Source: Tunturiibacter empetritectus (GTDB lineage Bacteria > Acidobacteriota > Terriglobia > Terriglobales > Acidobacteriaceae). Taken from it: DNA of 64,000 nucleotides. The notes under the pieces were generated by a model, which had not been told where the DNA came from, searched no databases, and saw nothing but the letters and a program-made list of their open reading frames with translations. The position numbers and the translations under genes were made by a program. Positions 1 to 64,000 of this stretch are shown one piece after another. Position 1 is the first letter of the stretch. Every line of letters begins with the position of its first letter. Location of the stretch: contig NZ_JACHDZ010000001.1 in the NCBI RefSeq assembly GCF_014201375.1, forward strand, positions 124,001 to 188,000, in the 5' to 3' direction.

Positions 1-508
1 GGAGGTAGGAGACGGACTTTGCGTCGGGGGAGAACTTGGGGTCGTCGCCAGAGCCCTCGTGGGTGTCGACGATGAGGGCGCCGGTTCCGGCGGCGATGTC
101 ATAGAGCCAGAGACGGCCGCCGTTGTCGAGGAGGAGATGTTTGGAGTCGGCTGCCCAGAGGTAGGCGGACATGCCGTAGCGGGCGCGATGGTCTGCGTCT
201 TTCTCGTTGACGGCGGCGGCGGTGAGCTTGCTGAGCTGCTCGGCGGTGGCGAGGACGCTGGCGTGGCCGGTGGCGGCTTCGATCTGGACGATGTCGCCGG
301 TCTTGCCGGTGGTGTCGTCGTCGGAGGCGATGTAGGTGAGGAGCTTGCCGTCGGGGCTCCAGTCGATGCCGTGGGGCGGGGTGCCGGTGAGGTTTTTGTT
401 CGCATCGGCGATGGTGCGGAGGCCGGGGTCGGTGGCGGGTGTTGTCTGGGCGATGGCGCAGGTGGCGGAGAGGCCGAGAAGGAGTGCAGCTCGCAGAGGG
501 AGTGGCAT
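1..508 (-). CDS. Dipeptidyl-peptidase IV-like S9 family peptidase, N-terminal part (cut by window edge)
   Basis: The minus-strand frame is open from an ATG at 508 to the window start, giving about 169 residues of the N-terminus. It begins with a signal peptide (MPLPLRAALLLGLSATCAIAQ), then a beta-propeller-like region with the repeated pattern of S9 peptidases: 'DWSPDGK', an acidic stretch, 'LWAADSKHLLLDNGGRLWLYD' style blades, and 'DPKFSPDAKSVSYL'. This matches the N-terminal propeller of DPP-IV, a secreted serine peptidase that removes dipeptides. The catalytic hydrolase domain would lie outside the window, so catalytic residues cannot be checked. It sits about 100 bp downstream of the chlorite-dismutase-like gene on the same strand. 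Confidence 0.75.
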   Translation of the reverse strand, partial: MPLPLRAALLLGLSATCAIAQTTPATDPGLRTIADANKNLTGTPPHGIDWSPDGKLLTYIASDDDTTGKTGDIVQIEAATGHASVLATAEQLSKLTAAAVNEKDADHRARYGMSAYLWAADSKHLLLDNGGRLWLYDIAAGTGALIVDTHEGSGDDPKFSPDAKSVSYL

Positions 509-606
509 GGTTGGGACAAGTCTACAGAGAAGGCAGGCTTGGGCCAAAACTTCCCGCTTTGCGTCGGCTGTTTAGCCCTGTTGCGATAAGGTTGGCGGCG
601 TGAGGT

Positions 607-1161
607 TTATGCGCGGACGAGGCGGATGTCGATCTCGCGGTCGACGTATTGCCATTCTCTGGAGCTGCGGAGGCGGCTCACGAGTTTTTCGAAGATATCG
701 CAGTGCTCGGGGGCGTACTCGAACCAGGTGAGGAAGTCGAAGGGTTGGGCGAGGTCGCGGCTGTGGAGCAGGCGGCGCGCGATGGCGGGGAGATACTCGA
801 GGCCGATGCCTATGTGGCTGGATTGCTCTTCGAAGATGCTGCGGCGCTCGTCCTGGGGGAGATCCCACCAGTCTGCTGTCTTGCGAATGGGGATGAGCGC
901 GGCGCGTGTTGCCTGACGGCGGTGAAGGCCTTGCTGCTTTTGAAGGAGCGCGCCGGATTCGGATCGTTTGGTGTACCGGATGTGGCTGGTTACGCCACGC
1001 AGGGTCCAGAGGGGTGCTTCGACGGGGTCGAACTCGCAGCCTTCAAGGACGGTGAGTCTTTCTGCTGGTTGAAGACCGTCGCCGGCGACGCATTCGATTC
1101 GATCAATGCGCCAGGGGCCGGATGCTCCGGCGACGAATGAGACTAAGAGGGGTCTTGCCAT
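607..1161 (-). CDS. Chlorite dismutase family haem protein (short, lineage II type)
   Basis: 184 residues, the usual length of short chlorite dismutases. The C-terminal half carries the family pattern: Lys94, Trp98/Trp99, a histidine in 'EEQSSHIGIG' (His116) suited to be the proximal haem ligand, Arg129 thirteen residues later, and Glu169. The His-Arg spacing of 13 is that of known Clds (family knowledge), and the distal position is Arg, not the Gln typical of coproheme decarboxylase HemQ. True Clds split chlorite to chloride and O2; many relatives have other or unknown roles. GGGAG precedes the ATG by 5 nt. It lies 67 bp downstream of pyrG on the same strand, so it is probably cotranscribed. 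Family call firm, chlorite activity inferred. Confidence 0.8.
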   Translation of the reverse strand: MARPLLVSFVAGASGPWRIDRIECVAGDGLQPAERLTVLEGCEFDPVEAPLWTLRGVTSHIRYTKRSESGALLQKQQGLHRRQATRAALIPIRKTADWWDLPQDERRSIFEEQSSHIGIGLEYLPAIARRLLHSRDLAQPFDFLTWFEYAPEHCDIFEKLVSRLRSSREWQYVDREIDIRLVRA

Positions 1162-1210
1162 AACGCTCCCTGACAGGTGCGCATGGTTCGACTCCGGGCT
1201 CGGTTTTTGG

Positions 1211-1246
1211 TTACAGGGCTTCCAGGGGTTACAGGGCTTCCAGACT
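1211..1246. repeat. Tandem 18-bp duplication of the pyrG 3' end
   Basis: Two adjacent copies of an 18-bp unit (1211-1228 and 1229-1246) share ttacagggcttccag. Read on the minus strand each copy encodes the last pyrG residues LEAL plus a stop codon, so the gene end and stop are duplicated in tandem. Probably a slippage duplication with no coding effect. Confidence 0.7.
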
Positions 1247-2872
1247 GGAGGAGGTCGCGATCTCGTGGCGGATGGCGAGGCGGTTCTGGTAGCTTGCGGC
1301 GATGAAGTCGCGGAAGAGCGGGTGCGGCTCTAGCGGCTTGGATTTGAACTCGGGGTGGAACTGGCAGCCGAGGAAGAAGGGGTGGGTGGGGATCTCTACG
1401 ATCTCGACGTAGGTTGCGTCGGGCGTGGTGCCGGTGATGCGAAGACCGGCACCGGTGAGGATGGCCTCGTACTCGCGGTTGAACTCGTAGCGATGGCGGT
1501 GGCGCTCGCTGATCTCGGTCTTGCCGTAGGCGTGAGCGGCGAGGGAGTCGTGCTCCAGGACGCAGTCCCAGGCACCGAGGCGCATGGTGCCGCCCATCTC
1601 TTCGACGCCGGTGAGCTCGCGGAGTTTGTAGATGATGCGGTAGGGGGTGGCGGGGTCGAACTCGCCGGAGTTGGCGTCCTTGAGGCCGCAGACGTTGCGC
1701 GCGTACTCGATGCAGGCGGTCTGCATGCCGAGGCAGATGCCGAAGTAGGGGACGGCTTCCTCGCGGGCGTAGCGGATGGCGTTGAGCATGCCTTCGATGC
1801 CGCGCTTGCCGAAGCCGCCGGGGACGAGGATGCCGTCGAAGCCTTGAAGCTGGGCGGCGTAGTCGGGGGTTTCGAGACCTTCGGCTTCGAGCCAGGTGAC
1901 GCGGAGCTTGAGGTTGTGGGCGAGGGCGCCGTGGACGAGAGCTTCCTTGAGGGACTTGTAGGAGTCTTCGTACTCGACGTACTTGCCGACGATGGCGATG
2001 GAGACTTCGTCTTTGGGGTGGTAGGCGCGGCGGACGATGTCCTGCCAGCGGGAGAGGTCGGGGGTTTTGGCTTCGATGCGGAGGTACTTGAGTGCGAGGG
2101 TGTCTACGCCTTCGGCTGCGAAGGTGAGGGGGACCTCGTAGATGCTGGCGACGTCGCGGGCGGCGATGACGGCGGGCTCTTCGACGTTGCAGAAGAGGGC
2201 GATCTTGTTGCGCATCTCGCGGGGGACGGCGCGGTCGGAGCGGCAGAGGAGGATGTCGGGCTGGATACCGATGGAGAGCATCTCTTTGACGGAGTGCTGA
2301 GTGGGCTTGGTTTTTAGCTCCTGCGCGGCGGCGATCCAGGGGATGAGGGTGACGTGGACGAAGCAGGTGTTCTCGCGGCCGAGGTCCTGGCGCATCTGGC
2401 GGATGGCTTCGAGGAAGGGGAGGGATTCGATGTCGCCGACGGTGCCGCCGATTTCGACGATGGCTACTTCGCAGTCTGCGGCAACCTTGCGCATGGCGTT
2501 TTTAATCTCGTTGGTGACGTGCGGGATGACCTGGACGGTCTTGCCGAGATAGTCGCCGCGGCGCTCTTTGGTGATGATCTGCTCGTAGATGCGGCCGGTG
2601 GTGAGGTTGTTGTCGCGGGTGAGCCTGGCGTGGGTGAAGCGCTCGTAGTGGCCGAGGTCGAGGTCGGTCTCGGCGCCGTCGTCGGTGACGAAGACTTCGC
2701 CGTGCTGGAAGGGCGACATGGTGCCGGGATCAACGTTGAGATAGGGGTCAAACTTCATGAGGTTGACCTTGATGCCGCGGGCCTCTAAGAGACAGCCGAT
2801 AGAGGCTGCGGCGAGACCCTTGCCGAGCGAAGACACGACTCCGCCAGTTACAAAGATGTACTTTGCAGACAT
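1229..2872 (-). CDS. pyrG: CTP synthase
   Basis: 547 residues, the standard length. It makes CTP from UTP, ATP and glutamine in the cytosol. The N-terminal synthetase domain opens with [19 protein letters not shown], the CTP synthase signature with its P-loop; '[15 protein letters not shown]' follows. The C-terminal class I glutamine amidotransferase domain has '[10 protein letters not shown]', the nucleophile Cys in '[10 protein letters not shown]' and '[12 protein letters not shown]' with the His/Glu of the triad. The start at 2872 is chosen because the signature begins there and GAGG lies just upstream; a longer frame to 2953 would run through the promoter. Likely first gene of an operon with the chlorite-dismutase-like gene. 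Confidence 0.97.
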
Positions 2873-2924
2873 GTCCGCGACCTCTTTATATGTATTTGAA
2901 ATTTGTGCAGGATGGGCACGGTTA

Positions 2925-2953
2925 AGTATCGCAGGGTCCGGGCCGGGAAGCAA
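2925..2953 (-). promoter_or_regulatory. Candidate sigma-70 promoter of pyrG
   Basis: On the minus strand a -35 box TTGCTT (2953-2948) and a -10 box GATACT (2930-2925) are separated by exactly 17 bp. This would place the transcript start near 2918, leaving a leader of about 45 nt before the pyrG ATG at 2872. Matches are 4-5 of 6 at each box, so this is a prediction. Confidence 0.45.
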
Positions 2954-3025
2954 TGGGTTGACTTTTTAGGGGGAAGTCAGGTTGAGTCGTGAGATTTTTT
3001 TTGGAGTCAGGCGAACGCGATTCTT

Positions 3026-4207
3026 CTATTTTCCGGGGAGGGGAGTCTTCGGGATGCCGCGTGAGAGCTTCTTGACGAGGAACTCCTGAATGAGGGAGGA
3101 GGCTGCGCCTGAGGCGGTGTCGATGAGCCCGTTTCTGATGGTGAGTCCTGCTCCGTTGCGATCGCTGGACGGGTAGTAGAGGTTGGAGATGCCTGCGGAG
3201 GCGAAGTTGCCGAGGATGAAGGAGTAGTTGGGTTGCCAGTGGCCGTTGTCTCCTTTGCAGATGAAGGCAGTGGACATGGCATAGAGAGCACGCGAGCGAA
3301 TGGTTCCGGTGCCTTTGTAGAAGTAGCGCGGGTCCTGATGGAAGACGGAGGGAAGGATCGCGTTGCCGAGGATGTTGCCGATGAAGCCGTCGCCGTAGGA
3401 GGCTCCGAAGCGCTTGAAGTAGCCTGCGGTGCCTTGGCCGTAACCGCTGAAGGTGTCCTGAGACTGCTCGGTACCTGCGATGATTGCGGGGATGGCGAAG
3501 GAGACGGGATCGTAGGCGGTTCTCCAGGCCAGGCGGAACTTCTGGCCGGAGCTTAGTGGCACTGCGTCCCAGTTGTAGGATACGTAGAAGTTTGGGAAGA
3601 CGCCAAGGACGCGCTGTTTTTCTTCGAGCGATACCTGCTCCTCGGCGATGTCGTGGCGTGTGAAGTTTACATCGACGTTTGTCATGGCAGAGGACATCTG
3701 CAGCGAGATGTTTGGCAGCTCGTACAGTTGGCCTTTTTGCAGGACAAGGGATGGGGATACCCAGTTCGCAAAGCCTGCTGAGATGACCGCTACCTTGAAG
3801 GTGCCGGGGTTGACTGCGGTGAAGCTGAAGGAGCCGGTTGCGTCGGTCGAGAGGGTGCGTTGGGGCCTGGAGTCGAGGAATTGGATCGAGACGAGAGCGC
3901 CTTCGACCTGGGCTCCGCTGGGGTCTAAGACGGTGCCGCTGATGCTGCCGGCGGGTTGCTGGTCGGATGAGATGAAATTGGCGGATTGCTGTTCGGGTGC
4001 TTCTGGCAGTTCGTCGTCCGGGGGGGCGGGGAGGGGGGCGAGGGTGGCGATCTGCGGGATTGTGGTTGTTGGCGTTGAGGTGATTGGCCGCGAGGGCGAT
4101 GTGAGGTTGGATTGGCGGGAGAGCGTCTGCGCGTGAGCATACGGGCTGAGCATTGAGAACAGCAAGGTGGTCAGCAGAAGGGGGCCCGGATTACGCAAAT
4201 CATGCAT
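3026..4207 (-). CDS. Secreted carboxypeptidase regulatory-like domain protein
   Basis: About 393 residues from the ATG at 4207, chosen because a signal peptide starts there (MHDLRNPGPLLLTTLLFSML, ending in AHA-Q). A low-complexity Ser/Thr/Pro region follows, then one carboxypeptidase-regulatory/Cna-B-like beta-sandwich (about residues 85-165: 'SISGTVLDPSGAQVEGALVSI ... TGSFSFTAVNPGTFKVAV'). The C-terminal half ('FRLAWRTAYDPVSF', 'FHQDPRYFYKGTG') is a conserved block I cannot assign. Acidobacteria carry many such secreted proteins, often in front of TonB-dependent barrels; this one lacks a barrel. Probably periplasmic or outer-membrane associated; function unknown. Confidence 0.75.
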   Translation of the reverse strand: MHDLRNPGPLLLTTLLFSMLSPYAHAQTLSRQSNLTSPSRPITSTPTTTIPQIATLAPLPAPPDDELPEAPEQQSANFISSDQQPAGSISGTVLDPSGAQVEGALVSIQFLDSRPQRTLSTDATGSFSFTAVNPGTFKVAVISAGFANWVSPSLVLQKGQLYELPNISLQMSSAMTNVDVNFTRHDIAEEQVSLEEKQRVLGVFPNFYVSYNWDAVPLSSGQKFRLAWRTAYDPVSFAIPAIIAGTEQSQDTFSGYGQGTAGYFKRFGASYGDGFIGNILGNAILPSVFHQDPRYFYKGTGTIRSRALYAMSTAFICKGDNGHWQPNYSFILGNFASAGISNLYYPSSDRNGAGLTIRNGLIDTASGAASSLIQEFLVKKLSRGIPKTPLPGK

Positions 4208-4483
4208 ATCAGCGATGTTTCCAATTGTAGATGTCCACGCTCGATGTTTCACGGGAGGTGCGAGTGTGGGAGCCGATCTTGCTGACGGGATTGATCTTCC
4301 TAATCTTCTTGATCTTCGCTCTTGAATCTGCGATCCCGCAATCACCCATCGGTCCGATCACCTGGATTGGCCGGACGGGAGCTGTTGTTGCATTGGATTC
4401 AATATCACTCTTAGAGTTTGCAACCATCGGATGGTTGCAACGGTATGGTTCTTATTTTTAGAGGAGTATTGCGTCGGGGTTTT

Positions 4484-5143
4484 TTACAAGGTGTTGATGT
4501 CTTTGGGCTCCAGGACGGGGCGAGGGAAGCCGTGTTTGGCGACCAGAAGCATGGCGCGGCCTACCTGTTCGGTGGTGCCGACCTGCGCGGGGAAGGCTCG
4601 TCGCATGAGGGGGAGGATCGGCGTCAGGACGGAGTAGAAGATACGGTACGACTTCGTTTTGGAGACGATGCCGTGGAGCGGCTGGATGAATCCGATGCGG
4701 AACATGTAGGCAGCTTTGAAAGGAAGTTTGAGGATGTCGTTTTCGGTTTTGCCTTTGACGCGAGCCCACATGGTGCGACCGCGTTCGGTGCCGTCGGTTC
4801 CGGATCCTGAGACGTAGAGGAATGTCATGGAGGGGTTGAGCTTTGCCAGGGTTGTTGCAGCGGCGAGGGCGAGGTCGTGGGTGACGTGGGTGTACTGTGC
4901 CTCGGACATGCCGGCAGAGGTGACGCCGAGACAGAAGAAGCAGGCGTCGTAGCCGGTGAGGTCGGCTTCGATGGTGGAGTAATCGAAGAGATCCTTGTGA
5001 ACGAGTTCGCGGAGCTTGGCGTGATGCTGGCCGGTTGGGCTGCGGCCGATGGTGAGGACCTGCTTTACGTCGGGGTCCAGCAGACACTCGCGTAGAGCGC
5101 TCTGGCCGACCATGCCAGTTGCGCCGAAGAGGATCACGTTCAT
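4484..5143 (-). CDS. NAD(P)-binding Rossmann-fold protein (atypical short-chain/epimerase family)
   Basis: 219 residues from the ATG at 5143, where MNVILFGATGMVGQSALREC gives the dinucleotide-binding GxTGxxG motif; CTGAGGG 8 nt upstream is a good ribosome site, so the longer frame to 5230 is rejected. Other blocks, 'YDACFFCLGVTSAGMSEAQYTHVTHDLALAAA' in part and 'FLYVSGSGTDGTERGRTMWARVKGKTEN', are those of NAD(P)H-binding epimerase-like proteins, with a Ser and a WARVKGKTE helix in place of the usual YxxxK. Substrate unknown. Monocistronic or loosely linked to the ankyrin gene upstream on the same strand. Confidence 0.75.
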   Translation of the reverse strand: MNVILFGATGMVGQSALRECLLDPDVKQVLTIGRSPTGQHHAKLRELVHKDLFDYSTIEADLTGYDACFFCLGVTSAGMSEAQYTHVTHDLALAAATTLAKLNPSMTFLYVSGSGTDGTERGRTMWARVKGKTENDILKLPFKAAYMFRIGFIQPLHGIVSKTKSYRIFYSVLTPILPLMRRAFPAQVGTTEQVGRAMLLVAKHGFPRPVLEPKDINTL

Positions 5144-5267
5144 CGGGTTGCCCTCAGTTTGAGTGCGCGCAGTTGTGGATGCGGCGCGGATCATCGACGT
5201 TAGTGGTGCGGATTGCGTCGATGGTTCCATGCTACAGGTGTGTGGTTCGAGGGATGGTGATTTGCTG

Positions 5268-7127
5268 CTAATGGGACTGCAAGACTGGGGACGGTGGGTT
5301 GAGGATGTTCGGTTTGGTGGGGCCGAGCTCTACGATCGAGAGCTGGCCGTCGGTGAGCAACTCGTCGCCGGTTGCGTTGGCGGTCTTCTTGGGGGCGTGC
5401 GGGCGGTCGACCAGCGCGTAGGAGGTTGCGGTGCCGGAGTAGAGGAGATCGGTTTCAATCCATTCGCGTTCGCGATCGACGTGGGGATCGATGCGGTGGG
5501 ACCACTTTGTCTTCGCTTTTGCGGTTGAGATGGCGATGTCGTGGGTGGCGGCTCCGATCCAGACGTCGCGTCCCTGATAGGTTCCGGGCTCCTTCCAGAT
5601 GCGGATGTGATGCCGCTTGGCAAAGGTGTCGAGGGACTTTTGAAAGACGAGATCTGGCGGTTTGCCGTTGATGGTTAGGAGAGACACGGGAGCGTTGGTG
5701 TACCCGGCGCCGCGAATGGTCGCCTGGACGGACTTTGCTGCAGAGCCCATGCTGAGGGAGTCCGCCTCGAACCATCCTGACTCCTTAAAGGCTGCTTCGA
5801 GTTGTTGCCGGGAGCCGAGGAACATGAGATTGGTTACGTCGGAGGGCTTGTTGTCTTTGGTGTAGACGCGTAGAGGGGCCGCGGTAACGAGCGCCTTGAG
5901 CGGTGCATCGACCGGCAGTACGGGCCAGCCTGACCAGGTGTCGCGGGTCTTCAGCATGGAGGGCCGGACGACCTGGATCTGCAGGTCGGTTCCTGCGGGG
6001 AAGAGAATCTCGCGTCGAATGGAAAGGCCGTAGACCGCGGAGACGCCTTTGATGGTGTATCCCGCGATGGGATTGACCATGCTGAGACCGGCGAGAGCGA
6101 TGGATCCTTTGGTGGAGGCGTGAGGCTGGATGATGCCGAGGATCTCGTTGTTGCGGACGGTCTCGCGGGCGTTATCGACATCGAGGACTCGTGCGTAGAG
6201 TGGCGAGCGTGTGCCGTCGGCGTGAATGATGTTGGAGAAGTCGAGGACAAGGCGCGGGCGAGAGTATTTGTCGGGAGCTTTTTGCGCGAAGAGGACGGTT
6301 GCCTGAACCTTCGTGCCGGGGGCGATGACGAGTTCTCCGTTGGGGCAGGCGATATTTTCTCCGCTCTTGCAGAGGGGATAGGTGACGGTGCCTTCTACGG
6401 GGTCGCCGGTGCGGGAGTGTTCGCTGTAGACGGGGCCGTTGAGGCGGACGCTCAGGGTTTGGCCGGGGGCGAGATCGGCTTTTCTTGACTGCGCTACGCT
6501 GGCGGCGATGGTGTGCGGCATGTCGCCGTTTTCCTGATTGAAGAAGTGGAAGAAGGCGGTGAGAAATCCGCTGGTTGCACCGTTTTCTATCAGCAGGGTC
6601 TGGATCTCGAAGTTTGGGGAGTAGAGGAGGTAGTCGAGCGCGGTGTCGTTGTAGATGTCTTCGCGATTGATCTCTACGCCGTGTTGGATGAGCTGGTCTG
6701 CGATGCCTTCGTAAGCCACGATGATCTTCGGCTTGATGTTGTAGCTGGAGCCGAAGATGGTCCAGTGAAGCGCGGTGCGGCCGTACTGGTCGGTTGCTTT
6801 GACGTCGGCTCCGTCTGCGATTAGTTTTTTGGCTTCGGTGAGCCGGTCGAGGATGGGCTGCTCCTTGGTTTCGCGGGTGGCCTGGTAGAGCTTTTGAATG
6901 AGCGGTGAGGTGTGCGAGAGGTCGAGGGTTACGGCGGCAGTGTCCAGCTCGTCGTCCGGTGTCTCCTGGGTGTCGACGGTAGCCTCGGCGGCTTCGGGCG
7001 GCGATTGTTGATCTGCTTGAGCTGATGGTGCTGGCTGGCTCTGGGCAATCGCTTGAACTCCCGACGCGGGTCCGAGAGTTAGGAATATTCCAAGGAGAAA
7101 GAGCGGTGCTCTCGATGCGCTTGGCAT
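5268..7127 (-). CDS. Exported ankyrin-repeat protein with LssY-like C-terminal domain
   Basis: 619 residues. A signal peptide (MPSASRAPLFLLGIFLTLGP, ending near VQA-IA) is followed by an acidic Gln/Pro-rich linker and two to three ankyrin repeats (about 90-185: 'GADVKATDQYGRTALHWTIFG', 'IYNDTALDYLLYS'). A beta-rich middle region (about 215-390) contains 'LSVRLNGPVYSEHSRTGDPVEGTV' style sequence. The last 160 residues ('DVTNLMFLGSRQQLEAAFKESGW ... RHHIRIWKEPGTYQGRDVWIGAATHD') resemble the LssY C-terminal domain found after PAP2/DedA proteins. Probably periplasmic. The fusion of ankyrin repeats with LssY_C suggests a scaffold, but the function is unknown. Confidence 0.7.
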   Translation of the reverse strand: MPSASRAPLFLLGIFLTLGPASGVQAIAQSQPAPSAQADQQSPPEAAEATVDTQETPDDELDTAAVTLDLSHTSPLIQKLYQATRETKEQPILDRLTEAKKLIADGADVKATDQYGRTALHWTIFGSSYNIKPKIIVAYEGIADQLIQHGVEINREDIYNDTALDYLLYSPNFEIQTLLIENGATSGFLTAFFHFFNQENGDMPHTIAASVAQSRKADLAPGQTLSVRLNGPVYSEHSRTGDPVEGTVTYPLCKSGENIACPNGELVIAPGTKVQATVLFAQKAPDKYSRPRLVLDFSNIIHADGTRSPLYARVLDVDNARETVRNNEILGIIQPHASTKGSIALAGLSMVNPIAGYTIKGVSAVYGLSIRREILFPAGTDLQIQVVRPSMLKTRDTWSGWPVLPVDAPLKALVTAAPLRVYTKDNKPSDVTNLMFLGSRQQLEAAFKESGWFEADSLSMGSAAKSVQATIRGAGYTNAPVSLLTINGKPPDLVFQKSLDTFAKRHHIRIWKEPGTYQGRDVWIGAATHDIAISTAKAKTKWSHRIDPHVDREREWIETDLLYSGTATSYALVDRPHAPKKTANATGDELLTDGQLSIVELGPTKPNILNPPSPVLQSH

Positions 7128-7256
7128 TTGTGACCTCTGATTTTCAGGGGGCCCGTATCTGAGTGTGGAACAGGGAAGAGTTGGCGTAAGGACAGCGGTT
7201 CCAAAGCCACGTATTCTAGTCGGAGATGGTGGCTGAAATCATATACGAGAGGACGG

Positions 7257-7709
7257 ATGACAGCTACGGTGTGGATTGATCTTCAGGCTTGGGCGATGCG
7301 CAGGCTGGATTCTCTGAGTGTCCGTCGCGAAGGGGGGCCTGCTCATCTTGTGACGGGCGAGCAGGGCGAACGGGAGGCTCTGTTCCATCTGCGGAAGTTG
7401 GGGTACACGGTCGTAGCGCAGAGGTGGAAGACGGCGAAGGTGTGGGGGGATATCGACCTGGTGGGGTGGGATGGGCCAACGTTGTGCTTTGTCGAGGTGA
7501 AGGCGCGCGGTGCTAGGGATGGGATGACGGCGGAGTCGGCCGTGGACCGGGACAAGCGAGAGATGCTGCGGAGGATGGCGCGGGCTTATCTGAAGGGATT
7601 TCCGGAGAAGCTGAGGGGCGATGTTCCAGTGCGGTTCGATGTGGTGTCGGTATACTTGCTGCCAACTGGAACTGAGTTCGAAGTGTACAAGGGAGCGTTT
7701 GGATGGTGA
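7257..7709 (+). CDS. yraN: YraN / UPF0102 family endonuclease-like protein
   Basis: 150 residues, slightly long for the family because of a 30-residue N-terminal extension. The core 'GEQGEREALFHLRKLGYTVVAQRW' followed by 'GDIDLVGWDGPTLCFVEVKAR' is diagnostic: the E, D and ExK residues form the Holliday-junction-resolvase-like nuclease pocket. The family is universal but poorly understood; a nuclease role is inferred from fold. The stop overlaps the start of the DinB-like gene by 7 bp, so translation is probably coupled. Confidence 0.85.
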   Translation: MTATVWIDLQAWAMRRLDSLSVRREGGPAHLVTGEQGEREALFHLRKLGYTVVAQRWKTAKVWGDIDLVGWDGPTLCFVEVKARGARDGMTAESAVDRDKREMLRRMARAYLKGFPEKLRGDVPVRFDVVSVYLLPTGTEFEVYKGAFGW

Positions 7710-8236
7710 TGTATGCACAGGAGTCAGATGCTGCGCTGCTGGATTCAGCCGAGTTGAGCGAGCGGCTTGCGACGGTGCTGCGTGAGTGGATGCCGGGGCT
7801 GGTGACACTCTCCGAGGCTGAGGCGAGCGTGCCGGAGCGACCGGGCAAGTGGAGCGCGAAGCAGGTGATCGGGCATCTTATCGATTCAGCGGTGAATAAC
7901 CTGGGGAGAGTTGTTCGATTACAGATTGAGCCGGGACAGAGCGAGTCAGGGTATGAGCAGGTGGAGTGGGTAAACCTGCAGCACTACGCCGAACGCGAGT
8001 GGGCGCAGGTGCTGGCGCTTTGGTTTGCACTGAATGAGCATATGGCGTGGACGGTTCGACATATTGAAAAATCGAGTCTGAGAAGCGTCGGGTTGATTGA
8101 AGGGGAGTCGTTGACGCTTGGGTTCCTGATCGAGGACTACGTCGCACATATGCAGCATCACTTGCGACTGATGAAGGTATGGCTGGGAGCCGGCGATAAG
8201 GTGGGGTCGTCCGAAATGGACGGGGCCGGTGTCTAA
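7703..8236 (+). CDS. DinB family / putative metal-dependent hydrolase
   Basis: 177 residues with the four-helix DinB/YfiT bundle pattern: 'ERPGKWSAKQVIGHLIDSAVNNLGRVVRLQ' holds the first metal-binding His, and 'IEDYVAHMQHHLRLM' the paired C-terminal histidines. Such proteins bind Zn or Ni, and some are bacillithiol or mycothiol transferases; the substrate here cannot be told. It overlaps yraN and reads in the same direction; the ATG at 7703 is followed by a second in-frame ATG at 7709. Confidence 0.8.
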   Translation: MVMYAQESDAALLDSAELSERLATVLREWMPGLVTLSEAEASVPERPGKWSAKQVIGHLIDSAVNNLGRVVRLQIEPGQSESGYEQVEWVNLQHYAEREWAQVLALWFALNEHMAWTVRHIEKSSLRSVGLIEGESLTLGFLIEDYVAHMQHHLRLMKVWLGAGDKVGSSEMDGAGV

Positions 8237-8290
8237 TAAATTTGATCTGTTTTTGATCTACTTGTTTTTGACCCACAAGGATGAGGAACT

Positions 8291-8785
8291 ATGACACTGC
8301 TGAATGCACCGGAATTCGACAACCGCCGCGAGACACGAAACCGTAATTTGTTGATCGCTTCCGGTGTTCTGATTGCGCTGTTGGTCGTATCGGGGATGGG
8401 TGGATTCCTGTTGGGACATGGGTGGTTCTTTTCGAATCTTCCGGCCGAGCATAAGGTAAGCAACTTCTTCAGCGCTCTGGAGGCGCAGGACTATGGCAAG
8501 GCGTTTGCGATTTATACAAACGACCCGGACTGGGAGCAACATCCCGAACGCCATGTGGACTATCCGCTGAAGAGATTTACCGAAGACTGGACGACGGCGA
8601 GCCCTGTAGGTGGACCGATTCGTTCTCATCACGTGGATATTTCGAAGACCGATGGGACGGGGGCGTTTGGAAGCGGGATCATTGTCGCAGTGCGGGTGAA
8701 TGGCGACCATAAGATTTTTATGTGGTACGAGCGCAAGGATGGAACGCTGACGGAACCGGCGCCGCATGAGCTTCAGTACGACTGA
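8291..8785 (+). CDS. Hypothetical single-pass membrane protein
   Basis: 164 residues. A short basic N-terminus is followed by one transmembrane helix (about 21-43, 'LLIASGVLIALLVVSGMGGFLLG') and an extracytoplasmic domain. The domain begins 'KVSNFFSALEAQDYGKAFAIYTNDPDWEQHPE', a helix-turn pattern seen in small NTF2/DUF4878-like folds, and ends 'HKIFMWYERKDGTLTEPAPHELQYD'. GGATGAGG lies just before the ATG. I do not recognise a named family; probably a membrane-anchored NTF2-like protein. Confidence 0.65.
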   Translation: MTLLNAPEFDNRRETRNRNLLIASGVLIALLVVSGMGGFLLGHGWFFSNLPAEHKVSNFFSALEAQDYGKAFAIYTNDPDWEQHPERHVDYPLKRFTEDWTTASPVGGPIRSHHVDISKTDGTGAFGSGIIVAVRVNGDHKIFMWYERKDGTLTEPAPHELQYD

Positions 8786-8834
8786 TGTGGCCGTTAAGCT
8801 CATACCGCTTCGCGCAGCCTGGATTTTTGCTCTT

Positions 8835-9989
8835 CTACACTAGTTCCGCTATCGCGTTATCGAGCGTATCCCGATACACGCGGATGGTACAGGCGGCGGT
8901 TTTTTGCCATGTGAACCCAGCGGCCTGGAGGAGGGAAGCTTTATTCAGTTCTTGCCGTAGAACTGAATCCGAAAGCAGGCGATTTAAAGAGAAGGCAATC
9001 TGTTCGACATCCATTGGATCCACCGCTAATGCTGCGACTCCAGCAACCTCTGGCAAGGAGGATGTGTTGCTGGTGAGAGTGGGAATTCCACAGGCAAGAG
9101 CTTCAAGCACAGGAAGACCGAAGCCCTCGTACAAAGAGATATACGCAAAGACGTCTGCGGCGCAGATGAGGAATCGCTTATCTTCTTCGGCTACGAAACC
9201 GGGAAAAAATATACGTGCTTCCAACTGCAGCCGACTAACGCACTCAAAGAGCGAGTCATACATCCATCCTTTTGAACCTGCTATTACTAGTGCGGTATCC
9301 GGATGAAGGGCAGCTATCTCCGAGAACGCTTCGACCAACCGCACAAGGTTTTTCCGAGGTTCGATTGTTCCCACATACAAAATGAAACGCGAGGGTAGAC
9401 CGTACTTATTCCGGACTTGCTGGAGAGGCTCCTGATCCCAACAAGGTGAGAAACTATCGCTTTTGCCATGATGTATTACGACGGAAATACCCTTCGGCGG
9501 CCCGAACCTTGCTATCAGATCGCTTCGAGCGGATTGAGAGACGAAGATCAGAGCGTCTGCGAGCCTGGCTGCAGCTCGAATAAAGGCTCGGTAATAAAGC
9601 CTCTTAAAAGTCAGGTGCACTTCGGGCATCGAGAATGATGTCATGTCATGAATTGTGACAACGTTCTTTGCTCGGCCGCTGATGAGAGGAAAAGAGTAGT
9701 GGAGGGAATGCACAACATCGATATGGTGCTTCCACAAGATAAGAGGCAAAACCACCTGTTCGAAGATTAAGCGAATCAGCGGTGTTCGCAGCAAATTAGA
9801 GGGAACCCACAACACCGTGACATTCGGCAAGCTCTGGTAGTCGAAGTCAGAGTCATCATCCTGGGCGAGAACAAATAGATGTATTTTGTCATTCGATACC
9901 AACAGATCGATTAAGCTCTTTGCATATACGCCAACGCCGGCCTTCCTCTTAGTCACTCCCATTGCATTGATAAGTATTCTCATGACCAT
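8835..9989 (-). CDS. Glycosyltransferase family 4
   Basis: 384 residues with the GT-B fold. The N-terminal acceptor half begins MRILINAMGVTKRKAGVGVY; the C-terminal half has 'ILYVGTIEPRKNLVRLVEAF', 'DTALVIAGSKGW', and the donor-binding E-x7-E block 'SLYEGFGLPVLEALACGIPTLTSN', all typical of GT4 retaining enzymes. It adds a sugar from a nucleotide donor to a growing surface glycan; donor unknown. First gene of the polysaccharide locus, on the opposite strand to most of it. ATGs at 9989 and 9983 are both possible; neither has a clear ribosome site. Confidence 0.85.
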   Translation of the reverse strand: MVMRILINAMGVTKRKAGVGVYAKSLIDLLVSNDKIHLFVLAQDDDSDFDYQSLPNVTVLWVPSNLLRTPLIRLIFEQVVLPLILWKHHIDVVHSLHYSFPLISGRAKNVVTIHDMTSFSMPEVHLTFKRLYYRAFIRAAARLADALIFVSQSARSDLIARFGPPKGISVVIHHGKSDSFSPCWDQEPLQQVRNKYGLPSRFILYVGTIEPRKNLVRLVEAFSEIAALHPDTALVIAGSKGWMYDSLFECVSRLQLEARIFFPGFVAEEDKRFLICAADVFAYISLYEGFGLPVLEALACGIPTLTSNTSSLPEVAGVAALAVDPMDVEQIAFSLNRLLSDSVLRQELNKASLLQAAGFTWQKTAACTIRVYRDTLDNAIAELV

Positions 9990-10061
9990 TTAAGTCGAGT
10001 CAACGATTCGATAACAAACACGTTAATTGCACGCTGATTTTGTCGAGCGGCTTCCAGTGGG

Positions 10062-10916
10062 TTAGCTCTTTTCGTAAACGTGCTTGTTCTCTACGATACC
10101 CTTCTTGAACACTTTGCGAATACCTTGCCGCAGCGCTATGTCGCCCTGTAGTACCAAATCGCGTACCGGCTGCTCAGGCCTGCCCCTAAACGAGGTCACA
10201 TGAAAATACTCGTGATTTTCTAGGGGTTTCGGGGAAAAGTAATAGTTGGAGACGCAGCAACGCGAGCGGTCCACTTTCACCTCGCTCACGGAATGCCATG
10301 ATTTTTTGTGAGTGGCCATCAGTGCAAGACGATTGAAATGACTTGTAATCTCTCGCGGCGCACCCTTAGGGCCGTCATCCCACAACTCCAGGTTTCCACC
10401 GTGCTCGTGGCCCCAGTCTGGGGTCACGTAGTAAAGCAGATTGAGGACACGGTAGACCTCGCGCTTGATGTCATGAGAGTTATCGAGATGTGGGTTAAGG
10501 AAGTTTTCCTTCGCCATGAGGCTGATTCCGCCCGCATACAGCTTATCGTCGGGGACCATGTCACGGATGCCGGTAATTTCTGCGACCGCGTTCAGGACAC
10601 CTGGCTCCTGAAATGCATAAACGATCTCTTCAAGTATTGGGGCATATTGATTCATCTGTGCGGCAACATGCTTGTTTTCGCGCAGGCTCTTCTTGAGCAT
10701 CATCTCGCTCTTGTCGGGAAAGGCGTTGCATATCTCCAACGCAAGTTCTTTCGGTAAAAGGTCATCGACATAGCAGCTTTGCACCACATACTTTGGAAAT
10801 TCCTGCCGCAGCCGGTCAGCTTCGGCTCTGAGTCGTGTTTCGATAAGGGCGGCGTACTCTCTGCGGTTCATGTGGCCAACTCCTAATCCTAATAAGACGC
10901 GTTCTGCGATCGTCAA
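10062..10916 (-). CDS. 2-oxoglutarate/Fe(II)-dependent oxygenase
   Basis: 284 residues. The C-terminal double-stranded beta helix contains the Fe triad: His and Asp in 'NPHLDNSHD', and the distal His in 'KKSWHSVSEVKVDRSR', with a following Arg suited to bind 2-oxoglutarate and 'CCVSNYYFS' closing the barrel. It resembles the prolyl-4-hydroxylase-like 2OG oxygenases found in glycan clusters. Substrate unknown; its position between glycosyltransferases suggests a sugar or lipid-linked intermediate. Transcribed with the GT4 gene downstream after 72 bp. Confidence 0.8.
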   Translation of the reverse strand: MTIAERVLLGLGVGHMNRREYAALIETRLRAEADRLRQEFPKYVVQSCYVDDLLPKELALEICNAFPDKSEMMLKKSLRENKHVAAQMNQYAPILEEIVYAFQEPGVLNAVAEITGIRDMVPDDKLYAGGISLMAKENFLNPHLDNSHDIKREVYRVLNLLYYVTPDWGHEHGGNLELWDDGPKGAPREITSHFNRLALMATHKKSWHSVSEVKVDRSRCCVSNYYFSPKPLENHEYFHVTSFRGRPEQPVRDLVLQGDIALRQGIRKVFKKGIVENKHVYEKS

Positions 10917-11231
10917 ATCGCATTGATACTAGAAGAGAGTATAAAGGAATTGACCCATGTGTAAGTAGCGCGCCACCGCTGAACCTCCCTTTGGCACAAC
11001 TCGGCAAGCCTCTCTCAATGGGATTGTCGCGCAAGAAAAAAGACAATTTTTATTTATAATGAGGTGCGCCGCTCCACCTCGTGGTCGAGGAGGCAGCGGC
11101 TGCATATTGGTGGGACTCAGTGACGCCAAATCAGCATGGCTCTTGCTGTCGGTTCGCGGCATTCTCGGAGTGCATCGGAGCGCGGATGTCTCAAGGGGTT
11201 GATTTTCAAAAGAAACCGACGGAGAGATTTG
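10917..11231. other. Intergenic region between divergent glycan genes
   Basis: No convincing gene. It holds an A/T-rich block (11035-11060) with a TATAAT (11055-11060) facing the plus-strand glycosyltransferase, but no good -35 at the right distance. An upstream in-frame ATG at 11136 could extend the next gene but has no ribosome site. Confidence 0.4.
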
Positions 11232-12236
11232 GTGCGTGACGACGTGCGATTTTCAGTCGCAATGTGTACTTATAACGGGGAAAAATATCTTGGCGAACAG
11301 CTAGAGAGCATTGCTCGTCAGGAGTTGCTGCCGGAAGAACTCATTATTTGTGATGATTGCTCAATCGATGCCACTTTGAGCATCGCAGAGAGGTTCGCAG
11401 CTGAGAGTCCCTTTGCTGTGCGTATCGTTCGCAACCAAAAGAACCTAGGCTACAGTGGTAACTTCGCGCGGGCCATCGAGCTTTGCACTGGAGAGCTTAT
11501 CGCGCTCTGCGATCAGGACGACGTCTGGTATCCACAGAAATTGAAAAGGCTGAAGGAGTTGTTCCTTAATGATCCTTCCGTCGCGGGCGTCTTTTCAAAT
11601 GGCGACCTGATCGACTCTTCGTCGCGGCGTTTGGGAAAAGATCTTTGGGGAAGTTTCCAATTTGATGCATTTGATCAAGAGCACTTTCGATCAGGACAGG
11701 CTGTGGAGGTTTTGGTGAGAAGGAATGTCGTTACAGGCATGACCTTGGCTATCCGCAGTTCATCGAAGAAAGAACTTCTCACAATGCCATCGAACTGGAA
11801 TCACGATGCGTGGCTTGCGCTGATGCTGGCGGCACACGCTAGATTGATAGCTTGTCCTGAGCATTTGGTTGCTTACCGCATCCATGCAAACCAACAGATC
11901 GGCGTGCCTATTTCGCTCGGCGAGAAGTGTCGTTACATCTTGTCATACGGCGTGAGTGCGTATATTCAGCTCTCACGCGATCGCAACCAAAAAGTATATC
12001 GAGAGAATGCTCTCCAATTCGACGCCCTGCAGGTGTCTTTGGAAAAACAGGGTAACCCCGGGGATGACCATCTGTTGATCGAAGCATGTGCCAAGGCAGA
12101 ACACGCTCATCGTGGGGATGCACTCTTATCGCTTAGTAGATGGAGACGATTGCCCACTGTCCTGGGTCACCTGCGGAGTTATAAGAAGTACTCGCCGACT
12201 GGATTGGATGCCGCACTCCGGGATCTTATTTTGTGA
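11232..12236 (+). CDS. Glycosyltransferase family 2
   Basis: About 334 residues from a GTG at 11232, preferred because GGAG lies 7 nt upstream and the GT2 fold begins at once (FSVAMCTYNGEKYLGEQLES). An ATG at 11136 would add 32 basic residues. Motifs: 'IICDDCSIDAT', the metal-binding 'ALCDQDDVWYPQKL', and a later 'NWNHDAWLALMLAAHARL' catalytic segment. GT-A fold, inverting, cytoplasmic face of the membrane. Part of the O-antigen or exopolysaccharide locus; donor and acceptor unknown. Confidence 0.85.
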   Translation: MRDDVRFSVAMCTYNGEKYLGEQLESIARQELLPEELIICDDCSIDATLSIAERFAAESPFAVRIVRNQKNLGYSGNFARAIELCTGELIALCDQDDVWYPQKLKRLKELFLNDPSVAGVFSNGDLIDSSSRRLGKDLWGSFQFDAFDQEHFRSGQAVEVLVRRNVVTGMTLAIRSSSKKELLTMPSNWNHDAWLALMLAAHARLIACPEHLVAYRIHANQQIGVPISLGEKCRYILSYGVSAYIQLSRDRNQKVYRENALQFDALQVSLEKQGNPGDDHLLIEACAKAEHAHRGDALLSLSRWRRLPTVLGHLRSYKKYSPTGLDAALRDLIL

Positions 12237-12334
12237 GGGCGATCTGCAGAGTGAATGGGTTTTCTATGGAGGCGGATTAGTGCGTCACCCAAAGTTATAA
12301 TGAAAGTCGAAAGGCCTAGCAATCTACCATCCGC

Positions 12335-13255
12335 ATGGATTCCCCTGCCCAGTTCGCTATTCCACGTGATGCAGGAACAAACATCTTCGCTGTCATTGTT
12401 CTTTACAAGAAGCTGGTAGCCGCGTCTCCCACGGTACGGACACTGCTCGAAGCAGCCCGTGCGGCTTCTAATCGACTGCGGCTTACTGTTTTGATTGCCG
12501 ATAATACGCCCGGAGGCCAAGACCCAGGCTCTCTTCCGGATGGAGTGCGATATTATGCAGAGCCTGATAATCCCGGGCTGGTGGTTCCTTATAACAGGGC
12601 GTTAAAGATGGCCGAGGAAGAAGGCTTTACCTGGTTGCTGACCCTCGATCAGGATACGAACCTCCCGGTGGACTTTCTTACGAAAATCGAGGTTTATGCA
12701 AAGCTCTATGCTTCTGACACTCGAGTTGCAGGCATCGTTCCTCGTATAGCAGATCGCGGAAGACTTATCTCTCCCTTCCGTTTTGTGGGAGGTTTTTTCC
12801 CGAAGGTTCTTGCGCCGGGGATGCAGGGTATCTCTAAGCGATTTACTTCGGCGCTCAACTCGGCGTCGATGCTTCGTGTTTCTGACGTCCGTATGCTCGG
12901 TGGTTATGATTTGCAATTTCCGCTGCATAACAGCGACACCAATCTCTTTTATCGTCTGGATAAAGCGGGACAACGGCTGGTTGTAGCTGGGGATATCCTG
13001 GTAAACCACGAACTCGCGATCATGGACCGTCAAGGACGCATGACTCCAGAACGGTACAGGCGACTTCTGGCGGATGAGCGGGCGTTCTGGGACCTTCATA
13101 TGGGAGTTTTAGCCAGAGCGGAGAGATTGCTGCGGCTCATGGGACGGGTGTGCAAAGATTTTGTCCGAAGTGAAAATCGAGACTTTCGTGCGATCTCACT
13201 GGATGAGATCAAGCTCCGATTGCTGACGCGCAGGCGAAATCGGATTAGGTGCTGA
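12335..13255 (+). CDS. Glycosyltransferase family 2, rhamnosyltransferase-like
   Basis: 306 residues. It has the pattern of bacterial rhamnosyltransferases: 'FAVIVLYKKL', 'VLIADNTPGG', 'DNPGLVVPYNRALKMAEEEGF', the DxD-like 'LLTLDQDTNLP', and 'NSDTNLFYRLDKAGQRLVVAGDILVNHELA'. The LDQDT block is characteristic of RfbF-type dTDP-rhamnose users. A full rml set 11-16 kb downstream would supply dTDP-rhamnose, so this donor is a reasonable inference. Follows the previous GT2 after 98 bp in the same direction. Confidence 0.8.
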   Translation: MDSPAQFAIPRDAGTNIFAVIVLYKKLVAASPTVRTLLEAARAASNRLRLTVLIADNTPGGQDPGSLPDGVRYYAEPDNPGLVVPYNRALKMAEEEGFTWLLTLDQDTNLPVDFLTKIEVYAKLYASDTRVAGIVPRIADRGRLISPFRFVGGFFPKVLAPGMQGISKRFTSALNSASMLRVSDVRMLGGYDLQFPLHNSDTNLFYRLDKAGQRLVVAGDILVNHELAIMDRQGRMTPERYRRLLADERAFWDLHMGVLARAERLLRLMGRVCKDFVRSENRDFRAISLDEIKLRLLTRRRNRIRC

Positions 13256-13412
13256 AGGGAGGCTGAGCCGGGTGGGAGCGGTGAACGGTTATAGCTGCCA
13301 TACCCATGCCCTAAGAGCGTGCTCGTTAGCCGATGACTAAATTCCAATGTAATAGATTTTAGAACCGCTCTGAGGACAGCGACGTGCAAGCCTACGAGCT
13401 TAGGTGGCCGCC

Positions 13413-14327
13413 CTACTGTTTTGATTCCAGATATCCACGTTGCTGATGGCTTCGCAGAAGCATAGCGTGTAATTTCCCGGGCTTCAGTGGCCCTGAAAGA
13501 CGGTCGACTGACGACGTGAGCATCTCTAAGAGCAGGGGACGAGCTCCTAAAATCGTACAGATTTTCGCCTTTATATCCTTAGCCGACATATCCCGAGCAG
13601 AAGGCCAGATCTGGTGAAACTGTCGCTGTGAACGGCCGAGGGTGTGCATTCTTCTGACAGCCTGCAGGAAAGTGGTTGGGTGGACGTGGGAAGCGATCGC
13701 ATCAGGAAGAAAGGTGAGGTGCATTTGATCCCGGGTTACCAGCCGAAATCCGAGTTCTATGTCCTCCCAGGCAGCGGCTTTAAAGCTTTCGTCAAAGGGG
13801 TTGGCTTGAAATAAACGCGTTTTGAACGAGAGATTGCTGGTGTAGAAATGCTGCCAGGTTGGGGTGAGTCCGGCAGTGAGTCTTCCGTAGTCGAACTGAA
13901 TCTCTTCGTACCATTCCATGAAGGGTGTGATCTCTTGGTAAACCGTGTCCCATTGTGTCCGACCAAGACCGACCGCCTTACTGTCCGGGTTCGTTCGGTG
14001 AAACTGGAGATGAGCGTCCAGGAGATTAGGAGTCGCGAGAATATCGTCGCCAATCAGAAGACAGATCTCCTTTGAGACATGTGCAATCGCCAGATTCCTC
14101 GCTCGCGCAGGTCCGGAGTTTTGCTGATGCAGGACCTGTAAACGAAGAGGGCTATTCTCCTGGATCTCAGCTAACGCTGCCTCGGTGCCGTCGGTCGATC
14201 CATCATTGACGATGATTACATCGAAGTCAGCTATCGTCTGCGCCTCTAAATGCTCCAAGCAAAGTCGCAGAGTCGACAAGCGATTGAAGGTGGGGATGAT
14301 GACCGTCATCGCACTGCTACTGGTCAT
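13413..14327 (-). CDS. Glycosyltransferase family 2
   Basis: 304 residues. 'MTVIIPTFNRLSTLRLCLEHL', 'DVIIVNDGSTDGTEAAL', 'NSGPARARNLAI' and the metal site 'CLLIGDDILATPNLL' define a GT2 GT-A domain, and 'AAWEDIELGFRLV' supplies the ED catalytic motif. Encoded opposite to its neighbours, between plus-strand glycan genes. The true start could also be the ATG at 14309, directly before the fold. Sugar donor unknown. Confidence 0.85.
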   Translation of the reverse strand: MTSSSAMTVIIPTFNRLSTLRLCLEHLEAQTIADFDVIIVNDGSTDGTEAALAEIQENSPLRLQVLHQQNSGPARARNLAIAHVSKEICLLIGDDILATPNLLDAHLQFHRTNPDSKAVGLGRTQWDTVYQEITPFMEWYEEIQFDYGRLTAGLTPTWQHFYTSNLSFKTRLFQANPFDESFKAAAWEDIELGFRLVTRDQMHLTFLPDAIASHVHPTTFLQAVRRMHTLGRSQRQFHQIWPSARDMSAKDIKAKICTILGARPLLLEMLTSSVDRLSGPLKPGKLHAMLLRSHQQRGYLESKQ

Positions 14328-14762
14328 AGGATCTCCGGACGAGATGAGGATTGTTGGTAGACAAGCCCGGAACGGCCACAGGAGATTTTAGTGGGTGGAT
14401 GTGGCTGCTTGGAATCGTCGATCTCATTGCGCTTGTTCAAAACTACTCACTTCACAAGTTTACCGCACCAGTCGCCATCCTTTCGGGCCGTATTCGGACG
14501 CAAGATCGAGCGAGAGTTTATCTTTCGCGTTTGCGGTCGGGTCGTGCCGGGTTATCTCTGGTTTGGGATTTCCATCGGAAAGAGACAAGCTGCGAGTCGA
14601 TGAATCGCATCAGCGGCTGGCGCAAACGGGCATTTGATAGATAAGGAAATTGTATAATTTTTGCTATGCTATCTTCCGGTTCTCCAAGAATTTGGAGTGA
14701 GGTTGCGGTTCTTATTCTTGTGCGAACGACCGTAGGTCGCCGCCTACCATGTAAAGGATCTA
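14328..14762. other. 435-bp intergenic region with a promoter candidate
   Basis: No gene recognised; short frames here have no family-like sequence. Near the right end a TATAAT (14653-14658) with a TTGATA 13 bp upstream (14634-14639) may form the promoter of the methyltransferase gene, though the spacing is short. The stretch is AT-rich compared with the rest of the window. Confidence 0.35.
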
Positions 14763-15440
14763 ATGCTTAACTGGGCCGCCAGGTACTATCCGATTGCGCG
14801 AATTTTGAAAGCCCACGGGATGTTCGAGGAGGGATCCGTACTCGAAATTGGTTCTGGCCCTGTCGGTCTTGGGCGATTTCGTAAAGTTCCTTTTGTCGGT
14901 TGCGATGTTTCCTTCCCCTTTGAGCCATCATGGCCTATGACCCCCATGGTCGCTTCTGCGGCGGAGTTGCCAGTAAAGGACAACGCATTTGATGTCGTTC
15001 TCGCATCGGATGTACTGGAGCATGTTCCACCTGATCTAAGAAAAGTGGTGATAGGGGAGGCTCTGCGTGTTGCACGCAAGCTTGTCATCTTCGGATTTCC
15101 GTGTGGCAAGCTGGCCTGGGAGTCGGATCGCGAGTTGCTGAACGTTTACGTGAAATCTAATCGGACCCCCCCAGGTTGGCTAAGCGAGCACATGGATGCA
15201 CCCTTCCCTGAATCGGAGATATTTGAAGGACTTGATGGTTGGGAGATGCAGCAACAGGGCAATGAAAGCATTGCCTTCCACTCGTGGCTGATGCAGAGAG
15301 AGATGTCAGGAATCTTTAATCGGGCCTCTTCGCTGGGGATGCGAGTGGCGCCTTCTCTTGTTGAGGCGCTGCTGCGCCAAGCGGATCGAGGGCCATTTTA
15401 TAGACGGATTTTTACCCTACGAAGCACTGAGAATGATTAA
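14763..15440 (+). CDS. Class I SAM-dependent methyltransferase
   Basis: 225 residues. 'GSVLEIGSGPVGLGRF' is motif I (SAM binding), 'FVGCDVSF' the acidic end of strand 2, and 'AFDVVLASDVLEHVPPDLR' motifs II/III of the UbiE/Coq5-like group, followed by 'LVIFGFPCGKLAWE'. AAGGA lies 6-7 nt before the ATG. Probably methylates a glycan precursor or terminal sugar given its place before the flippase; substrate not deducible. Confidence 0.8.
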   Translation: MLNWAARYYPIARILKAHGMFEEGSVLEIGSGPVGLGRFRKVPFVGCDVSFPFEPSWPMTPMVASAAELPVKDNAFDVVLASDVLEHVPPDLRKVVIGEALRVARKLVIFGFPCGKLAWESDRELLNVYVKSNRTPPGWLSEHMDAPFPESEIFEGLDGWEMQQQGNESIAFHSWLMQREMSGIFNRASSLGMRVAPSLVEALLRQADRGPFYRRIFTLRSTEND

Positions 15441-15544
15441 ACACTACTTCGTTAGAGCGATCTCAACCTCTATAAAGGTTTTCTCACGTTCACGATGCTC
15501 CGTGCCGAGGCTGCACAATTAGGTTCCCTGGGAGCAGGTTTGCC

Positions 15545-16921
15545 ATGACAACCGTAAGATCTGACGATTCTCGTGGCGATCCTCTATTGGAGACAGTTGA
15601 TGAAGCGACGCCTCACCCATTGAGAGCGAAGGTCCGTCGAGTGTTTCGGATTGTATTTCATTTCTTTCTTGGTCAGGGAGCGCTTCAGGGAATCAATGTT
15701 GTCATTGGTGTTTTTCTTATACGCGTCTTGAGCGTTAATGATTATGCGAAATTCGGTTTGGCTTCAGGATTTCAGGCTACGACCTCGATCTTGATGGACC
15801 TAGGTTGTGCCAGCACGATCATACCTTTGGTTGGCGATCGGGCTCTGGATCCGCTAGTAGTGGGTAGATATGTGCGAGGGGCGAAGTCTCTCCGAGACAC
15901 TGCATTTTGGGTGTTGTCACCGTTTGCAGCTCTCGTCTTCTTGATCATCACTCATAGACAGAAGTGGCCATGGCCTATTCAGATCACCCTGTTGATGACG
16001 GTTCTTCTTGCGCTCTATTCGAGCGGCCCAGTCTCTTACTATTCAGCTCCTTTGTTTCTTCACAGACGGTTGCGCGATTATTACGTTCCACAAACGATTT
16101 CGAACATATGCAGATTAGGTGCTTATGTCGTTCTGAGTGTTTTAGGTGCACTCAATTCGTGGACTGCGGCTGGATTGAGTGCATTGAACATCACTTTTAA
16201 TGGCCAACTCCTTGAGAGAAAGAGCCGACAGTTCTTCACTTGGCCACAGACTAACGACCTGTCAATCCGGAAGGAGATCGGTCGTTATGTCCTGCCTGCT
16301 TCGCCGGCCATTATTTTGGGAGCTTTTCATGGACAGGTTGCGTTATTTCTAATCAGTATCTTTGGCAATACGGTGAGCATCGCTGAGGTCGCGGCGTTAG
16401 CACGTCTCGGCCTCATCTTCAACTTCCTGATGACGTTCAATATAGTGATCGTCGAACCGTATATAGCTCGCTTGCAGCGGGAACGGCTGCTTCTCAGTTA
16501 TTTCCGGCTGATTTTCTTCGCTGCACTCAGCTGTGCTGGACTGGTTCTATTTTCTTTTGCCGTTCCGAATGTCTTCCTATGGCTTTTAGGGCCGAAGTAT
16601 GGCGGTCTACGCGGGTTGATCGGATGGGTGGTTCTAACGGCATGCGTCAACTACGTTGCTGGATTGATCTGGATTATGAACCGCTCCCGCAAGTGGGTGT
16701 TCTGGCGAGGGACGATTGCGGAGATTGGCCTGCTACTGCTCGTTCAAGTTGGATTTGTAATCCTCTTTGGAGTACGAACTACTCGAGACGCAGTTATGTT
16801 TAACCTTGCTTCCAGCTTCTGTTATGTTTTCGCTCATTCGTACGTAGCAGTCTACGGCTTTTTGAAGAAGGACGAGAACCCCGTGCCGGAGCTCGCACCT
16901 GATCCACCTATGACGGATTGA
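15545..16921 (+). CDS. wzx: Wzx-type polysaccharide flippase
   Basis: 458 residues, a multi-pass membrane protein with about 12 hydrophobic segments and a basic cytoplasmic N-terminus. Start of membrane region 'FFLGQGALQGINVVIGVFLIRVLSVNDYAKFGLA' is the typical first helix pair of the oligosaccharide flippase/MOP superfamily. It would move undecaprenyl-linked repeat units across the inner membrane. Low GC by eye, as in its neighbours. Symbol is by family, not strict orthology. No Wzy polymerase is seen beside it. Confidence 0.8.
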   Translation: MTTVRSDDSRGDPLLETVDEATPHPLRAKVRRVFRIVFHFFLGQGALQGINVVIGVFLIRVLSVNDYAKFGLASGFQATTSILMDLGCASTIIPLVGDRALDPLVVGRYVRGAKSLRDTAFWVLSPFAALVFLIITHRQKWPWPIQITLLMTVLLALYSSGPVSYYSAPLFLHRRLRDYYVPQTISNICRLGAYVVLSVLGALNSWTAAGLSALNITFNGQLLERKSRQFFTWPQTNDLSIRKEIGRYVLPASPAIILGAFHGQVALFLISIFGNTVSIAEVAALARLGLIFNFLMTFNIVIVEPYIARLQRERLLLSYFRLIFFAALSCAGLVLFSFAVPNVFLWLLGPKYGGLRGLIGWVVLTACVNYVAGLIWIMNRSRKWVFWRGTIAEIGLLLLVQVGFVILFGVRTTRDAVMFNLASSFCYVFAHSYVAVYGFLKKDENPVPELAPDPPMTD

Positions 16922-17069
16922 TCAGGTGCTCGTGTTCTGGTCGCTCGTCTTGGCAGTACGGGCACTCGTTCTCCTGCGCCACGGCCAGCGCCAGAATCTC
17001 ACGCTGACGGGCGGAAGGGCGACCATACGAAAACGCCTTCGACTGGCTGACTCGAAGCAAGCCTGGCAT
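16908..17069 (-). pseudogene. Remnant of an AhpD/carboxymuconolactone decarboxylase family gene
   Basis: A 53-codon frame reads from an ATG at 17069 to a stop at 16908, overlapping the flippase end by 14 bp. Its core 'SARQREILALAVAQENECPYCQ' is the AhpD-like signature with the first Cys of the redox CxxC pair, but normal family members are 100-180 residues; the N-terminal helices are compressed into 'MPGLLRVSQSKAFSYGRP', and the second Cys and following His are gone (CPYCQDERPEHEH). A decayed fragment of a peroxidase-like gene, not functional. Confidence 0.6.
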
Positions 17070-17213
17070 TGTCAAGAATCAAAGCTGATCTGAATCCGCG
17101 CAACGTCACAACCAAACCGTCCAGATCCAAAAAAGATCGGTCCAACTTGCAGGTGCTGCTGGCCTAATCCCACACCATACCGTCAGTGCACTGAGAAGCG
17201 GGGAATTGAGATC

Positions 17214-17289
<76 letters not shown>

Positions 17290-17390
17290 TTCGATACCTT
17301 ACGATCCTTCGAGACGCGCTGTGTTGGGATTTTGTGGAGGTCGGAGCCCCCTGCCCGTTCCAGAGCCCTACGACTGAACGTCCGAGCCGG

Positions 17391-17486
17391 TCAAAGGCGA
17401 GTTGCACAGACTCCGGCGGCAGGAATATATCGCTGGCTCACTGTCACGCTGGAATGACCGGCCAGCTCTTTGATTGTAAATGCATC
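17391..17486 (-). pseudogene. C-terminal remnant of a tyrosine recombinase (phage/island integrase)
   Basis: On the minus strand the frame reads 'DAFTIKELAGHSSVTVSQRYI' and stops 12 codons later at 17391. This is the integrase C-terminal block holding the conserved His-x-x (GHSSV) and the catalytic Tyr in QRY; intact enzymes continue with a His-Pro tail. The frame stays open back to about 17636 without recognisable similarity and without an ATG, so only about 32 codons of the enzyme remain. It points away from no intact partner and lies about 100 bp from tRNA-Ile2, a common integration target. Confidence 0.6.
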
Positions 17487-18120
17487 GGTGACCGCCTGAC
17501 TAAGCGAGGTCGATACTCGATTCACCCGAGGAAAGAGTGTTTCCAGCGAAGATGTCTTCGTCGTCAGGTTCAGTGAAGCCGCGATTGTGAACGCTCCTTG
17601 GACAGGTAGCTCGGGCGCGCTCTCGTCCCGAATTTAGTGGCGCTTGAAGCAGCTACTCAGTTCAGAGCCATAAGTGTGTCTGCCGTGGACTCCGATTTTG
17701 GAAGAGGATTGCTGTTAAATCCAGTTTCGGATTACCAGCGTTCTTCGCGGAGTTACTTCCACGTACTTTGGTGCTGTTTCAAGAGTTCAGCGATTCTCCT
17801 GCCACTTCATTTTGAACCTACTGTCGGTTGCACCAAACAGCGTTATCCATAGATGAAGTCGGGGGAAGTCGCCGCGGGTTTCCAGATGTCGTGAAAGGTA
17901 CTAATACTTCCGTTTACCCTGCAATGTTCTGCGCATTGAGAACTATAGAGTCGACGATTCCACGGGATCTTTGGGGTTTTCCTTTGGCATGGCACGTGCT
18001 TGTTGAATGACACAACCAAGGGTCATAAACGATAAGGTCCACCGCGTGTACCGGCACAATTTCCTGATCCGAGCTGTGATTGCAGATCAACACATGAGTA
18101 TTTCTGGAGGAATACAGAAA
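17487..18120. other. Decayed intergenic region before the PEP-CTERM gene
   Basis: No intact gene. Short frames here have no recognisable similarity; the part next to the integrase remnant (to 17636) is an open frame without start. A sigma-54-like site lies at 17985-17999. Confidence 0.4.
17985..17999 (+). promoter_or_regulatory. Sigma-54-like promoter of the PEP-CTERM gene
   Basis: TGGCATGGCACGTGC places GG at 17986-17987 and GC at 17998-17999 with exactly 10 nt between, the -24/-12 spacing of RpoN promoters (consensus TGGCAC-N5-TTGC). One mismatch in each box. It lies about 120 bp upstream of the ATG at 18121. PEP-CTERM genes in other bacteria often have RpoN promoters driven by PrsK/PrsR, which supports the call; neither regulator is in the window. 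Confidence 0.4.
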
Positions 18121-18753
18121 ATGAAACATCTTCTTCGCGTCCTTTTTGTTCTGGCTCTGCTGTGTGGCGGTTCCAGCCTCGCCCATGCGAGCGGCATTGA
18201 CTTCCGAATGACCGTTCTTGACCCTCCTTCGTGTGAACAAGGCAATACGTTTTGCCAAGAGTTCAATGGGGCAGATACCCTTCCCAGCGTTAGCCTTTCG
18301 ACGGCTGCCTGCAACTCGGTTGGCATCAACCTTGGTCCGAACGCAACGCCGTACGGATGCTTTGTCCTGAGTAACTTTTCGGGTGAAACCATTGACAGCC
18401 TAACGCTTCATTTTCTTCTTGGGCCTCTTGGTAATCAGGATGCTAGCTGCGATTCACAGGGTCAGAGCGGAATTCCGAGTGCTCTAAACGTAGTGTCGTG
18501 TACTAATAACGAACAGACTGGGTTCTACGATCTCGTCTTTGGCGGTGGAGCAGGCGTTCCTACCGGCCAGAATCTCATTGTCTTCGAGCAAGGTGCGGAC
18601 CCCAACCTGTTCCAGGGAGGAAACGGAACAGTTGGCGTTACACCTGAGCCTGACTCACTGCTATTGTTTTCGACCGGCGTCATGATGGCCGGCCTGTATA
18701 TGTCGCGTCGGATCTGGACGACTTTCAGGAAAACTGCTGACGGCAATCGCTAA
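18121..18753 (+). CDS. PEP-CTERM sorting-signal protein
   Basis: 210 residues from the ATG at 18121, which has GGAGGAA 8 nt upstream. A signal peptide (MKHLLRVLFVLALLCGG, cleaved near AHA-SG) is followed by a secreted domain with several Cys residues and a C-terminal tripartite anchor: TPEP at about 182, a hydrophobic helix (SLLLFSTGVMMAGLYM) and a basic cluster (SRR). Exosortase cleaves such signals on export, in organisms that also make exopolysaccharide. The middle domain is not recognised. No exosortase gene is visible in the window. A hairpin terminator follows at 18802. Confidence 0.8.
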   Translation: MKHLLRVLFVLALLCGGSSLAHASGIDFRMTVLDPPSCEQGNTFCQEFNGADTLPSVSLSTAACNSVGINLGPNATPYGCFVLSNFSGETIDSLTLHFLLGPLGNQDASCDSQGQSGIPSALNVVSCTNNEQTGFYDLVFGGGAGVPTGQNLIVFEQGADPNLFQGGNGTVGVTPEPDSLLLFSTGVMMAGLYMSRRIWTTFRKTADGNR

Positions 18754-18801
18754 GCAGAAGAGGTTTCTGAAACGGTTGTACTGTTATGTGAAGTGAGAAG
18801 A

Positions 18802-18825
18802 AAGCCCGGGCTCAGGCCTGGGCTT
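18802..18825 (+). terminator. Hairpin terminator after the PEP-CTERM gene
   Basis: AAGCCCGGG and its near-complement CCTGGGCTT form a GC-rich stem around a short loop, 48 bp after the stop codon, followed by a short T-containing run (TTATTCGTT). Good hairpin, weak U-tract. Confidence 0.6.
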
Positions 18826-18969
18826 ATTCGTTAAGAGAGGCGTCGAGACTAATGAGCTTCACTGCCTGTCCGGATAGGCGGGCAGAGGTTTGTACTGGGA
18901 CCGGGTGGTTCGCAACTAATGGGGAGCTGCTGTTACGTGGCCTGGATGGCAGATCGCGAGCCTGCAGCA

Positions 18970-18988
18970 TTGCGGCACTGTGCCGCAA
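18970..18988. promoter_or_regulatory. Perfect 9+1+9 palindrome, possible activator site
   Basis: TTGCGGCAC-T-GTGCCGCAA is a perfect inverted repeat with no T-run after it, so it is more like a protein-binding site than a terminator. It lies about 120 bp upstream of a TGGCAC box at 19110, the usual distance between an enhancer site and a sigma-54 promoter. The binding protein is unknown. Confidence 0.45.
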
Positions 18989-19109
18989 AGTCTCATCGTG
19001 TCAGAAAGATGACGTTGACAGGGGGGCTTCGATTTGCGTAACCTGCGGAGCAAGCACCCTGTGGGCTAACTACCTCCTCACCCGAATTTTCTTTGCCCGG
19101 CGATCGTTG

Positions 19110-19124
19110 GCACAGGGCTTTTTT
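19110..19124 (+). promoter_or_regulatory. Possible sigma-54 promoter of the membrane PP2C gene
   Basis: TTGGCACAGGGCTTTTTTG has a perfect -24 half (TGGCAC) but TTTT where the -12 half should read TTGC. It lies about 150 bp before the proposed start at 19271. Weak alone; the upstream palindrome makes it worth testing. Confidence 0.3.
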
Positions 19125-19270
19125 GTAAGTCCCAAGAGAACCTCACTCGGAATCAGACGCGGGTTGATGTAAGGACAGTCGCAGCTGCCTTAGCGCAGTT
19201 CAGGGGAGCAGTGCTCGGGTTTTCATTCATGCTGACGGATTTTTTTCAACAGGTCTTGAGAGTTGCATCT

Positions 19271-21337
19271 ATGCGCCGTGCAGGAATTTCGATTGTGTTG
19301 TTGCTGCTCCTCGGTTTTGCAGGTGTACTGCGTGGACAGAAATCCCCCGCAGTCCCTACACCTAGAAGTCAGCTCGAGGCCACGCTCGGAGACGGCACGG
19401 TAGAACTCTCTGGCCTGTGGAAGTTCCGCATGGGCGATAACATAGCCTGGGCGCAACCGGATTTCGACGACTCGAGTTGGGGGACGATCGATGTAACTCC
19501 GCCAGCTGGGTCGGCGAATCCGGAACTTGGCACCAGCGGATATATTCCTGGTTGGACGGCGAACGGCTACCCGAAACAGAGTGGGTTTGCGTGGTATCGG
19601 CTCAAAGTCAACGTACAGAGTTCTCATGGCAGGCTGGCGATCAAGATGCCGAACGAGGTCGACGATGCGTATCAGCTCTACGTCAACGGTCAGCTAATCG
19701 GCGAACTTGGCAGATTTGGCGCACATAAGGCAACGGCTTATAGCACGCTGCCCCGAGAGTTTCGACTACCGAGAGAACTTCGCAACGGACAAATAACTAT
19801 TGCCGTCCGGATATATATGGACAGCGCGTCCCTCTTCCTTACTCCGGACGCCGGCGGGATGCATGAACCTCCGGTTCTTGGGCATGCCGGAGTGATCGGA
19901 ACCCTGATTCAAATGGACTGGGACAATACCGCGCATGTTGTCGGCAGCGGCTTTCTCGAGATGCTGATTCTGCTCCTTGCGTGGATGGTAGCAGTCAGCC
20001 TTCTATCGATGGACCGTACCGAACCTTCGTACTTATGGCTGAGCCTGGTTTGCGCTGTCACGATTTTGGGTAATGGCGTCGTTCTCATCGTCAGCTTCGT
20101 ACCATGGATTGCCCTTACGCCCGGAATTTTTCTGCAGTCTGTCATCATTGGTCCGATTCGAATCGGGCTTTGGGTCATCTTCTGGGGCTATTGGTTCCGG
20201 ATCAGCCGGATGCATTGGGTTCATCGCATCGTGTGGACGCTTGTCGGTCTTACCATGATCGGAACGGCCATGATGAGTGCGCCGATTTATGGGGAACATA
20301 TCCCGGTACGCGCGGCCGTCTACCTGCTACCTATTCTGTTAGGGCTTAGGCTTAGTTTTGCGGCACTCTTATGCGCGATTACGTTCCGAGGGATTCTCAA
20401 ACAGAAGACTGAGGGATGGCTCGCCCTTTCGGCAGTCGTTCTGGTGGCTATCGCCCTTTTTCAGAGCCAGCTTCGCCTTCTTCATGTCCCGACCGCATTC
20501 AATATTCTCGGATTCGACGTTGAGTTGGGCACCATCTCGACGATCTTTTCCCTCTTTCTGATCACGGTCATGTTGGTTCGGCGATTCCTGAATACCCAGC
20601 GGGTCCGCGAGCAGTGGAAGGCGGAGATCGAACAGGCCCGGCAGATTCAACACGTGCTTATTCCAGAGCATCTGCCGCAGACACCTGGTCTTGCTATCGA
20701 AAGTGAGTATCGTCCGGCACGTGAGGTTGGCGGGGACTTCTTCCAGATCCTTCCTGTGCAGGAGGATGGCAGCGTACTGATCGTGGTTGGCGACGTTACA
20801 GGGAAGGGCCTGCAGGCTGGAATGCTCGTTGCGCTGATCGTTGGAGCAATACGCACGGCGGTTCAATACGACTCAGATCCCTTAGTCCTCATGAATAGCC
20901 TTAATGATCGGCTGTGGGGACGTGGCCGCGCCAGTGCGACCTGTCTCATCCTTCAGATCTGCACCGATGGACGGGTGACGCTGGCAAACGCGGGTCACCT
21001 GCCGCCGTATCTGAATGGGGTAGAGGTTGAGATGGGTGGATCACTCCCGATCGGTGTGGTGCCAGGTGCGGAGTTCTTTGTCTCCCATTTCACGCTGGAG
21101 CCAGGGGACACGTTGATGCTGATGTCCGACGGAGTCGCTGAGGCGCAGGATCAACAGAAGCAGTTGTTTGGGTTTGAGCGCATCGAGAAGATGCTGCAAC
21201 AGCCTATCTCGGCCGCAGAGCTGGCGTCGGCTGCCCAGAACTTTGGGCAGGAGGACGACATTCTCGTGCTGCGGATTCAGCGCAGACTTCAGCCTGAGAA
21301 TGTTCCCGATGAGAAGGGTATTCTGACAGCGACCTGA
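19271..21337 (+). CDS. Membrane-bound SpoIIE/PP2C-type serine phosphatase with extracytoplasmic sugar-binding-like domain
   Basis: 688 residues from the ATG at 19271, where a signal-like helix (MRRAGISIVLLLLLGFAGVL) begins; an ATG at 19211 would add 20 residues. Residues about 40-220 form a beta-galactosidase jelly-roll-like domain ('LSGLWKFRMGD', 'WYRLKV', 'DAYQLYVNGQLIGELGRFG'). Seven to eight membrane helices follow (about 230-440), then a short coiled linker and a SpoIIE phosphatase: 'REVGGDFFQI', 'VVGDVTGKGLQAGM', 'LMSDGVAEAQD' and 'QEDDILVL' hold the metal-binding Asp residues. Likely a receptor that dephosphorylates an anti-sigma antagonist such as the STAS protein encoded just downstream. 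Confidence 0.85.
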   Translation: MRRAGISIVLLLLLGFAGVLRGQKSPAVPTPRSQLEATLGDGTVELSGLWKFRMGDNIAWAQPDFDDSSWGTIDVTPPAGSANPELGTSGYIPGWTANGYPKQSGFAWYRLKVNVQSSHGRLAIKMPNEVDDAYQLYVNGQLIGELGRFGAHKATAYSTLPREFRLPRELRNGQITIAVRIYMDSASLFLTPDAGGMHEPPVLGHAGVIGTLIQMDWDNTAHVVGSGFLEMLILLLAWMVAVSLLSMDRTEPSYLWLSLVCAVTILGNGVVLIVSFVPWIALTPGIFLQSVIIGPIRIGLWVIFWGYWFRISRMHWVHRIVWTLVGLTMIGTAMMSAPIYGEHIPVRAAVYLLPILLGLRLSFAALLCAITFRGILKQKTEGWLALSAVVLVAIALFQSQLRLLHVPTAFNILGFDVELGTISTIFSLFLITVMLVRRFLNTQRVREQWKAEIEQARQIQHVLIPEHLPQTPGLAIESEYRPAREVGGDFFQILPVQEDGSVLIVVGDVTGKGLQAGMLVALIVGAIRTAVQYDSDPLVLMNSLNDRLWGRGRASATCLILQICTDGRVTLANAGHLPPYLNGVEVEMGGSLPIGVVPGAEFFVSHFTLEPGDTLMLMSDGVAEAQDQQKQLFGFERIEKMLQQPISAAELASAAQNFGQEDDILVLRIQRRLQPENVPDEKGILTAT

Positions 21338-21385
21338 ACGGCGGGTTTCAGCGGAGACGATTCGGTGGCTTAGCGTGGCTCAGGT

Positions 21386-21751
21386 TTATTCGAAGCCAGC
21401 ACAGGCGGCGGCTTCGTCAGGGTAGAGTTTGGTGTACTTCGTAATGCCTACCATGGTGAAGACCTTTTGGAAGTGCGGTGTCAGGCCAAACGTCTGGACG
21501 GTTTGTCCTTTCTGACTTGCGGCGTAAAGCAGTTGAATGATCAGTGCGATGCCGCTGGAGTTGAGATACTCCACCTTGGAAAAATCGAGCAGGATGCGCT
21601 TGGATGTCTCGGGTGATAGTCCGCCGTATGTGCCGAGTACCGCAGGCTCGGACGAACTCGTAATATCACCGGCGAAACGCAGCACCGTGATTGGATCGCC
21701 AGAGGCGCATTTAACCTGCTCCATTTTGACTTTCGTACCTGAGTCCGCCAT
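21386..21751 (-). CDS. STAS-domain anti-sigma factor antagonist, RsbV-like
   Basis: 121 residues, one STAS domain. 'ILLDFSKVEYLNSSGIALIIQLLYAA' carries the conserved Ser that the partner kinase phosphorylates and that RsbU-type phosphatases dephosphorylate. Last gene of a three-gene minus-strand operon, 12 bp after the RsbW-like gene, and convergent with the membrane PP2C gene. Unphosphorylated, it would sequester the kinase and free its target (a sigma factor or other effector). The target is not in the window. Confidence 0.85.
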   Translation of the reverse strand: MADSGTKVKMEQVKCASGDPITVLRFAGDITSSSEPAVLGTYGGLSPETSKRILLDFSKVEYLNSSGIALIIQLLYAASQKGQTVQTFGLTPHFQKVFTMVGITKYTKLYPDEAAACAGFE

Positions 21752-21763
21752 CTTGATCTCTCC

Positions 21764-22207
21764 TCAATCTCCAGTGTTGTTTAAGCGTATGACGAGTCGG
21801 GCGTAGCTTCCAGTGAGAGGCGCACTCACCCATTCCGCCTCGTCCACCAGAGACTGAATGAGAAACATTCCCATGCCACGACTAGCCTCTTCTCCGTGCA
21901 TTTTTTTATCCATATCCGGAGCGTGAACTCCTTCCGGAGGCCCGGTGCCTGTGTCGAGCACCTTTACTTCAAGGGAACCCTCGTTCATGGAGAGAATGAC
22001 GTCGACGATCAGAGATTCGTCGAGTTTGTTTCCATGCTCCATCGCATTGATGCAAGCTTCTGCGACAGCCGTTTTCAGGTCCTCAACTCGATCTGGAGCG
22101 AACCCCATCAGTTTCGCGACGCTGGAGGCGGTACTCATTGCAACTTTTTCAAAGCCGAGACGCGAAGGAAGACGCAGCTCGATGCTGTTCACGTTCTTTC
22201 CGTTCAC
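21764..22207 (-). CDS. Serine kinase/anti-sigma factor of the RsbW type (HATPase_c_2)
   Basis: 147 residues from a GTG at 22207, chosen because AGGAGGGG sits 2-9 nt upstream and overlaps the stop of the preceding phosphatase gene; an ATG frame to 22297 would overlap that gene by 82 bp. GHKL fold: 'DLKTAVAEACINAMEHGNK' (N box with Mg-binding Asn), 'VKVLDTGTGPPEG' (G1), 'SRGMGMFLIQSLVDEAEW' (G2). It would phosphorylate the STAS protein encoded downstream and bind a sigma or other effector. Confidence 0.85.
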   Translation of the reverse strand: MNGKNVNSIELRLPSRLGFEKVAMSTASSVAKLMGFAPDRVEDLKTAVAEACINAMEHGNKLDESLIVDVILSMNEGSLEVKVLDTGTGPPEGVHAPDMDKKMHGEEASRGMGMFLIQSLVDEAEWVSAPLTGSYARLVIRLNNTGD

Positions 22208-22215
22208 TTCCCCTC

Positions 22216-23364
22216 CTACGGCTTCCGTCCAATTACGAGTGCGGTCATATCGTCTGATTGGTTTTCCTGATTGGAGAAAGCATCCAGAGTCTGCCAAATC
22301 GAGTTCAGTGTTCCAGTCGCGTCCGAGAGGCGGCAGGTGCGGAATGCGTCCATAAGGCGGTCCTGGCCGAATTCTTCGTCACCCTTAAACACCTCAGTCA
22401 TTCCGTCGGTGTAGATTAGCAGCTTCGCCTTCTCAGACAGCACATATTTTTCCGCGGTGTAACCAGAGAAAGGCAACATCCCGACCGGAGTTCCGCTGGC
22501 CTCAATCAACTCAGGCATATCGCTGCCATTGAGAAGAAAGGCGGGATTGTGCCCGGCGTTAACTACTTCGACAGTATGGGTCTTTGGATCGAGCCTCAGG
22601 AACATGGCCGTGACGTAACGGCGGCGCGACTCCTCGCCTTCTTTGTAATGAAGAAGGTTCATATGTGTCGCCATGTCGGCGAGCGGCATCCCCGAGTTTG
22701 CGATGGCTCGTAAGGCCGCCCGAAACGAGCTGCCAACCAGAGCCGAGGCGAGGCCTTTGCCCGCGACATCGGCTACGACGATCATGTATTCCCCTGATGA
22801 AAGTTCCATAAGATCGAGGTAGTCGCCGCCGACCTCGTAGCAGGTTTGCGAACGACCCGCGATGCTGTAGCCCGAGATATTTGGAAACGTCTGTGGAAGG
22901 AGACTTCGCTGGATGTCACGGGCGCAGGAGAGGTCCTGTTTTACCCGCTCCATGTCCAGGGTTTGTTCATGATAGCGGGCGTTTTCAATAGCGACGGCAG
23001 CCTGGACCGCGAGATGCTCCAGGAAGTCCTGTTCGAAGAGGGAGAGCGGGGCGCCTTCGCGGGTGATGACAACCATTTCGGTGAGGACGGCGCCGTGGCG
23101 ATCCAGCAAGGGGAAGCGGTAACAACCGCGTCTTGGATCAGAGGATGGCGGATGCAAGAGGAATCGCGGGGGAATCTCTCCGTAAGAGAACGGAAAGGCC
23201 GTGAAAAATGCACCCGCCATCTCAAGTTCGCGCACGGTGATCTGCAGGACGCTGCGGAGAACACTGTCCAATTCGATGGTGCTATGGATTCTGTGGGTCG
23301 TGTCCAGGAGTGCCTGTAGCCGTGCGATTTGCTGTTGAAGATGGAGACTGCTTTCGATTTCCAT
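22216..23364 (-). CDS. RsbU-like GAF-PP2C serine phosphatase
   Basis: 382 residues, soluble. A GAF domain (about 8-140, 'ALLDTTHRIHSTIELDSVLRSVLQIT', 'FLEHLAVQAAVAIENARYHE') links by a coiled helix to a SpoIIE phosphatase: 'SCARDIQRSLLPQTFP', 'CYEVGGDYLDLM', 'VVADVAGKGLASAL', 'LLIYTDGMTEVFKG', 'ENQSDDMTALVI'. All Asp residues for Mn/Mg binding are present. Head of the rsbU-rsbW-rsbV type operon. The second PP2C protein across the convergent junction could act on the same STAS partner from the membrane, so two inputs may feed one switch. Confidence 0.88.
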   Translation of the reverse strand: MEIESSLHLQQQIARLQALLDTTHRIHSTIELDSVLRSVLQITVRELEMAGAFFTAFPFSYGEIPPRFLLHPPSSDPRRGCYRFPLLDRHGAVLTEMVVITREGAPLSLFEQDFLEHLAVQAAVAIENARYHEQTLDMERVKQDLSCARDIQRSLLPQTFPNISGYSIAGRSQTCYEVGGDYLDLMELSSGEYMIVVADVAGKGLASALVGSSFRAALRAIANSGMPLADMATHMNLLHYKEGEESRRRYVTAMFLRLDPKTHTVEVVNAGHNPAFLLNGSDMPELIEASGTPVGMLPFSGYTAEKYVLSEKAKLLIYTDGMTEVFKGDEEFGQDRLMDAFRTCRLSDATGTLNSIWQTLDAFSNQENQSDDMTALVIGRKP

Positions 23365-23569
23365 GGAACTGCTCCTTCACGTAACCCCTTTTCAGACGAC
23401 GATAGAACTTTTTGTCGCATAGGTGGCAGGGTCAGCCCCTGCCGTCATCCACCGTTCTTCTATGCAACAGTGGCGCAAGCTCGACTGGAGCAGTGGTGGC
23501 AACAGATATCGACGTCTTGTAGGTCCTTTCAGGAGATACCACGGATGAAAGACATTGAACAGAACAATC

Positions 23570-23794
23570 TTATTTCTTGCCTGTGGTGCCTGGGGTAGTG
23601 TTGGCATCTTCCGGCGCGGAGGGATTGATGCGCCCCTGATTGTTCTCCGGAGTGTTGGAGGTGACCGTCGTGGATCCCGGACCTGCGGTCGACGGGTTAT
23701 CCCACTTGGGACCTGAGGGTTCTACGGCGTGTTTAGGGTCGACAGGGGGCGTCTGATAGCGGGTTTGATTCGTCTGTTGATTATTCGTGGTCAT
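23570..23794 (-). CDS. Small hydrophilic low-complexity protein
   Basis: 74 residues from the ATG at 23794 (GGTGA 5 nt upstream); the frame could extend to 23872. Rich in Asn, Thr, Pro, Gln and Gly with no hydrophobic core ('MTTNNQQTNQTRYQTPPVDP', ending 'TTPGTTGKK'), so probably disordered. No family recognised. Between the RsbU operon and the rml genes. Confidence 0.5.
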   Translation of the reverse strand: MTTNNQQTNQTRYQTPPVDPKHAVEPSGPKWDNPSTAGPGSTTVTSNTPENNQGRINPSAPEDANTTPGTTGKK

Positions 23795-23963
23795 AGGGTC
23801 ACCTTTCGAGTTTCGATCTCCATTGGAGAGAAGGGTGGAGTTTGCAGTTGCCTGATTCTTCGCAAAAGGCAAAACGCAGCCGGGAGGTAAGCCGCCTGAT
23901 GGCGAAGGGTAGGTAGCCTATTATTAAATGTTGGAACCAAAGTTCGGAGGCATTAACAGAAAC

Positions 23964-25127
23964 ATGAGAGCAGCAACAGAGGCAGAAGCGATCACGTTCA
24001 GCGATTCCGTTCTAGTGACCGGCGGAGCCGGGTTTATAGGGAGCAACTTTGTCCTTGACTGGCTGGCTGCGGGCCATTGGCCGATCGTCAATCTGGACAA
24101 GTTGACGTATGCGGGGAATCCAGAGAATCTGGCGTCTGTAGCGCACAACTCTGCCTACACGTTTGTGCAGGGTGATATCTGCGACGCGGAGATGGTTGCC
24201 AACTTGCTGCGAAGATACCGCCCGCGAGCGGTAGTTCATTTCGCCGCCGAGAGCCATGTCGACCGTTCAATTTTGGGTCCCGAAGCGTTTCTGCGAACCA
24301 ATATCGACGGCACATTTACCTTGCTGCAGGCGGCACGGGCATACTACGAGAGGCTCGCAAGTGCAGATCGAGAGAGGTTCCGGTTTCTGCATGTTTCGAC
24401 CGATGAAGTGTATGGCACGCTGACACCAGAGGCGCCGGCTTTCCATGAGGAGACGCCCTATGCTCCAAACAGTCCTTATGCGGCGTCAAAGGCAGCGTCG
24501 GACCATCTGGTGAGGGCATGGGTGCATACCTATGGCTTACCGGCCATTATCACGAACTGCTCGAATAACTACGGGCCGTATCAGTTTCCAGAAAAGCTGA
24601 TTCCTCTGATGATTACGAATGCGCTGCAGGGTAAGCCGCTGCCGGTGTACGGAGACGGACAGCAGCTAAGGGACTGGCTGTATGTCGGAGACCACACGAG
24701 TGCTCTGCGCACGGTTCTCGAGCGGGGGCAGCTTGGTGAGACCTATAACGTCGGCGGCGGAAATCAACGCAGCAATCTCGAGGTAGTGAAGACGGTATGC
24801 TCGCTGCTGGATGAGTTGGTGCCTCAGTCATCGTTCAAACCACATCTGCAACTGGTGAAATATGTGACCGACCGGCCGGGACATGACCGGCGTTATGCGA
24901 TCGATGCGCGAAAGCTTGAGGGGGAACTCGGCTGGCGAGCGCAGGAGAGCTTTGAGACGGGACTGAGGAAGACAGTGAAGTGGTACCTCGAAAACGCGTC
25001 ATGGATGGAGAATGTGACCAGTGGGGCGTATCAGCAGTGGGTTGTCCAAAACTACTCAGGTCGCGAAGATCAGGTCGCTGTTGCTGAGCGTGGCTCGATA
25101 ACCGAGGCAGGTGAGAGGGTTCGATGA
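23964..25127 (+). CDS. rfbB: dTDP-glucose 4,6-dehydratase
   Basis: About 387 residues. Second enzyme of dTDP-L-rhamnose synthesis, using bound NAD+. Motifs: '[19 protein letters not shown]' (NAD binding), '[12 protein letters not shown]', 'HVSTDEVYG' with the catalytic Thr-Asp-Glu, '[16 protein letters not shown]' with YxxxK, and '[17 protein letters not shown]'. The C-terminus has an extra 40 residues. GGAGG at 23946 favours the ATG at 23964; the frame also allows 23928. Heads an rfbB-A-D-gmhB operon with overlapping junctions. Confidence 0.95.
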
Positions 25128-25999
25128 AGGGGATTATTCTCGCTGGGGGCTCTGGGACGAGGCTGCATCCGGTGACGCAGGTCGTTTCAAAGCAATTGCT
25201 GCCGGTCTACGACAAACCGATGATCTACTATCCGCTTTCGGCACTTTTGCTGGCGGGCATTCGCGAGATTCTGGTGATCTCGACACCGGAGGACACGCCG
25301 CGTTTCGAACAGCTTCTAGGAGGTGGTGAACAGTGGGGAATCAAGCTGCAGTATGCCGTACAACCGTCCCCTGATGGTCTGGCGCAGGCGTTCTTGATCG
25401 GAAAGGAGTTTCTTGCGGGAGAGGGTTGTTGCCTAGTACTGGGAGACAACATCTTCTACGGACATGATTTCGCGAAGACCCTACGCGAGGCTGCTGCGGG
25501 TGGTCCGGGCGCGACGGTGTTCGCTTACCCGGTCCTTGACCCGGAGCGATACGGGGTGGTGGAGTTCGACAAGAGCCGCCGTGCGATCTCAATTGAAGAG
25601 AAGCCGCTGAAGGCAAAGTCCCGTTATGCGGTAACGGGAATCTACTTTTATGACGCGCAGGTGGTTGGCATCGCTGAGGGCCTAAAGCCATCTCCGCGTG
25701 GCGAACTTGAGATCACCGATGTAAATCGCTGGTACCTGGAGCACGGGCAGTTGCGGACGCAGGTGCTTGGGCGAGGAATCGCATGGCTCGATACCGGGAC
25801 ACACGATTCGCTGCTCGAGGCGGCGACGTTCATCCACACGATTGAGAAACGGCAGGGCCTCAAGGTGGCCTGCCCTGAAGAGATTGTGTACCGGCTCGGT
25901 TACATAAACGCTGATCAGCTGCGAAGCCTGGCATCGAAGATCGCGAAGAGCACGTATGGGCAATATCTGTTGCGCGTGCTGGAAGAGACGGTGTACTGA
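25124..25999 (+). CDS. rfbA: Glucose-1-phosphate thymidylyltransferase
   Basis: 291 residues. First step of dTDP-rhamnose synthesis: dTTP plus glucose-1-phosphate. '[34 protein letters not shown]' in part is the nucleotidyltransferase signature with the catalytic Arg and Lys; '[13 protein letters not shown]' and '[14 protein letters not shown]' are RmlA-specific. ATGA overlap of 4 bp with rfbB indicates coupled translation. Confidence 0.95.
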
Positions 26000-26925
26000 T
26001 GGTGTCTGGGAGGCTGCCATCGGGGGAGCGGATTCTGCTGACGGGAGCTAAGGGCCAGGTTGGTGGGGAGTTATTGAAGACTTTGGAGCCATTGGGCGTT
26101 GTGATTGCTCCGGAGCGCGCGAGGATGGATCTTGCGGATGCGACTTCTGTTCGCGATACGATTCGGGCAGTGCGGCCAAGGTGGATCGTGAATGCCGGAG
26201 CCTATACGGCGGTGGATCGAGCGGAGAGCGAGCCGGGTCTTGTCTACGCGATCAATGCTGAGGCCGTCAAAGTGATAGGAGAAGAGGCGCGAGTGCTGGG
26301 CGCTGGTGTCATCCACTTCTCCACAGACTATGTTTTTGATGGATCAGGAGAGGAACCTTATGTTGAAACTGATGCTGTCGGACCGATGAGTGTCTACGGC
26401 GCCAGTAAACTCGCCGGAGAGAGGGCGTTGGCTGAGAGCGGCGCAGGCCACATGATCTTTCGGACGAGTTGGGTTTACGGGGCACGAGGGAAGAACTTTT
26501 TGCTGACGATCCTGAAGCTTGCGCGAGAGCGGGAGGCGCTGCGAATCGTGGCTGATCAGCACGGGGGGCCAACGTGGGCCCGCGACTTAGCAAGGATGAC
26601 GGCTCATGTGATCGAGCGGTGTGAAGCAACTGCCCAGACGAGGGGATGGAAGGCTGCATTACAGGACAAAAGCGGGGTTTACCACGCGACTGGCGGGGGC
26701 GAAACTACCTGGTTAGAATTTGCAGCGGAGGCCGTTCAACTACAACACGAGAAGGAGCCTGGAGTGCGATTCGCGAAGATCGAGGCGATATCGACCGATC
26801 AGTATCCGACTCCTGCCAGGCGCCCGTCGAACTCGCGATTGAACTGTACCAAGCTGAAGGAACGGTTCGAATGGACCATGATGGACTGGCGGGACTCGCT
26901 GCGAGAGGTGCTGTCGGAGCTATGA
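25999..26925 (+). CDS. rfbD: dTDP-4-dehydrorhamnose reductase
   Basis: 308 residues. Last step of dTDP-rhamnose synthesis, NAD(P)H dependent. 'ILLTGAKGQVGGELLKTL' (Rossmann GxxGxxG), 'VNAGAYTAVDRAESEP', 'STDYVFDGSGEEPYVETD', and 'YGASKLAGERAL' with YxxxK are typical RmlD. Its start overlaps the rfbA stop (TGATG), and its stop overlaps the next gene (ATGA). Confidence 0.95.
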   Translation: MVSGRLPSGERILLTGAKGQVGGELLKTLEPLGVVIAPERARMDLADATSVRDTIRAVRPRWIVNAGAYTAVDRAESEPGLVYAINAEAVKVIGEEARVLGAGVIHFSTDYVFDGSGEEPYVETDAVGPMSVYGASKLAGERALAESGAGHMIFRTSWVYGARGKNFLLTILKLAREREALRIVADQHGGPTWARDLARMTAHVIERCEATAQTRGWKAALQDKSGVYHATGGGETTWLEFAAEAVQLQHEKEPGVRFAKIEAISTDQYPTPARRPSNSRLNCTKLKERFEWTMMDWRDSLREVLSEL

Positions 26926-27470
26926 AGCAACGGGCGTTATTTCTCGATCGAGATGGTGTTGTCAACGAAGAGGTGGGATATCTGCATCGAGCCGAGGAGG
27001 TGCGGTTTGTCGACGGAATTTTTTCGCTCTGCAGGACTGCCGTGGGACTTGGATATCGCCTGATCGTTGTGACGAATCAGGCAGGCATCGCGCGGGGCTA
27101 CTATTCGGAGGCTGATTTTCACAACCTGATGACGTTCATGCGTGCAGAACTCCACGCGGAAGGAGTTGAGCTCGATGCCGTTTATTTTTGTCCGTTCCAT
27201 CCCGAGCATGGAGTTGGGGAGTACAAACGGGAGCATGAGGACCGGAAACCTGGCACGGGGATGCTGAGACGCGGAGTCGCTGAGTTTGGAGTGGTGCTAA
27301 GCGAGAGCGTGATGGTTGGCGACCGGTGCTCAGATGTGGCGGCGGCGAATGCGGCTGGATTGCGGCAGGCCTTTTTGATCGGCGGTACTGAGACTGCCGG
27401 CTGTAGTGGAGAACATCTGAAGGTGCAATCATTGGCTGAAGTGGAACGTTGGCTGGTGGCGCACCGGTAG
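26922..27470 (+). CDS. HAD phosphatase of the GmhB/HisB-N type
   Basis: 182 residues from the ATG at 26922. 'ALFLDRDGVVNEEVGYL' is the HAD nucleophile loop (DxD), 'LIVVTNQAGIARGYYSE' motif II, 'DRKPGTGML' the motif III Lys, and 'MVGDRCSDVAAANAAG' motif IV. It resembles D-glycero-D-manno-heptose-1,7-bisphosphate 7-phosphatase, but the zinc loop 'CPFHPEHGVGEYKREHEDRKP' keeps only the first Cys-x-His and lacks the usual second Cys pair. It overlaps rfbD by 4 bp, unusual for a heptose gene; a sugar bisphosphate for the same glycan may be the substrate (inference). Confidence 0.8.
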   Translation: MKQRALFLDRDGVVNEEVGYLHRAEEVRFVDGIFSLCRTAVGLGYRLIVVTNQAGIARGYYSEADFHNLMTFMRAELHAEGVELDAVYFCPFHPEHGVGEYKREHEDRKPGTGMLRRGVAEFGVVLSESVMVGDRCSDVAAANAAGLRQAFLIGGTETAGCSGEHLKVQSLAEVERWLVAHR

Positions 27471-27571
27471 CGTAGACCACTGGTCGACATGTCGAGACAG
27501 GCTCCGCTTCAAAGCTGTATGGCGTGTAGATTCAGATCAGGAGATATCGACAGAGCCTCCCTTGTGCAGAG

Positions 27572-28159
27572 CTAGACCAGATGAGGCGTTTCGACCGGCG
27601 GGAGTTCGGCTTCGAGAAAGTGTTTCCCAAGAGCATCCTTTGGACTGACAGAGAGCGGGATGCCGTTAAGGTCTTCTAGTGGCCAATCGATGGCGAGAGT
27701 TGGGTCGTTCCAGAGAATGGAGCGCTCTCCCGCCGGGTGGTAGAGGTTCGTGGTCTTGTAGAAGACCTCTGCGGTGTCCGAGAGGACAACAAAGCCGTGG
27801 GCGAAGCCTTCGGGAATCCAGAGGAGCTGCAGTTGGTCGGCGGCGGACTGGGCTTTCAGATGGAATCCGGCCCATCTGCCGAAGTCGGGAGATTCGCGCC
27901 GAAGATCGACCGCCACGTCCCAGATATGGCCGGAGAGAACTCGTACGAGCTTGGCCTGAGGCCTGCCGAGTTGATAGTGAAGGCCGCGAAGTACTCCTTT
28001 GACCGAGAAGGACTGATTGTCTTGCACAAAATTCGCCGATAGCCCGACAGCTCCGAAGGTTGATTGATTGAATACCTCTGCAAACCAACCGCGACTATCT
28101 GCGAAGCGTTGGGGTTGAAGTAGCTTAACGTCACGTAGAGGCGTTTCAAGAACCTGCAT
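27572..28159 (-). CDS. rfbC: dTDP-4-dehydrorhamnose 3,5-epimerase
   Basis: 195 residues, cupin fold. 'ADSRGWFAEVFNQSTF', 'FVQDNQSFSVKGVLRGLHYQ' with the catalytic His, 'GHIWDVAVDLRRESPDFGRW' with the Asp, and 'WIPEGFAHGFVVLSDTAEVFYKTTNLYHP' with the Tyr are all RmlC. It completes the rhamnose set but is on the opposite strand, facing the rfbBAD-gmhB operon tail to tail. Confidence 0.95.
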   Translation of the reverse strand: MQVLETPLRDVKLLQPQRFADSRGWFAEVFNQSTFGAVGLSANFVQDNQSFSVKGVLRGLHYQLGRPQAKLVRVLSGHIWDVAVDLRRESPDFGRWAGFHLKAQSAADQLQLLWIPEGFAHGFVVLSDTAEVFYKTTNLYHPAGERSILWNDPTLAIDWPLEDLNGIPLSVSPKDALGKHFLEAELPPVETPHLV

Positions 28160-28511
28160 TGGAGTAGTTTAGTGTCCTTAACTCGTACATGAAAACAGCG
28201 TGATGTGTTGTTCCAAAGTGGAACGAATAAAAGGCGAACCCAGTATGCGTAAACTCCTTTTTCAGAACACCGTCGGTTAGAATGGTGAAGTTGTGTCAGT
28301 GCGCTTTGTTTTCCCAGTCGTCGACTTGGTCCAACCCGACTTATAGAGAGGCCATCGTAAGGTCCATAGGCGGGTAGCATGTGCAGGCAGGTGGAAGTGA
28401 TTTGGAAGCGCGGCCGTTTCCGGGCTCATTGAGGCTCTAGGAGCGGGCTAGAGAAGGTACCGCGATACAAGGCGTGTAACAGGAACCGGTCCGGCTGATG
28501 TAACGCAGAAC
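28160..28511. other. Divergent promoter region of rfbC and the priming transferase
   Basis: No gene recognised. It holds an inverted repeat GTTCCA-AAG-TGGAAC at 28210-28224, 51 bp upstream of the rfbC start, which could be an operator for either gene. No convincing -10/-35 pair was found. Confidence 0.4.
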
Positions 28512-29288
28512 ATGCGCACATACGAGCTGAACAGATACAGGATTCGAATGCAGGCTGAATACCAATCCCCCGAGTCGCGGACAGCGGCTATCGAAGGTTC
28601 TTATTCGTATCCGGAGTCGGTTGGTGGCTCGCTGGAAATTTCGCATCGAGCAGACGAAACTCCGTCAGAGTTTTTCCGATACCGGGTGATCAAACGCTGC
28701 GTCGATGTCGTGTTGGTTTTGATTTCGATGCCCATTGTGCTGTTGTTACTCGGTGTTGTGGCCGTCTCCGTGAAACTGAGTTCGCCCGGGCCAGTCTTTT
28801 ATTCGCATCGGCGGATTCGCAAAAATGGCGCCTTTTTCTCGATGTGGAAGTTCCGCACGATGTGTATCAACTCGGCTGAAGTGCTGGAGACTCATCTGGC
28901 GCGATATCCAAAGGCCCGCGCGGAATGGAACAAGACCCACAAACTTCGTAAAGATCCACGGATTACTCCTGTGGGGCTTTTTCTTCGGCGATACAGCTTG
29001 GATGAGTTGCCGCAACTTTGGAATGTGCTTGCTGGGCAGATGAGCCTGGTGGGGCCACGGCCGATTGTAGCGGCGGAAGTAGAGAAGTACGGTGATTGCT
29101 TCGATTGCTATTGCAGGGTGAAGCCTGGGTTAACGGGGCTTTGGCAGGTATCGGGACGCAGTGCCTTGAGCTACGAGAGACGAGTCGCACTCGACTGTGA
29201 ATACGTGGAACGATGGGCGCTGATGAGAGACCTCTGGATTCTGATGAAGACGTTTGCGTCTGTGGTAAACCAGGATGGCGCGTATTAG
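28512..29288 (+). CDS. Undecaprenyl-phosphate sugar phosphotransferase (priming, WcaJ/PglC type)
   Basis: 258 residues. A single hydrophobic segment (about 63-84, '[20 protein letters not shown]') is followed by the conserved catalytic domain: '[20 protein letters not shown]', 'MWKFRTM', '[16 protein letters not shown]' with the Asp-Glu dyad, 'SLVGPRP', and '[14 protein letters not shown]'. The small form attaches the first sugar-1-phosphate to undecaprenyl phosphate on the inner face of the membrane and so starts the repeat unit. The start may be 28512 or 28548. Confidence 0.9.
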
Positions 29289-29552
29289 TCTGCCTCTCAT
29301 AAAATGAAGAGCGGCAGGGCTGCAACTGTCTGTTCCTCATCCACGAACACGTGGAGTTAGTTTCTTCGTTTTTGAGGGTTTGCATTTTAGCTTAGCTCGT
29401 GCAGGCGCTCCGTTGAATAAGCCTCTCTTCGTCGGATTGCCGTGATTTAACCACGAGCCATGGAGTTGGCAGATGTCCGACTCTAGCCGGAGGCTTCCTT
29501 TTCAACTCCCCGCCGAGAATCTCAACTGTGACAACTTGATCGGAGCTTGCTG

Positions 29553-29849
29553 ATGTATTTAGAGGGAATGCGGGACATGTTGAAAGGTTCCCTGGGGAGG
29601 AGCCTGCAAGCGCTCCGGGAGGAGGATAGGCTGGCGGCAGCGTGGCCGGTGGCGTGTGGAAGGGCCATGGCGGAGCGGGGGCAGGTCGTAGGATTTGAGA
29701 ATGGCGTGGTCCGAGTAGAGGTGGAAGATGGCGCATGGTTCCTGCAGTTGCTAAGTATGCGTCGACAGCTTGCCGCAGAGCTGTCGCGTATTTCGGGGGT
29801 GACTGTAAGCGAGATACACTTTGAGAAGAAGGGGAACTACAAGCGATGA
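29553..29849 (+). CDS. DUF721 protein (DciA-like)
   Basis: 98 residues from the ATG at 29553, preceded by GGAG at 7 nt. The block 'LAAAWPVACGRAMAERGQVVGFENGVVRVEVEDGAWFLQL' is the DUF721 fold; related DciA proteins load the DnaB helicase in bacteria lacking DnaC. Role here inferred from family only. Overlaps gatC by 4 bp. Confidence 0.7.
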   Translation: MYLEGMRDMLKGSLGRSLQALREEDRLAAAWPVACGRAMAERGQVVGFENGVVRVEVEDGAWFLQLLSMRRQLAAELSRISGVTVSEIHFEKKGNYKR

Positions 29850-30172
29850 AGGAACAGGCTGGCGTTACTCTGGAGGATGTGAGGCGGGTTGCAGAGTTGG
29901 CTAACCTGGAGCTAACCGCGGAGGAAGAGCCAAGGATGCAAAGAGACTTGAACGCCATTCTTGGCCATATCGATCAATTGAATGAGCTGGATACTTCCGG
30001 GATTCCTGCGATGGCGCAGGTAGGTGAGATGTTGGGGGGCACTTTGCTCGCTCGTGGAGAAGCGTTGCGGATGGACGAAGTGCGGCCGTCGCTTGACCGC
30101 GCTGAGGTGATGTCCGCGGCCCCGGATACCGACGGCCGGTTTTTCAAGGTTCCGAAGGTGATCGAAAGGTGA
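29846..30172 (+). CDS. gatC: Asp/Glu-tRNA(Asn/Gln) amidotransferase subunit C
   Basis: 108 residues. 'VTLEDVRRVAELANLELTAEEEPRMQRDLNAILGHIDQLNELDT' in part is the GatC helix-loop, and the C-terminal 'MRMDEVRPSLDRAEVMSAAPDTDGRFFKVPKV' is its extended arm. GatC holds GatA and GatB together. GTGA overlap with gatA. Confidence 0.93.
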   Translation: MKEQAGVTLEDVRRVAELANLELTAEEEPRMQRDLNAILGHIDQLNELDTSGIPAMAQVGEMLGGTLLARGEALRMDEVRPSLDRAEVMSAAPDTDGRFFKVPKVIER

Positions 30173-31638
30173 GCGCAAAAGTAGTGAACTTGGAAGATCT
30201 GACAATCGATGACGCGCGTCAAGCGGTAGCTTCGGGTGAAACTACGGCAACAGCGCTTGCGGAGCAGCACTATGACCGTATCGTCTCCCAGGATGTCGAG
30301 ATCCATAGCTTTCTGGCGTTAAGTCGGGAGCGGGCGATGGCCCAGGCTAAGAAGATCGATGAGATGGCCGCCAAGGGTAACCCGTTGCCGCCGCTGGCGG
30401 GAGTACCGGTGGGGATTAAAGATGTTCTGGTCATGAGGGGAGCCCCGGCCACTGCAGGTTCACTCATTTTGAAAGGGTACCGGCCACCGTATGATGCGAC
30501 TGCCGTCGCGAAGCTGGAAGAGGCCGGGGCGGTGCTTTTGGGAAAGTTGAATTGCGACGAGTTTGCGATGGGTTCGTCGAATGAGAATTCGGCCTACGGA
30601 CCTGTACTGAATCCAAAGGCGTTAGATCGGGTTCCGGGCGGCTCGAGCGGCGGTTCGGCGGCTGCGGTGGCGGCGCACTTCGCAGTAGCGACCCTTGGAA
30701 GCGATACTGGCGGGTCGATTCGCCAGCCGGCGGCCTTTTGCGGTGTGGTTGGCGTCTTGCCTACGTACGGCAGGGTCAGTCGCTATGGATTGATTGCGTT
30801 CGCCTCCTCGCTGGATCGCGTCGGGCCATTCACCACGACAGTAAAAGGCGCGGCAACTGTGCTGCAGGTGATTGCAGGAAAAGATGTTATGGATGCGACC
30901 TCATCGACCAGGCCAGTGGATGACTATGTTGCCGGACTGACGAAACCTGTTCAGGGGTTGCGGATCGGCGTGCCTGAGGAGTACTTCGGCGAAGGGTTGG
31001 ATGCAGAGATTCGCAGCGCAATCGATGGTGTAATTGATGGTCTGAAGATGGTGGGATGCGTGGTAAAGCCGGTCAGTTTACCCCACACCAAATACGCGAT
31101 TCCAACCTATTACGTCATTGCTACGGCCGAGGCATCCTCAAATCTCTCTCGGTTCGATGGGGTCAGGTTCGGGTTGAGGGCGGAAGAGGCGAATACGTTA
31201 TCCGCGATGTTCCGCAAGACTCGAGATGCAGGCTTTGGCGCCGAAGTGAAGCGGCGGATCCTGCTAGGCACCTATGCCCTCAGCGCGGGCTATTATGATG
31301 CGTATTACCGCAAGGCGCAGCAGGTTCGAACTCTTCTGACCCACGACTTTCTGACAGCGTTTGCCGAGGTGGATGTGCTTGTGGCTCCGGTAACTCCGAC
31401 CCCTGCGTTCAAGCTGGGCGAAAAGACGGACGACCCTGTCCAGATGTATCTGGAGGACATTTACTCGGTGGCAGCGAGTCTGGCGGGTATCTGTGGCGTG
31501 TCCGTGCCCTGCGGGCAGACGAAGGAAGGATTGCCGATCGGCGTGCAGGTCCTGGGTAAGCACTTCGATGAATCGACCATGCTCCGGGTAGCGCAAGCCG
31601 TGGAGACGCAACAAGCGAGTCGGGAATTTGGTGCCTGA
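30169..31638 (+). CDS. gatA: Asp/Glu-tRNA(Asn/Gln) amidotransferase subunit A
   Basis: 489 residues, GTG start overlapping the gatC stop. Amidase signature family: catalytic Lys84 ('GVPVGIKDVL'), cis-Ser159 and nucleophile Ser183 ('PGGSSGGSAAAVAAH', 'GSDTGGSIRQPAA') in the standard spacing. It frees ammonia from Gln or Asn for transamidation of mischarged tRNA. gatB is not in the window, so the complex is encoded at two sites. Confidence 0.96.
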   Translation: MSAKVVNLEDLTIDDARQAVASGETTATALAEQHYDRIVSQDVEIHSFLALSRERAMAQAKKIDEMAAKGNPLPPLAGVPVGIKDVLVMRGAPATAGSLILKGYRPPYDATAVAKLEEAGAVLLGKLNCDEFAMGSSNENSAYGPVLNPKALDRVPGGSSGGSAAAVAAHFAVATLGSDTGGSIRQPAAFCGVVGVLPTYGRVSRYGLIAFASSLDRVGPFTTTVKGAATVLQVIAGKDVMDATSSTRPVDDYVAGLTKPVQGLRIGVPEEYFGEGLDAEIRSAIDGVIDGLKMVGCVVKPVSLPHTKYAIPTYYVIATAEASSNLSRFDGVRFGLRAEEANTLSAMFRKTRDAGFGAEVKRRILLGTYALSAGYYDAYYRKAQQVRTLLTHDFLTAFAEVDVLVAPVTPTPAFKLGEKTDDPVQMYLEDIYSVAASLAGICGVSVPCGQTKEGLPIGVQVLGKHFDESTMLRVAQAVETQQASREFGA

Positions 31639-31799
31639 GGCCGGGTCCTCTGTGCGGGACGTACTCCGCCATTTGGATGTGATCGGGCCGTCAGATATAT
31701 CCGTATGTCGGGTGCTTGATAGCTCTTTTCAGCGAGTGTGACTGCTGATTGTATGATGAACAATATCAGGTTAGAAGAAGGTCGCGAGGATTAGAGCAG

Positions 31800-34637
31800 A
31801 TGCAGTTTGGTAGTTCCCCCAGAGTACGCAGGTTTGGATATGTGCTTCTAGTCAGCGTGTTCGGAACGCTAACGTCCTCTGCTCAGTTCGAACAATTCGG
31901 TCAGGCGCTCAGTGGGCAGACGACACAGCAGCAGTCTTGCGACCCGAATGATCCGACGTGTCAGTCTTCAGCAGATCAAAGCAACCTTCAGATCCGCAAC
32001 CCATCGGTCAATCAGCAGCAACAGCAACAGACCTTGACTCCGCAGATTATTGTGCCCGGGCAGCAGGACACCCAGACCAACACACAAAATAACACTCGGA
32101 CTCAACAGCAAAATCAGAATCTCCAGACTCCTCTTCCGTTGGACTCGCCGACTGAGTTTCAACTTCTGGTTGCCAATTCGATTGGTAAGATGCTGCCGAT
32201 CTACGGCGTGAACCTCTTTCGCAACCTGCCGTCTACCTTTGCGCCGGTCAACTTGGTTCCGGTGACGCCAGATTACGTCGTTGGGCCCGGCGACGAGTTG
32301 CTTATCCAGATGTGGGGCCAGGTTACGCTGAACGGCCGCTTTCGGGTAGATCGATCTGGAAGCATCTTCGTGCCCCAGGTAGGCTCGATTCACGTTGCTG
32401 GGGTGAGTTTTGAGCAGATGCACGACTTTTTGAAGAGCCAGGTTAGCAGGGTCTTCCGAAACTTTGATCTCAACGTGAATCTGGGCCAGTTGAGGTCAAT
32501 CCAGGTATTTGTAGTTGGACAGGCGCGCAGGCCTGGAAGCTATACGATCAGCTCGCTGAGCACACTCACCAACGCTCTTTTCGCCACCGGAGGGCCAACT
32601 CCGCAGGGTAGCCTGCGACACATTCAGTTGAAACGCGGCGATAAAGTCGTCGTTGATTTCGATTTGTATGATCTGTTGCAGCGTGGCGACAAATCGAAGG
32701 ACGAAAAACTCCTGCCCGGCGATGTCATCTACATTCCGCCGGTCGGTCCGCAGGTAGCTGTCACTGGAAGTGTCAATCATCCAGCGATCTACGAACTCAA
32801 GTCCCCAAGCGATACGACCGTCGGTGATGTTCTCGAGTTGGCGGCAGGTTTGACGAACGTTGCTTCGGGACAGAGGGTTCGGTTAGAGAGAGTGGACGAG
32901 CGACGCAGGCGCAGCATGCTTGAGATATCCCTTGACGCACAGGGAAGAGCGACCGTGATGCAGGATGGCGACCTGTTGGAGTTGAACGCAGTGGTCAGCG
33001 AATACAAGGATGCGGTCACGCTCCGCGGGAATGTAGCCAATCCGGGACGTTACACCTGGAAGCCGGGAATGCGGGTTCGCGATCTGCTGCCGGATAAAGA
33101 TGCATTGATCACTCGCGACTATTGGTTGAAGCGAAGCCAACTCGGTCAGCCCACTCTAACCTATATTCCTACATGCCTCCCATTGACCCCCTACGGCATT
33201 CCGAATCTGCGTTATGGAATTCCTGTTGGAGAAGAGGGAACGAACCCCAACTGGAGATACTCCTCTACCAGGAATCCAAATCTAATTGGACTGGCCTTCG
33301 GAAGCGAAGAGGGAAGTAGCTATCGAACGACAGATGGAGATGCGGGGAACGATAACGACACCGATCCCCCTACCGATGGCGGGCTCGACTGCGTCAAAAT
33401 TCCAGCTTCGCAAACTTCGTTGAGCGGAAGCAATGATCGATATTCCCCTTCTGCTGCAGCAAATGCAGCCAACGGAATAAATGGAACGAATTCCGCGAAC
33501 AACAATCAAAACGCCTACAGCGGTGGTAACCCCAACACCCCTGGGTTCCCACAAAATGGCTCCCAGTTCAACGCGGCAACTTCAAATCGTGTGAGTGCAG
33601 CCAGCGCCAGTTTGGGTTCAACCGTGGCAAATGCATCGTCTGGAGAATTTCGGCCGCGGAACAATGTGAAGTTGAGCGAGCCCGATATCGACTGGAGTTA
33701 CGCTGTTATCGAACGTCAGAGCAAGGCGAACCTGACAACCTCTCTCGTGCCTTTCAATCTTGGAAAGGCAGTGTTGGAGGAAGACGCCTCTCAAAATCTT
33801 GAGTTGCTTCCCGGGGACGTCGTTACTATCTTCTCGAAGGCAGATATTCGGGTGCCTCAGGCGCAACAGACCCGATTCGTGCGGCTGGAGGGAGAGTTTG
33901 CCTCCTCTGGTGTCTACAGCGTTCTGCCGGGCGAGACCTTGCGGCAGTTGGTAGAGCGTGCCGGCGGGTTTACCTCGGAAGCATATCTCTATGGCTCGGA
34001 GTTCACTCGCGAATCCACACGTCGGGTTCAACAACAACGCCTGAATCAATACGTCGACGAGATCGCGCTGCAGGTGAGTACAAACGCAACGAATAACGCG
34101 GGTCGAGCTATAAGCGCTTCGGATACCGCAGCCGCAGCTGCTACTCAGGCCCAGAATCAGAACATCATCGCCAGCTTGCGACAAGCGAGGGCGACCGGAC
34201 GTATCGTGCTGGATTTGAAGCCTGACAGCCACGACTTAAGCCAGATACCTGATCTCCCACTCGAAGATGGAGACCGTTTCATCGTGCCGCGTGTTCCCTC
34301 TACCGTAAGCGTAGATGGAGCAGTCTATAACCAGAACTCTTTTGTGTTCGAGACACAGCGCAGACTTGGCGGCTACATAAGACTAGCCGGCGGCACCAAT
34401 AGAGATGCCGATAGGAGCCGGGCTTATGTTATTCGAGCGAGCGGATCCGTGATCAGCAAGCAATATAGTTCTTCTCTACGGGGAAACAACTTTGATTCGC
34501 TCCATTTGTATCCTGGTGACACGGTAGTGGTTCCCCTGAATCTGACGAAAGGCAATACGATACGTTTGATCGTCGATATTGCACAGATCGTCGGTCAATT
34601 TGGAATCGCGATAGCCGCGGCGAATGTGGTCTTCTAG
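31800..34637 (+). CDS. Polysaccharide export protein with SLBB domains (Wza-like)
   Basis: About 945 residues from the ATG at 31800 (GAGGAT 8 nt upstream), where a signal peptide starts (MQFGSSPRVRRFGYVLLVSV ... SSAQ). A Gln/Asn-rich region (about 30-110) leads to the PES domain ('YVVGPGDELLIQMWGQVTLNGRFRVD' in part) and a series of SLBB repeats ('IFVVGQARRPGSYTISSLSTL' style, 'VAVTGSVNHPAIYELKSPSD', 'VTLRGNVANPGRYTWKPGM', 'VRLEGEFASSGVYSVLPGET', 'VSVDGAVYNQNSFVFE'). A Ser/Asn-rich insert interrupts the repeats near 540-610. Much larger than Wza and with no lipobox. Probably forms the periplasmic/outer-membrane channel for the rhamnose-containing glycan. Confidence 0.88.
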   Translation: MQFGSSPRVRRFGYVLLVSVFGTLTSSAQFEQFGQALSGQTTQQQSCDPNDPTCQSSADQSNLQIRNPSVNQQQQQQTLTPQIIVPGQQDTQTNTQNNTRTQQQNQNLQTPLPLDSPTEFQLLVANSIGKMLPIYGVNLFRNLPSTFAPVNLVPVTPDYVVGPGDELLIQMWGQVTLNGRFRVDRSGSIFVPQVGSIHVAGVSFEQMHDFLKSQVSRVFRNFDLNVNLGQLRSIQVFVVGQARRPGSYTISSLSTLTNALFATGGPTPQGSLRHIQLKRGDKVVVDFDLYDLLQRGDKSKDEKLLPGDVIYIPPVGPQVAVTGSVNHPAIYELKSPSDTTVGDVLELAAGLTNVASGQRVRLERVDERRRRSMLEISLDAQGRATVMQDGDLLELNAVVSEYKDAVTLRGNVANPGRYTWKPGMRVRDLLPDKDALITRDYWLKRSQLGQPTLTYIPTCLPLTPYGIPNLRYGIPVGEEGTNPNWRYSSTRNPNLIGLAFGSEEGSSYRTTDGDAGNDNDTDPPTDGGLDCVKIPASQTSLSGSNDRYSPSAAANAANGINGTNSANNNQNAYSGGNPNTPGFPQNGSQFNAATSNRVSAASASLGSTVANASSGEFRPRNNVKLSEPDIDWSYAVIERQSKANLTTSLVPFNLGKAVLEEDASQNLELLPGDVVTIFSKADIRVPQAQQTRFVRLEGEFASSGVYSVLPGETLRQLVERAGGFTSEAYLYGSEFTRESTRRVQQQRLNQYVDEIALQVSTNATNNAGRAISASDTAAAAATQAQNQNIIASLRQARATGRIVLDLKPDSHDLSQIPDLPLEDGDRFIVPRVPSTVSVDGAVYNQNSFVFETQRRLGGYIRLAGGTNRDADRSRAYVIRASGSVISKQYSSSLRGNNFDSLHLYPGDTVVVPLNLTKGNTIRLIVDIAQIVGQFGIAIAAANVVF

Positions 34638-34846
34638 AAAAAGACCATACTCGCCATGGGCGTTAGTGCTGAAGTTAGGATCGCAATCCCTCTAACTGAA
34701 TTGGCCGGCATCGAGTGATCAGTCCTGCCTTCGCGATTCCGGGGCGACAATGTAACCAAGGCCTGACCTGTACGCCGGCGACTCCACACCGACGGTTCAG
34801 CGATGTCTCAATAAACCGCAGTTGCAACAGTGATAACCTTTGACTG

Positions 34847-35752
34847 GTGAATTTTTTCGTAGTTGTACCCACTTTGAATGCCGCCGAGGGATGGTCGCGG
34901 CTTACGCCGCTGCTTTTGGAGTCCATCGCAGCGGACCGGGTGCTGATTCTCGACTCTTCTTCTACGGATGAGACGGTGAATCTAGCGGACGCTGCCGGCT
35001 TTCGAGTGCATACGATCGCGAGATCCGAGTTCAATCATGGCGGAACAAGGCAGCTCGCGGCTGAATTATTGCCTGATGCTGAGATCCTCGTCTTCCTGAC
35101 GCAGGATATTGAGCTTGCGCAATTCGACGCCATTCGTTGGCTGCTCAAGGCCTTCACCGATCCAGACGTTGCGGCTGCCTTTGGACGTCAGCTTCCGCGC
35201 CGTGGCGCAACTCCGATTGAAGCTCACGCACGTTTCTATAACTATCCTGCGCAGTCCGGCGTGCGCACGTTGTCGAGCCGGGAGCAGCTAGGATTCAAGG
35301 CCATCTTTATCTCAAACTCGTTCGCCGCTTATCGGCGGGAGGCGCTAATGGCTGTCGGCGGATTTCCGCGGGACGTTATCTTTGGAGAAGATACGGTCAC
35401 CGCCGCCAGGCTATTGCTCTCAGGATGGAAGCTGGCCTACGTGGCCGAGGCGCAGGTCTATCACTCCCATAGCTATACCTGGATGCAGGAGTTCCGAAGG
35501 TACTTCGATATCGGTGTGCTGCATCGCCGGCAGAGCTGGATGCTCAGTGAGTTCGGTGGTGCCGGAGGGGAGGGTGGCCGCTTTGTTCGATCGGAGTTGC
35601 GATTTCTCTGGCCTCGGCATTGGTGGCTCCTTCCTTCTGCTTTGATCCACACCGCGGCTAAACTGCTAGGCTACCGGCTCGGCAGAGTCGAGAATCTTTT
35701 CGGTGCTGGTTTGAAGCGTCGACTCAGCATGAATCGTCTTTTCTGGAACTAA
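34847..35752 (+). CDS. Glycosyltransferase family 2, rhamnosyltransferase-like
   Basis: 301 residues from a GTG at 34847. 'FFVVVPTLNAAEGWSRL', 'VLILDSSSTDETV', 'SEFNHGGTRQLAAELL' and the metal site 'VFLTQDIELA' are typical of the GT2 rhamnosyltransferase group, as is 'FGEDTVTAARLLLSGWKLAYVAEAQVYHSH'. A C-terminal amphipathic stretch (WPRHWWLLPSALIH) may bind the membrane. Follows the export protein after 209 bp. dTDP-rhamnose is the likely donor by context. Confidence 0.82.
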   Translation: MNFFVVVPTLNAAEGWSRLTPLLLESIAADRVLILDSSSTDETVNLADAAGFRVHTIARSEFNHGGTRQLAAELLPDAEILVFLTQDIELAQFDAIRWLLKAFTDPDVAAAFGRQLPRRGATPIEAHARFYNYPAQSGVRTLSSREQLGFKAIFISNSFAAYRREALMAVGGFPRDVIFGEDTVTAARLLLSGWKLAYVAEAQVYHSHSYTWMQEFRRYFDIGVLHRRQSWMLSEFGGAGGEGGRFVRSELRFLWPRHWWLLPSALIHTAAKLLGYRLGRVENLFGAGLKRRLSMNRLFWN

Positions 35753-35832
35753 CAGCTGTGTATGACTAACGCCTCTTCTGCCATAGTTGCTGTTCGGAGA
35801 TTCCTGCGTGCACAGGAAGCCGCAAGCCGCAG

Positions 35833-38445
35833 CTAGCGATGCAGATGCAACTCCGGCGTCCATGTAACCTGAAGCCATCCACTCACGTTGTGTTGTGAGC
35901 CGCTCATGTAGGAGGGGATTAAGAACCGCTCGTACTGCGTGAAGAGCTGCGCCTGCCAGTGATGGTTGAAGGCATAGGAGCTGTTGAGGAATCCATCGGT
36001 GATTGTACTGCCGCCGGGAAGGAATTGAATTCCCCCTTTATTCTGGCGGTAGCCGGCCTCGACTCGAGTGCGGGCGGAGAACCAATAACTTGAACGGGCT
36101 TCGATAGCGCGGCCATCGCGGCCAACAGCGTTGCCCAGCAGAAATCCTTTGTTGGTATTTCCGTCCAGGTATTGGTTATTGATGAAGAAGTGCTGGCCGC
36201 CGAAGTCATTCACAAGCCCCTGCGAACTGACGGCCTCGACGCGTAAATCCATGTGAGGCAGAAGGGGCAATCGCGCAAAGTAAATACCGGGGCTCCAGGC
36301 AGCCCTGCGCGGTGCATCGATTGGACTGGGGTCATCGTCGGAGTATGCATCCGCGTAGAGGGTGACGGCCCGGCGCAAAAATGGCAGACGATAGCTGAAG
36401 TCGAAGTTGCTCTTGCGATCGCCAGGATCCGCTCGATCTCCGTAGCCGCCGCTCCCTCCGTTTCCATTGGTGATGTCACCGGTTGAGTTGAAGCTGAATA
36501 CATTGTTCTTGAAGGTGTGGAGTGTGATGGGGTGCCCGACACCCCAAAAGATGGACCAGCGTGTAAAGCTCATCTCGAGGTTATCGCCGAAATTAATGTC
36601 AAGCTTTTGCCCATTGAACCACGGACGTGCGGGATAGCTGTGTCCGGATAGCTTTCCGAGCACGATATCGAAGCGATACGTGCCCAGCGATGGTACGAGC
36701 GGTATCGGGTGAGGGCGCGTGGATACGAGGCGCAGGTTGTACGTCGGTTCTGCGTTACTGGAGAAGGCGAGCGGACCCGTCGTAGTCGGCCCCCAATAGA
36801 GCTCCTGTTTGCCGAAAGAAAGCGCATTGCCCTCGAAGGCAACGCCTGCGTATAGCTCGATCGGTCGTTGACGAGTGTAGGCGGATCTTTCAGGGATTGG
36901 CTGTATGGTTGGGTCGCCGAAGTTCGGCAATCGATCCAACACGTTGATCAGCTGATTGATCGCCGGCGATTCAGCAGGATTCCCAGGACTTCGCTGCAGC
37001 TCCTGGCGGTCGTAAAAGAAGAGCCTTCCGTAGTTGGCGCGCACGGAATAACCCGCGATTGCGCTGCCGCCTCGGCCAAGCGGACGGCCGAAGTCGTTCC
37101 ACCAGGTCTGGCCAAAGTGGAAGCTGTCAGTCAGCGCGGGGCCTGCAATCGTGCCGTACCGTGCGTAGACTGATTCGAGACTCAGCGATTCGTAGTAGTT
37201 AGGTTCGGTCTCGAATTCATGTTGGAGATCGGCCATGAGGCGACGGGCCTCAGAGATCAGCCTGGGGCTGTTGTATTGCTCCATATCAATCTGATCCTCG
37301 GCCACTCTAAGCTGACGAAGGCACTCCTGCCGGGTCCACGGGCGGATCGAGACACTCTGACCAGGGATGAATCCCATCGCGGCGAGTCGTTCCAGCGCCG
37401 GATAGACCCAACTGTCCATGGGGACGTTGGTCGATCCGATCGAATCTGGATCGTCATCTTCGGTGAAGAGCCGCGGCGGATGATGAGCAACAGGCGCTGG
37501 CTGAGAAGCTCCCTGCGCTTGTGGCGTCTTGTGGGCCCGGGGCACCCCGAAGTCATCCGGCATCGCCTTGGAGTCGAATGGGTTCAGGCTGAAGTTGTGA
37601 TGCGCGCGATAGACATAATGACCGATCAGCCATCCGGTCGCGCTTCCAATCAGAACGTCCGAGGGGAAGTGCTGTTCCGCCAGCACGCGGCTGACGCTCA
37701 CTCCGGTGGCAAGTCCGTAGACCGCAGTGCGGGTAATCCATCCCGGATATTCATCTCCAATTACTGAAGCCATGGCCCATGCCGCAGTCGCGTGATTTGA
37801 GGGGAAGCCTGACGTAGACGGGCTGGAGTTGAAGAAGTCACCCTTGGCATTGTTTACAAGGGGACGGTCGCGCAGGGAGATGAATTTGCCGACTTCGCTT
37901 ACCGCGAGGCTGTCCGCCAGCGCTTCTGCTGTCAGCAGGCCAGTCTCGTGGGCCTGGGGCGCGTCGTTGAAGAGGCTCCAGAGGTACATGACTGCCGGCG
38001 CCGCCCCAAGCGCCACCACGCCCGCGTTAGAAAAGGTGTTGAACTTGCTGCGATCGTTCGCGTTGATTTGGATCAACGATGTCATGGTGTGATGGTCGCT
38101 GCCGATCAACACGCCTGTCGCTGCGCCAAGAGGTGCCAACCAGATTGCGTCACTGGGCCGTAGATGCAGAGGGCTGGTCCAGATGGCCTTCTGATCGGCC
38201 AGGAGACGCCGCGGGGTGCCAGCGAAGGTGATGCTCTCCGCCTTATCCTCCGCCGTTTTGGGGGCCGAGTCGGTCGCGACTTGCGGCTCAGGCGCATCTG
38301 GCAGAGAGCTTGACGCCTCCGCTGCAACATTCGTCGACGCTGGCTGTAAAGCTGCGTTTTGAGCGAAGCACAGTCGCCCAATCGAAAGCAAAAGGAATGC
38401 TGTGAGGCGGAAGTATCGATCAGGTTTTAGGTGAGCTACAAGCAT
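35833..38445 (-). CDS. PAP2 phosphatase fused to Wzi-like capsule assembly domain
   Basis: About 870 residues from the ATG at 38445, where a signal peptide begins (MLVAHLKPDRYFRLTAFLLL, to CFA-Q). The first part (about 100-290) is a PAP2 phosphatase: 'KFISLRDRP', 'FPSNHATAAWAMASVIGDEYP' with its His, and 'SVSRVLAEQHFPSDVLIGSATG' with the His-Asp pair. The rest (about 350-870) matches Wzi-type outer-membrane barrels ('LERLAAMGFIPGQSVSIRPW', 'FHFGQTWWNDFGRPLGRGG', 'FTRWSIFWGVGHPITLHTFKNN'), which hold capsule at the surface. The fusion may pair undecaprenyl-pyrophosphate recycling with attachment. Known in acidobacteria. An upstream frame to 38643 adds no recognised sequence. Confidence 0.85.
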   Translation of the reverse strand: MLVAHLKPDRYFRLTAFLLLSIGRLCFAQNAALQPASTNVAAEASSSLPDAPEPQVATDSAPKTAEDKAESITFAGTPRRLLADQKAIWTSPLHLRPSDAIWLAPLGAATGVLIGSDHHTMTSLIQINANDRSKFNTFSNAGVVALGAAPAVMYLWSLFNDAPQAHETGLLTAEALADSLAVSEVGKFISLRDRPLVNNAKGDFFNSSPSTSGFPSNHATAAWAMASVIGDEYPGWITRTAVYGLATGVSVSRVLAEQHFPSDVLIGSATGWLIGHYVYRAHHNFSLNPFDSKAMPDDFGVPRAHKTPQAQGASQPAPVAHHPPRLFTEDDDPDSIGSTNVPMDSWVYPALERLAAMGFIPGQSVSIRPWTRQECLRQLRVAEDQIDMEQYNSPRLISEARRLMADLQHEFETEPNYYESLSLESVYARYGTIAGPALTDSFHFGQTWWNDFGRPLGRGGSAIAGYSVRANYGRLFFYDRQELQRSPGNPAESPAINQLINVLDRLPNFGDPTIQPIPERSAYTRQRPIELYAGVAFEGNALSFGKQELYWGPTTTGPLAFSSNAEPTYNLRLVSTRPHPIPLVPSLGTYRFDIVLGKLSGHSYPARPWFNGQKLDINFGDNLEMSFTRWSIFWGVGHPITLHTFKNNVFSFNSTGDITNGNGGSGGYGDRADPGDRKSNFDFSYRLPFLRRAVTLYADAYSDDDPSPIDAPRRAAWSPGIYFARLPLLPHMDLRVEAVSSQGLVNDFGGQHFFINNQYLDGNTNKGFLLGNAVGRDGRAIEARSSYWFSARTRVEAGYRQNKGGIQFLPGGSTITDGFLNSSYAFNHHWQAQLFTQYERFLIPSYMSGSQHNVSGWLQVTWTPELHLHR

Positions 38446-38617
38446 CGGCAACGGTTCGGGGTGGGCGTACTCGGATAATGCAACCCCTTGCAGGAGGCTA
38501 CCATAGCCGGGCACCCCCTGATGACACCGTGACGAAAGCGTGACAACTTTCCCACCCGAGACTCCCGCTTCGCTCGACGACAATCTGCGAAGCGGGAGCA
38601 TCCACATCGTGCTGATT

Positions 38618-39778
38618 TTAGAGATGGAAGAAGCGGTTTGCACCCAGGACGAGCAGCAGGGTAATGGCGGCGATAGCGACCTCGCCGACAGCTCCCACGA
38701 GGAACGGCCGTGCCCCTTGTTTGAAGAGATCCTTCAGATTTGTCCGTAGACCTACGCCGGCAAAGGTGAGCAGGAAGGCCCAGCGGCTCAGGTTCCCTAA
38801 TGCTGCGAGCTGAGGTTTCGAGAAGCCCAGCGCGGCTACATTGGGGTTGGTCGAAGAGCCCAGGGTGGCCAGCAAGGAGATAAGGAGGAAGCCGAGGACG
38901 AACTTGGGAAACTTCTTCCAGAGGAATGCGGCTTTGTTCTCGAGCTGTGCCGTGGCGGCACGGCTGGCGAGGCCCTTCCGCGCCCACTGGATCGCGTAGG
39001 CCAGCACAACGAAGCCGATGAGGGCGTTGCGGCAGGTCTTGGCGAGGACGGCGAACTTGCCGGCGGCGTCGGAGTAGAGGGCTCCGGCGGCGGTGGCTTC
39101 GGCGGTATTGTCGACCGCGAGACCGGCCCAGAGACCGTAGGCACGATCGCTCATGTGCAGCGCGTGGCCGATGAGCGGAAAGGTGAACAGTGAGATTGCC
39201 CCGAGAGCGAGAATGGCAGCGATAGCAGTCGAGGAGTCCTCTTCGTCGGCGTCAATCGCGCCCTGGGTGGCAATGATGGCAGAGACGCCGCAGACACTGG
39301 ACCCAACGGCCAGCAGCGTAGTGAGTTGGGGACCTAGTTTGAAGGTGCGGCCCAGCCACGTCATGAAGGTCAGCGAGAACGCGAAGGCGACGAAGACCAG
39401 GGCCAGCGAGATGCCGCCGAGTTTGAGGATATCGCCGAGAATAAAGCGTGCGCCGAGCAGGATGATGCCTGCCTTCAGCCAGAACTCGTAGGTTGCCACG
39501 CCCGCGCGAAAGATCCGGGGCAGGCCGACAGTGTTGGCGATGAGGATCCCAAAGAGTATGGCCCAGAGCACATATTCGATGTTGGGGAGGACGTAGTGGT
39601 GAGCCTTGCCGTAGGCGTTGATGAAGTGCTCTACGAACTTGCCGGCGTAGCCGACGACGGCCAGAAGCGCAATGCCCGGAAGCAGGCCGAGGAGAGAGGA
39701 GCGCTCGGCTGGGACGCGGCCGGGGGCGTGTGGGGGATACTCCCTACGAAGATCGGGTAGATCGATTGAGGCGGCCAT
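38618..39778 (-). CDS. YeiH-family putative sulfate exporter
   Basis: 386 residues from the ATG at 39778 (GGAG 6 nt upstream); the longer frame to 39970 runs through the leader. About ten membrane helices; 'LGLLPGIALLAVVGYAGKFVE', 'VLWAILFGILIANTVGLP', 'LKAGIILLGARFILGDILKLG', 'LLAVGSSVCGVSAIIATQGAI' and 'WAGLAVDNTAEATAAGALY' are PF03601 blocks. The family is linked to sulfate/sulfite or organosulfonate export. Preceded by a small membrane protein (39823-39936) and a Cys-rich leader ORF (40032-40058), suggesting sulfur control. Confidence 0.85.
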   Translation of the reverse strand: MAASIDLPDLRREYPPHAPGRVPAERSSLLGLLPGIALLAVVGYAGKFVEHFINAYGKAHHYVLPNIEYVLWAILFGILIANTVGLPRIFRAGVATYEFWLKAGIILLGARFILGDILKLGGISLALVFVAFAFSLTFMTWLGRTFKLGPQLTTLLAVGSSVCGVSAIIATQGAIDADEEDSSTAIAAILALGAISLFTFPLIGHALHMSDRAYGLWAGLAVDNTAEATAAGALYSDAAGKFAVLAKTCRNALIGFVVLAYAIQWARKGLASRAATAQLENKAAFLWKKFPKFVLGFLLISLLATLGSSTNPNVAALGFSKPQLAALGNLSRWAFLLTFAGVGLRTNLKDLFKQGARPFLVGAVGEVAIAAITLLLVLGANRFFHL

Positions 39779-39822
39779 AGACTCTCCTTCGTGCACATTT
39801 GTTGAGGTGTGGACTTCGACGC

Positions 39823-39936
39823 TTACCAGACGACGGATTTGAGCAGCCCGACGCGGACGAGGACGGCCAGAGCAAGGGACAACACAATTGCCCAGGTGTC
39901 GGTAGAAAAAGAGAGACGGGTACGAGGGATGGACAT
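39823..39936 (-). CDS. 37-residue membrane protein upstream of the sulfate exporter
   Basis: Minus-strand frame of 37 codons with AAGGAG 8 nt before the ATG at 39936. The protein has a basic start (MSIPRTRLSFSTD), one hydrophobic helix (TWAIVLSLALAVLVRVGLL) and an aromatic end (KSVVW). The 'D-x-W-A' helix opening resembles the first transmembrane segment seen at the N-terminus of some PF03601 exporters, which the downstream protein lacks. It lies 44 bp upstream of the exporter and may serve as its detached first helix or small subunit. Coding status rests on the ribosome site, frame and helix. Confidence 0.55.
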   Translation of the reverse strand: MSIPRTRLSFSTDTWAIVLSLALAVLVRVGLLKSVVW

Positions 39937-39965
39937 GGAGAAGTCTCCTTGGAGAAAGAGTGGTG

Positions 39966-40041
39966 CACACGAAACGACGTGTGGGCTACAACACTGAACT
40001 TGTAGAAAAAGGGGGTACAGCGAAGGAAGGACTAGCTACAA
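39966..40041 (-). promoter_or_regulatory. Candidate attenuator: mutually exclusive hairpins in the sulfate exporter leader
   Basis: In the minus-strand RNA, CUACAA (40005-40000) can pair either with UUGUAG formed by the last Cys and Ser codons of the leader ORF (40041-40036) or with UUGUAG at 39991-39986 (loop 8 nt). A further stem CACACG/CGUGUG lies at 39983-39966. Competing pairings with a codon run are the layout of a translational attenuator. No U-tract follows the last stem, so termination, if any, would be Rho dependent. Confidence 0.4.
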
Positions 40042-40058
40042 CAACAACGAGTCGGCAT
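40032..40058 (-). CDS. Leader peptide MPTRCCCS with three consecutive Cys codons
   Basis: Nine codons on the minus strand: ATG at 40058, CCG ACT CGT TGT TGT TGT AGC, stop TAG at 40032. It lies about 95 nt before the 37-residue membrane protein and about 250 nt before the YeiH-type exporter. Runs of Cys codons in short 5' ORFs are known cysteine-responsive attenuators in other phyla. The upstream CACCTC gives no good ribosome site, so translation is uncertain; the codon run and RNA structure are what argue for it. Confidence 0.4.
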   Translation of the reverse strand: MPTRCCCS

Positions 40059-40136
40059 GAGGTGCAGCGGCGCGGGTTGGCGGAAGACCGTCATGTCAGA
40101 GTCCAGTGTACACCACGGGGGTAGGGGGTTGGTTGC

Positions 40137-40916
40137 TCAGGCTTTCAAAAGATGCGCTGCCTTCGACTCCGCCTGGCGCCGCAGCACTCCGGCCTTCGCG
40201 TAAAGCTTTTTGATGACGGGACTTCCACTCGGCAGACGGCTCTGAGCTCGATCCAGCAGAAGGAGATAGTCGTGCCATGCGCCGGTTGTCTGCTGGACGT
40301 CCTCCATGCGTTTTGCAAATTTGGCCGCGGTCCTGGACTCCCCGCTGCCGATCTCTGCGATGTACCGTGCGGTCTTGCAGGCCTTCCGGATCGAATGAAG
40401 GTCATCATCTTCGTGAGGATCGAGCCCGCGAACCGCCGGCGCCAGCCAGCTTCGCGCGACATAGATCAGCCTTCCTCCGCTGAGGCTTAAATCGGCGATT
40501 CCCCCAAAGATCATTTCGAGTCTGTCGAGCGCGTGGCGGATCTCATCTTCGTCCGCGCTGATCTGCCGACGCATTCTTTTCACCTTCTTTTTTCTCGATG
40601 CCTCCAGCTGCGTCTCCAACTCAGTCGCGCCACTCGTCGTTTGATAGGCGCGAAGAAGTTCACGGTGAACATCCAGATCGCGGACGTCGCCGGCGATGCG
40701 TCGGATTTTACGGACGGAACGTCTGAAGGCGCTGGATCTCTTCGGCAGAGCGGGCAGGTCGGCCGCCGGAGTCAGTAGTTCGAGCACAGCTTCCAGGCGG
40801 CGATTACTGGAGCGAAGTCTATGGACGGCTTCCGGCTTGGGATTGTCGAGGCAATCGGCCATCGCAGCCTTCAGGATCAGGGAATAGCGAAGAAAGGTGA
40901 TGACCGGCTGCGGCAT
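40137..40916 (-). CDS. CHAD domain protein
   Basis: 259 residues from the ATG at 40916. The CHAD pattern of helices with conserved His and basic residues is clear: 'PKPEAVHRLRSSNRRLEAVLELL', 'KRSSAFRRSVRKIRRIAGDVRDLDVHRELL' in parts, 'DDDLHSIRKACKTARYIAEIG' and 'LQTTGAWHDYLLLLD'-like end. Such domains bind polyphosphate granules; this one has no attached CYTH domain. Upstream of and on the same strand as the sulfate exporter leader. Confidence 0.85.
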   Translation of the reverse strand: MPQPVITFLRYSLILKAAMADCLDNPKPEAVHRLRSSNRRLEAVLELLTPAADLPALPKRSSAFRRSVRKIRRIAGDVRDLDVHRELLRAYQTTSGATELETQLEASRKKKVKRMRRQISADEDEIRHALDRLEMIFGGIADLSLSGGRLIYVARSWLAPAVRGLDPHEDDDLHSIRKACKTARYIAEIGSGESRTAAKFAKRMEDVQQTTGAWHDYLLLLDRAQSRLPSGSPVIKKLYAKAGVLRRQAESKAAHLLKA

Positions 40917-41044
40917 AGAACACCTGCTTTTGTTACAGATGCAGCTTATACGGATTAGGGCTTCAGGACACCGGATTGCCGCGATAGTTGCGCGCAACCG
41001 GTGCGAGTAAGGCGGGTTTCATTGGGTGTAGGCAGGAGGTTGTT

Positions 41045-41323
41045 ATGAAGATCACAAACGTAAAAGCGATGGTTGCAAAGGGTGTAACGGTTGGCTTACT
41101 GGCAGGTGCGTTTGTGTTGGCGGCACCGGCAAAGGCTGACGCACAGCAGTTCGCAGTGGGGGTTCGGGCCGGCTATCCGGCTTACTATGGCTACCCCGCT
41201 TACCGCTACTATGGGCCCGACTACTATGCTCGTCGGCGCTTTGAACAGGAGCGTCGGCATGACGAGTGGGTGCGAGCGCATGAGTATGAGCGCTACCACC
41301 ACGATCATCGCGGACGCTGGTAG
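41045..41323 (+). CDS. Small exported Tyr/Arg-rich protein
   Basis: 92 residues from the ATG at 41045 (GGAGG 5 nt upstream). Signal peptide MKITNVKAMVAKGVTVGLLA, cleaved near ADA-Q, then a Tyr/Gly/Pro-rich stretch ('GYPAYYGYPAYRYYGPDYYA') and a basic His/Arg end. No family recognised; the composition resembles small surface or periplasmic proteins of acidobacteria. Confidence 0.6.
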   Translation: MKITNVKAMVAKGVTVGLLAGAFVLAAPAKADAQQFAVGVRAGYPAYYGYPAYRYYGPDYYARRRFEQERRHDEWVRAHEYERYHHDHRGRW

Positions 41324-41335
41324 CCTACGCGTAAG

Positions 41336-41351
41336 GCTGCAATCTTGCAGC
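41336..41351. terminator. Possible bidirectional hairpin between convergent genes
   Basis: GCTGCAA-TC-TTGCAGC is a 7-bp stem between the ends of the small exported protein gene (+) and the FmdE gene (-). No T-run on either side. Confidence 0.3.
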
Positions 41352-41353
41352 GC

Positions 41354-42043
41354 CTAACAATGTTCGCAGGCCGGTTGCGGAGAGGTTTCCGCGCCGGCCT
41401 TGCTGTTGTTGGAGAGCTCTGATTCCGAAAGCGGTCGATAGTAGCGAGCCTCGGGGAAGGCGCATCCCTGGCAAAGTGTTCGTCCGTCGCGCAGGTGCTC
41501 GCGATCGTAGTTGATGCCCTCGCCGCACTGCGCGCAGGTGATACGCGCCGACTTGTAGCCAGGCATCTCACGCGGATGGATCGGTACTGCAACCCACTCT
41601 GTGTGGAAGAGGTCTTCGTTAGGCAACTCACGATACGCAAGCATCTGCTGCTCGTTCTTGTTTTCAATCTGCGGAAAAAGTTCGCGGGCGCGTTGCTTGG
41701 AAGATTCGAGCGCGGCAATCCGCAGAGCTTTGAAAACAGGTGTATCGCCCTGCGATGGCAGGGGCGAGGTCAGGTCGACGAAGGTAGCCGCCATCTTGCC
41801 CCAGTCGCGAAACTTGATGGCGCGCTTGCCCAGGCGGCAGCCAGTGACGACGGCAATCGCGTCGGTGGCGCAGCGGTCGATCTCGATGAAGGTGACCAGG
41901 CGCTTGCGGTCGGCACCCTTGGGATTTTCGACGCCAAGCCGTTCGCAGCCCAGCATGGCCATGCGGACGCCGAGAATCTGGCCGGCGCAAAGGTGGCCGT
42001 GGGCGATCTCGGCTTCGCGGAGAAGTGCGTCAAAAGACTGCAT
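41354..42043 (-). CDS. FmdE family protein (formylmethanofuran dehydrogenase subunit E-like)
   Basis: 229 residues. 'IAHGHLCAGQILGVRMAMLG', 'EIDRCATDAIAVVTGCRLGKRAIKF' and 'WGKMAATFVDL' define the FmdE core with the conserved CxxG and Cys residues. The C-terminus (about 175-205) has a zinc-ribbon pattern 'CAQCGEGINYDREHLRDGRTLCQGCAF'. In methanogens FmdE belongs to the molybdenum formylmethanofuran dehydrogenase; bacterial homologues stand alone with unknown function, possibly in molybdopterin enzymes. No such enzyme is adjacent. Confidence 0.82.
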   Translation of the reverse strand: MQSFDALLREAEIAHGHLCAGQILGVRMAMLGCERLGVENPKGADRKRLVTFIEIDRCATDAIAVVTGCRLGKRAIKFRDWGKMAATFVDLTSPLPSQGDTPVFKALRIAALESSKQRARELFPQIENKNEQQMLAYRELPNEDLFHTEWVAVPIHPREMPGYKSARITCAQCGEGINYDREHLRDGRTLCQGCAFPEARYYRPLSESELSNNSKAGAETSPQPACEHC

Positions 42044-42135
42044 AGACTGATGATACTGCCGGACGAGGGAGCGCGTTTTTAAGTGTTTGCGCGAGGTTGC
42101 TCAGGGGGGGTACTATTCGAGGCCCGAGGTGACCC

Positions 42136-42588
42136 ATGAGTGAGTTTGGAACGACGATCGGTATGGTGTTGAAGCAGAAGTCCGGGCCAGTTGCGACGAT
42201 CGCGCCCGATGCCTCCGTCTATCAGGCCATCGAGATGATGGCAGAGCGGCAGGTCGGCGCGCTGCTGGTGATGACCCAGCAATCGCTTCTCGGCATCATC
42301 TCCGAACGGGACTACGCGCGTAAAGTTATCCTGCAGGGCCGCTCTTCGAAGGACACCCCGGTCGCAGAGATCATGAGCAGCCCTGTGATCTCAGTCTCGC
42401 CAAAACACACGGTGGGCGAGTGCATGCGCATCATCACCAAAAATCGCATCCGTCACCTGCCGGTGGTCGAGGGCGGCGCAGTCGTCGGCGTCGTCTCGAT
42501 CGGCGACCTCGTGAACACGGTAATTAGCGAGCAGGAGATGACGATCCGGCATCTCGAAGCCTATATCTCGGGTGCGGCTACGACGTAG
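42136..42588 (+). CDS. CBS-domain protein
   Basis: 150 residues with two CBS domains (about 8-64 and 76-135): '[20 protein letters not shown] ... [21 protein letters not shown]' and '[38 protein letters not shown]'. Such pairs bind adenine nucleotides and regulate partners. Its end overlaps the end of the sulP gene by 11 bp on the opposite strand. Partner unknown. Confidence 0.88.
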
Positions 42589-44284
42589 CGGATGGTTGCG
42601 CAGCAGCGATGGATAACACCGGGTTCTTCGCCGCGAATGCCTCGAAGGCATCGAGCGCGTCGTGCAGCCGATTGAAGATCCATGCGCTGCCGATGGCCTC
42701 GGTCAGGTGATGGCGGTCGAAGTCTGCCCTCGTGTTCCATGGCACTCGAGCGAATCCCAGCTGGACGCCTGCATCTGTCAGATTTTTCTTCAACTCCTCA
42801 ACCACTCGCGCAGCGCTGTAGTCCAGGTTGGTAATCGCCTCGGCATCAACGATGAACCAGCGCACGGTGGTCGGCGAGGGGCCTACCAGGCCGAGAACCT
42901 CGTCGGAGAACCGGCTCGCGTTGGCGTAGAACAGTGCTGCGCCGAAGCGGTACATCACCAGTCCAGGTTCGGTCACTGCGCCCGGAGTCGGAGGAATCAG
43001 CTTCCACACATTGGCCTCGTCCGGAATCATGACGCCGGTGCGGGGATGATAGCTGTGATGCACGATGCGCAGCAGCGACAGGACCATCGCCAGAACGATA
43101 CCGACCTCGACGCCCGCAGTAATCACTACGAGCGTAGTTGTCACAGCAAGCGCGAATTCGGCAGGGCTTTCGCGGAGAATATCCTTCAGGCTGCGCAGCT
43201 TGATCAGCCGAATCGCGACCAGGAAGACCAGTGTGCCGAGTACGCACTGGGGCAGGTATTGAAGCGGCTTGGTTAGAAACAGCAGGACCAGCGCGACGAC
43301 TATCGCCGTGGTGACCTGCGCGATCTGGCTCCGACTGCCAACGCTCTCCACCATGGCGGTCTGCGTGGGGCTGCCGTTGACGACAAACGTCCCACTGAAC
43401 GCAGCGGCTGCGTTGGCCGCGGACAGGCCGATCAGGTCCTGATTCTCGTCCAGCCGTTGATGATGACGCGCTGCATAGATGCGCGAGGTGGCAGCGCTCT
43501 GGGTAAGGATCATGATGGCGCATGAGCCGGCGACCGGGAGCAGCGGTCGGATGTCGCCCCAGCGGACGTCCGGCATCGCAAGGTGAGGCAGGCCGCCCGC
43601 TACCGCGCCAATGATGGCGATGCCATGCCCCGCAAAGTTCCATAACGCGCTGGCTGCTGTGGCCAGAATGACGGCCAGCATTGGCCCCGGTGCCTTCGGG
43701 GCAGACCAGCGCAGAGCAAAGACGAACGCAAGCACAGCAAGGGTCACCGCCAGCGTGTGCAGATGCACCTTCGGGAGGTTGCGGCTGATCTCGACGAACT
43801 GGAGAATCGATCTGCGCGAGGTGACCTGAATGCCAAGCATCTGTCCCAGAACCGCGATGCCGACCTGAAGTCCTATGCCCGTCAGGAAGCCGACGAGCAC
43901 CGTCTGCGAGAGGAAGTCGGCGACGAATCCCAACCCGCACACCCGTCCCAACAGCAGGAAGACGGCGGTGAGCAGCGCTACCAGGCTCGCTAGTGCGACA
44001 TACCGGGTGCTCGCAGTGGGAGCCATGCCGGCCAGTCCGCTGTGAAGGATGGCTGCGGTGGCCGAGTCGGCGGCGACGACTAGAAACCGCGACGAACCGA
44101 AGGTCGCAAAGGCAAACAGCGGTAACAGAAGGGAATAGAGGCCGGTTACGACAGGCATTCCTGCGATCCGGGTATACCCGAGTGCCTGAGGAATGTTCAT
44201 CGCGGCAAACGCAACCCCGGCGACAGCGTCTCGTACAACGCCGATTCGTTTCAACGGTCTGATGCCTTGGAACAGATTCAACAA
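42578..44284 (-). CDS. SulP family anion transporter
   Basis: 568 residues. About 12 hydrophobic segments from '[30 protein letters not shown]' (SulP entry motif) to '[28 protein letters not shown]', then a C-terminal STAS domain (about 430-540, '[27 protein letters not shown]') with the S/T-D-Y motif. Proton- or sodium-linked uptake of sulfate, bicarbonate or similar; the ion is not deducible. Overlaps the CBS gene end by 11 bp. Confidence 0.88.
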
Positions 44285-44434
44285 ATTCGAAACTCCTGCC
44301 TGGGAGACAGCGCAAAATTCTCAGCCTTCGCCGCGGTTGTCTTGTAACTAGACGTTGATCCTAAACCAAATACCGCTGGTTTTGATGCAGGTCGTGTCGC
44401 GAATCCTCAACCCTGGCGACCAGCCGACGCTCTG

Positions 44435-45166
44435 CTATTCGTCTGAGTTGTCGCCCTCTTCCAGCAGAGAAACGGTGCCGACCACGTCGTAAGTGGTTGC
44501 CTCGCCGCCAGTCGGCTTCAGTGTCACCCGCATAGGCAGCCGCTGCCACCGAGCAGGCTGGCAGACTGGGATAAAGTGATCAGCCTCGGGCCACTTTCCG
44601 ATCTGCTTCTGAACCACAGGGCGACGCGCTCCGAGTTCGGCCACAATAGCGTAGAGGCCTCCCTTGGCCGTCGTGGCGATGCCGCAGTACGCAGCATAGT
44701 CGCGGAACCAAACCACATCGGAGACAGCGAAGTCGAAGTCGGGCAGATGGAGCACCGTGATGTGACCAGTGACGCGATCAACCGAAAGCCACGGTCCAGG
44801 CTGCCAGATCCAATGCGGTGCAGCATCATTCGGCAGCGCGTCGTTGAGTCGAAGTGCGCGACGGACAGTAAAGGTGCGGTCGGTCACATCGTGGATCTCG
44901 CCAGTCGTCCACTCCTTCTGGCGGTCATCTACGAAGAGCGGGCGCACCCTCAGGCTGCTGGTCTCGTCCACTTTGGTGTCGGGAGTGGCGTCCGGCTGGG
45001 TGTAGGGAACCTTGCGGTACGCCCCCAGCGTGACCGTATGAATTTTAGGACCGGCCGCCAGCAGCGAATGTCCCGAATAAATCGACGACAAAGCCAAAAA
45101 AAATACTGCCGCCAGAAGATGAGAAAACTGCAGCCTGACGCGGGTCGTGCGGGGAGTCGAACTCAA
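44435..45166 (-). CDS. Exported hypothetical protein
   Basis: 243 residues from a TTG at 45166; no ATG or GTG is suitably placed. An N-terminal hydrophobic segment (about 14-37, 'FSHLLAAVFFLALSSIYSGHSLLAA') acts as a signal. The domain 'HTVTLGAYRKVPYTQPDATPD', 'GEIHDVTDRTFTVRRALRLND' and 'WLSVDRVTGHITVLHLPDFDFAVSDVVWFRDYAAYCGIA' is not one I recognise. About 150 bp upstream of the SulP gene on the same strand. Function unknown. Confidence 0.55.
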   Translation of the reverse strand: MSSTPRTTRVRLQFSHLLAAVFFLALSSIYSGHSLLAAGPKIHTVTLGAYRKVPYTQPDATPDTKVDETSSLRVRPLFVDDRQKEWTTGEIHDVTDRTFTVRRALRLNDALPNDAAPHWIWQPGPWLSVDRVTGHITVLHLPDFDFAVSDVVWFRDYAAYCGIATTAKGGLYAIVAELGARRPVVQKQIGKWPEADHFIPVCQPARWQRLPMRVTLKPTGGEATTYDVVGTVSLLEEGDNSDE

Positions 45167-45491
45167 GGGATAGGGCTCTCACAGAGGGATTTTCAGTTGT
45201 TGCCATCCTACCTGACACACAGTCTTTTCTATGCGGTAGAGGCTCTAAGCCACATACCACTTTTGAGGTGGAAGAAAAGTGAGAAAAGTGAGAAGAAACT
45301 TCGGGGGAGCCGAAAAGAACTCCATAGGTAACGGAAAAGGTACAAACGTTGTGGAATAGATTGTGAATACAGGGCAATCCACGGGCCTTTGCGGAGTAGT
45401 ATCGTGGAAAGTATGCGTGCTGCCGTCGTGGTAGCGCGTGCGACAGACCGCGGCGGATCATTTGAAGCAGTACGAAAGGATACAAACGAAC
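45167..45491. other. 325-bp region upstream of the bactofilin gene
   Basis: No gene recognised. A 9-bp direct repeat (aaaagtgag twice near 45277-45295) and a weak stem (TTCGG/CCGAA near 45299-45313) are the only visible structures. Confidence 0.35.
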
Positions 45492-46022
45492 ATGTGGAAA
45501 CCGAATCAGACTGGAAGCAACACTCCCTCGACTCCTGAACCGGTGCGTCCGTCGACTCCAGCGACGAACTTCGAGGCGAGCCCAACCCGTCCCGCGACCG
45601 TCGGCGCTGGCAATGCGGCAGCCGCTGTACCAACCGGCGAACAAGCCACCATCGGCAAGTCTCTCATCGTCAAGGGAGAGCTGACAGGATCTGAGTCTCT
45701 TTACATCGACGGCAAAGTCGAAGGCGCAATCAACCTCCCCGGCAACCGCGTCACCGTCGGCCGCAACGGCCAGGTCGCGGCGAACATCGTGGCGCGCGAG
45801 ATCGTTGTGCTGGGTAAAGTTCGCGGCAACTGCCAGGCCAGCGACCGCGTTGATATCCGCAGCGAAGGCTCGCTCACCGGCGACGTCATCGCAGCGCGTA
45901 TCTCGATTGAAGATGGCGCCTTCTTCAAGGGCGGCATCGACATTCGCAAGCCCGGCGGAACCGACCTGAAGGGTGGAAGCGCTACCCCAGCTTCCACCGA
46001 GCCTGTCGCTGTCGAGGCGTAA
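45492..46022 (+). CDS. Bactofilin (polymer-forming cytoskeletal protein)
   Basis: 176 residues from the ATG at 45492; a frame back to 45438 adds an unconserved extension. A disordered Pro/Thr/Ser N-terminus precedes the right-handed beta-helix core (about 55-155: 'IGKSLIVKGELTGSESLYIDGKVEGAINLPGNRVTVGRNGQVAANIVAREIVVLGKVRGNC' in part), with a Ala/Pro/Gly tail. Bactofilins polymerise at the membrane and organise cell-wall or polarity functions. A hairpin terminator follows. Confidence 0.88.
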   Translation: MWKPNQTGSNTPSTPEPVRPSTPATNFEASPTRPATVGAGNAAAAVPTGEQATIGKSLIVKGELTGSESLYIDGKVEGAINLPGNRVTVGRNGQVAANIVAREIVVLGKVRGNCQASDRVDIRSEGSLTGDVIAARISIEDGAFFKGGIDIRKPGGTDLKGGSATPASTEPVAVEA

Positions 46023-46055
46023 CGCTTCGTTGACATCGTTCCTTATCGAGTCGAG

Positions 46056-46092
46056 CGGTCCCTGCTAATCCCAGGGATCGTTTCGCTTTTTA
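46056..46092 (+). terminator. Intrinsic terminator of the bactofilin gene
   Basis: CGGTCCCTG and CAGGGATCG form a 9-bp stem with one G-U pair around a 7-nt loop (46056-46080), followed by TTTCGCTTTTTATT. It ends just inside the last codons of the convergent DUF2752 gene. Confidence 0.7.
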
Positions 46093-46515
46093 TTGGAGCA
46101 GCCGAAGCGGAAGATTGCGAAGTACTGTAAATACCGAAGCCGCAGCAAGCGCGACATACAGAGCTTCCTGCGAAACATTCGGCCCGCGGTAGATTCCACG
46201 CCGCACAAAGCGCCAATACCAATAAAGACCATAAGCTGCGGCGACAGAAAGCAGGAGCATCGCGAAGGCGTTCAGGTGCATCGCCTCGTCGAAGCGACCT
46301 TGAAGCAGCGCGGCAAGAGCACGTGTAGCTCCACACCCTGGACACTTCAGGTGAAGAGCCTCATAGATAGGACATCGTGGATAGAAGCTGTTCTGTGTAG
46401 GGGGAAAGCGACGCAGAACCCGGCTCACCACCCCGAAGACCGTCCCGACGATCGCCAGCGGCGCAGCGGTGCGCACAATTGCTGCGACACGGCCGCCACG
46501 AATCAACCAGATCAT
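46090..46515 (-). CDS. DUF2752 membrane protein
   Basis: 141 residues from the ATG at 46515, inside the stop of the upstream GYF-domain gene (ATGA overlap). The DUF2752 signature 'YPRCPIYEALHLKCPGCGATRALAALLQG' with its CPGCGATRA block lies after a first membrane helix; two more helices follow. Function unknown. A longer frame to 46911 only antisenses nothing and lacks similarity. Confidence 0.8.
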   Translation of the reverse strand: MIWLIRGGRVAAIVRTAAPLAIVGTVFGVVSRVLRRFPPTQNSFYPRCPIYEALHLKCPGCGATRALAALLQGRFDEAMHLNAFAMLLLSVAAAYGLYWYWRFVRRGIYRGPNVSQEALYVALAAASVFTVLRNLPLRLLQ

Positions 46516-47186
46516 CGCGGCAGGTTGTGATATCGAAGCGTTTGTTTTAGCTGGTTGATCTCGTTGAGTTTGTACTGAAAGTAGATGCCGCCAAAGAAGA
46601 AGGTCATGACAGGGTTCAATCGCAGCCCAAGCGGCTCCGCACTGTTGAAGTGCTGTTCCAGCGTATCCCGCAGCGTAAAGCGAGCGACGAGACGGGCGAC
46701 CCAGGAGGCAATCCCGATGAAGCCCCCCACAAAGTTCTGGTGCGGCTGCTGATGGTGGCTCATCGAGATAACAACCCCCCACGATCCGCCAAAGTTGAGC
46801 ACGACCAGCACCGTGGCGATGATGTAAAACATCAGGGCTTTGCTCGCCGGCTGCACCTTGTTTGCCCATGCGGCGATCACCAGGTTCCACACCACCACAA
46901 AGAGCGTGCAAGTTAGAAAGCCCAGCAACAGCTCGAGCACCCAGTTCAAATTAGGTGGGTCTGGATATGCGTTGGTTGGCTGCGAATACGCGACAGGTGC
47001 AGCGTAGGAGGCCGTCGCCGGCACTCCAGCCGAGCCGAGGATCTGCGCAACCGGAACCCAATCCGGCATCGTATCGCTCTTGGCCATGTCCGTCGGCAGA
47101 ACGTTTCCCGAAGCCACGTAGCGCTGAAGATCTTCGAGGGTATACGGTCCATACATCTGCCCATTGCGTGAAACCTGGTAGGTCAT
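46512..47186 (-). CDS. GYF_2-domain membrane protein
   Basis: 224 residues. N-terminal GYF_2 domain (about 1-50: 'YQVSRNGQMYGPYTLEDLQRYVASGNVLPTDMA', 'PDWVPVAQIL'), a Pro/Tyr/Ala linker, and a C-terminal membrane region with four helices (about 80-200: 'LNWVLELLLGFLTCTLFVVVW', 'ALMFYIIATVLVVLNF') ending 'MTFFFGGIYFQYKLNEINQLKQ', like DUF4234 proteins. GYF_2 often binds Pro-rich ligands. Translationally coupled to the DUF2752 gene. Confidence 0.78.
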   Translation of the reverse strand: MTYQVSRNGQMYGPYTLEDLQRYVASGNVLPTDMAKSDTMPDWVPVAQILGSAGVPATASYAAPVAYSQPTNAYPDPPNLNWVLELLLGFLTCTLFVVVWNLVIAAWANKVQPASKALMFYIIATVLVVLNFGGSWGVVISMSHHQQPHQNFVGGFIGIASWVARLVARFTLRDTLEQHFNSAEPLGLRLNPVMTFFFGGIYFQYKLNEINQLKQTLRYHNLPR

Positions 47187-47332
47187 GCAAAGCTCCTGAG
47201 TGTCGGGGACTGCAACGTAGCTGCAGCCTCGATGAAATCACGGAGAGGCACTTCCGCACAATCACTTTCGGAGACCTGCCTCGATGACGCCAATTCTGTT
47301 CCCTGAGAAGGCAGATATGAGAGTCTTGCAGT

Positions 47333-48286
47333 GTGGATCGAGCGACTCTGATCGTCAACGCGTCGGCGGGCAGAAGAAAGGATCTGCAAACGCTGGTCCC
47401 TGCCCTGACGCAGGCGCTTCAACGGGCCGGTGTGCAGGCAAATGCAGCTTTGACTGCGGCCGCCGGGGAGGCACAGTCCATCGCGGCTGACGCTGCGGCC
47501 AGCGGATGCGATGCAGTCTTCGCCTGTGGTGGCGACGGCACGGTGCACGAGGTTCTACAGGGTCTCGTGGGCACAAAAGCCGCACTTGGAGTCGTACCTC
47601 TCGGCACGGCAAACGTCTTTGCGCGAAATCTGGGGCTGGCCTTCGATCCCGTAAGAGCCCTGCAACAGCAACTGAGCGTTGAGCCTCGCACGATCTCGGT
47701 CGGCGAGGTACGCTACACCGCCAGCGGGTCCGAACGTAAGAGATACTTCATCGTCATGGCGGGAGCCGGTCCCGACGGTGCGCTCGTCTATCGCCTGCTC
47801 GCAGGAAAACGATCGAGGCTGGGAAGGAGCGCCTACTATGCCCACTCACTACGGCTCTTCCTGACGCAGAGCTTTCCAGCGTTTCGTGTTGAGTATCGAA
47901 GCAGCGAGTCTTCCGAGTGGGTGGAACAGCGCGGAGTCAGCGTGATGTGCTCCCGCGTCCCGAATCTCGGAGGCATCTTCAGGCGTCTCGCAACGGAAAC
48001 GTTCGCAGCCGATAACAAACTTCTTCTCTCTATTGCGAAGCCGCCGGCCAAAATCGGCTTACCGGCATGGTTCGCCTTCAGTCACCTTGCACTTAATGCA
48101 AGAAATCCCTGGCTGGAACAGGTTCGAGTCTCGGAGTTCCGCTGCACACCGCTTGAGCAGAATCATCGCATTCACGCCGAACTCGACGGCGAGTGGATCG
48201 GATATCTGCCAATGTCAGTAAGTCTTCTGCCGCTGGCGGTTTCGCTGTTGATGCCGAAAGATCACAAAGCAGAAGGGAAGCAATAA
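47333..48286 (+). CDS. Diacylglycerol kinase family lipid kinase
   Basis: 317 residues from a GTG at 47333. 'ATLIVNASAGRRKDLQTLVPAL', 'DAVFACGGDGTVHEVLQGLVG' and 'LGVVPLGTANVFARNLGLAFDP' are the GGDGT and GTxN motifs of the DagK/YegS catalytic domain; the C-terminal beta-rich half contains 'FIVMAGAGPDGALVYRLL'. Phosphorylates diacylglycerol or a related lipid using ATP. Opposite to the kdpE gene. Confidence 0.87.
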   Translation: MDRATLIVNASAGRRKDLQTLVPALTQALQRAGVQANAALTAAAGEAQSIAADAAASGCDAVFACGGDGTVHEVLQGLVGTKAALGVVPLGTANVFARNLGLAFDPVRALQQQLSVEPRTISVGEVRYTASGSERKRYFIVMAGAGPDGALVYRLLAGKRSRLGRSAYYAHSLRLFLTQSFPAFRVEYRSSESSEWVEQRGVSVMCSRVPNLGGIFRRLATETFAADNKLLLSIAKPPAKIGLPAWFAFSHLALNARNPWLEQVRVSEFRCTPLEQNHRIHAELDGEWIGYLPMSVSLLPLAVSLLMPKDHKAEGKQ

Positions 48287-48329
48287 GTCCTGAAGAATAA
48301 GCCCGAACAGTGTTGCTTCGCGCACTCAG

Positions 48330-49049
48330 TTAGAACTCGTCGTTACCGGTGGGACGAAAACGGTAGCCGATCCACGGCTCCGTGATAATGTACGCAGGCT
48401 CTTCCGTTAGTTCTATCTTCTTCCGCAATTGACCAATGTTGACGCGCAGATACTCGGGCTGGTCGGCGTTCGTTCCCCACACCGCGTGGAGCAGCGCCCG
48501 ATGGGTAAGGACCTGTCCAGGATGCTGCGCCAGGAATACGAGAAGATCGAACTGCTTCGGCGTCAGATGCGTATCTTGCCCGCGAACCACCACGCGATGC
48601 TGCGGAATATCGATATAAAAATCACCTGCCGAGATAATCTGCGGAGCCTCGGACTCGGCGGCCGAACCACGGCGGAGTTGCGCGCGGACGCGAGCCTGCA
48701 GCTCCTGAATGCTGAATGGTTTCGTCACATAGTCGTCCGCACCTGCGTCCAGCGCTTCAATCTTCATAGCCTCTTGATTGCGGACCGAAAGAACAATGAT
48801 CGGAACCGTGGATACGGCGCGAATCTCACGACAAAGCTCAATCCCATTCATCTCTGGCATCGAGACATCCGTGACGACCAGGTCTGGCTTCCATGCATGC
48901 ACAGCCTCCATTCCTTCAACGCCATTCGCGGCGATGCGCAACGAATAGCCTTGCGTCGAAAGCGCGGTGCGAAGGACACGAGTGATCTGAGCTTCGTCGT
49001 CCACGATGAGGATCTTTGCATGTTGCTGGTCCTGCAGGTTCTGTTTCAT
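48330..49049 (-). CDS. kdpE: OmpR-family response regulator, KdpE-like
   Basis: 239 residues. Receiver with Asp17/Asp18, phospho-acceptor Asp61 ('DLVVTDVSMPEMNG'), and Lys109 ('DYVTKPF'); then a winged-helix domain ('HLTPKQFDLLVFLAQHPGQVLTHRALLHAVWG', 'YLRVNIGQLRKKIE'). In the Kdp system the phosphorylated form activates kdpFABC. Its start overlaps the KdpD-like gene by 4 bp. No kdpFABC is in the window. Confidence 0.88.
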   Translation of the reverse strand: MKQNLQDQQHAKILIVDDEAQITRVLRTALSTQGYSLRIAANGVEGMEAVHAWKPDLVVTDVSMPEMNGIELCREIRAVSTVPIIVLSVRNQEAMKIEALDAGADDYVTKPFSIQELQARVRAQLRRGSAAESEAPQIISAGDFYIDIPQHRVVVRGQDTHLTPKQFDLLVFLAQHPGQVLTHRALLHAVWGTNADQPEYLRVNIGQLRKKIELTEEPAYIITEPWIGYRFRPTGNDEF

Positions 49050-50200
49050 TCGCGCTCCGGATGTTGCGTCACGATGTGAACATCCACATTCGGCGACTCT
49101 TTCAGAAAATGTTGAATCGCCCAGTAGTAGAGGTATTTGCGAAAGCCGTGGACGGCGGTGCGGCCAAAGACAATATGAGTGATGCGCTTCTCGCGGACGA
49201 AGCTGGCAGCAGCGTGCGCGATGCTTTTTCCCTTGACGGTGAAAACCTGCGCATCGAGATTGCGTGCGAACTGAATATTGGCTGCAAGCGTTGCCTTCTC
49301 GTCTTCAGACAGATCTTCATCGGCGTCAACATGCAGAACGAACAGCTCGCCGCCGACACCTTCCGCTACACGCGCCCCTCGCGCGATCAGCATCTGCGAC
49401 GAGCTGTTGGAGCTGATGCACACAGCAACGCGCTCGCGTACAGCCCAATGAGCCTCGATACGTTTCGCGTCCATATACGCGGTCAACGTACGATCAACCG
49501 CCTTGGTCACATGCTGCAGCGCGAGTTCGCGGAGCGCGATCAGGTTGCCGCGGCGGAAGAAGTTTGCCAGGGCCTTCTCCGCGCGAGCCGTCCCATAGAT
49601 ATCTCCACGCCGCATCCTTGTCTGAAGAGCCTCAGGCGTTAGATCGGCCATGACGATCTCGTCCGCGCGCTGCACCAGCCAGTCAGGGACGGTTTCGCGG
49701 ATCATCACACCAGTAACGCTCTGCACAGTAGGAGCGACGCTCTCGATGTGCTGCACGTTCATCGTGGCCAGCACGTCGATATTCGCAGCCAGGACGTCCA
49801 GCACATCCTCATAACGTTTGCGATGTCTGCTGCCTTCAATATTGGTATGCGCCAACTCGTCGATCAGAACGATCTGCGGTCGCCGAGTGAGGATTCCGTC
49901 GAGGTCCATCTCTTCAAAGACCACGCCCTTGTACTCGATCCTTCTACGCGGAATCTGCTCCAGTTGCTCAGCCAGTTCCGCCGTACGTGGTCTGCCATGC
50001 GTCTCGACCACCCCGATGACAATATCCTCACCCCGCTGGTGCCGCCGGATCGCCTCGCTCAGCATGCTGTAGGTCTTGCCGACGCCCGGTGCATAGCCGA
50101 GGAAGAGTTTGAAGGTCCCCCGCATCTTCTCCGGTGCGACCTTCTCCAGCCATTCTTCCGGACTCTTCAGCGCCGGATTCGAGTTGTCGCGAGTGCCCAT
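49046..50200 (-). CDS. kdpD: KdpD N-terminal sensor module with USP domain, no kinase domain
   Basis: 384 residues. KdpD domain (about 20-235): Walker A 'LGYAPGVGKTYSMLSEA', 'GVVETHGRPRTAELAEQL', 'IVLIDELAHTNIEGSRHRKRYEDVLDVL'. A universal-stress domain follows (about 248-384, 'VAVCISSNSSSQMLIARGARVAEG'). The protein stops where full-length KdpD would enter its four-helix membrane and kinase part; a separate histidine kinase starts 17 bp away on the other strand. Possibly the two proteins form one KdpD in trans. Overlaps kdpE by 4 bp. Confidence 0.85.
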   Translation of the reverse strand: MGTRDNSNPALKSPEEWLEKVAPEKMRGTFKLFLGYAPGVGKTYSMLSEAIRRHQRGEDIVIGVVETHGRPRTAELAEQLEQIPRRRIEYKGVVFEEMDLDGILTRRPQIVLIDELAHTNIEGSRHRKRYEDVLDVLAANIDVLATMNVQHIESVAPTVQSVTGVMIRETVPDWLVQRADEIVMADLTPEALQTRMRRGDIYGTARAEKALANFFRRGNLIALRELALQHVTKAVDRTLTAYMDAKRIEAHWAVRERVAVCISSNSSSQMLIARGARVAEGVGGELFVLHVDADEDLSEDEKATLAANIQFARNLDAQVFTVKGKSIAHAAASFVREKRITHIVFGRTAVHGFRKYLYYWAIQHFLKESPNVDVHIVTQHPERE

Positions 50201-50217
50201 AAGGATAAGATAAAGTA

Positions 50218-51669
50218 GTGCAGGGAAAGCTTATACGCAGTATCGTCCGGTACAGTATCTCCACAGCGAGCGCAGCTGTCATTGTAGCCGTCTACTTTCT
50301 TCGGCTGCATGTCAACGAGACTACGGTAGCCCTGACATTCCTGATTGGCATACTTCTCGTAGCCGCAAACTGGGGCCTCCGGCATTCAATCTACCTGTCT
50401 ATCCTCTCGGCCGCAGCCTTCAACTTCTTCTTCCTTCCGCCTGTTCTCACCTTTACCGTCGGCGACGGCCGCAACTGGGTCGCCCTCTTCGCCTTTCTCG
50501 TGACCGGTATCGTCGCCAGCCAGCTCGCCGAGCGCGCACGCCGCGAAGCAAAGATCTCGCGCCGTCGCCAGCGCGAAGCAGAGCGTCTGTACGAGTTCAG
50601 CCAGCAGATGCTGGTCACCGGCAATGTGATCGATCTCCTCAACGTCCTGCCGCAGATGATCGCCGTAACCTTCAACCTCGCCGGAGCCGCGATCTATCTT
50701 CGTGAAAAAGATCGCATCTACCGCTCCAGCCCAGACTACATGGACGTAACCGCGTCCGAACTGCGGGATGCAGCCTTCACCCGCGATCATCGTTATGACG
50801 AAGAACGCGCCGTCACACTCGTCCCCATCCTGCTCGGAACGCGCCCCATCGGCGCGGTCGGAATCACGGGCAACAGGACCTCTCCCGAGGCGCTCGACGC
50901 TGTCTGTGGCTTGGCGGCTATCGCGATCGAACGTGCCGGAGCCGTCGAAACCCTGACGCGGGTCCAGGCCTCACGCGAAAGCGAGCGACTGCGCAACGCG
51001 TTGTTGGACTCTGTGGCGCACGAGCTCCGAACGCCTCTCACCTCCATCACCGCCGCCGTCACGACCTTGCGCAGCGAGTCTTTTCTCGATGCTGAGCAAA
51101 GCGGAGAGATGCTCCAAGTGATCGAAGAGGAGGCCGCGCGGCTGGACCGGCTCGTGGGTCAGGCGATGGAGATGGCGGAGCTGGATGCCAACGACATCAA
51201 GCTCGATCTGCGCATGCATTCCATGCGAGAGGCGGTCGATCTTGCGCTCGAGGCTGTTCAAGGGCCGCTCAAAAATCATCCCCTCGAACTCCGCCTCCCA
51301 GACACCCTTCCTCCCGTTCAGATGGACCTCGAGCGCATCGCCAAAGTGCTGCAGCACCTGTTGGAGAACGCCGCAAAATACTCCGCCGACGGAAGTCCAA
51401 TCTTCGTCAGCGCCGAGATCTCCCAAGGCCAGCTTGTCACCAGCATTGCCGACCGTGGTGCTGGGGTCGACGACCTGGAAAAGATGATGATCTTCGACAA
51501 GTTCTACCGTGGCCAGGGGCAACGATATCGCGTGCAGGGAACAGGCATGGGGCTAGCCATCGCGAAGGCGATCGTCGAAGCCCACGGCGGCTCCATTGAG
51601 GTAACCAGCCAGCCCACGCAAGGCTCAGTCTTCTCCTTCTACCTGCCTCTGAATCTCTCTGGCCGCTAA
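50218..51669 (+). CDS. Membrane sensor histidine kinase, KdpD C-terminal half
   Basis: 483 residues from a GTG at 50218. Four helices (about 12-105) form the DUF4118 module of KdpD ('FLIGILLVAANWGLRHSIYLSILSAAAFNFFFLPPVLTF'). A GAF-like region (130-245) and HisKA follow, with phospho-acceptor His268 in 'LLDSVAHELRTPLTS', then HATPase_c with 'QHLLENAAKYS' (N), 'IADRGAGV' (G1), 'IFDKFYRGQ' (F) and 'GTGMGLAIAKAIV' (G2). Divergent from the KdpD N-module. Ends 2 bp from the convergent NodT gene. Confidence 0.86.
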   Translation: MQGKLIRSIVRYSISTASAAVIVAVYFLRLHVNETTVALTFLIGILLVAANWGLRHSIYLSILSAAAFNFFFLPPVLTFTVGDGRNWVALFAFLVTGIVASQLAERARREAKISRRRQREAERLYEFSQQMLVTGNVIDLLNVLPQMIAVTFNLAGAAIYLREKDRIYRSSPDYMDVTASELRDAAFTRDHRYDEERAVTLVPILLGTRPIGAVGITGNRTSPEALDAVCGLAAIAIERAGAVETLTRVQASRESERLRNALLDSVAHELRTPLTSITAAVTTLRSESFLDAEQSGEMLQVIEEEAARLDRLVGQAMEMAELDANDIKLDLRMHSMREAVDLALEAVQGPLKNHPLELRLPDTLPPVQMDLERIAKVLQHLLENAAKYSADGSPIFVSAEISQGQLVTSIADRGAGVDDLEKMMIFDKFYRGQGQRYRVQGTGMGLAIAKAIVEAHGGSIEVTSQPTQGSVFSFYLPLNLSGR

Positions 51670-51671
51670 GT

Positions 51672-53126
51672 CTAAAGCTTCGGCAGTTGGGTCACATTCC
51701 AGCCGCCACCCAGCGCTTTGATCAGAAGCACGCTCGCATCCATCTGTCGGCGCATAATGTCGATGTCGTTGCGCTCATTATTCAGCTCAGTAGTCTGAGC
51801 CGTCACTACCTGCAGATAAGTGTCGAGCCCGCCAACGTATCTATTGTTGAATATCTGCGCAGCAGACTGAGCCGCCATCGTGGCCTGGTGTTGATGCCCC
51901 GCCTCCTGGTTCAGAACGCGCAGCGCGACTAGATTATCTTCGACCTGCTGAAACGCCGTCAAAGTCGTCTGCCGATAGTTCGCAACCGTCTCGTCGTAGC
52001 TGGCATTGGCCTGTTCAGAGACCGAGGCGCGTCGTCCCGCGTCGAAAACCGTCTGCGACAGCGTAGGCCCAAGCGACCAAAGCAGGCTTGCCGGATCGAA
52101 CAGGTTCGCAAACGAAGTTCCCTCCACCCCGACCGAGCCGCTCAACGAAATCGTAGGATAAAACGCAGCTCGCGCAATGCCGATGCGGTCGTTCGCTTCG
52201 GCAACGCGGCGTTCTGCCGCAGCAATATCCGGGCGCCGTTCGAGCAGCTCCGAAGGCAGCCCCGGCGGAATCGCCGGCGGTCGCGCATTGAGAGGAGCGT
52301 TCGACAATGCAAACGACGCAGGCGGCTTGCCAAGCAGAATCGCGATAGCATGCTCGAACTGCGCTCGCTGCAACGTAATATCACGCGCCAGCACCCTTGC
52401 CGCCTCAAGCTGTGTCTGCGCCTGGTCGACGTCCGACTTCGGAGAGACGCCTCCCTCAAAACGATTCTTCGTGATCCGGTAGGCCTCTTCGAAGTCCTTA
52501 ACGGTATCGTTCAGCAGCTTCTCCTGGGCATCGGCGCTGCGGGCCTCAAAGTAATCGACCGCAAGCTCAGCTTGAAGGCTCAGCATCACCGTCTGTCTAT
52601 CTCCCGCGCTCGCCTGCGCCTCCTCGCGTGCAGCGCTGACGGTGCGCCGAACACGTCCCCAGACATCAATCTCGTAGTTCAAATCCACAGGAAGTTGAAC
52701 TACGCCAACCCCATTTCCCTGGGCGTTGTTCACATTGAAGTAGGGCTGGTTGGACGATAGCCGTTCGCCGCCACCTGACGGCGCCACGCCAATGGTCGGA
52801 TACAGCGACGCATGATTGAAGCGAATCAGGGCTCGAGCCTCGCGAAAGCGAGCATCCGCAGCCTTGAGACTCTGGTTATTCTCCGCCACCTGCGGCTCAA
52901 GAACATTTAGCTCCGCATCGCCGAAGATCGTCCACCATTCTCCACGTTGCGCCGCATCGGCCGGCTGCGCCATCTGCCAGTTCGAGTTCTCCTTGTAGGC
53001 GTCCGGGCCTGCTTCCTTATAGTCAGGCGCCATTGGAACCGACGGTTTCACATACTTCGGCCCCACCATGCATCCGCTAAGCAGGAACACAGCGGCACTG
53101 GCCAGAGCACCGGGTCGTAGCGTCAC
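51672..53126 (-). CDS. NodT-family outer-membrane efflux lipoprotein
   Basis: 484 residues from a GTG that overlaps the upstream stop. A lipobox signal ('AAVFLLSGCMVGPKY') directs lipidation at Cys; the TolC-like repeats include 'WWTIFGDAELNVLEPQVAENNQSL', 'DLNYEIDVWGRVRRTVSAAREEAQAS' and 'LLERRPDIAAAERRVAEANDRIGIARAAFYPTISL'. Outer-membrane channel of the RND pump encoded upstream. Last gene of the three-gene efflux operon. Confidence 0.92.
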   Translation of the reverse strand: MTLRPGALASAAVFLLSGCMVGPKYVKPSVPMAPDYKEAGPDAYKENSNWQMAQPADAAQRGEWWTIFGDAELNVLEPQVAENNQSLKAADARFREARALIRFNHASLYPTIGVAPSGGGERLSSNQPYFNVNNAQGNGVGVVQLPVDLNYEIDVWGRVRRTVSAAREEAQASAGDRQTVMLSLQAELAVDYFEARSADAQEKLLNDTVKDFEEAYRITKNRFEGGVSPKSDVDQAQTQLEAARVLARDITLQRAQFEHAIAILLGKPPASFALSNAPLNARPPAIPPGLPSELLERRPDIAAAERRVAEANDRIGIARAAFYPTISLSGSVGVEGTSFANLFDPASLLWSLGPTLSQTVFDAGRRASVSEQANASYDETVANYRQTTLTAFQQVEDNLVALRVLNQEAGHQHQATMAAQSAAQIFNNRYVGGLDTYLQVVTAQTTELNNERNDIDIMRRQMDASVLLIKALGGGWNVTQLPKL

Positions 53127-54388
53127 TGCGCCCCCTCTTTCTTCTCCATCTGCGTTGCACTTTCGTTCATCTGGCTCTTCACCTGCACCTCCTGGCCGCT
53201 CGCCAGTGAGTCGGAAGGATCAAGAATCACGGCATCGTTCGGTGTCAACCCCGAGGCAATCTCAACGTTCGCGCCCATGTCTTTACTGATCGTCACCGGC
53301 ACCAGTTGCACTCGTCCATCGCGAACGACTCCCACCTGAAGGCCCTGCGCCCGGAACAGCAGCGTGTTCGACGGAATCATCAAGTTCGAAGCACGCTGCG
53401 GCACCTTGAAGTGAACAAAGACATAGGCCCCCGGCAGTAGTTCGCCCTTGGGGTTGTCGACATCGACTTCGACGTTCAGCGTGCGAGTCGCTGAATCGAT
53501 CGCATTCGAATTACGCGCAACGGTACCCTCGAATTCACGGCCCGGATATTCATCCAAAGTCAAAGCTGCCTTACCACCGGCCTTGATTGAGGTTGAGTAA
53601 GCCTCGGGAACCGACACGAACACGCGGATCTTTTGAATAGCAGCAAGATGGAACAGCTCCTTGGGAGTCGTGTTCTCACCAGCCTGAATCAATCCGCCGA
53701 TATCGATATTGCGCGCTGTCACGATTCCATCGAAGGGTGCGTAGATCTTCTCGAACGATTGCAACTGCTGCAGTCTGCGCACCGCCGCCGTCGAGGCATC
53801 CACCGCCGCTTTCTTCGCCGCTGCATCACTCACCGCAACATCGGTCTCCTGCTTCGATACCGAGTTGGTAGTCAGAAGATTCTGATAGCGCGCTGAGGTC
53901 GTATTCGCCAGGTTCAGATTCGCCTCTGCGCTCTTCAGATCAGCCTGCGCCACCTGAAGCTGCTCATCCAACTCAGGCGTCTCGATGACCGCCATCAACT
54001 GTCCTTTGCGAACATGCGCGCCAATATCGAAGTACCATTTCTTCAGATACCCGCTCGTTCGGGCATAGATCGGCGTGTCCACATACGCCTGCGTGTTTCC
54101 CGGCAGCGCCAGCCCCGAAGACAGTATCGAACTCGCAGGATGAATCACTTTGACAGATGGAATCGAGGCAGCTTTTGTGTCCGTGTCGAGCGTACTCTCC
54201 GTCCGGCGACGTGCGGCGATACCGAAGATGACAACCAGGGCCACGATCACCGCGATGACCGCCACTCCAATCCACGTGCCTCTTGTCAGGCCGGGCTCCG
54301 GAGCGTCCGTTACCTCTGTTGGGCGCTCGCCGGAGAGTGTGGTCTCATCCTCATTCATCCTGGTCTCCACCTTTGTTCCGCTCGTCAT
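53123..54388 (-). CDS. RND efflux periplasmic adaptor (HlyD/MFP family)
   Basis: 421 residues from the ATG at 54388, chosen for AAGGAG 5 nt upstream; a TTG at 54421 overlapping the pump stop is possible. One N-terminal helix (about 40-62), then lipoyl/hairpin segments ('DTPIYARTSGYLKKWYFDIGAHVRKGQLMAVIETPELDEQL' in part), alpha-hairpin, 'APFDGIVTARNIDIGGLIQAG' and beta-barrel. Bridges pump and outer-membrane channel. Very short overlap with the NodT gene. Confidence 0.9.
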   Translation of the reverse strand: MTSGTKVETRMNEDETTLSGERPTEVTDAPEPGLTRGTWIGVAVIAVIVALVVIFGIAARRRTESTLDTDTKAASIPSVKVIHPASSILSSGLALPGNTQAYVDTPIYARTSGYLKKWYFDIGAHVRKGQLMAVIETPELDEQLQVAQADLKSAEANLNLANTTSARYQNLLTTNSVSKQETDVAVSDAAAKKAAVDASTAAVRRLQQLQSFEKIYAPFDGIVTARNIDIGGLIQAGENTTPKELFHLAAIQKIRVFVSVPEAYSTSIKAGGKAALTLDEYPGREFEGTVARNSNAIDSATRTLNVEVDVDNPKGELLPGAYVFVHFKVPQRASNLMIPSNTLLFRAQGLQVGVVRDGRVQLVPVTISKDMGANVEIASGLTPNDAVILDPSDSLASGQEVQVKSQMNESATQMEKKEGAQ

Positions 54389-54417
54389 GCGTTCTCCTTC
54401 ATGGCTCTCAAGTTCTT

Positions 54418-57400
54418 TCAATCGCCCGCAGTCAACTGGTGCTCGCGGCTTTTGTTGCTAACAGTATTTTTCTTATCTGAGCTATGCAGCAAAGCAAAGA
54501 CCGCGGGAACGAAGATAAGGGTCGCAACCGTCGCGCAGCAGAGTCCGCCGATCACCGCTCTACCTAACGGCGCATTCTGTTCGCCGCCTTCCCCCGCACC
54601 CAGCGCCATCGGAATCATGCCGATGATCATCGCCAGAGCCGTCATCATCACAGGCCGGAACCGGGTAGCTCCCGCTTCAATCGCAGCCTCGATCGCATCC
54701 CCATGATGCAACAGGCGTTCTTTCGCAAACGATACCACCAGAATACTGTTCGCCGTTGCAACGCCCATGCACATAATCGCGCCCATCAACGCCGGAACGC
54801 TCAACGTCGTCCTCGTCGTAAACAGAAAGAGCACAATACCCGCCAGCGCTGCCGGCAGAGCCGTAATGATGATGAACGGATCGAGCCAGGACTGGAAGTT
54901 CACAACGATCAACAGGTAGACCAGCACAATCGCAAACGCCAGTCCGGCGAGCAGTCCAATGTAAGAGCTATTCATCGTTTCAATCTGTCCGCGCACCCTC
55001 ACAAAGCTGCCGCGTACCAGGGACTTCTCATTCCTTGCCACAATCTTGTTGATGTCTCGTCCCACCGAACCAAGATCGCGCTCTTGAACGTTTCCATAGA
55101 TATCCAGCGTGCGGCGCACGTTGTAGTGCGTCACCACCTCCATCTCGCTGCTGCGCTTAATGGTCGCGACATCGGTCAGAATCTCCGGCTGCTTTGCCGT
55201 CGGAGACGAGATCGGAATATTTTCAAGCGAGCTCAAAGAGCTGATCTGGTACTGCGGTGTCTGCTCCACGATGTTGTAGGTATTGCCATTGTTCCAGTTC
55301 AGATAAAACATAGGGTTCAGCTGGGTGCTGCCACCGAGTATGTTCAACAAACTGCTGCCCACATCGCGTTCCGAGTAGCCGCCCTGTGCCGCTTTCGTGC
55401 GATCTACATCGACGTTCAACACAGGGTAGTCATCGGGCTGCTGAATGCGGAGATCGACAAGGCCTGGGACCTGGCGCAGTTCGCTCAAAACCTGGTTCGC
55501 AACCTTTCGGTTAGCCGCGATATCCGATCCCTCAAACTGAATGTCGATCGGCGCAGGCAGGCCGAAGTTCAGAATCTGCGTAACGATATCCGACGGTAGA
55601 AAGTAGAACGTAACTCCGGGGAAGGCACGTGGGAGATCCCTGCGCAGTGCCTCGACATACTTAGCAGTCGGATGGTGGTCTTCCTTCAGCGAGACCAGAA
55701 TATCCGCATCTCCCGCACCGATTAGCCCCGAAGTTGCATGCTGAGTGTTCAGTGTGCTGTACGGCAGGCCTATGTTGTCGAGGATGTTGTCCATCTCGCC
55801 TGCTGGAACGGTCTTCCGAATGTCTTGTTCGATCAGATCGCACAGCTTCGCAGTCTCCTCAATACGGATTCCGCTCTTGCCCCGAACATGGAGAATGAAT
55901 GATCCATTGTCTGTGCTCGGAAAGAAGTTCTGTCCAAGAAACGGCAGCAGTGCGAAGGCACACAGGCAAAGAAGCAAAAAGATGGGAACGAAGAAGACTC
56001 GCGCCGCTACCAGCCGGCCAAGCAGATCCTGATAGCTCGTGCGTAGCTTCTCAAAGACGCGCTCAAATCCCCTCTGGAACCGCGCAAGGATGTTATTCGA
56101 AGGTACGGCATGGTGATCATGCGCCTTCAGCAGATACATCGCCAGCGTCGGAACCAGCGTTCGAGAGAGGACATACGAAGCCAGCATGGCGAAGACCACT
56201 GCCTCGGCCAGCGGCACAAAGAGGTAACGCGCAACCCCGCTCAAAAAGAACATCGGCAGAAACACAATGCAGATACACAGCGTCGATACCAGCGCCGGCA
56301 CCGAGATCTGCGCCGCACCTTCGAGGATGGCGTCATGCAGCTCTCTGCCTTCCTCCAGGTAGCGTTCGATATTTTCAATCGTCACCGTGGCATCGTCCAC
56401 CAGGATGCCGACCGCCAGCGCCAGTCCGCCCAGCGTCATGATGTTGATAGTCTCTCCCAGAAGCCCCAGCACGATGATCGAGGTCAGGATCGACAACGGA
56501 ATCGAGATCGCGATAATAATCGTGCTGCGCCAGCTCCCCAGGAACAGAAGAATCATCAGCCCCGTCAGCACCGCAGCAATCACAGCTTCGCGGATAACCC
56601 CCTGCACCGATCCCCGGACAAACACAGACTGATCCCCGATCGGCGTAATCTTCAACTCCGGCGGCACCGTCAGCTTCACCCTTGGAATCAGATTTCGCAC
56701 GCCGCTCACCACAGTCAGCGTCGATGCGGTTCCCGACTTCAGAATCACCATCAGCGCCCCGCGGCGTCCGTCCTGCCGCACAATATTCGTCTGCGGTATA
56801 CTCCCGTCCGCCACAGACGCCACGTCATGCAGATAGATCGTCGTGCCATTCACCTGCTTGATCGGCAGGTTACTGATCCCTTCCAGAGTTACCGGCGACG
56901 AGTTGATGTGAATGTCATACTCGTCCTGGCCAATCTTCGCCGTTCCGCCCGGCTGCACCACGTTCTGTTGTCCTACGGCGCTCAATACATCAACAGGTGA
57001 CAGCCCCTTGGCCTGCAGCAGCTTCGGATCGATGTTCAACATAATCGACCGCTGCTTGCCTCCATAGATATTCGGGATCACAACGCCCGGCACCGAAATC
57101 AGCTGTGGCCGAACAAAATTCGCTCCCAGGTCGTTGAGCTGCTGCTCGCTCAGCCCCGCGCCCGACAGCCCCAGCTGTACGATCGGCACGCTCGATGCGC
57201 TGAAGTTGATAATCTGTGGCGGCAGAATCCCCGGTGGCAGGCTCCTCAACTGGTACTCCGAAGCCGCCGACACCTGCGCGTTCGCCGTGTCCAGGCTCGC
57301 ACCCGGCTGCAGGTAGATCTTCACAATCACCTGCCCCGCAAACGTGGTCGACTCGATATGCTGAATGTTGTCCACCAGCACCGTCAGAGCCTTCTCATAC

Positions 57401-57597
57401 GGTGTCGTCAGCCGACCTTCAAGCTCCTCAGGATTCAATCCCGTGTACTGCCACGCAACCGATACCACCGGAATATTAATGTTCGGAAAGATGTCGGTCG
57501 GAGTACTCGAGATGACCACAGGCGCAGCGATCAGAATCAGGATCGCCAGCACGATGAAGGTATACGGTCGACTCAGAGCTACTTTGACAATCCACAT
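54418..57597 (-). CDS. RND family efflux permease (HAE1-like)
   Basis: 1059 residues, the full length of AcrB-type pumps. N-terminus 'IVKVALSRPYTFIVLAILI' begins TM1; 'SIPLSILTSIIVLGLLGETINIMTLGGLALAVGILVDDATVTIENIERYL' in part gives TM4 with the proton-relay Asp pair. Twelve helices with two large periplasmic loops; 'GAIMCMGVATANSILVVSFAKERL' in the second half. Proton-driven export of drugs or other hydrophobic compounds. Divergent from a LysR regulator with a dyad between them, so probably controlled by it. Confidence 0.93.
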   Translation of the reverse strand: MWIVKVALSRPYTFIVLAILILIAAPVVISSTPTDIFPNINIPVVSVAWQYTGLNPEELEGRLTTPYEKALTVLVDNIQHIESTTFAGQVIVKIYLQPGASLDTANAQVSAASEYQLRSLPPGILPPQIINFSASSVPIVQLGLSGAGLSEQQLNDLGANFVRPQLISVPGVVIPNIYGGKQRSIMLNIDPKLLQAKGLSPVDVLSAVGQQNVVQPGGTAKIGQDEYDIHINSSPVTLEGISNLPIKQVNGTTIYLHDVASVADGSIPQTNIVRQDGRRGALMVILKSGTASTLTVVSGVRNLIPRVKLTVPPELKITPIGDQSVFVRGSVQGVIREAVIAAVLTGLMILLFLGSWRSTIIIAISIPLSILTSIIVLGLLGETINIMTLGGLALAVGILVDDATVTIENIERYLEEGRELHDAILEGAAQISVPALVSTLCICIVFLPMFFLSGVARYLFVPLAEAVVFAMLASYVLSRTLVPTLAMYLLKAHDHHAVPSNNILARFQRGFERVFEKLRTSYQDLLGRLVAARVFFVPIFLLLCLCAFALLPFLGQNFFPSTDNGSFILHVRGKSGIRIEETAKLCDLIEQDIRKTVPAGEMDNILDNIGLPYSTLNTQHATSGLIGAGDADILVSLKEDHHPTAKYVEALRRDLPRAFPGVTFYFLPSDIVTQILNFGLPAPIDIQFEGSDIAANRKVANQVLSELRQVPGLVDLRIQQPDDYPVLNVDVDRTKAAQGGYSERDVGSSLLNILGGSTQLNPMFYLNWNNGNTYNIVEQTPQYQISSLSSLENIPISSPTAKQPEILTDVATIKRSSEMEVVTHYNVRRTLDIYGNVQERDLGSVGRDINKIVARNEKSLVRGSFVRVRGQIETMNSSYIGLLAGLAFAIVLVYLLIVVNFQSWLDPFIIITALPAALAGIVLFLFTTRTTLSVPALMGAIMCMGVATANSILVVSFAKERLLHHGDAIEAAIEAGATRFRPVMMTALAMIIGMIPMALGAGEGGEQNAPLGRAVIGGLCCATVATLIFVPAVFALLHSSDKKNTVSNKSREHQLTAGD

Positions 57598-57638
57598 GCG
57601 ACGAACCCTCTTCCGCTTCGGCTAAATCTTTCTATAGA

Positions 57639-57653
57639 GTAAGACATTCTTAC
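57639..57653. promoter_or_regulatory. LysR-type operator candidate (T-N11-A dyad)
   Basis: GTAAGA-CAT-TCTTAC is a perfect 6+3+6 inverted repeat containing T-N11-A (57640 to 57652), the core of LysR binding boxes. It lies 42 bp upstream of the RND pump start and 80 bp before the LysR gene start, the shared region of a divergent regulator-target pair. Confidence 0.55.
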
Positions 57654-57732
57654 CCGCGTGAAGGTCTCAACAGTTATTTCCGAGAGCTGCCATCGGAAAA
57701 ACCGATATCCTCAAACCAGGGGATCTACCTGC

Positions 57733-58641
57733 ATGGAACTGAGACATCTGCGCTACCTCTGTGCCGTCGCCGACCACGGCACCTTCAGCGAAGCCGGCCG
57801 CCGCCTCCACGTCTCCCAGTCCGCCATCAGCGAGCAGATCGCCGATCTCGAGCGTGAAGTCGGCGGCCCGCTTCTCAATCGCAACTCAGGCCGAACTCGC
57901 CTCACGCCCCAGGGTCAGCTCTTCCTCGCCGAAGCCCGTAAAACCCTCGCCGCCGCCGACCGCGCCATCGAGATCACGCAGAGATCCCTCATAGGCCAGG
58001 TCGGCTCTCTCAACATCGGCTTCTTCCTCTGGGGAGCCGGCGGCTTCTTCGCCCGCATCATCCGCGACTACCGCAAGCTCCACCCCGACATCAAGCTCTC
58101 GCTCTACGAGATGCGCACGCCCGAGCAGATGGATGCCCTCCTCACCGGAAAGATCGACATCGCCTTCGCCCGCCCCCTCGAGCCGCCCTTCGACCAAACC
58201 CTCCGCGCCGAACTCCTCTATCGCGACCCCGTCGTCGTCGTCCTTCCCCGCGACCATCCTCTCGCGGGCAAACCCATCTCCATTCAATCTCTCGCCTCCG
58301 AACGCTTCGTCCTCTGCGACCGACAGATGACTCCCGCGCTCTTCGACGGCATCGTCGCTCTCTGTTCCGCCGCAGGCTTCTCGCCAAACATCGTCAACAC
58401 TGCTGCCACCTGGTCCAGCGTCCTCACCCTGGTTGAATCCGGCGAAGGCGTCGCCCTCGTTCCCTCAGGAGTCCGTTACCTCCGCCCTTCCGGAGTCGTC
58501 ATCTCCCCGCTTGTGCCGCAAAATCTCCACATGGGGCTCTCCGTCGCCTGGAACCCGCAGAACGAAGACCCCATCCAGCAGAACTTCCTCCACCTGGTTC
58601 GCGAAAACAAAGACCGCATCCAGCGCACCCGCGGCCTCTAG
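57733..58641 (+). CDS. LysR family transcriptional regulator
   Basis: 302 residues from the ATG at 57733, where the winged helix starts: 'MELRHLRYLCAVADHGTFSEAGRRLHVSQSAISEQIADLE' in part is the LysR DNA-binding domain. The rest is a periplasmic-binding-like effector domain ('GSLNIGFFLWGAGGFFARIIRDYRKLHPDIKLSLYEM', 'LVESGEGVALVPSGVRYLRP'), resembling the CatR/BenM-like group. Divergent from the RND operon. High C content in third positions. Confidence 0.9.
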   Translation: MELRHLRYLCAVADHGTFSEAGRRLHVSQSAISEQIADLEREVGGPLLNRNSGRTRLTPQGQLFLAEARKTLAAADRAIEITQRSLIGQVGSLNIGFFLWGAGGFFARIIRDYRKLHPDIKLSLYEMRTPEQMDALLTGKIDIAFARPLEPPFDQTLRAELLYRDPVVVVLPRDHPLAGKPISIQSLASERFVLCDRQMTPALFDGIVALCSAAGFSPNIVNTAATWSSVLTLVESGEGVALVPSGVRYLRPSGVVISPLVPQNLHMGLSVAWNPQNEDPIQQNFLHLVRENKDRIQRTRGL

Positions 58642-58673
58642 CGGATCGTCTTCTGCGGCAATTTTAGTGTTTA

Positions 58674-59087
58674 ATGCTGTCCATGATCAGACCCTGCTTC
58701 CTAGTCATAGACCGGGAGTTTCCCGGCAGCATCTCAACCCGCAAGCTGGTCATCGAAACCGCGAAGTTCAACGTCCTGACCGCCTACAGCGGCAGTGAGG
58801 CTCTCGAGGTCTTCGCTCGTTTCCCAGCTGTCAGCGGTGTGGTCCTCGACGGCGGTCTCGACGACTTGTCCTGCGATGAAGTCGCCGACAAAATCAAACT
58901 ACTTCAACCAAAAATTCCCATCATCGTCATAACCGCCCCCGGCTTCAAGGGCTGTCCCTCAGCCGACTATCAACTCGAGTCCTTCGACCCGGCAAAGCTG
59001 CTGGAGATCCTTCGCAATCTGAAGCCAGAGGCCTCAGCAGCCATCGAAAAGCGCAACGAACAACTCAGCCGCGAAAAGCTCTCGTAG
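58674..59087 (+). CDS. Degenerate response-regulator receiver protein
   Basis: 137 residues. Receiver pattern with Asp13 ('FLVIDREFPG'), the phospho-acceptor position Asp59 ('VSGVVLDGGLDD') and Thr in 'IPIIVITAPG', but the second acidic residue of the DD pair and the conserved Lys near the end are missing ('SFDPAKLLEIL' instead of KP). Probably not phosphorylated in the usual way. The start may be the ATG at 58683. Follows the LysR gene by 32 bp. Confidence 0.65.
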   Translation: MLSMIRPCFLVIDREFPGSISTRKLVIETAKFNVLTAYSGSEALEVFARFPAVSGVVLDGGLDDLSCDEVADKIKLLQPKIPIIVITAPGFKGCPSADYQLESFDPAKLLEILRNLKPEASAAIEKRNEQLSREKLS

Positions 59088-59101
59088 TCCAGCCAAAAGA
59101 A

Positions 59102-59142
59102 AAAGCCCTCCCCTCCGCAGCTTCCGCGAAGAAAAGGGCTAT
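59102..59142. terminator. Terminator hairpin between convergent receiver and yceI genes
   Basis: AAAGCCCT and AGGGCTA pair around a larger loop between two convergent stops, with A-runs on the left and TCTT on the right, so it could stop both transcripts. Confidence 0.45.
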
Positions 59143-59153
59143 CTTACCGTCGC

Positions 59154-59738
59154 TTATTTGTTCGCTTCGATGTCGATTGTGAACTGAACGTCGTCGCCCA
59201 GAATGGGCGCGGCATACTTCGAACCGAAGTTGAAGTCGCTGCGCTTCACCGTCCCGGTAGCCGACATGCCGATGACAGTCTTGCCGCCCATTCCCTTCTG
59301 CGGAGCGGTTGGTCCATCAACAGTCAGCGTTACGCTCTTGGTCACACCCGCGAGCGTCAGATCGCCGACAACCTGCAGCTTCCCGTTCGCGCCTGACACC
59401 GAGGTCGACTTGAAGGTCAGCGTCGGAAACTTCTCGACGTTGAAGAAGTTGGCAGACTTCAGGTCCTTGTCGCGGTTGTCGTTGTTCGTGGACACAGTGG
59501 TCGCGTCTATAGTTGCTTCCACGCTGGACTTGCCGGGGTTCTTGTCGTCCCACACTATCGTGCCGGTCACACCGCTGATCGAGCCGCGAACTGTGCTGAC
59601 TCCCATATGCGCGATTGCGAAATTAACCTGTGTATGGTTCTTGTCGATCGTCCAGGTTGATGCGGAGCTTTGGGCGAACGCGCTGACTCCAGTAAGGAGC
59701 AGGGCAGAGAGGGCTGCGGTAAAGATGCGACGGTTCAT
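59154..59738 (-). CDS. YceI family periplasmic protein
   Basis: 194 residues with signal peptide MNRRIFTAALSALLLTGVSAFAQ. Lipocalin-like YceI barrel: 'WTIDKNHTQVNFAIAHMGVSTVRGSI', 'DLKSANFFNVEKFPTLTFKSTSV', 'LTLAGVTKSVTLTVDG'. Binds polyisoprenoid or similar hydrophobic molecules in homologues. Close to pirin and MarR genes, a recurrent trio in acidobacteria and proteobacteria. Confidence 0.92.
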   Translation of the reverse strand: MNRRIFTAALSALLLTGVSAFAQSSASTWTIDKNHTQVNFAIAHMGVSTVRGSISGVTGTIVWDDKNPGKSSVEATIDATTVSTNNDNRDKDLKSANFFNVEKFPTLTFKSTSVSGANGKLQVVGDLTLAGVTKSVTLTVDGPTAPQKGMGGKTVIGMSATGTVKRSDFNFGSKYAAPILGDDVQFTIDIEANK

Positions 59739-59782
59739 AGGGTGTTCTCCTTGGTAGATCTGCTGTGAGATGTCTTTGTCAT

Positions 59783-59814
59783 AGTGACCGGCTCAGAAAT
59801 ATGTGCCGGTCACT
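59783..59814. repeat. 10-bp inverted repeat between pirin and yceI
   Basis: AGTGACCGGC and GCCGGTCACT flank a 12-nt loop, 45 bp upstream of yceI and 51 bp after pirin. It could end pirin transcripts (no T-run) or be an operator for yceI. Confidence 0.45.
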
Positions 59815-59864
59815 GTTGCATTTGTGTAAAACTTGTAGGCCCATTTCTACAGCGGGAGAGTTAA

Positions 59865-60569
59865 TTAGGCGAGATCGAACAACAGTATCTCGCTATTCGC
59901 CTCTCCCTGCGCGCTTACTTCGAGCGCCTCTTCGTTGTCGACAGCAACAGCATCGCCCGTCTCCAGTGTTTTGCCGTTGACCGTCACCTCTCCCTGGATC
60001 ACATGCAGCCACGCATGGCGCTTGCTCCCCAGCGGATAGGTAATCTGTTTGCCCGGCGTCAACTCGGCAACCGACACGCTAGTGTCCTGGTTGATCGTCG
60101 CCGCACCGGCCGTCGGTGTAGGCGAAGCCAGAAGCTTGAAGCGGTCCAGCTTCTCCTCCGCCTCAAACTTCAACTGCTCATAGCTCGGCTTCGTGCCACG
60201 GCTCTTCGGCTCAATCCAGATCTGCAGAAAGTGAACCGGCTCCGTCTCCGAACCGTTGAACTCGCTATGCACCACGCCGCTGCCGGCCGACATCTTCTGA
60301 ATCTCGTTCGGTCCCAGCAACTCCACGTGGCCCATGCTGTCCTTGTGGGCAAGCTGGCCCTTCAGCACATAGCTCAGAATCTCCATATCGCGGTGAGCAT
60401 GCGCTCCAAACCCACGCCCCTCCGCCACGCGATCCTCATTGATCACCCGCAGCGAGCGGTATCCCATATGCTCTGAGTCGTGATAGTTGGCGAACGAAAA
60501 CGTGTGGTGCGAATCCAGCCATCCGTGGTCTGCATGGCCTCTCTCGTTACTCTTCCGAACAGTCAACAT
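59865..60569 (-). CDS. Pirin family protein
   Basis: 234 residues from the ATG at 60569 (GGAAAGGAAAT upstream); a longer frame to 60593 is possible. Bicupin with the metal site 'GFGAHAHRDMEILSYVLKGQLAHKDSMGHVE' (three His and Glu). The second cupin is degenerate. Pirins bind Fe or Ni and include quercetinases; function here unknown. Downstream of the MarR gene on the same strand after 94 bp. Confidence 0.9.
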   Translation of the reverse strand: MLTVRKSNERGHADHGWLDSHHTFSFANYHDSEHMGYRSLRVINEDRVAEGRGFGAHAHRDMEILSYVLKGQLAHKDSMGHVELLGPNEIQKMSAGSGVVHSEFNGSETEPVHFLQIWIEPKSRGTKPSYEQLKFEAEEKLDRFKLLASPTPTAGAATINQDTSVSVAELTPGKQITYPLGSKRHAWLHVIQGEVTVNGKTLETGDAVAVDNEEALEVSAQGEANSEILLFDLA

Positions 60570-60663
60570 GACATTTCCTTTCCGTCTCTCCACCGGCTCA
60601 TTGCTTAGGGCCGTGTGTCTTGCTTCAAAAGTCCTACTGCATCCTGCTCAAAGTCTTGTTGCG

Positions 60664-61134
60664 TCAAGCGGTCTTGCACTTCTGTGTGGGAACCGCCATC
60701 TTCGCCGCGAGCCCCATCTTCTTCAACCCCTCGTACATCGTCCTTCGCTCGGCCTCGCTCAACCCCGCAGCGACAAACTCGAGGTCCTTCTCATGCCGCG
60801 CATAGATCTCCTCGATGAATCCCTTGCCTTCATCCGTCAGCTCTACGTAGCGGGTGCGCCGGTCGGTTGCACAGTTCTTGCGTCGCACCAGTCCCCGCTT
60901 CTCCAGCCGATCGATCGCCGAAGTCATCGAAGCGCTCGCCAGCAGAACCTTTTCGCCGATTACTGAGATCGTCAGCGGTCCCTTGTGCAGCAGTACCTCC
61001 AGCACCATGAAGTCGCTAAGGATCAACCCCTGAGCATTAAAGGAGCCCTCGATAAAATCCCCGATCGAGCGAGAAGTCCGAGCCAAAACCAGCCAGAGCC
61101 GAGGTGCCGAAACTATATTCTGCTCATCTGTCAT
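60664..61134 (-). CDS. MarR family transcriptional regulator
   Basis: 156 residues. Winged helix: 'LSDFMVLEVLLHKGPLTISVIGEKVLLASASMTSAIDRLEKRGLVRRKNCATDRRTRYVELTDEGKGFIEEI' in parts. Dimeric repressor of the MarR type, often answering phenolic or oxidant signals. A perfect palindrome sits 31 bp upstream of its start, so it probably represses itself and the pirin gene behind it. Confidence 0.9.
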   Translation of the reverse strand: MTDEQNIVSAPRLWLVLARTSRSIGDFIEGSFNAQGLILSDFMVLEVLLHKGPLTISVIGEKVLLASASMTSAIDRLEKRGLVRRKNCATDRRTRYVELTDEGKGFIEEIYARHEKDLEFVAAGLSEAERRTMYEGLKKMGLAAKMAVPTQKCKTA

Positions 61135-61713
61135 CTCCGGCTCCTCAACTCCTACGACATAAGATATCTCGACATCGAGATAAGATTCAAAACCCGACCT
61201 TCACTCCCTATCCTTCCTATTATCAGCAGATTAACGTTTTCGAGGCTGCGAGCCTTAGCTTCGCAGAGGATAATTGGCCGGACCAATGGACGTCTTTCCC
61301 CAATGCCGCTGGAGTGGCTATAGGAAGGTTCTTCGGGGTGGCCCTTGGAATCCCGTCAGTCAGGTCCTAACTTTCAGTGAGAGACCGGTGATCTGTGGGT
61401 GGCAGTCAGGCGACTCCCGAACACCGCTAGAGGAGACTCTCCGTTGCTGATGCTTCTATCGTTTCTGTCGCTGCTTGCTTTGCCCGTACCATTGCTGATC
61501 TTTTTGTCGACGGTGTTCCTGTTATCGGTGCTATCCCCGCTACCCTGGTCTGCTCTTCTGTTGTCCTTCCACAGCGCGGCCGAGGATTCTGTCCTTCTTC
61601 ATCTTGCTTCCTTTCGTCCCGCTCACGCCTCCTTCTATCGCCTTTGCGTGGCCCTCGCTATCCTCGTGACGATTCCGGTCCCGACGATCAAAAGGGAGCG
61701 CAATGGACTGTTG
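61135..61713. other. Region between marR and a secreted-domain gene
   Basis: No firm gene. Besides the operator at 61165-61182, a Leu-rich frame (61399 onward, GTG) could extend the next gene with several membrane segments, but its codon choice looks like chance coding. Confidence 0.35.
61165..61182. promoter_or_regulatory. MarR operator candidate, perfect 8+2+8 palindrome
   Basis: TATCTCGA-CA-TCGAGATA lies 31 bp upstream of the marR start codon, a typical place for an autoregulatory MarR site. No copy was noticed upstream of pirin or yceI. Confidence 0.6.
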
Positions 61714-62130
61714 ATGTCCTGCCTGTTGGCGTTCGCCTTGCTCTTTTCTCTTTCGGACATCCCATCTTCAAGTTCAGGAAATCTCTCGCCGCGCATCCGG
61801 GGAACGGTAGACGACCGGGAAGGCTCAACCATCCAGGGTGCCAAAGTTGTCGTCGTCAATCAGAGGACCGAAACTGTCTTCACAACACGAACCGGCAGCG
61901 ATGGAAGCTACGAGTTTCACAAACTCCCCGACGGGATCTATTCCCTGAGTGTCCAGGTCCCCGGCTTCCAAACCTTCACTGCCTACGGCATCCACCTCGC
62001 TCAGGATTCCGACTACGCCCGGCAAATCGATTTGCGGCACGCCTGCAGGACCCGCGCGATCCGGGCTCCGGCAAGAGCTCCGGCAGAGAACGTGCTGACC
62101 GTCGGATCGCTCCTCTGGTTGCAGCCTTGA
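61714..62130 (+). CDS. Small secreted carboxypeptidase regulatory-like domain protein
   Basis: 138 residues from the ATG at 61714, with signal peptide MSCLLAFALLFSLSDIPSSS. A single regulatory domain: 'SPRIRGTVDDREGSTIQGAKVVVVNQ', 'TGSDGSYEFHKLPDGIYSLSVQVPGF'. The frame is open back to a GTG at 61399, with extra Leu-rich helices that may be spurious. Domain firm, start uncertain. Confidence 0.6.
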   Translation: MSCLLAFALLFSLSDIPSSSSGNLSPRIRGTVDDREGSTIQGAKVVVVNQRTETVFTTRTGSDGSYEFHKLPDGIYSLSVQVPGFQTFTAYGIHLAQDSDYARQIDLRHACRTRAIRAPARAPAENVLTVGSLLWLQP

Positions 62131-62141
62131 GCTGACTACAG

Positions 62142-62175
62142 CCGCGAGCTTGTTACAGCCGGGAGCTTGTTACAG
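62142..62175. repeat. 17-bp tandem duplication
   Basis: Two adjacent 17-bp copies (62142-62158 and 62159-62175) of ccg[c/g]gagcttgttacag with one mismatch, right after the stop of the secreted-domain gene. Confidence 0.6.
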
Positions 62176-62189
62176 CTTTGACCGGCCAC

Positions 62190-62660
62190 TTAAACCCGTT
62201 GCCGGCCAAGCTGGCGGCCAACATCTTTCATTCGCTCCATCTCATCGGTAGCATCCGAGACCAGTGCGGGCACCGGAGTGATTCCAGCCGTGAGTAAAGC
62301 CTCCTCTACGAACGTCTGTGCCTCCGTCTTTCGTGCGGCGATACCCTCCGCGCTAAACGTCCAGCACTCCTTCCCCTTCATCTGGCTCGAATCAAGCCCG
62401 GACAGCACTGCAACCAGACTGTTCAGCTCCTCTGTCCCGGGCCTTTCGCCCTCCAATCCAACTACTACCGTTTCTGCCCACAGCAGATCCGCCTCCCGCA
62501 GCGTCCCATAGCCCTTGTGCCCCACCTCGACCGCACCCGGGGTCCTCAGCCGTCGCAAGCGAATGCCCGCCTCCGCCTCGACCGCACCCACCCCGACGGC
62601 CAGTGCCAACTGCTCCGTGCGCTCCGTATCCGCCTGAAAGACCACCAGTACGTGACTCAT
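62190..62660 (-). CDS. Flavodoxin-like (WrbA-related) protein
   Basis: 156 residues. 'SHVLVVFQADTERTEQLALAVGVGAVEAEAGIRLRRLRTPG' in part is laid out like WrbA (strand, loop, helix), and 'READLLWAETVVVGLEGE' and 'GLDSSQMKGKECWTFSAEG' match the later flavodoxin strands, but the phosphate loop has TERTE in place of the usual T/S-x-T-G-x-T, so FMN binding is doubtful. AAGGAG precedes the ATG. Distant homologue; oxidoreductase role inferred. Confidence 0.6.
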   Translation of the reverse strand: MSHVLVVFQADTERTEQLALAVGVGAVEAEAGIRLRRLRTPGAVEVGHKGYGTLREADLLWAETVVVGLEGERPGTEELNSLVAVLSGLDSSQMKGKECWTFSAEGIAARKTEAQTFVEEALLTAGITPVPALVSDATDEMERMKDVGRQLGRQRV

Positions 62661-62950
62661 ATCTCAAAATCTCCTTCCCATCGTGAGACCCGAAGAAAAC
62701 CCGCAACCGCTCCGTCTCCCTGAACCCAAAAAATACGGCTCCGACGGGCGACCGGTCAAAAATAAAGTTCAAAGCGTTGGCGTATTTTTCACCCCCGGAA
62801 AAGTGACGGCTAAAACACCACACCAGCCACGCAATTCACCACAACCTCACCACGATTTACCATCCAAAAACGCCACGAAAAACGCAAAAACCCCTGCAAA
62901 AAGCGCCCTGCACCACGCAGCAATTTTTTTCGCCACAAAATCCCAAAAAA
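62661..62950. other. 290-bp non-coding stretch
   Basis: No gene seen. A- and C-rich sequence with several A-runs (for example near 62860-62890 and 62935-62950) before the OPT gene end. Confidence 0.4.
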
Positions 62951-64000
62951 TCATCCTTCGCTGGTGAGAGGTTTCCGCGCAAAGTAGTAAAGCGAAAAAG
63001 CCAGCAGAGCAAACATCACCACGCTGACCGGGTCATGGTGCAGAGGATTATGCTCGCTGAACCGAGGAATCGAGCGGTCCGTAGCCGCTTCGTAGAGTTT
63101 TACGCAAACCCCCAGCAATCCAACGATTCCACCCGCCGCAATCAGCCCCGAAGCATAAAGAGAACCGGGAGAAACCTCAGATTCAAGAGTTACATCGCGA
63201 GCAGTAATGGCGTTGAAGACAGGAACCCCGCCAGGATCCGCATGTGCAGGATTCGTAGGGTCAAAGTCAGGATGTTGAGCCAGCCACGATTCACGATCAG
63301 AGTGCCAAAGGGCCAAAGAAGCGTCATGCTCAAGCCGAGCCTTCTCTGCCGCATGGCGAAGCATCGCGCGATCCACCATCCAACGCATGACGCCCCCCAC
63401 AAAGATCGCCAGCGTAGTAGCAATGCTGAGATAAGCGCCTACAGCGAAGGTCAGAGATCGGACGCCAAGAAGCTCAACAACGACCACAATCGCAACACCC
63501 AGCAAGACCAGAGCCCAGGGCAGTTTGCGGCTCAGAATGCCATTGATGACGGTGGCCATGAGACGACCCTGTGGCGCTGCAGCCTTTTCGCTGCCGATAC
63601 CTTGAATCCACTGGACTTCAATCTGACCCGTCGCGGCGTTGTAGAGATATTTGCCATCATCAAGCGTCGTGGATCCGATGGCGTTGAGGAGCACATATTG
63701 CTTCGCGTTCGAGAGCTCTTCTTTGGCAGGATTGTCCGCGTTGTGCGATGTGAGCGTGATCTTGTCGCTACCGGTAAAGTTGCCGTTGTTCTGGACTCCA
63801 TCCGGTAGACGATTGAGGGAAAAGACGATTGGTTTGGGGAGACGCTGAAAGGTCTCAAGGCCTTTGTTCATCGCGTTGAGCGTAGCGCCAATCGAAAAGA
63901 TCGAGACGATGACACCGATCATGATGGCGATCTGTTGTTTCCACGGTGTTGCGCCGATGAGGTAGCCGGTCTTGAGGTCCTGCGAGGTGTCGCCTGCGTT
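62951..64000 (-). CDS. OPT family oligopeptide transporter, C-terminal part (cut by window edge)
   Basis: About 349 residues of an open frame entering at 64000; the N-terminus is outside the window. It begins 'NAGDTSQDLKTGYLIGATPW', the OPT signature after the central helices, followed by a periplasmic loop and six further membrane segments ('LPWALVLLGVAIVVVVELLG', 'LIAAGGIVGLLGVCVKLYEA'), ending with an HNPLHHDPVSVVM tail helix. Bacterial OPT proteins import oligopeptides or metal chelates with protons. Start and first half not visible. Confidence 0.9.
   Translation of the reverse strand, partial: NAGDTSQDLKTGYLIGATPWKQQIAIMIGVIVSIFSIGATLNAMNKGLETFQRLPKPIVFSLNRLPDGVQNNGNFTGSDKITLTSHNADNPAKEELSNAKQYVLLNAIGSTTLDDGKYLYNAATGQIEVQWIQGIGSEKAAAPQGRLMATVINGILSRKLPWALVLLGVAIVVVVELLGVRSLTFAVGAYLSIATTLAIFVGGVMRWMVDRAMLRHAAEKARLEHDASLALWHSDRESWLAQHPDFDPTNPAHADPGGVPVFNAITARDVTLESEVSPGSLYASGLIAAGGIVGLLGVCVKLYEAATDRSIPRFSEHNPLHHDPVSVVMFALLAFSLYYFARKPLTSEG

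Follow-up and report, generated by a model that had tools for sequence, protein, structure and literature searches.

Poly-Cys attenuation has so far been described mainly in mycobacteria and their relatives. The closest described systems are the mycobacterial polycysteine leaderless short ORFs (sORFs) of Canestrari et al. (2020), as presented in PMC9094748, PMC9031893, and PMC13236596. Leader ORFs with Cys runs had also been reported at the cys operons of Mycobacterium and P. acnes and at cbs of B. longum (Seliverstov et al. 2005, PMC1262725), in a study that mentions Rho-dependent attenuation of the tnaC type, and a further motif, uORFC-8-2, comprises a tandem-Cys uORF located before cysS in Rhodobacterales (PMC8632094). 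A literature search, which mostly covered sources without their full texts, returned no account of poly-Cys leaders in acidobacteria; leaderless genes averaged 13.3% in the three Acidobacteria genomes of one survey (PMC3160421). Here, we analyzed a stretch of 64,000 nucleotides (hereafter, the window) from the genome of Tunturiibacter empetritectus, a soil bacterium of the Acidobacteriota, in which the poly-Cys leader in front of a yeiH-like gene, which encodes a putative sulfur-compound transporter, is, judging from its sequence and from those of its relatives, very probably a sensor of cysteine shortage.

The leader ORF and its operon

The minus strand of the window carries an upstream ORF (uORF) of 20 codons, MTVFRQPAPLHLMPTRCCCS, at 40032..40094, with the frame open from the ATG at 40094-40092 to the TAG at 40032 and a Cys run of TGT TGT TGT at 40046-40038. 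The first-pass annotation had recognized a nine-codon frame encoding MPTRCCCS, the letters (ATG CCG ACT CGT TGT TGT TGT AGC TAG, minus strand, 40058-40032) and positions of which are correct, but this peptide is the tail of MTVFRQPAPLHLMPTRCCCS, and the true ORF is the longer one from the ATG at 40094. In having a short ORF with consecutive Cys codons ahead of an operon, the window agrees with polycysteine leaderless sORF attenuators.

Both genes that had been annotated behind the leader are present on the same strand. The first (39823..39936) encodes a 37-residue membrane protein, MSIPRTRLSFSTDTWAIVLSLALAVLVRVGLLKSVVW, has AAGGAG as its Shine-Dalgarno (SD) site at 39950-39945, and gave no match to Pfam or NCBIfam. 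The second (38618..39778) encodes a transporter of 386 amino acids that matched PF03601 (E 1.6e-75) and scored 107.2 bits with TIGR00698, under the curated cut-off of 232.6, so that the cautious label for it is 'YeiH-like, PF03601'. The window is closely akin to Edaphobacter lichenicola, three strains of that name having YeiH-like proteins with 97-98% identity to this one. A similar small ORF preceded yeiH in 71 of 103 loci, compared with 37 of 103 for the Cys run, making the small protein the more constant partner of the transporter. Members of this small membrane protein family end in approximately ..LLVRxGxxKxxPW.

Within the bacterial family, yeiH was present in 35 of 150 genomes. The idea that YeiH might be the sole route of sulfate uptake was not supported, as SulP was present in 22 of the 35 genomes with yeiH and in 69 of the 115 without it, while CysT was present in none of the former and nine of the latter (p 0.12). 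A fused sat-apsK gene was rarer alongside yeiH (1/35 genomes, versus 39/115 without; Fisher p 1.2e-4, uncorrected for kinship). Additionally, a gene for a SulP-type permease lies in the window at 42578-44284, about 2.5 kb upstream of the leader and on the same strand, and is the only PF00916 match in the genome at E up to 1e-30.

Conservation, codon choice, and start of the uORF

The loci compared comprised 80 YeiH-like relatives from the genome collection and 30, the window included, from genomes of the same family, and yielded 101 upstream regions of 350 nt that were long enough and distinct. A Cys run, defined as an open frame whose last seven codons before the stop hold three or more Cys, a pair among them, was present in 34 of these 101 regions, and hence limited to about one third of them; 100 dinucleotide shuffles averaged 1.34 such regions and never exceeded 5, and on the opposite strand the run was seen in 1/101. 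Clusters of other residues also occurred before stops on the sense strand (in 28 of the 101 regions for Ser, 23 for Leu, and 14 for Arg), with shuffling applied to Cys alone. The earlier proposal that an acidobacterium has a leader ORF sensing cysteine withstood this test of conservation, and the comparison with yeiH leaders of relatives that had been suggested alongside it bore out the recurrence of the Cys-codon run but not the retention of a CUACAA/UUGUAG pairing.

Leaders in relatives include MTVSRQLATLHLMPTRCCCS, MRAPLSSVASLDVRACCCL, and MKSRVQLVHSIVAARLSACCCR, and variants of the run, such as CCCL, CCCCCR, and CCRCR, still read as Cys. Four loci (L048, L061, L065, and L072) had a second Cys cluster or extra residues between the run and the stop, e.g., ARTRCCCTGHSCLR, and variants of this kind are not all included in the stop-proximal counts. 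The comparison of base composition used all 35 leaders, 33 were retained after dropping L025 and L061, and 30, with uORFs of 17-25 codons, after also removing L043, which had no in-frame ATG for that length, and L011 and L018, taken to duplicate L097 and L077, although these two had themselves been excluded earlier.

Outside the Cys run, the peptide drifts without third-position bias (14, 10, and 10 variable columns over 19 codons in 12 leaders). This bears on a different reading, in which the Cys-rich peptide would sense metal or thiol stress and not Cys-tRNA. A paper has appeared on an exported protein that senses copper while nascent (PMC9973294). More generally, Cys runs are able to bind metals, and copper operons have Cys-rich leader ORFs that sense metal. 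The drift of the peptide and the identity of the partner genes, which belong to cysteine biosynthesis, argue against this reading and leave it improbable.

The codons of the run are strongly biased. Cys codons within the last eight uORF codons of the 30 leaders were TGT 85 : TGC 8, versus TGT 3 : TGC 64 in their yeiH genes (Fisher p about 1e-31, computed over related and so non-independent leaders). The bias was weaker elsewhere, at 26 : 10 before cysK and 61 : 22 at the carrier-moeB junction discussed below. Wobble reading of UGU might heighten the sensitivity of the run to charged tRNA-Cys. The same bias could be expected if the UGU repeat acted as untranslated RNA, either as a protein site or as a structure, but the run is in frame with an ATG spaced from a -10 element, the ORFs keep to 17-25 codons, and the variants keep the Cys reading, such that we consider a purely RNA-level role very unlikely.

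The ATG at 40094 lies 10 nt after a -10-like hexamer, TACACT (40105..40110, minus strand), which has no -35 match and indicates that the uORF is probably leaderless; a consensus scan at the window leader found no sigma-70 consensus promoter. An in-frame ATG was located 48-80 nt before the stop in 32 of the 33 Cys-run leaders, five of which had more than one, and in 29 of these 32 the in-frame ATG lying farthest upstream had a TAnMnH hexamer before it, compared with 24 of 191 control ATGs. This recount involved no preference among start codons, whereas the count of 29/30 among the 30 leaders was favored by preferring an ATG with a -10-like motif where several were possible. ATGs with a -10-like hexamer at 40-85 nt before the stop were in frame with the Cys run in 32/33, a count to which 30 leaders selected for having an in-frame ATG contributed. 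The gap from the best hexamer to the ATG was 7-12 nt in 27 of the 29 scored among the 30 leaders, the scoring having chosen TGTACA (gap 12) for the window instead of TACACT (gap 10). Moreover, SD-like motifs preceded 4/30 uORFs versus 30/30 small membrane ORFs. With a promoter spacing that fits in 29/32 leaders, although the window has no -35 match, the start is probably leaderless, and since a leaderless ORF needs no ribosome site, the absence of one, seen as a weakness in the first-pass annotation, largely ceases to count against the proposal.

The leader RNA and the proposed switch

In the original model, a classical attenuator was envisaged in which UUGUAG in the Cys-Ser codons (40041-40036) and a second UUGUAG (39991-39986) compete for CUACAA (40005-40000). 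All three elements exist in the window at these positions. However, between the stop and the next ATG, CUACAA was present in 1 of 33 leaders, that of the window itself, and the second UUGUAG in 3/33; the whole-leader fold of the window had a z of only -1.09, and no intrinsic terminator, with the hairpin and U-tract of a classical attenuator, was found in 39700-40300. We therefore rejected the pairing, and this form of attenuation is hardly credible here. Searches with Rfam models found nothing in 39700-40250 at E up to 1, and among 20 yeiH loci without the Cys run they returned two tRNAs only.

What does recur is a bias in composition. The region from the uORF stop to the SD site of the next ORF (39951..40031, minus strand) is a G-poor, pyrimidine-rich tract and a candidate region for Rho loading or occlusion; the window leader has a G fraction of 0.15 and a C fraction of 0.35. 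Across the yeiH leaders with a Cys run (n=35), G was 0.16 and C 0.36, versus 0.25 and 0.28 in 47 without the run (p 1e-10 and 4e-6, kinship uncorrected). Leaders of cysK showed G of 0.18 with the run (n=8) versus 0.25 without (n=22; p 0.006, kinship uncorrected), and C of 0.30 versus 0.27 (p 0.057). The top enriched k-mers were polypyrimidines, e.g., TCTCCC in 29/33 versus 13/48 (one mismatch allowed, no correction for multiple testing). A C-rich, G-poor tract beside the uORF stop is what characterizes a Rho-dependent, tnaC-like attenuator, and the tract suggests Rho-dependent or other occlusion-type attenuation.

Near relatives have a hairpin within this tract. In the window it is CACACG-UCGUUU-CGUGUG (39966..39983, minus strand), without a U-tract, and its equivalents, of changing sequence, lie just before the SD site. 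The mean z was -2.19 in 11 near leaders and -1.16 over all 33, with 16/33 below -1. Covariation was slight, with one pair changed on both sides in six aligned copies, as also occurred in 86 of 500 shuffles. An A-rich motif between stop and SD, spotted by eye, was discarded, as four of five patterns for it were not clearly enriched (e.g., 11/33 versus 22/48); the one enriched pattern (9/33 versus 1/48) included pyrimidines.

At tnaC, the ribosome stalls near the stop codon, a Rho site lies right behind, and the signal is free tryptophan. A comparable switch can be proposed for the window. Transcription would start at the ATG at 40094 or a few bases before it, and ribosomes would load at the 5' end and translate 16 codons as far as UGU UGU UGU. 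With ample Cys-tRNA, they would finish and depart at once, exposing the pyrimidine-rich tract behind the stop, and the exposed tract would lower expression of the 37-residue membrane protein and the YeiH-like transporter, most likely by Rho-dependent early termination as at tnaC. With Cys-tRNA scarce, a ribosome would stall on UGU, covering the stop and the first bases of the tract, and the operon would be expressed. The sequences themselves show a conserved ORF, its spacing from the -10 element, its preference for UGU, and the composition of the tract, and a cysteine-sensing, probably leaderless poly-Cys leader is well supported; the transcription start, the stalling, and the direction and effector of control are what we infer. 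Weighing against the model are the confinement of the run to about one third of yeiH regions, the clusters of other residues, the weaker UGU bias at other genes, two weak cases at cysK, sat regions at shuffle level, the unchanged SD accessibility in predicted folds, a window leader with neither a sigma-70 consensus promoter nor an intrinsic terminator, no second leader among the matches examined in this genome, and the rarity of sat alongside yeiH. We nevertheless regard the leaderless poly-Cys sensor ORF model as a whole as likely, and the operon is probably switched on at low cysteine; Rho may be the effector, an assignment that falls somewhat short of probable.

At the effector step alone, an alternative that needs no Rho is translational attenuation, whereby AAGGAG would pair with a pyrimidine-rich sequence near the uORF start or stop and be unmasked by a stalled or queued ribosome. 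Mycobacterial cysteine genes are described as being under such control in PMC13236596. In the fold predicted for the window, the uORF start is base-paired to the SD region, and the SD was mostly paired in the predictions (mean unpaired 0.18). Yet masking the stall site did not free the predicted SD, its accessibility going from 0.180 to 0.181 (n=33), and the duplex of uORF start and SD, which is inflated by the CAUG in both start sites, showed no advantage of cognate over exchanged pairs (p 0.21, 30 leaders). Neither unmasking by a stalled ribosome nor a cognate-specific start-SD pairing was thus retained, and translational attenuation is a possible effector step that we rate as slightly less probable than Rho.

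Cys runs at other genes and relation to known systems

Genes of sulfur metabolism follow such runs in relatives, as they do in polycysteine sORF attenuators: cysK, one sat-apsK (ATP sulfurylase/APS kinase), and a ThiS-type carrier with a MoeB-like (MoeB/MoeZ-type) partner. Eight of 30 cysK upstream regions contained a Cys run (shuffles averaged 0.29 and never exceeded 1); Arg clusters before stops, counted without shuffles, also reached 8/30, and two of the eight Cys cases are weak (L227, CAGTCC; L232, RACCF). The gene at L187 is cysteine synthase A, followed by a cysE-like gene named from its sequence. For sat, runs were present in 2/28 regions, not above shuffles (maximum 2), and sat leaders were rejected as general members of the set, although one bifunctional sat-apsK gene (L180) is preceded by CCCCCR.

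We also scanned the junction between a ThiS-type carrier (PF02597) and a ThiF-rhodanese protein. Among the 30 best matches to the L172 carrier, its own locus included as L252, four had runs fused behind the carrier's GG; mononucleotide shuffles reached at most 1 in 200, and unshuffled clusters of other residues numbered Arg 10, Ala 8, Ser 6, and Leu 5 of 30. In 23 further hand-chosen junction loci, several of them chosen because an earlier pattern had matched there, ten runs were convincing, four fused and six in separate ORFs. An eleventh, at L300, lies within the next gene. Cys-rich tails resembling CCPLAACCCR stand behind the carrier GG at L172, L190, L253, L254, L272, L283, L285, and L290; this GG would have to be freed for the carrier to work. 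Separate poly-Cys ORFs lie between the carrier and a MoeB/ThiF-like gene at L178, L179, L294, L296, L297, and L298, of which L178 alone was domain-scanned (ThiF plus rhodanese).

A strict pattern applied to 396 genomes of the phylum gave four matches, and its reversed control one. Three (L302-L304) are poly-Cys ORFs, e.g., MISRRGSAESCCCCR, before genes that start like an outer-membrane barrel with a carboxypeptidase-regulatory domain; the gene at L303 (also numbered L315), the only one of the three scanned, matched PF25183 and PF13620 (CarboxypepD_reg), and at L303 and L304 the Cys run is directly 3' of yeiH. The fourth, L305, looks like chance. At L173, MTFILSNPTRVAGTALVPCCCCR precedes a 583-aa protein that by eye resembles a porin and that matched nothing in Pfam. 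Of 20 pattern matches inspected by eye, hand-picked mostly for tails resembling that of the window, eight appeared to be real leaders or tails (L172, L173, L174, L178, L179, L180, L187, and L190) and 12 chance-like.

In the window's own genome, a looser pattern gave 69 matches versus 53 for the reversed pattern, and no second such leader was recognized among the 38 of the 69 that were examined. Thirty of these reduced to 20 after setting aside nine that end in TGG, with no stop, and one duplicate, and the yeiH site alone among the 20 was uncovered by another open frame of at least 100 codons, L115 being covered merely by a 122-codon antisense frame. The other eight lay, by eye, in or opposite long frames.

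Taken together, these loci may tentatively be read as a cysteine-limitation regulon in Acidobacteriota whose common element is a stall site of Cys codons close to a stop. Its arrangement would vary from a leaderless uORF at yeiH and a uORF before cysK to a uORF within an operon, separating a ThiS/MoaD-type carrier from its MoeB-like partner or yeiH from an outer-membrane protein, and to a Cys tail directly behind the carrier GG, by which the carrier gene would be its own sensor. On this tentative reading, the YeiH-like transporter and its 37-residue partner would, at low cysteine, serve sulfur acquisition or the relief of assimilation-derived sulfite, and not sulfate export. The name 'sulfate exporter' traces to a proposal in Paracoccus (PMC11582611), and in Salmonella YeiH is reported to be needed for sulfite resistance (PMC12880088). 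As yeiH apparently belongs to the cysteine-limitation gene set, the exporter name is questionable here; if a gene is under common control with cysteine synthase, one would expect it to work in acquisition or to relieve the sulfite that assimilation produces. If the reading is right, poly-Cys attenuation is not an actinobacterial speciality, and the YeiH-like transporter, the 37-residue membrane protein, and the outer-membrane proteins, all poorly characterized, are parts of the response to cysteine limitation. The leader would then be a mark of membership in that response, through which the role of 'putative sulfate exporters' could be tested directly.

Compared with known systems, the proposed switch shares with tnaC a stall near the stop codon and a possible Rho site right behind it, while its signal would be a shortage of Cys-tRNA and not free tryptophan. 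Like uORFC-8-2 as described in PMC8632094, the window has a uORF with tandem Cys codons, but the terminator U-run and mostly UGC codons of that motif were not found here. The leaders reported in PMC1262725 likewise have Cys codons near the stop, no terminator, and pyrimidine motifs considered as Rho sites; those motifs are said there not to be conserved, whereas pyrimidine enrichment extends over 33 leaders in our set. The mycobacterial polycysteine sORFs, as portrayed in the papers cited above, have in common with ours a short ORF, leaderless there and probably so here, contiguous Cys codons, and several targets among cysteine biosynthesis genes. The leaders described here differ in belonging to another phylum, in using mostly UGU, in having the run sometimes fused to the sulfur carrier of carrier-moeB operons, and in targets that include the 37-residue membrane protein with the YeiH-like transporter and outer-membrane proteins. 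The window leader thus resembles the mycobacterial polycysteine attenuators, and we provisionally assign it to them.
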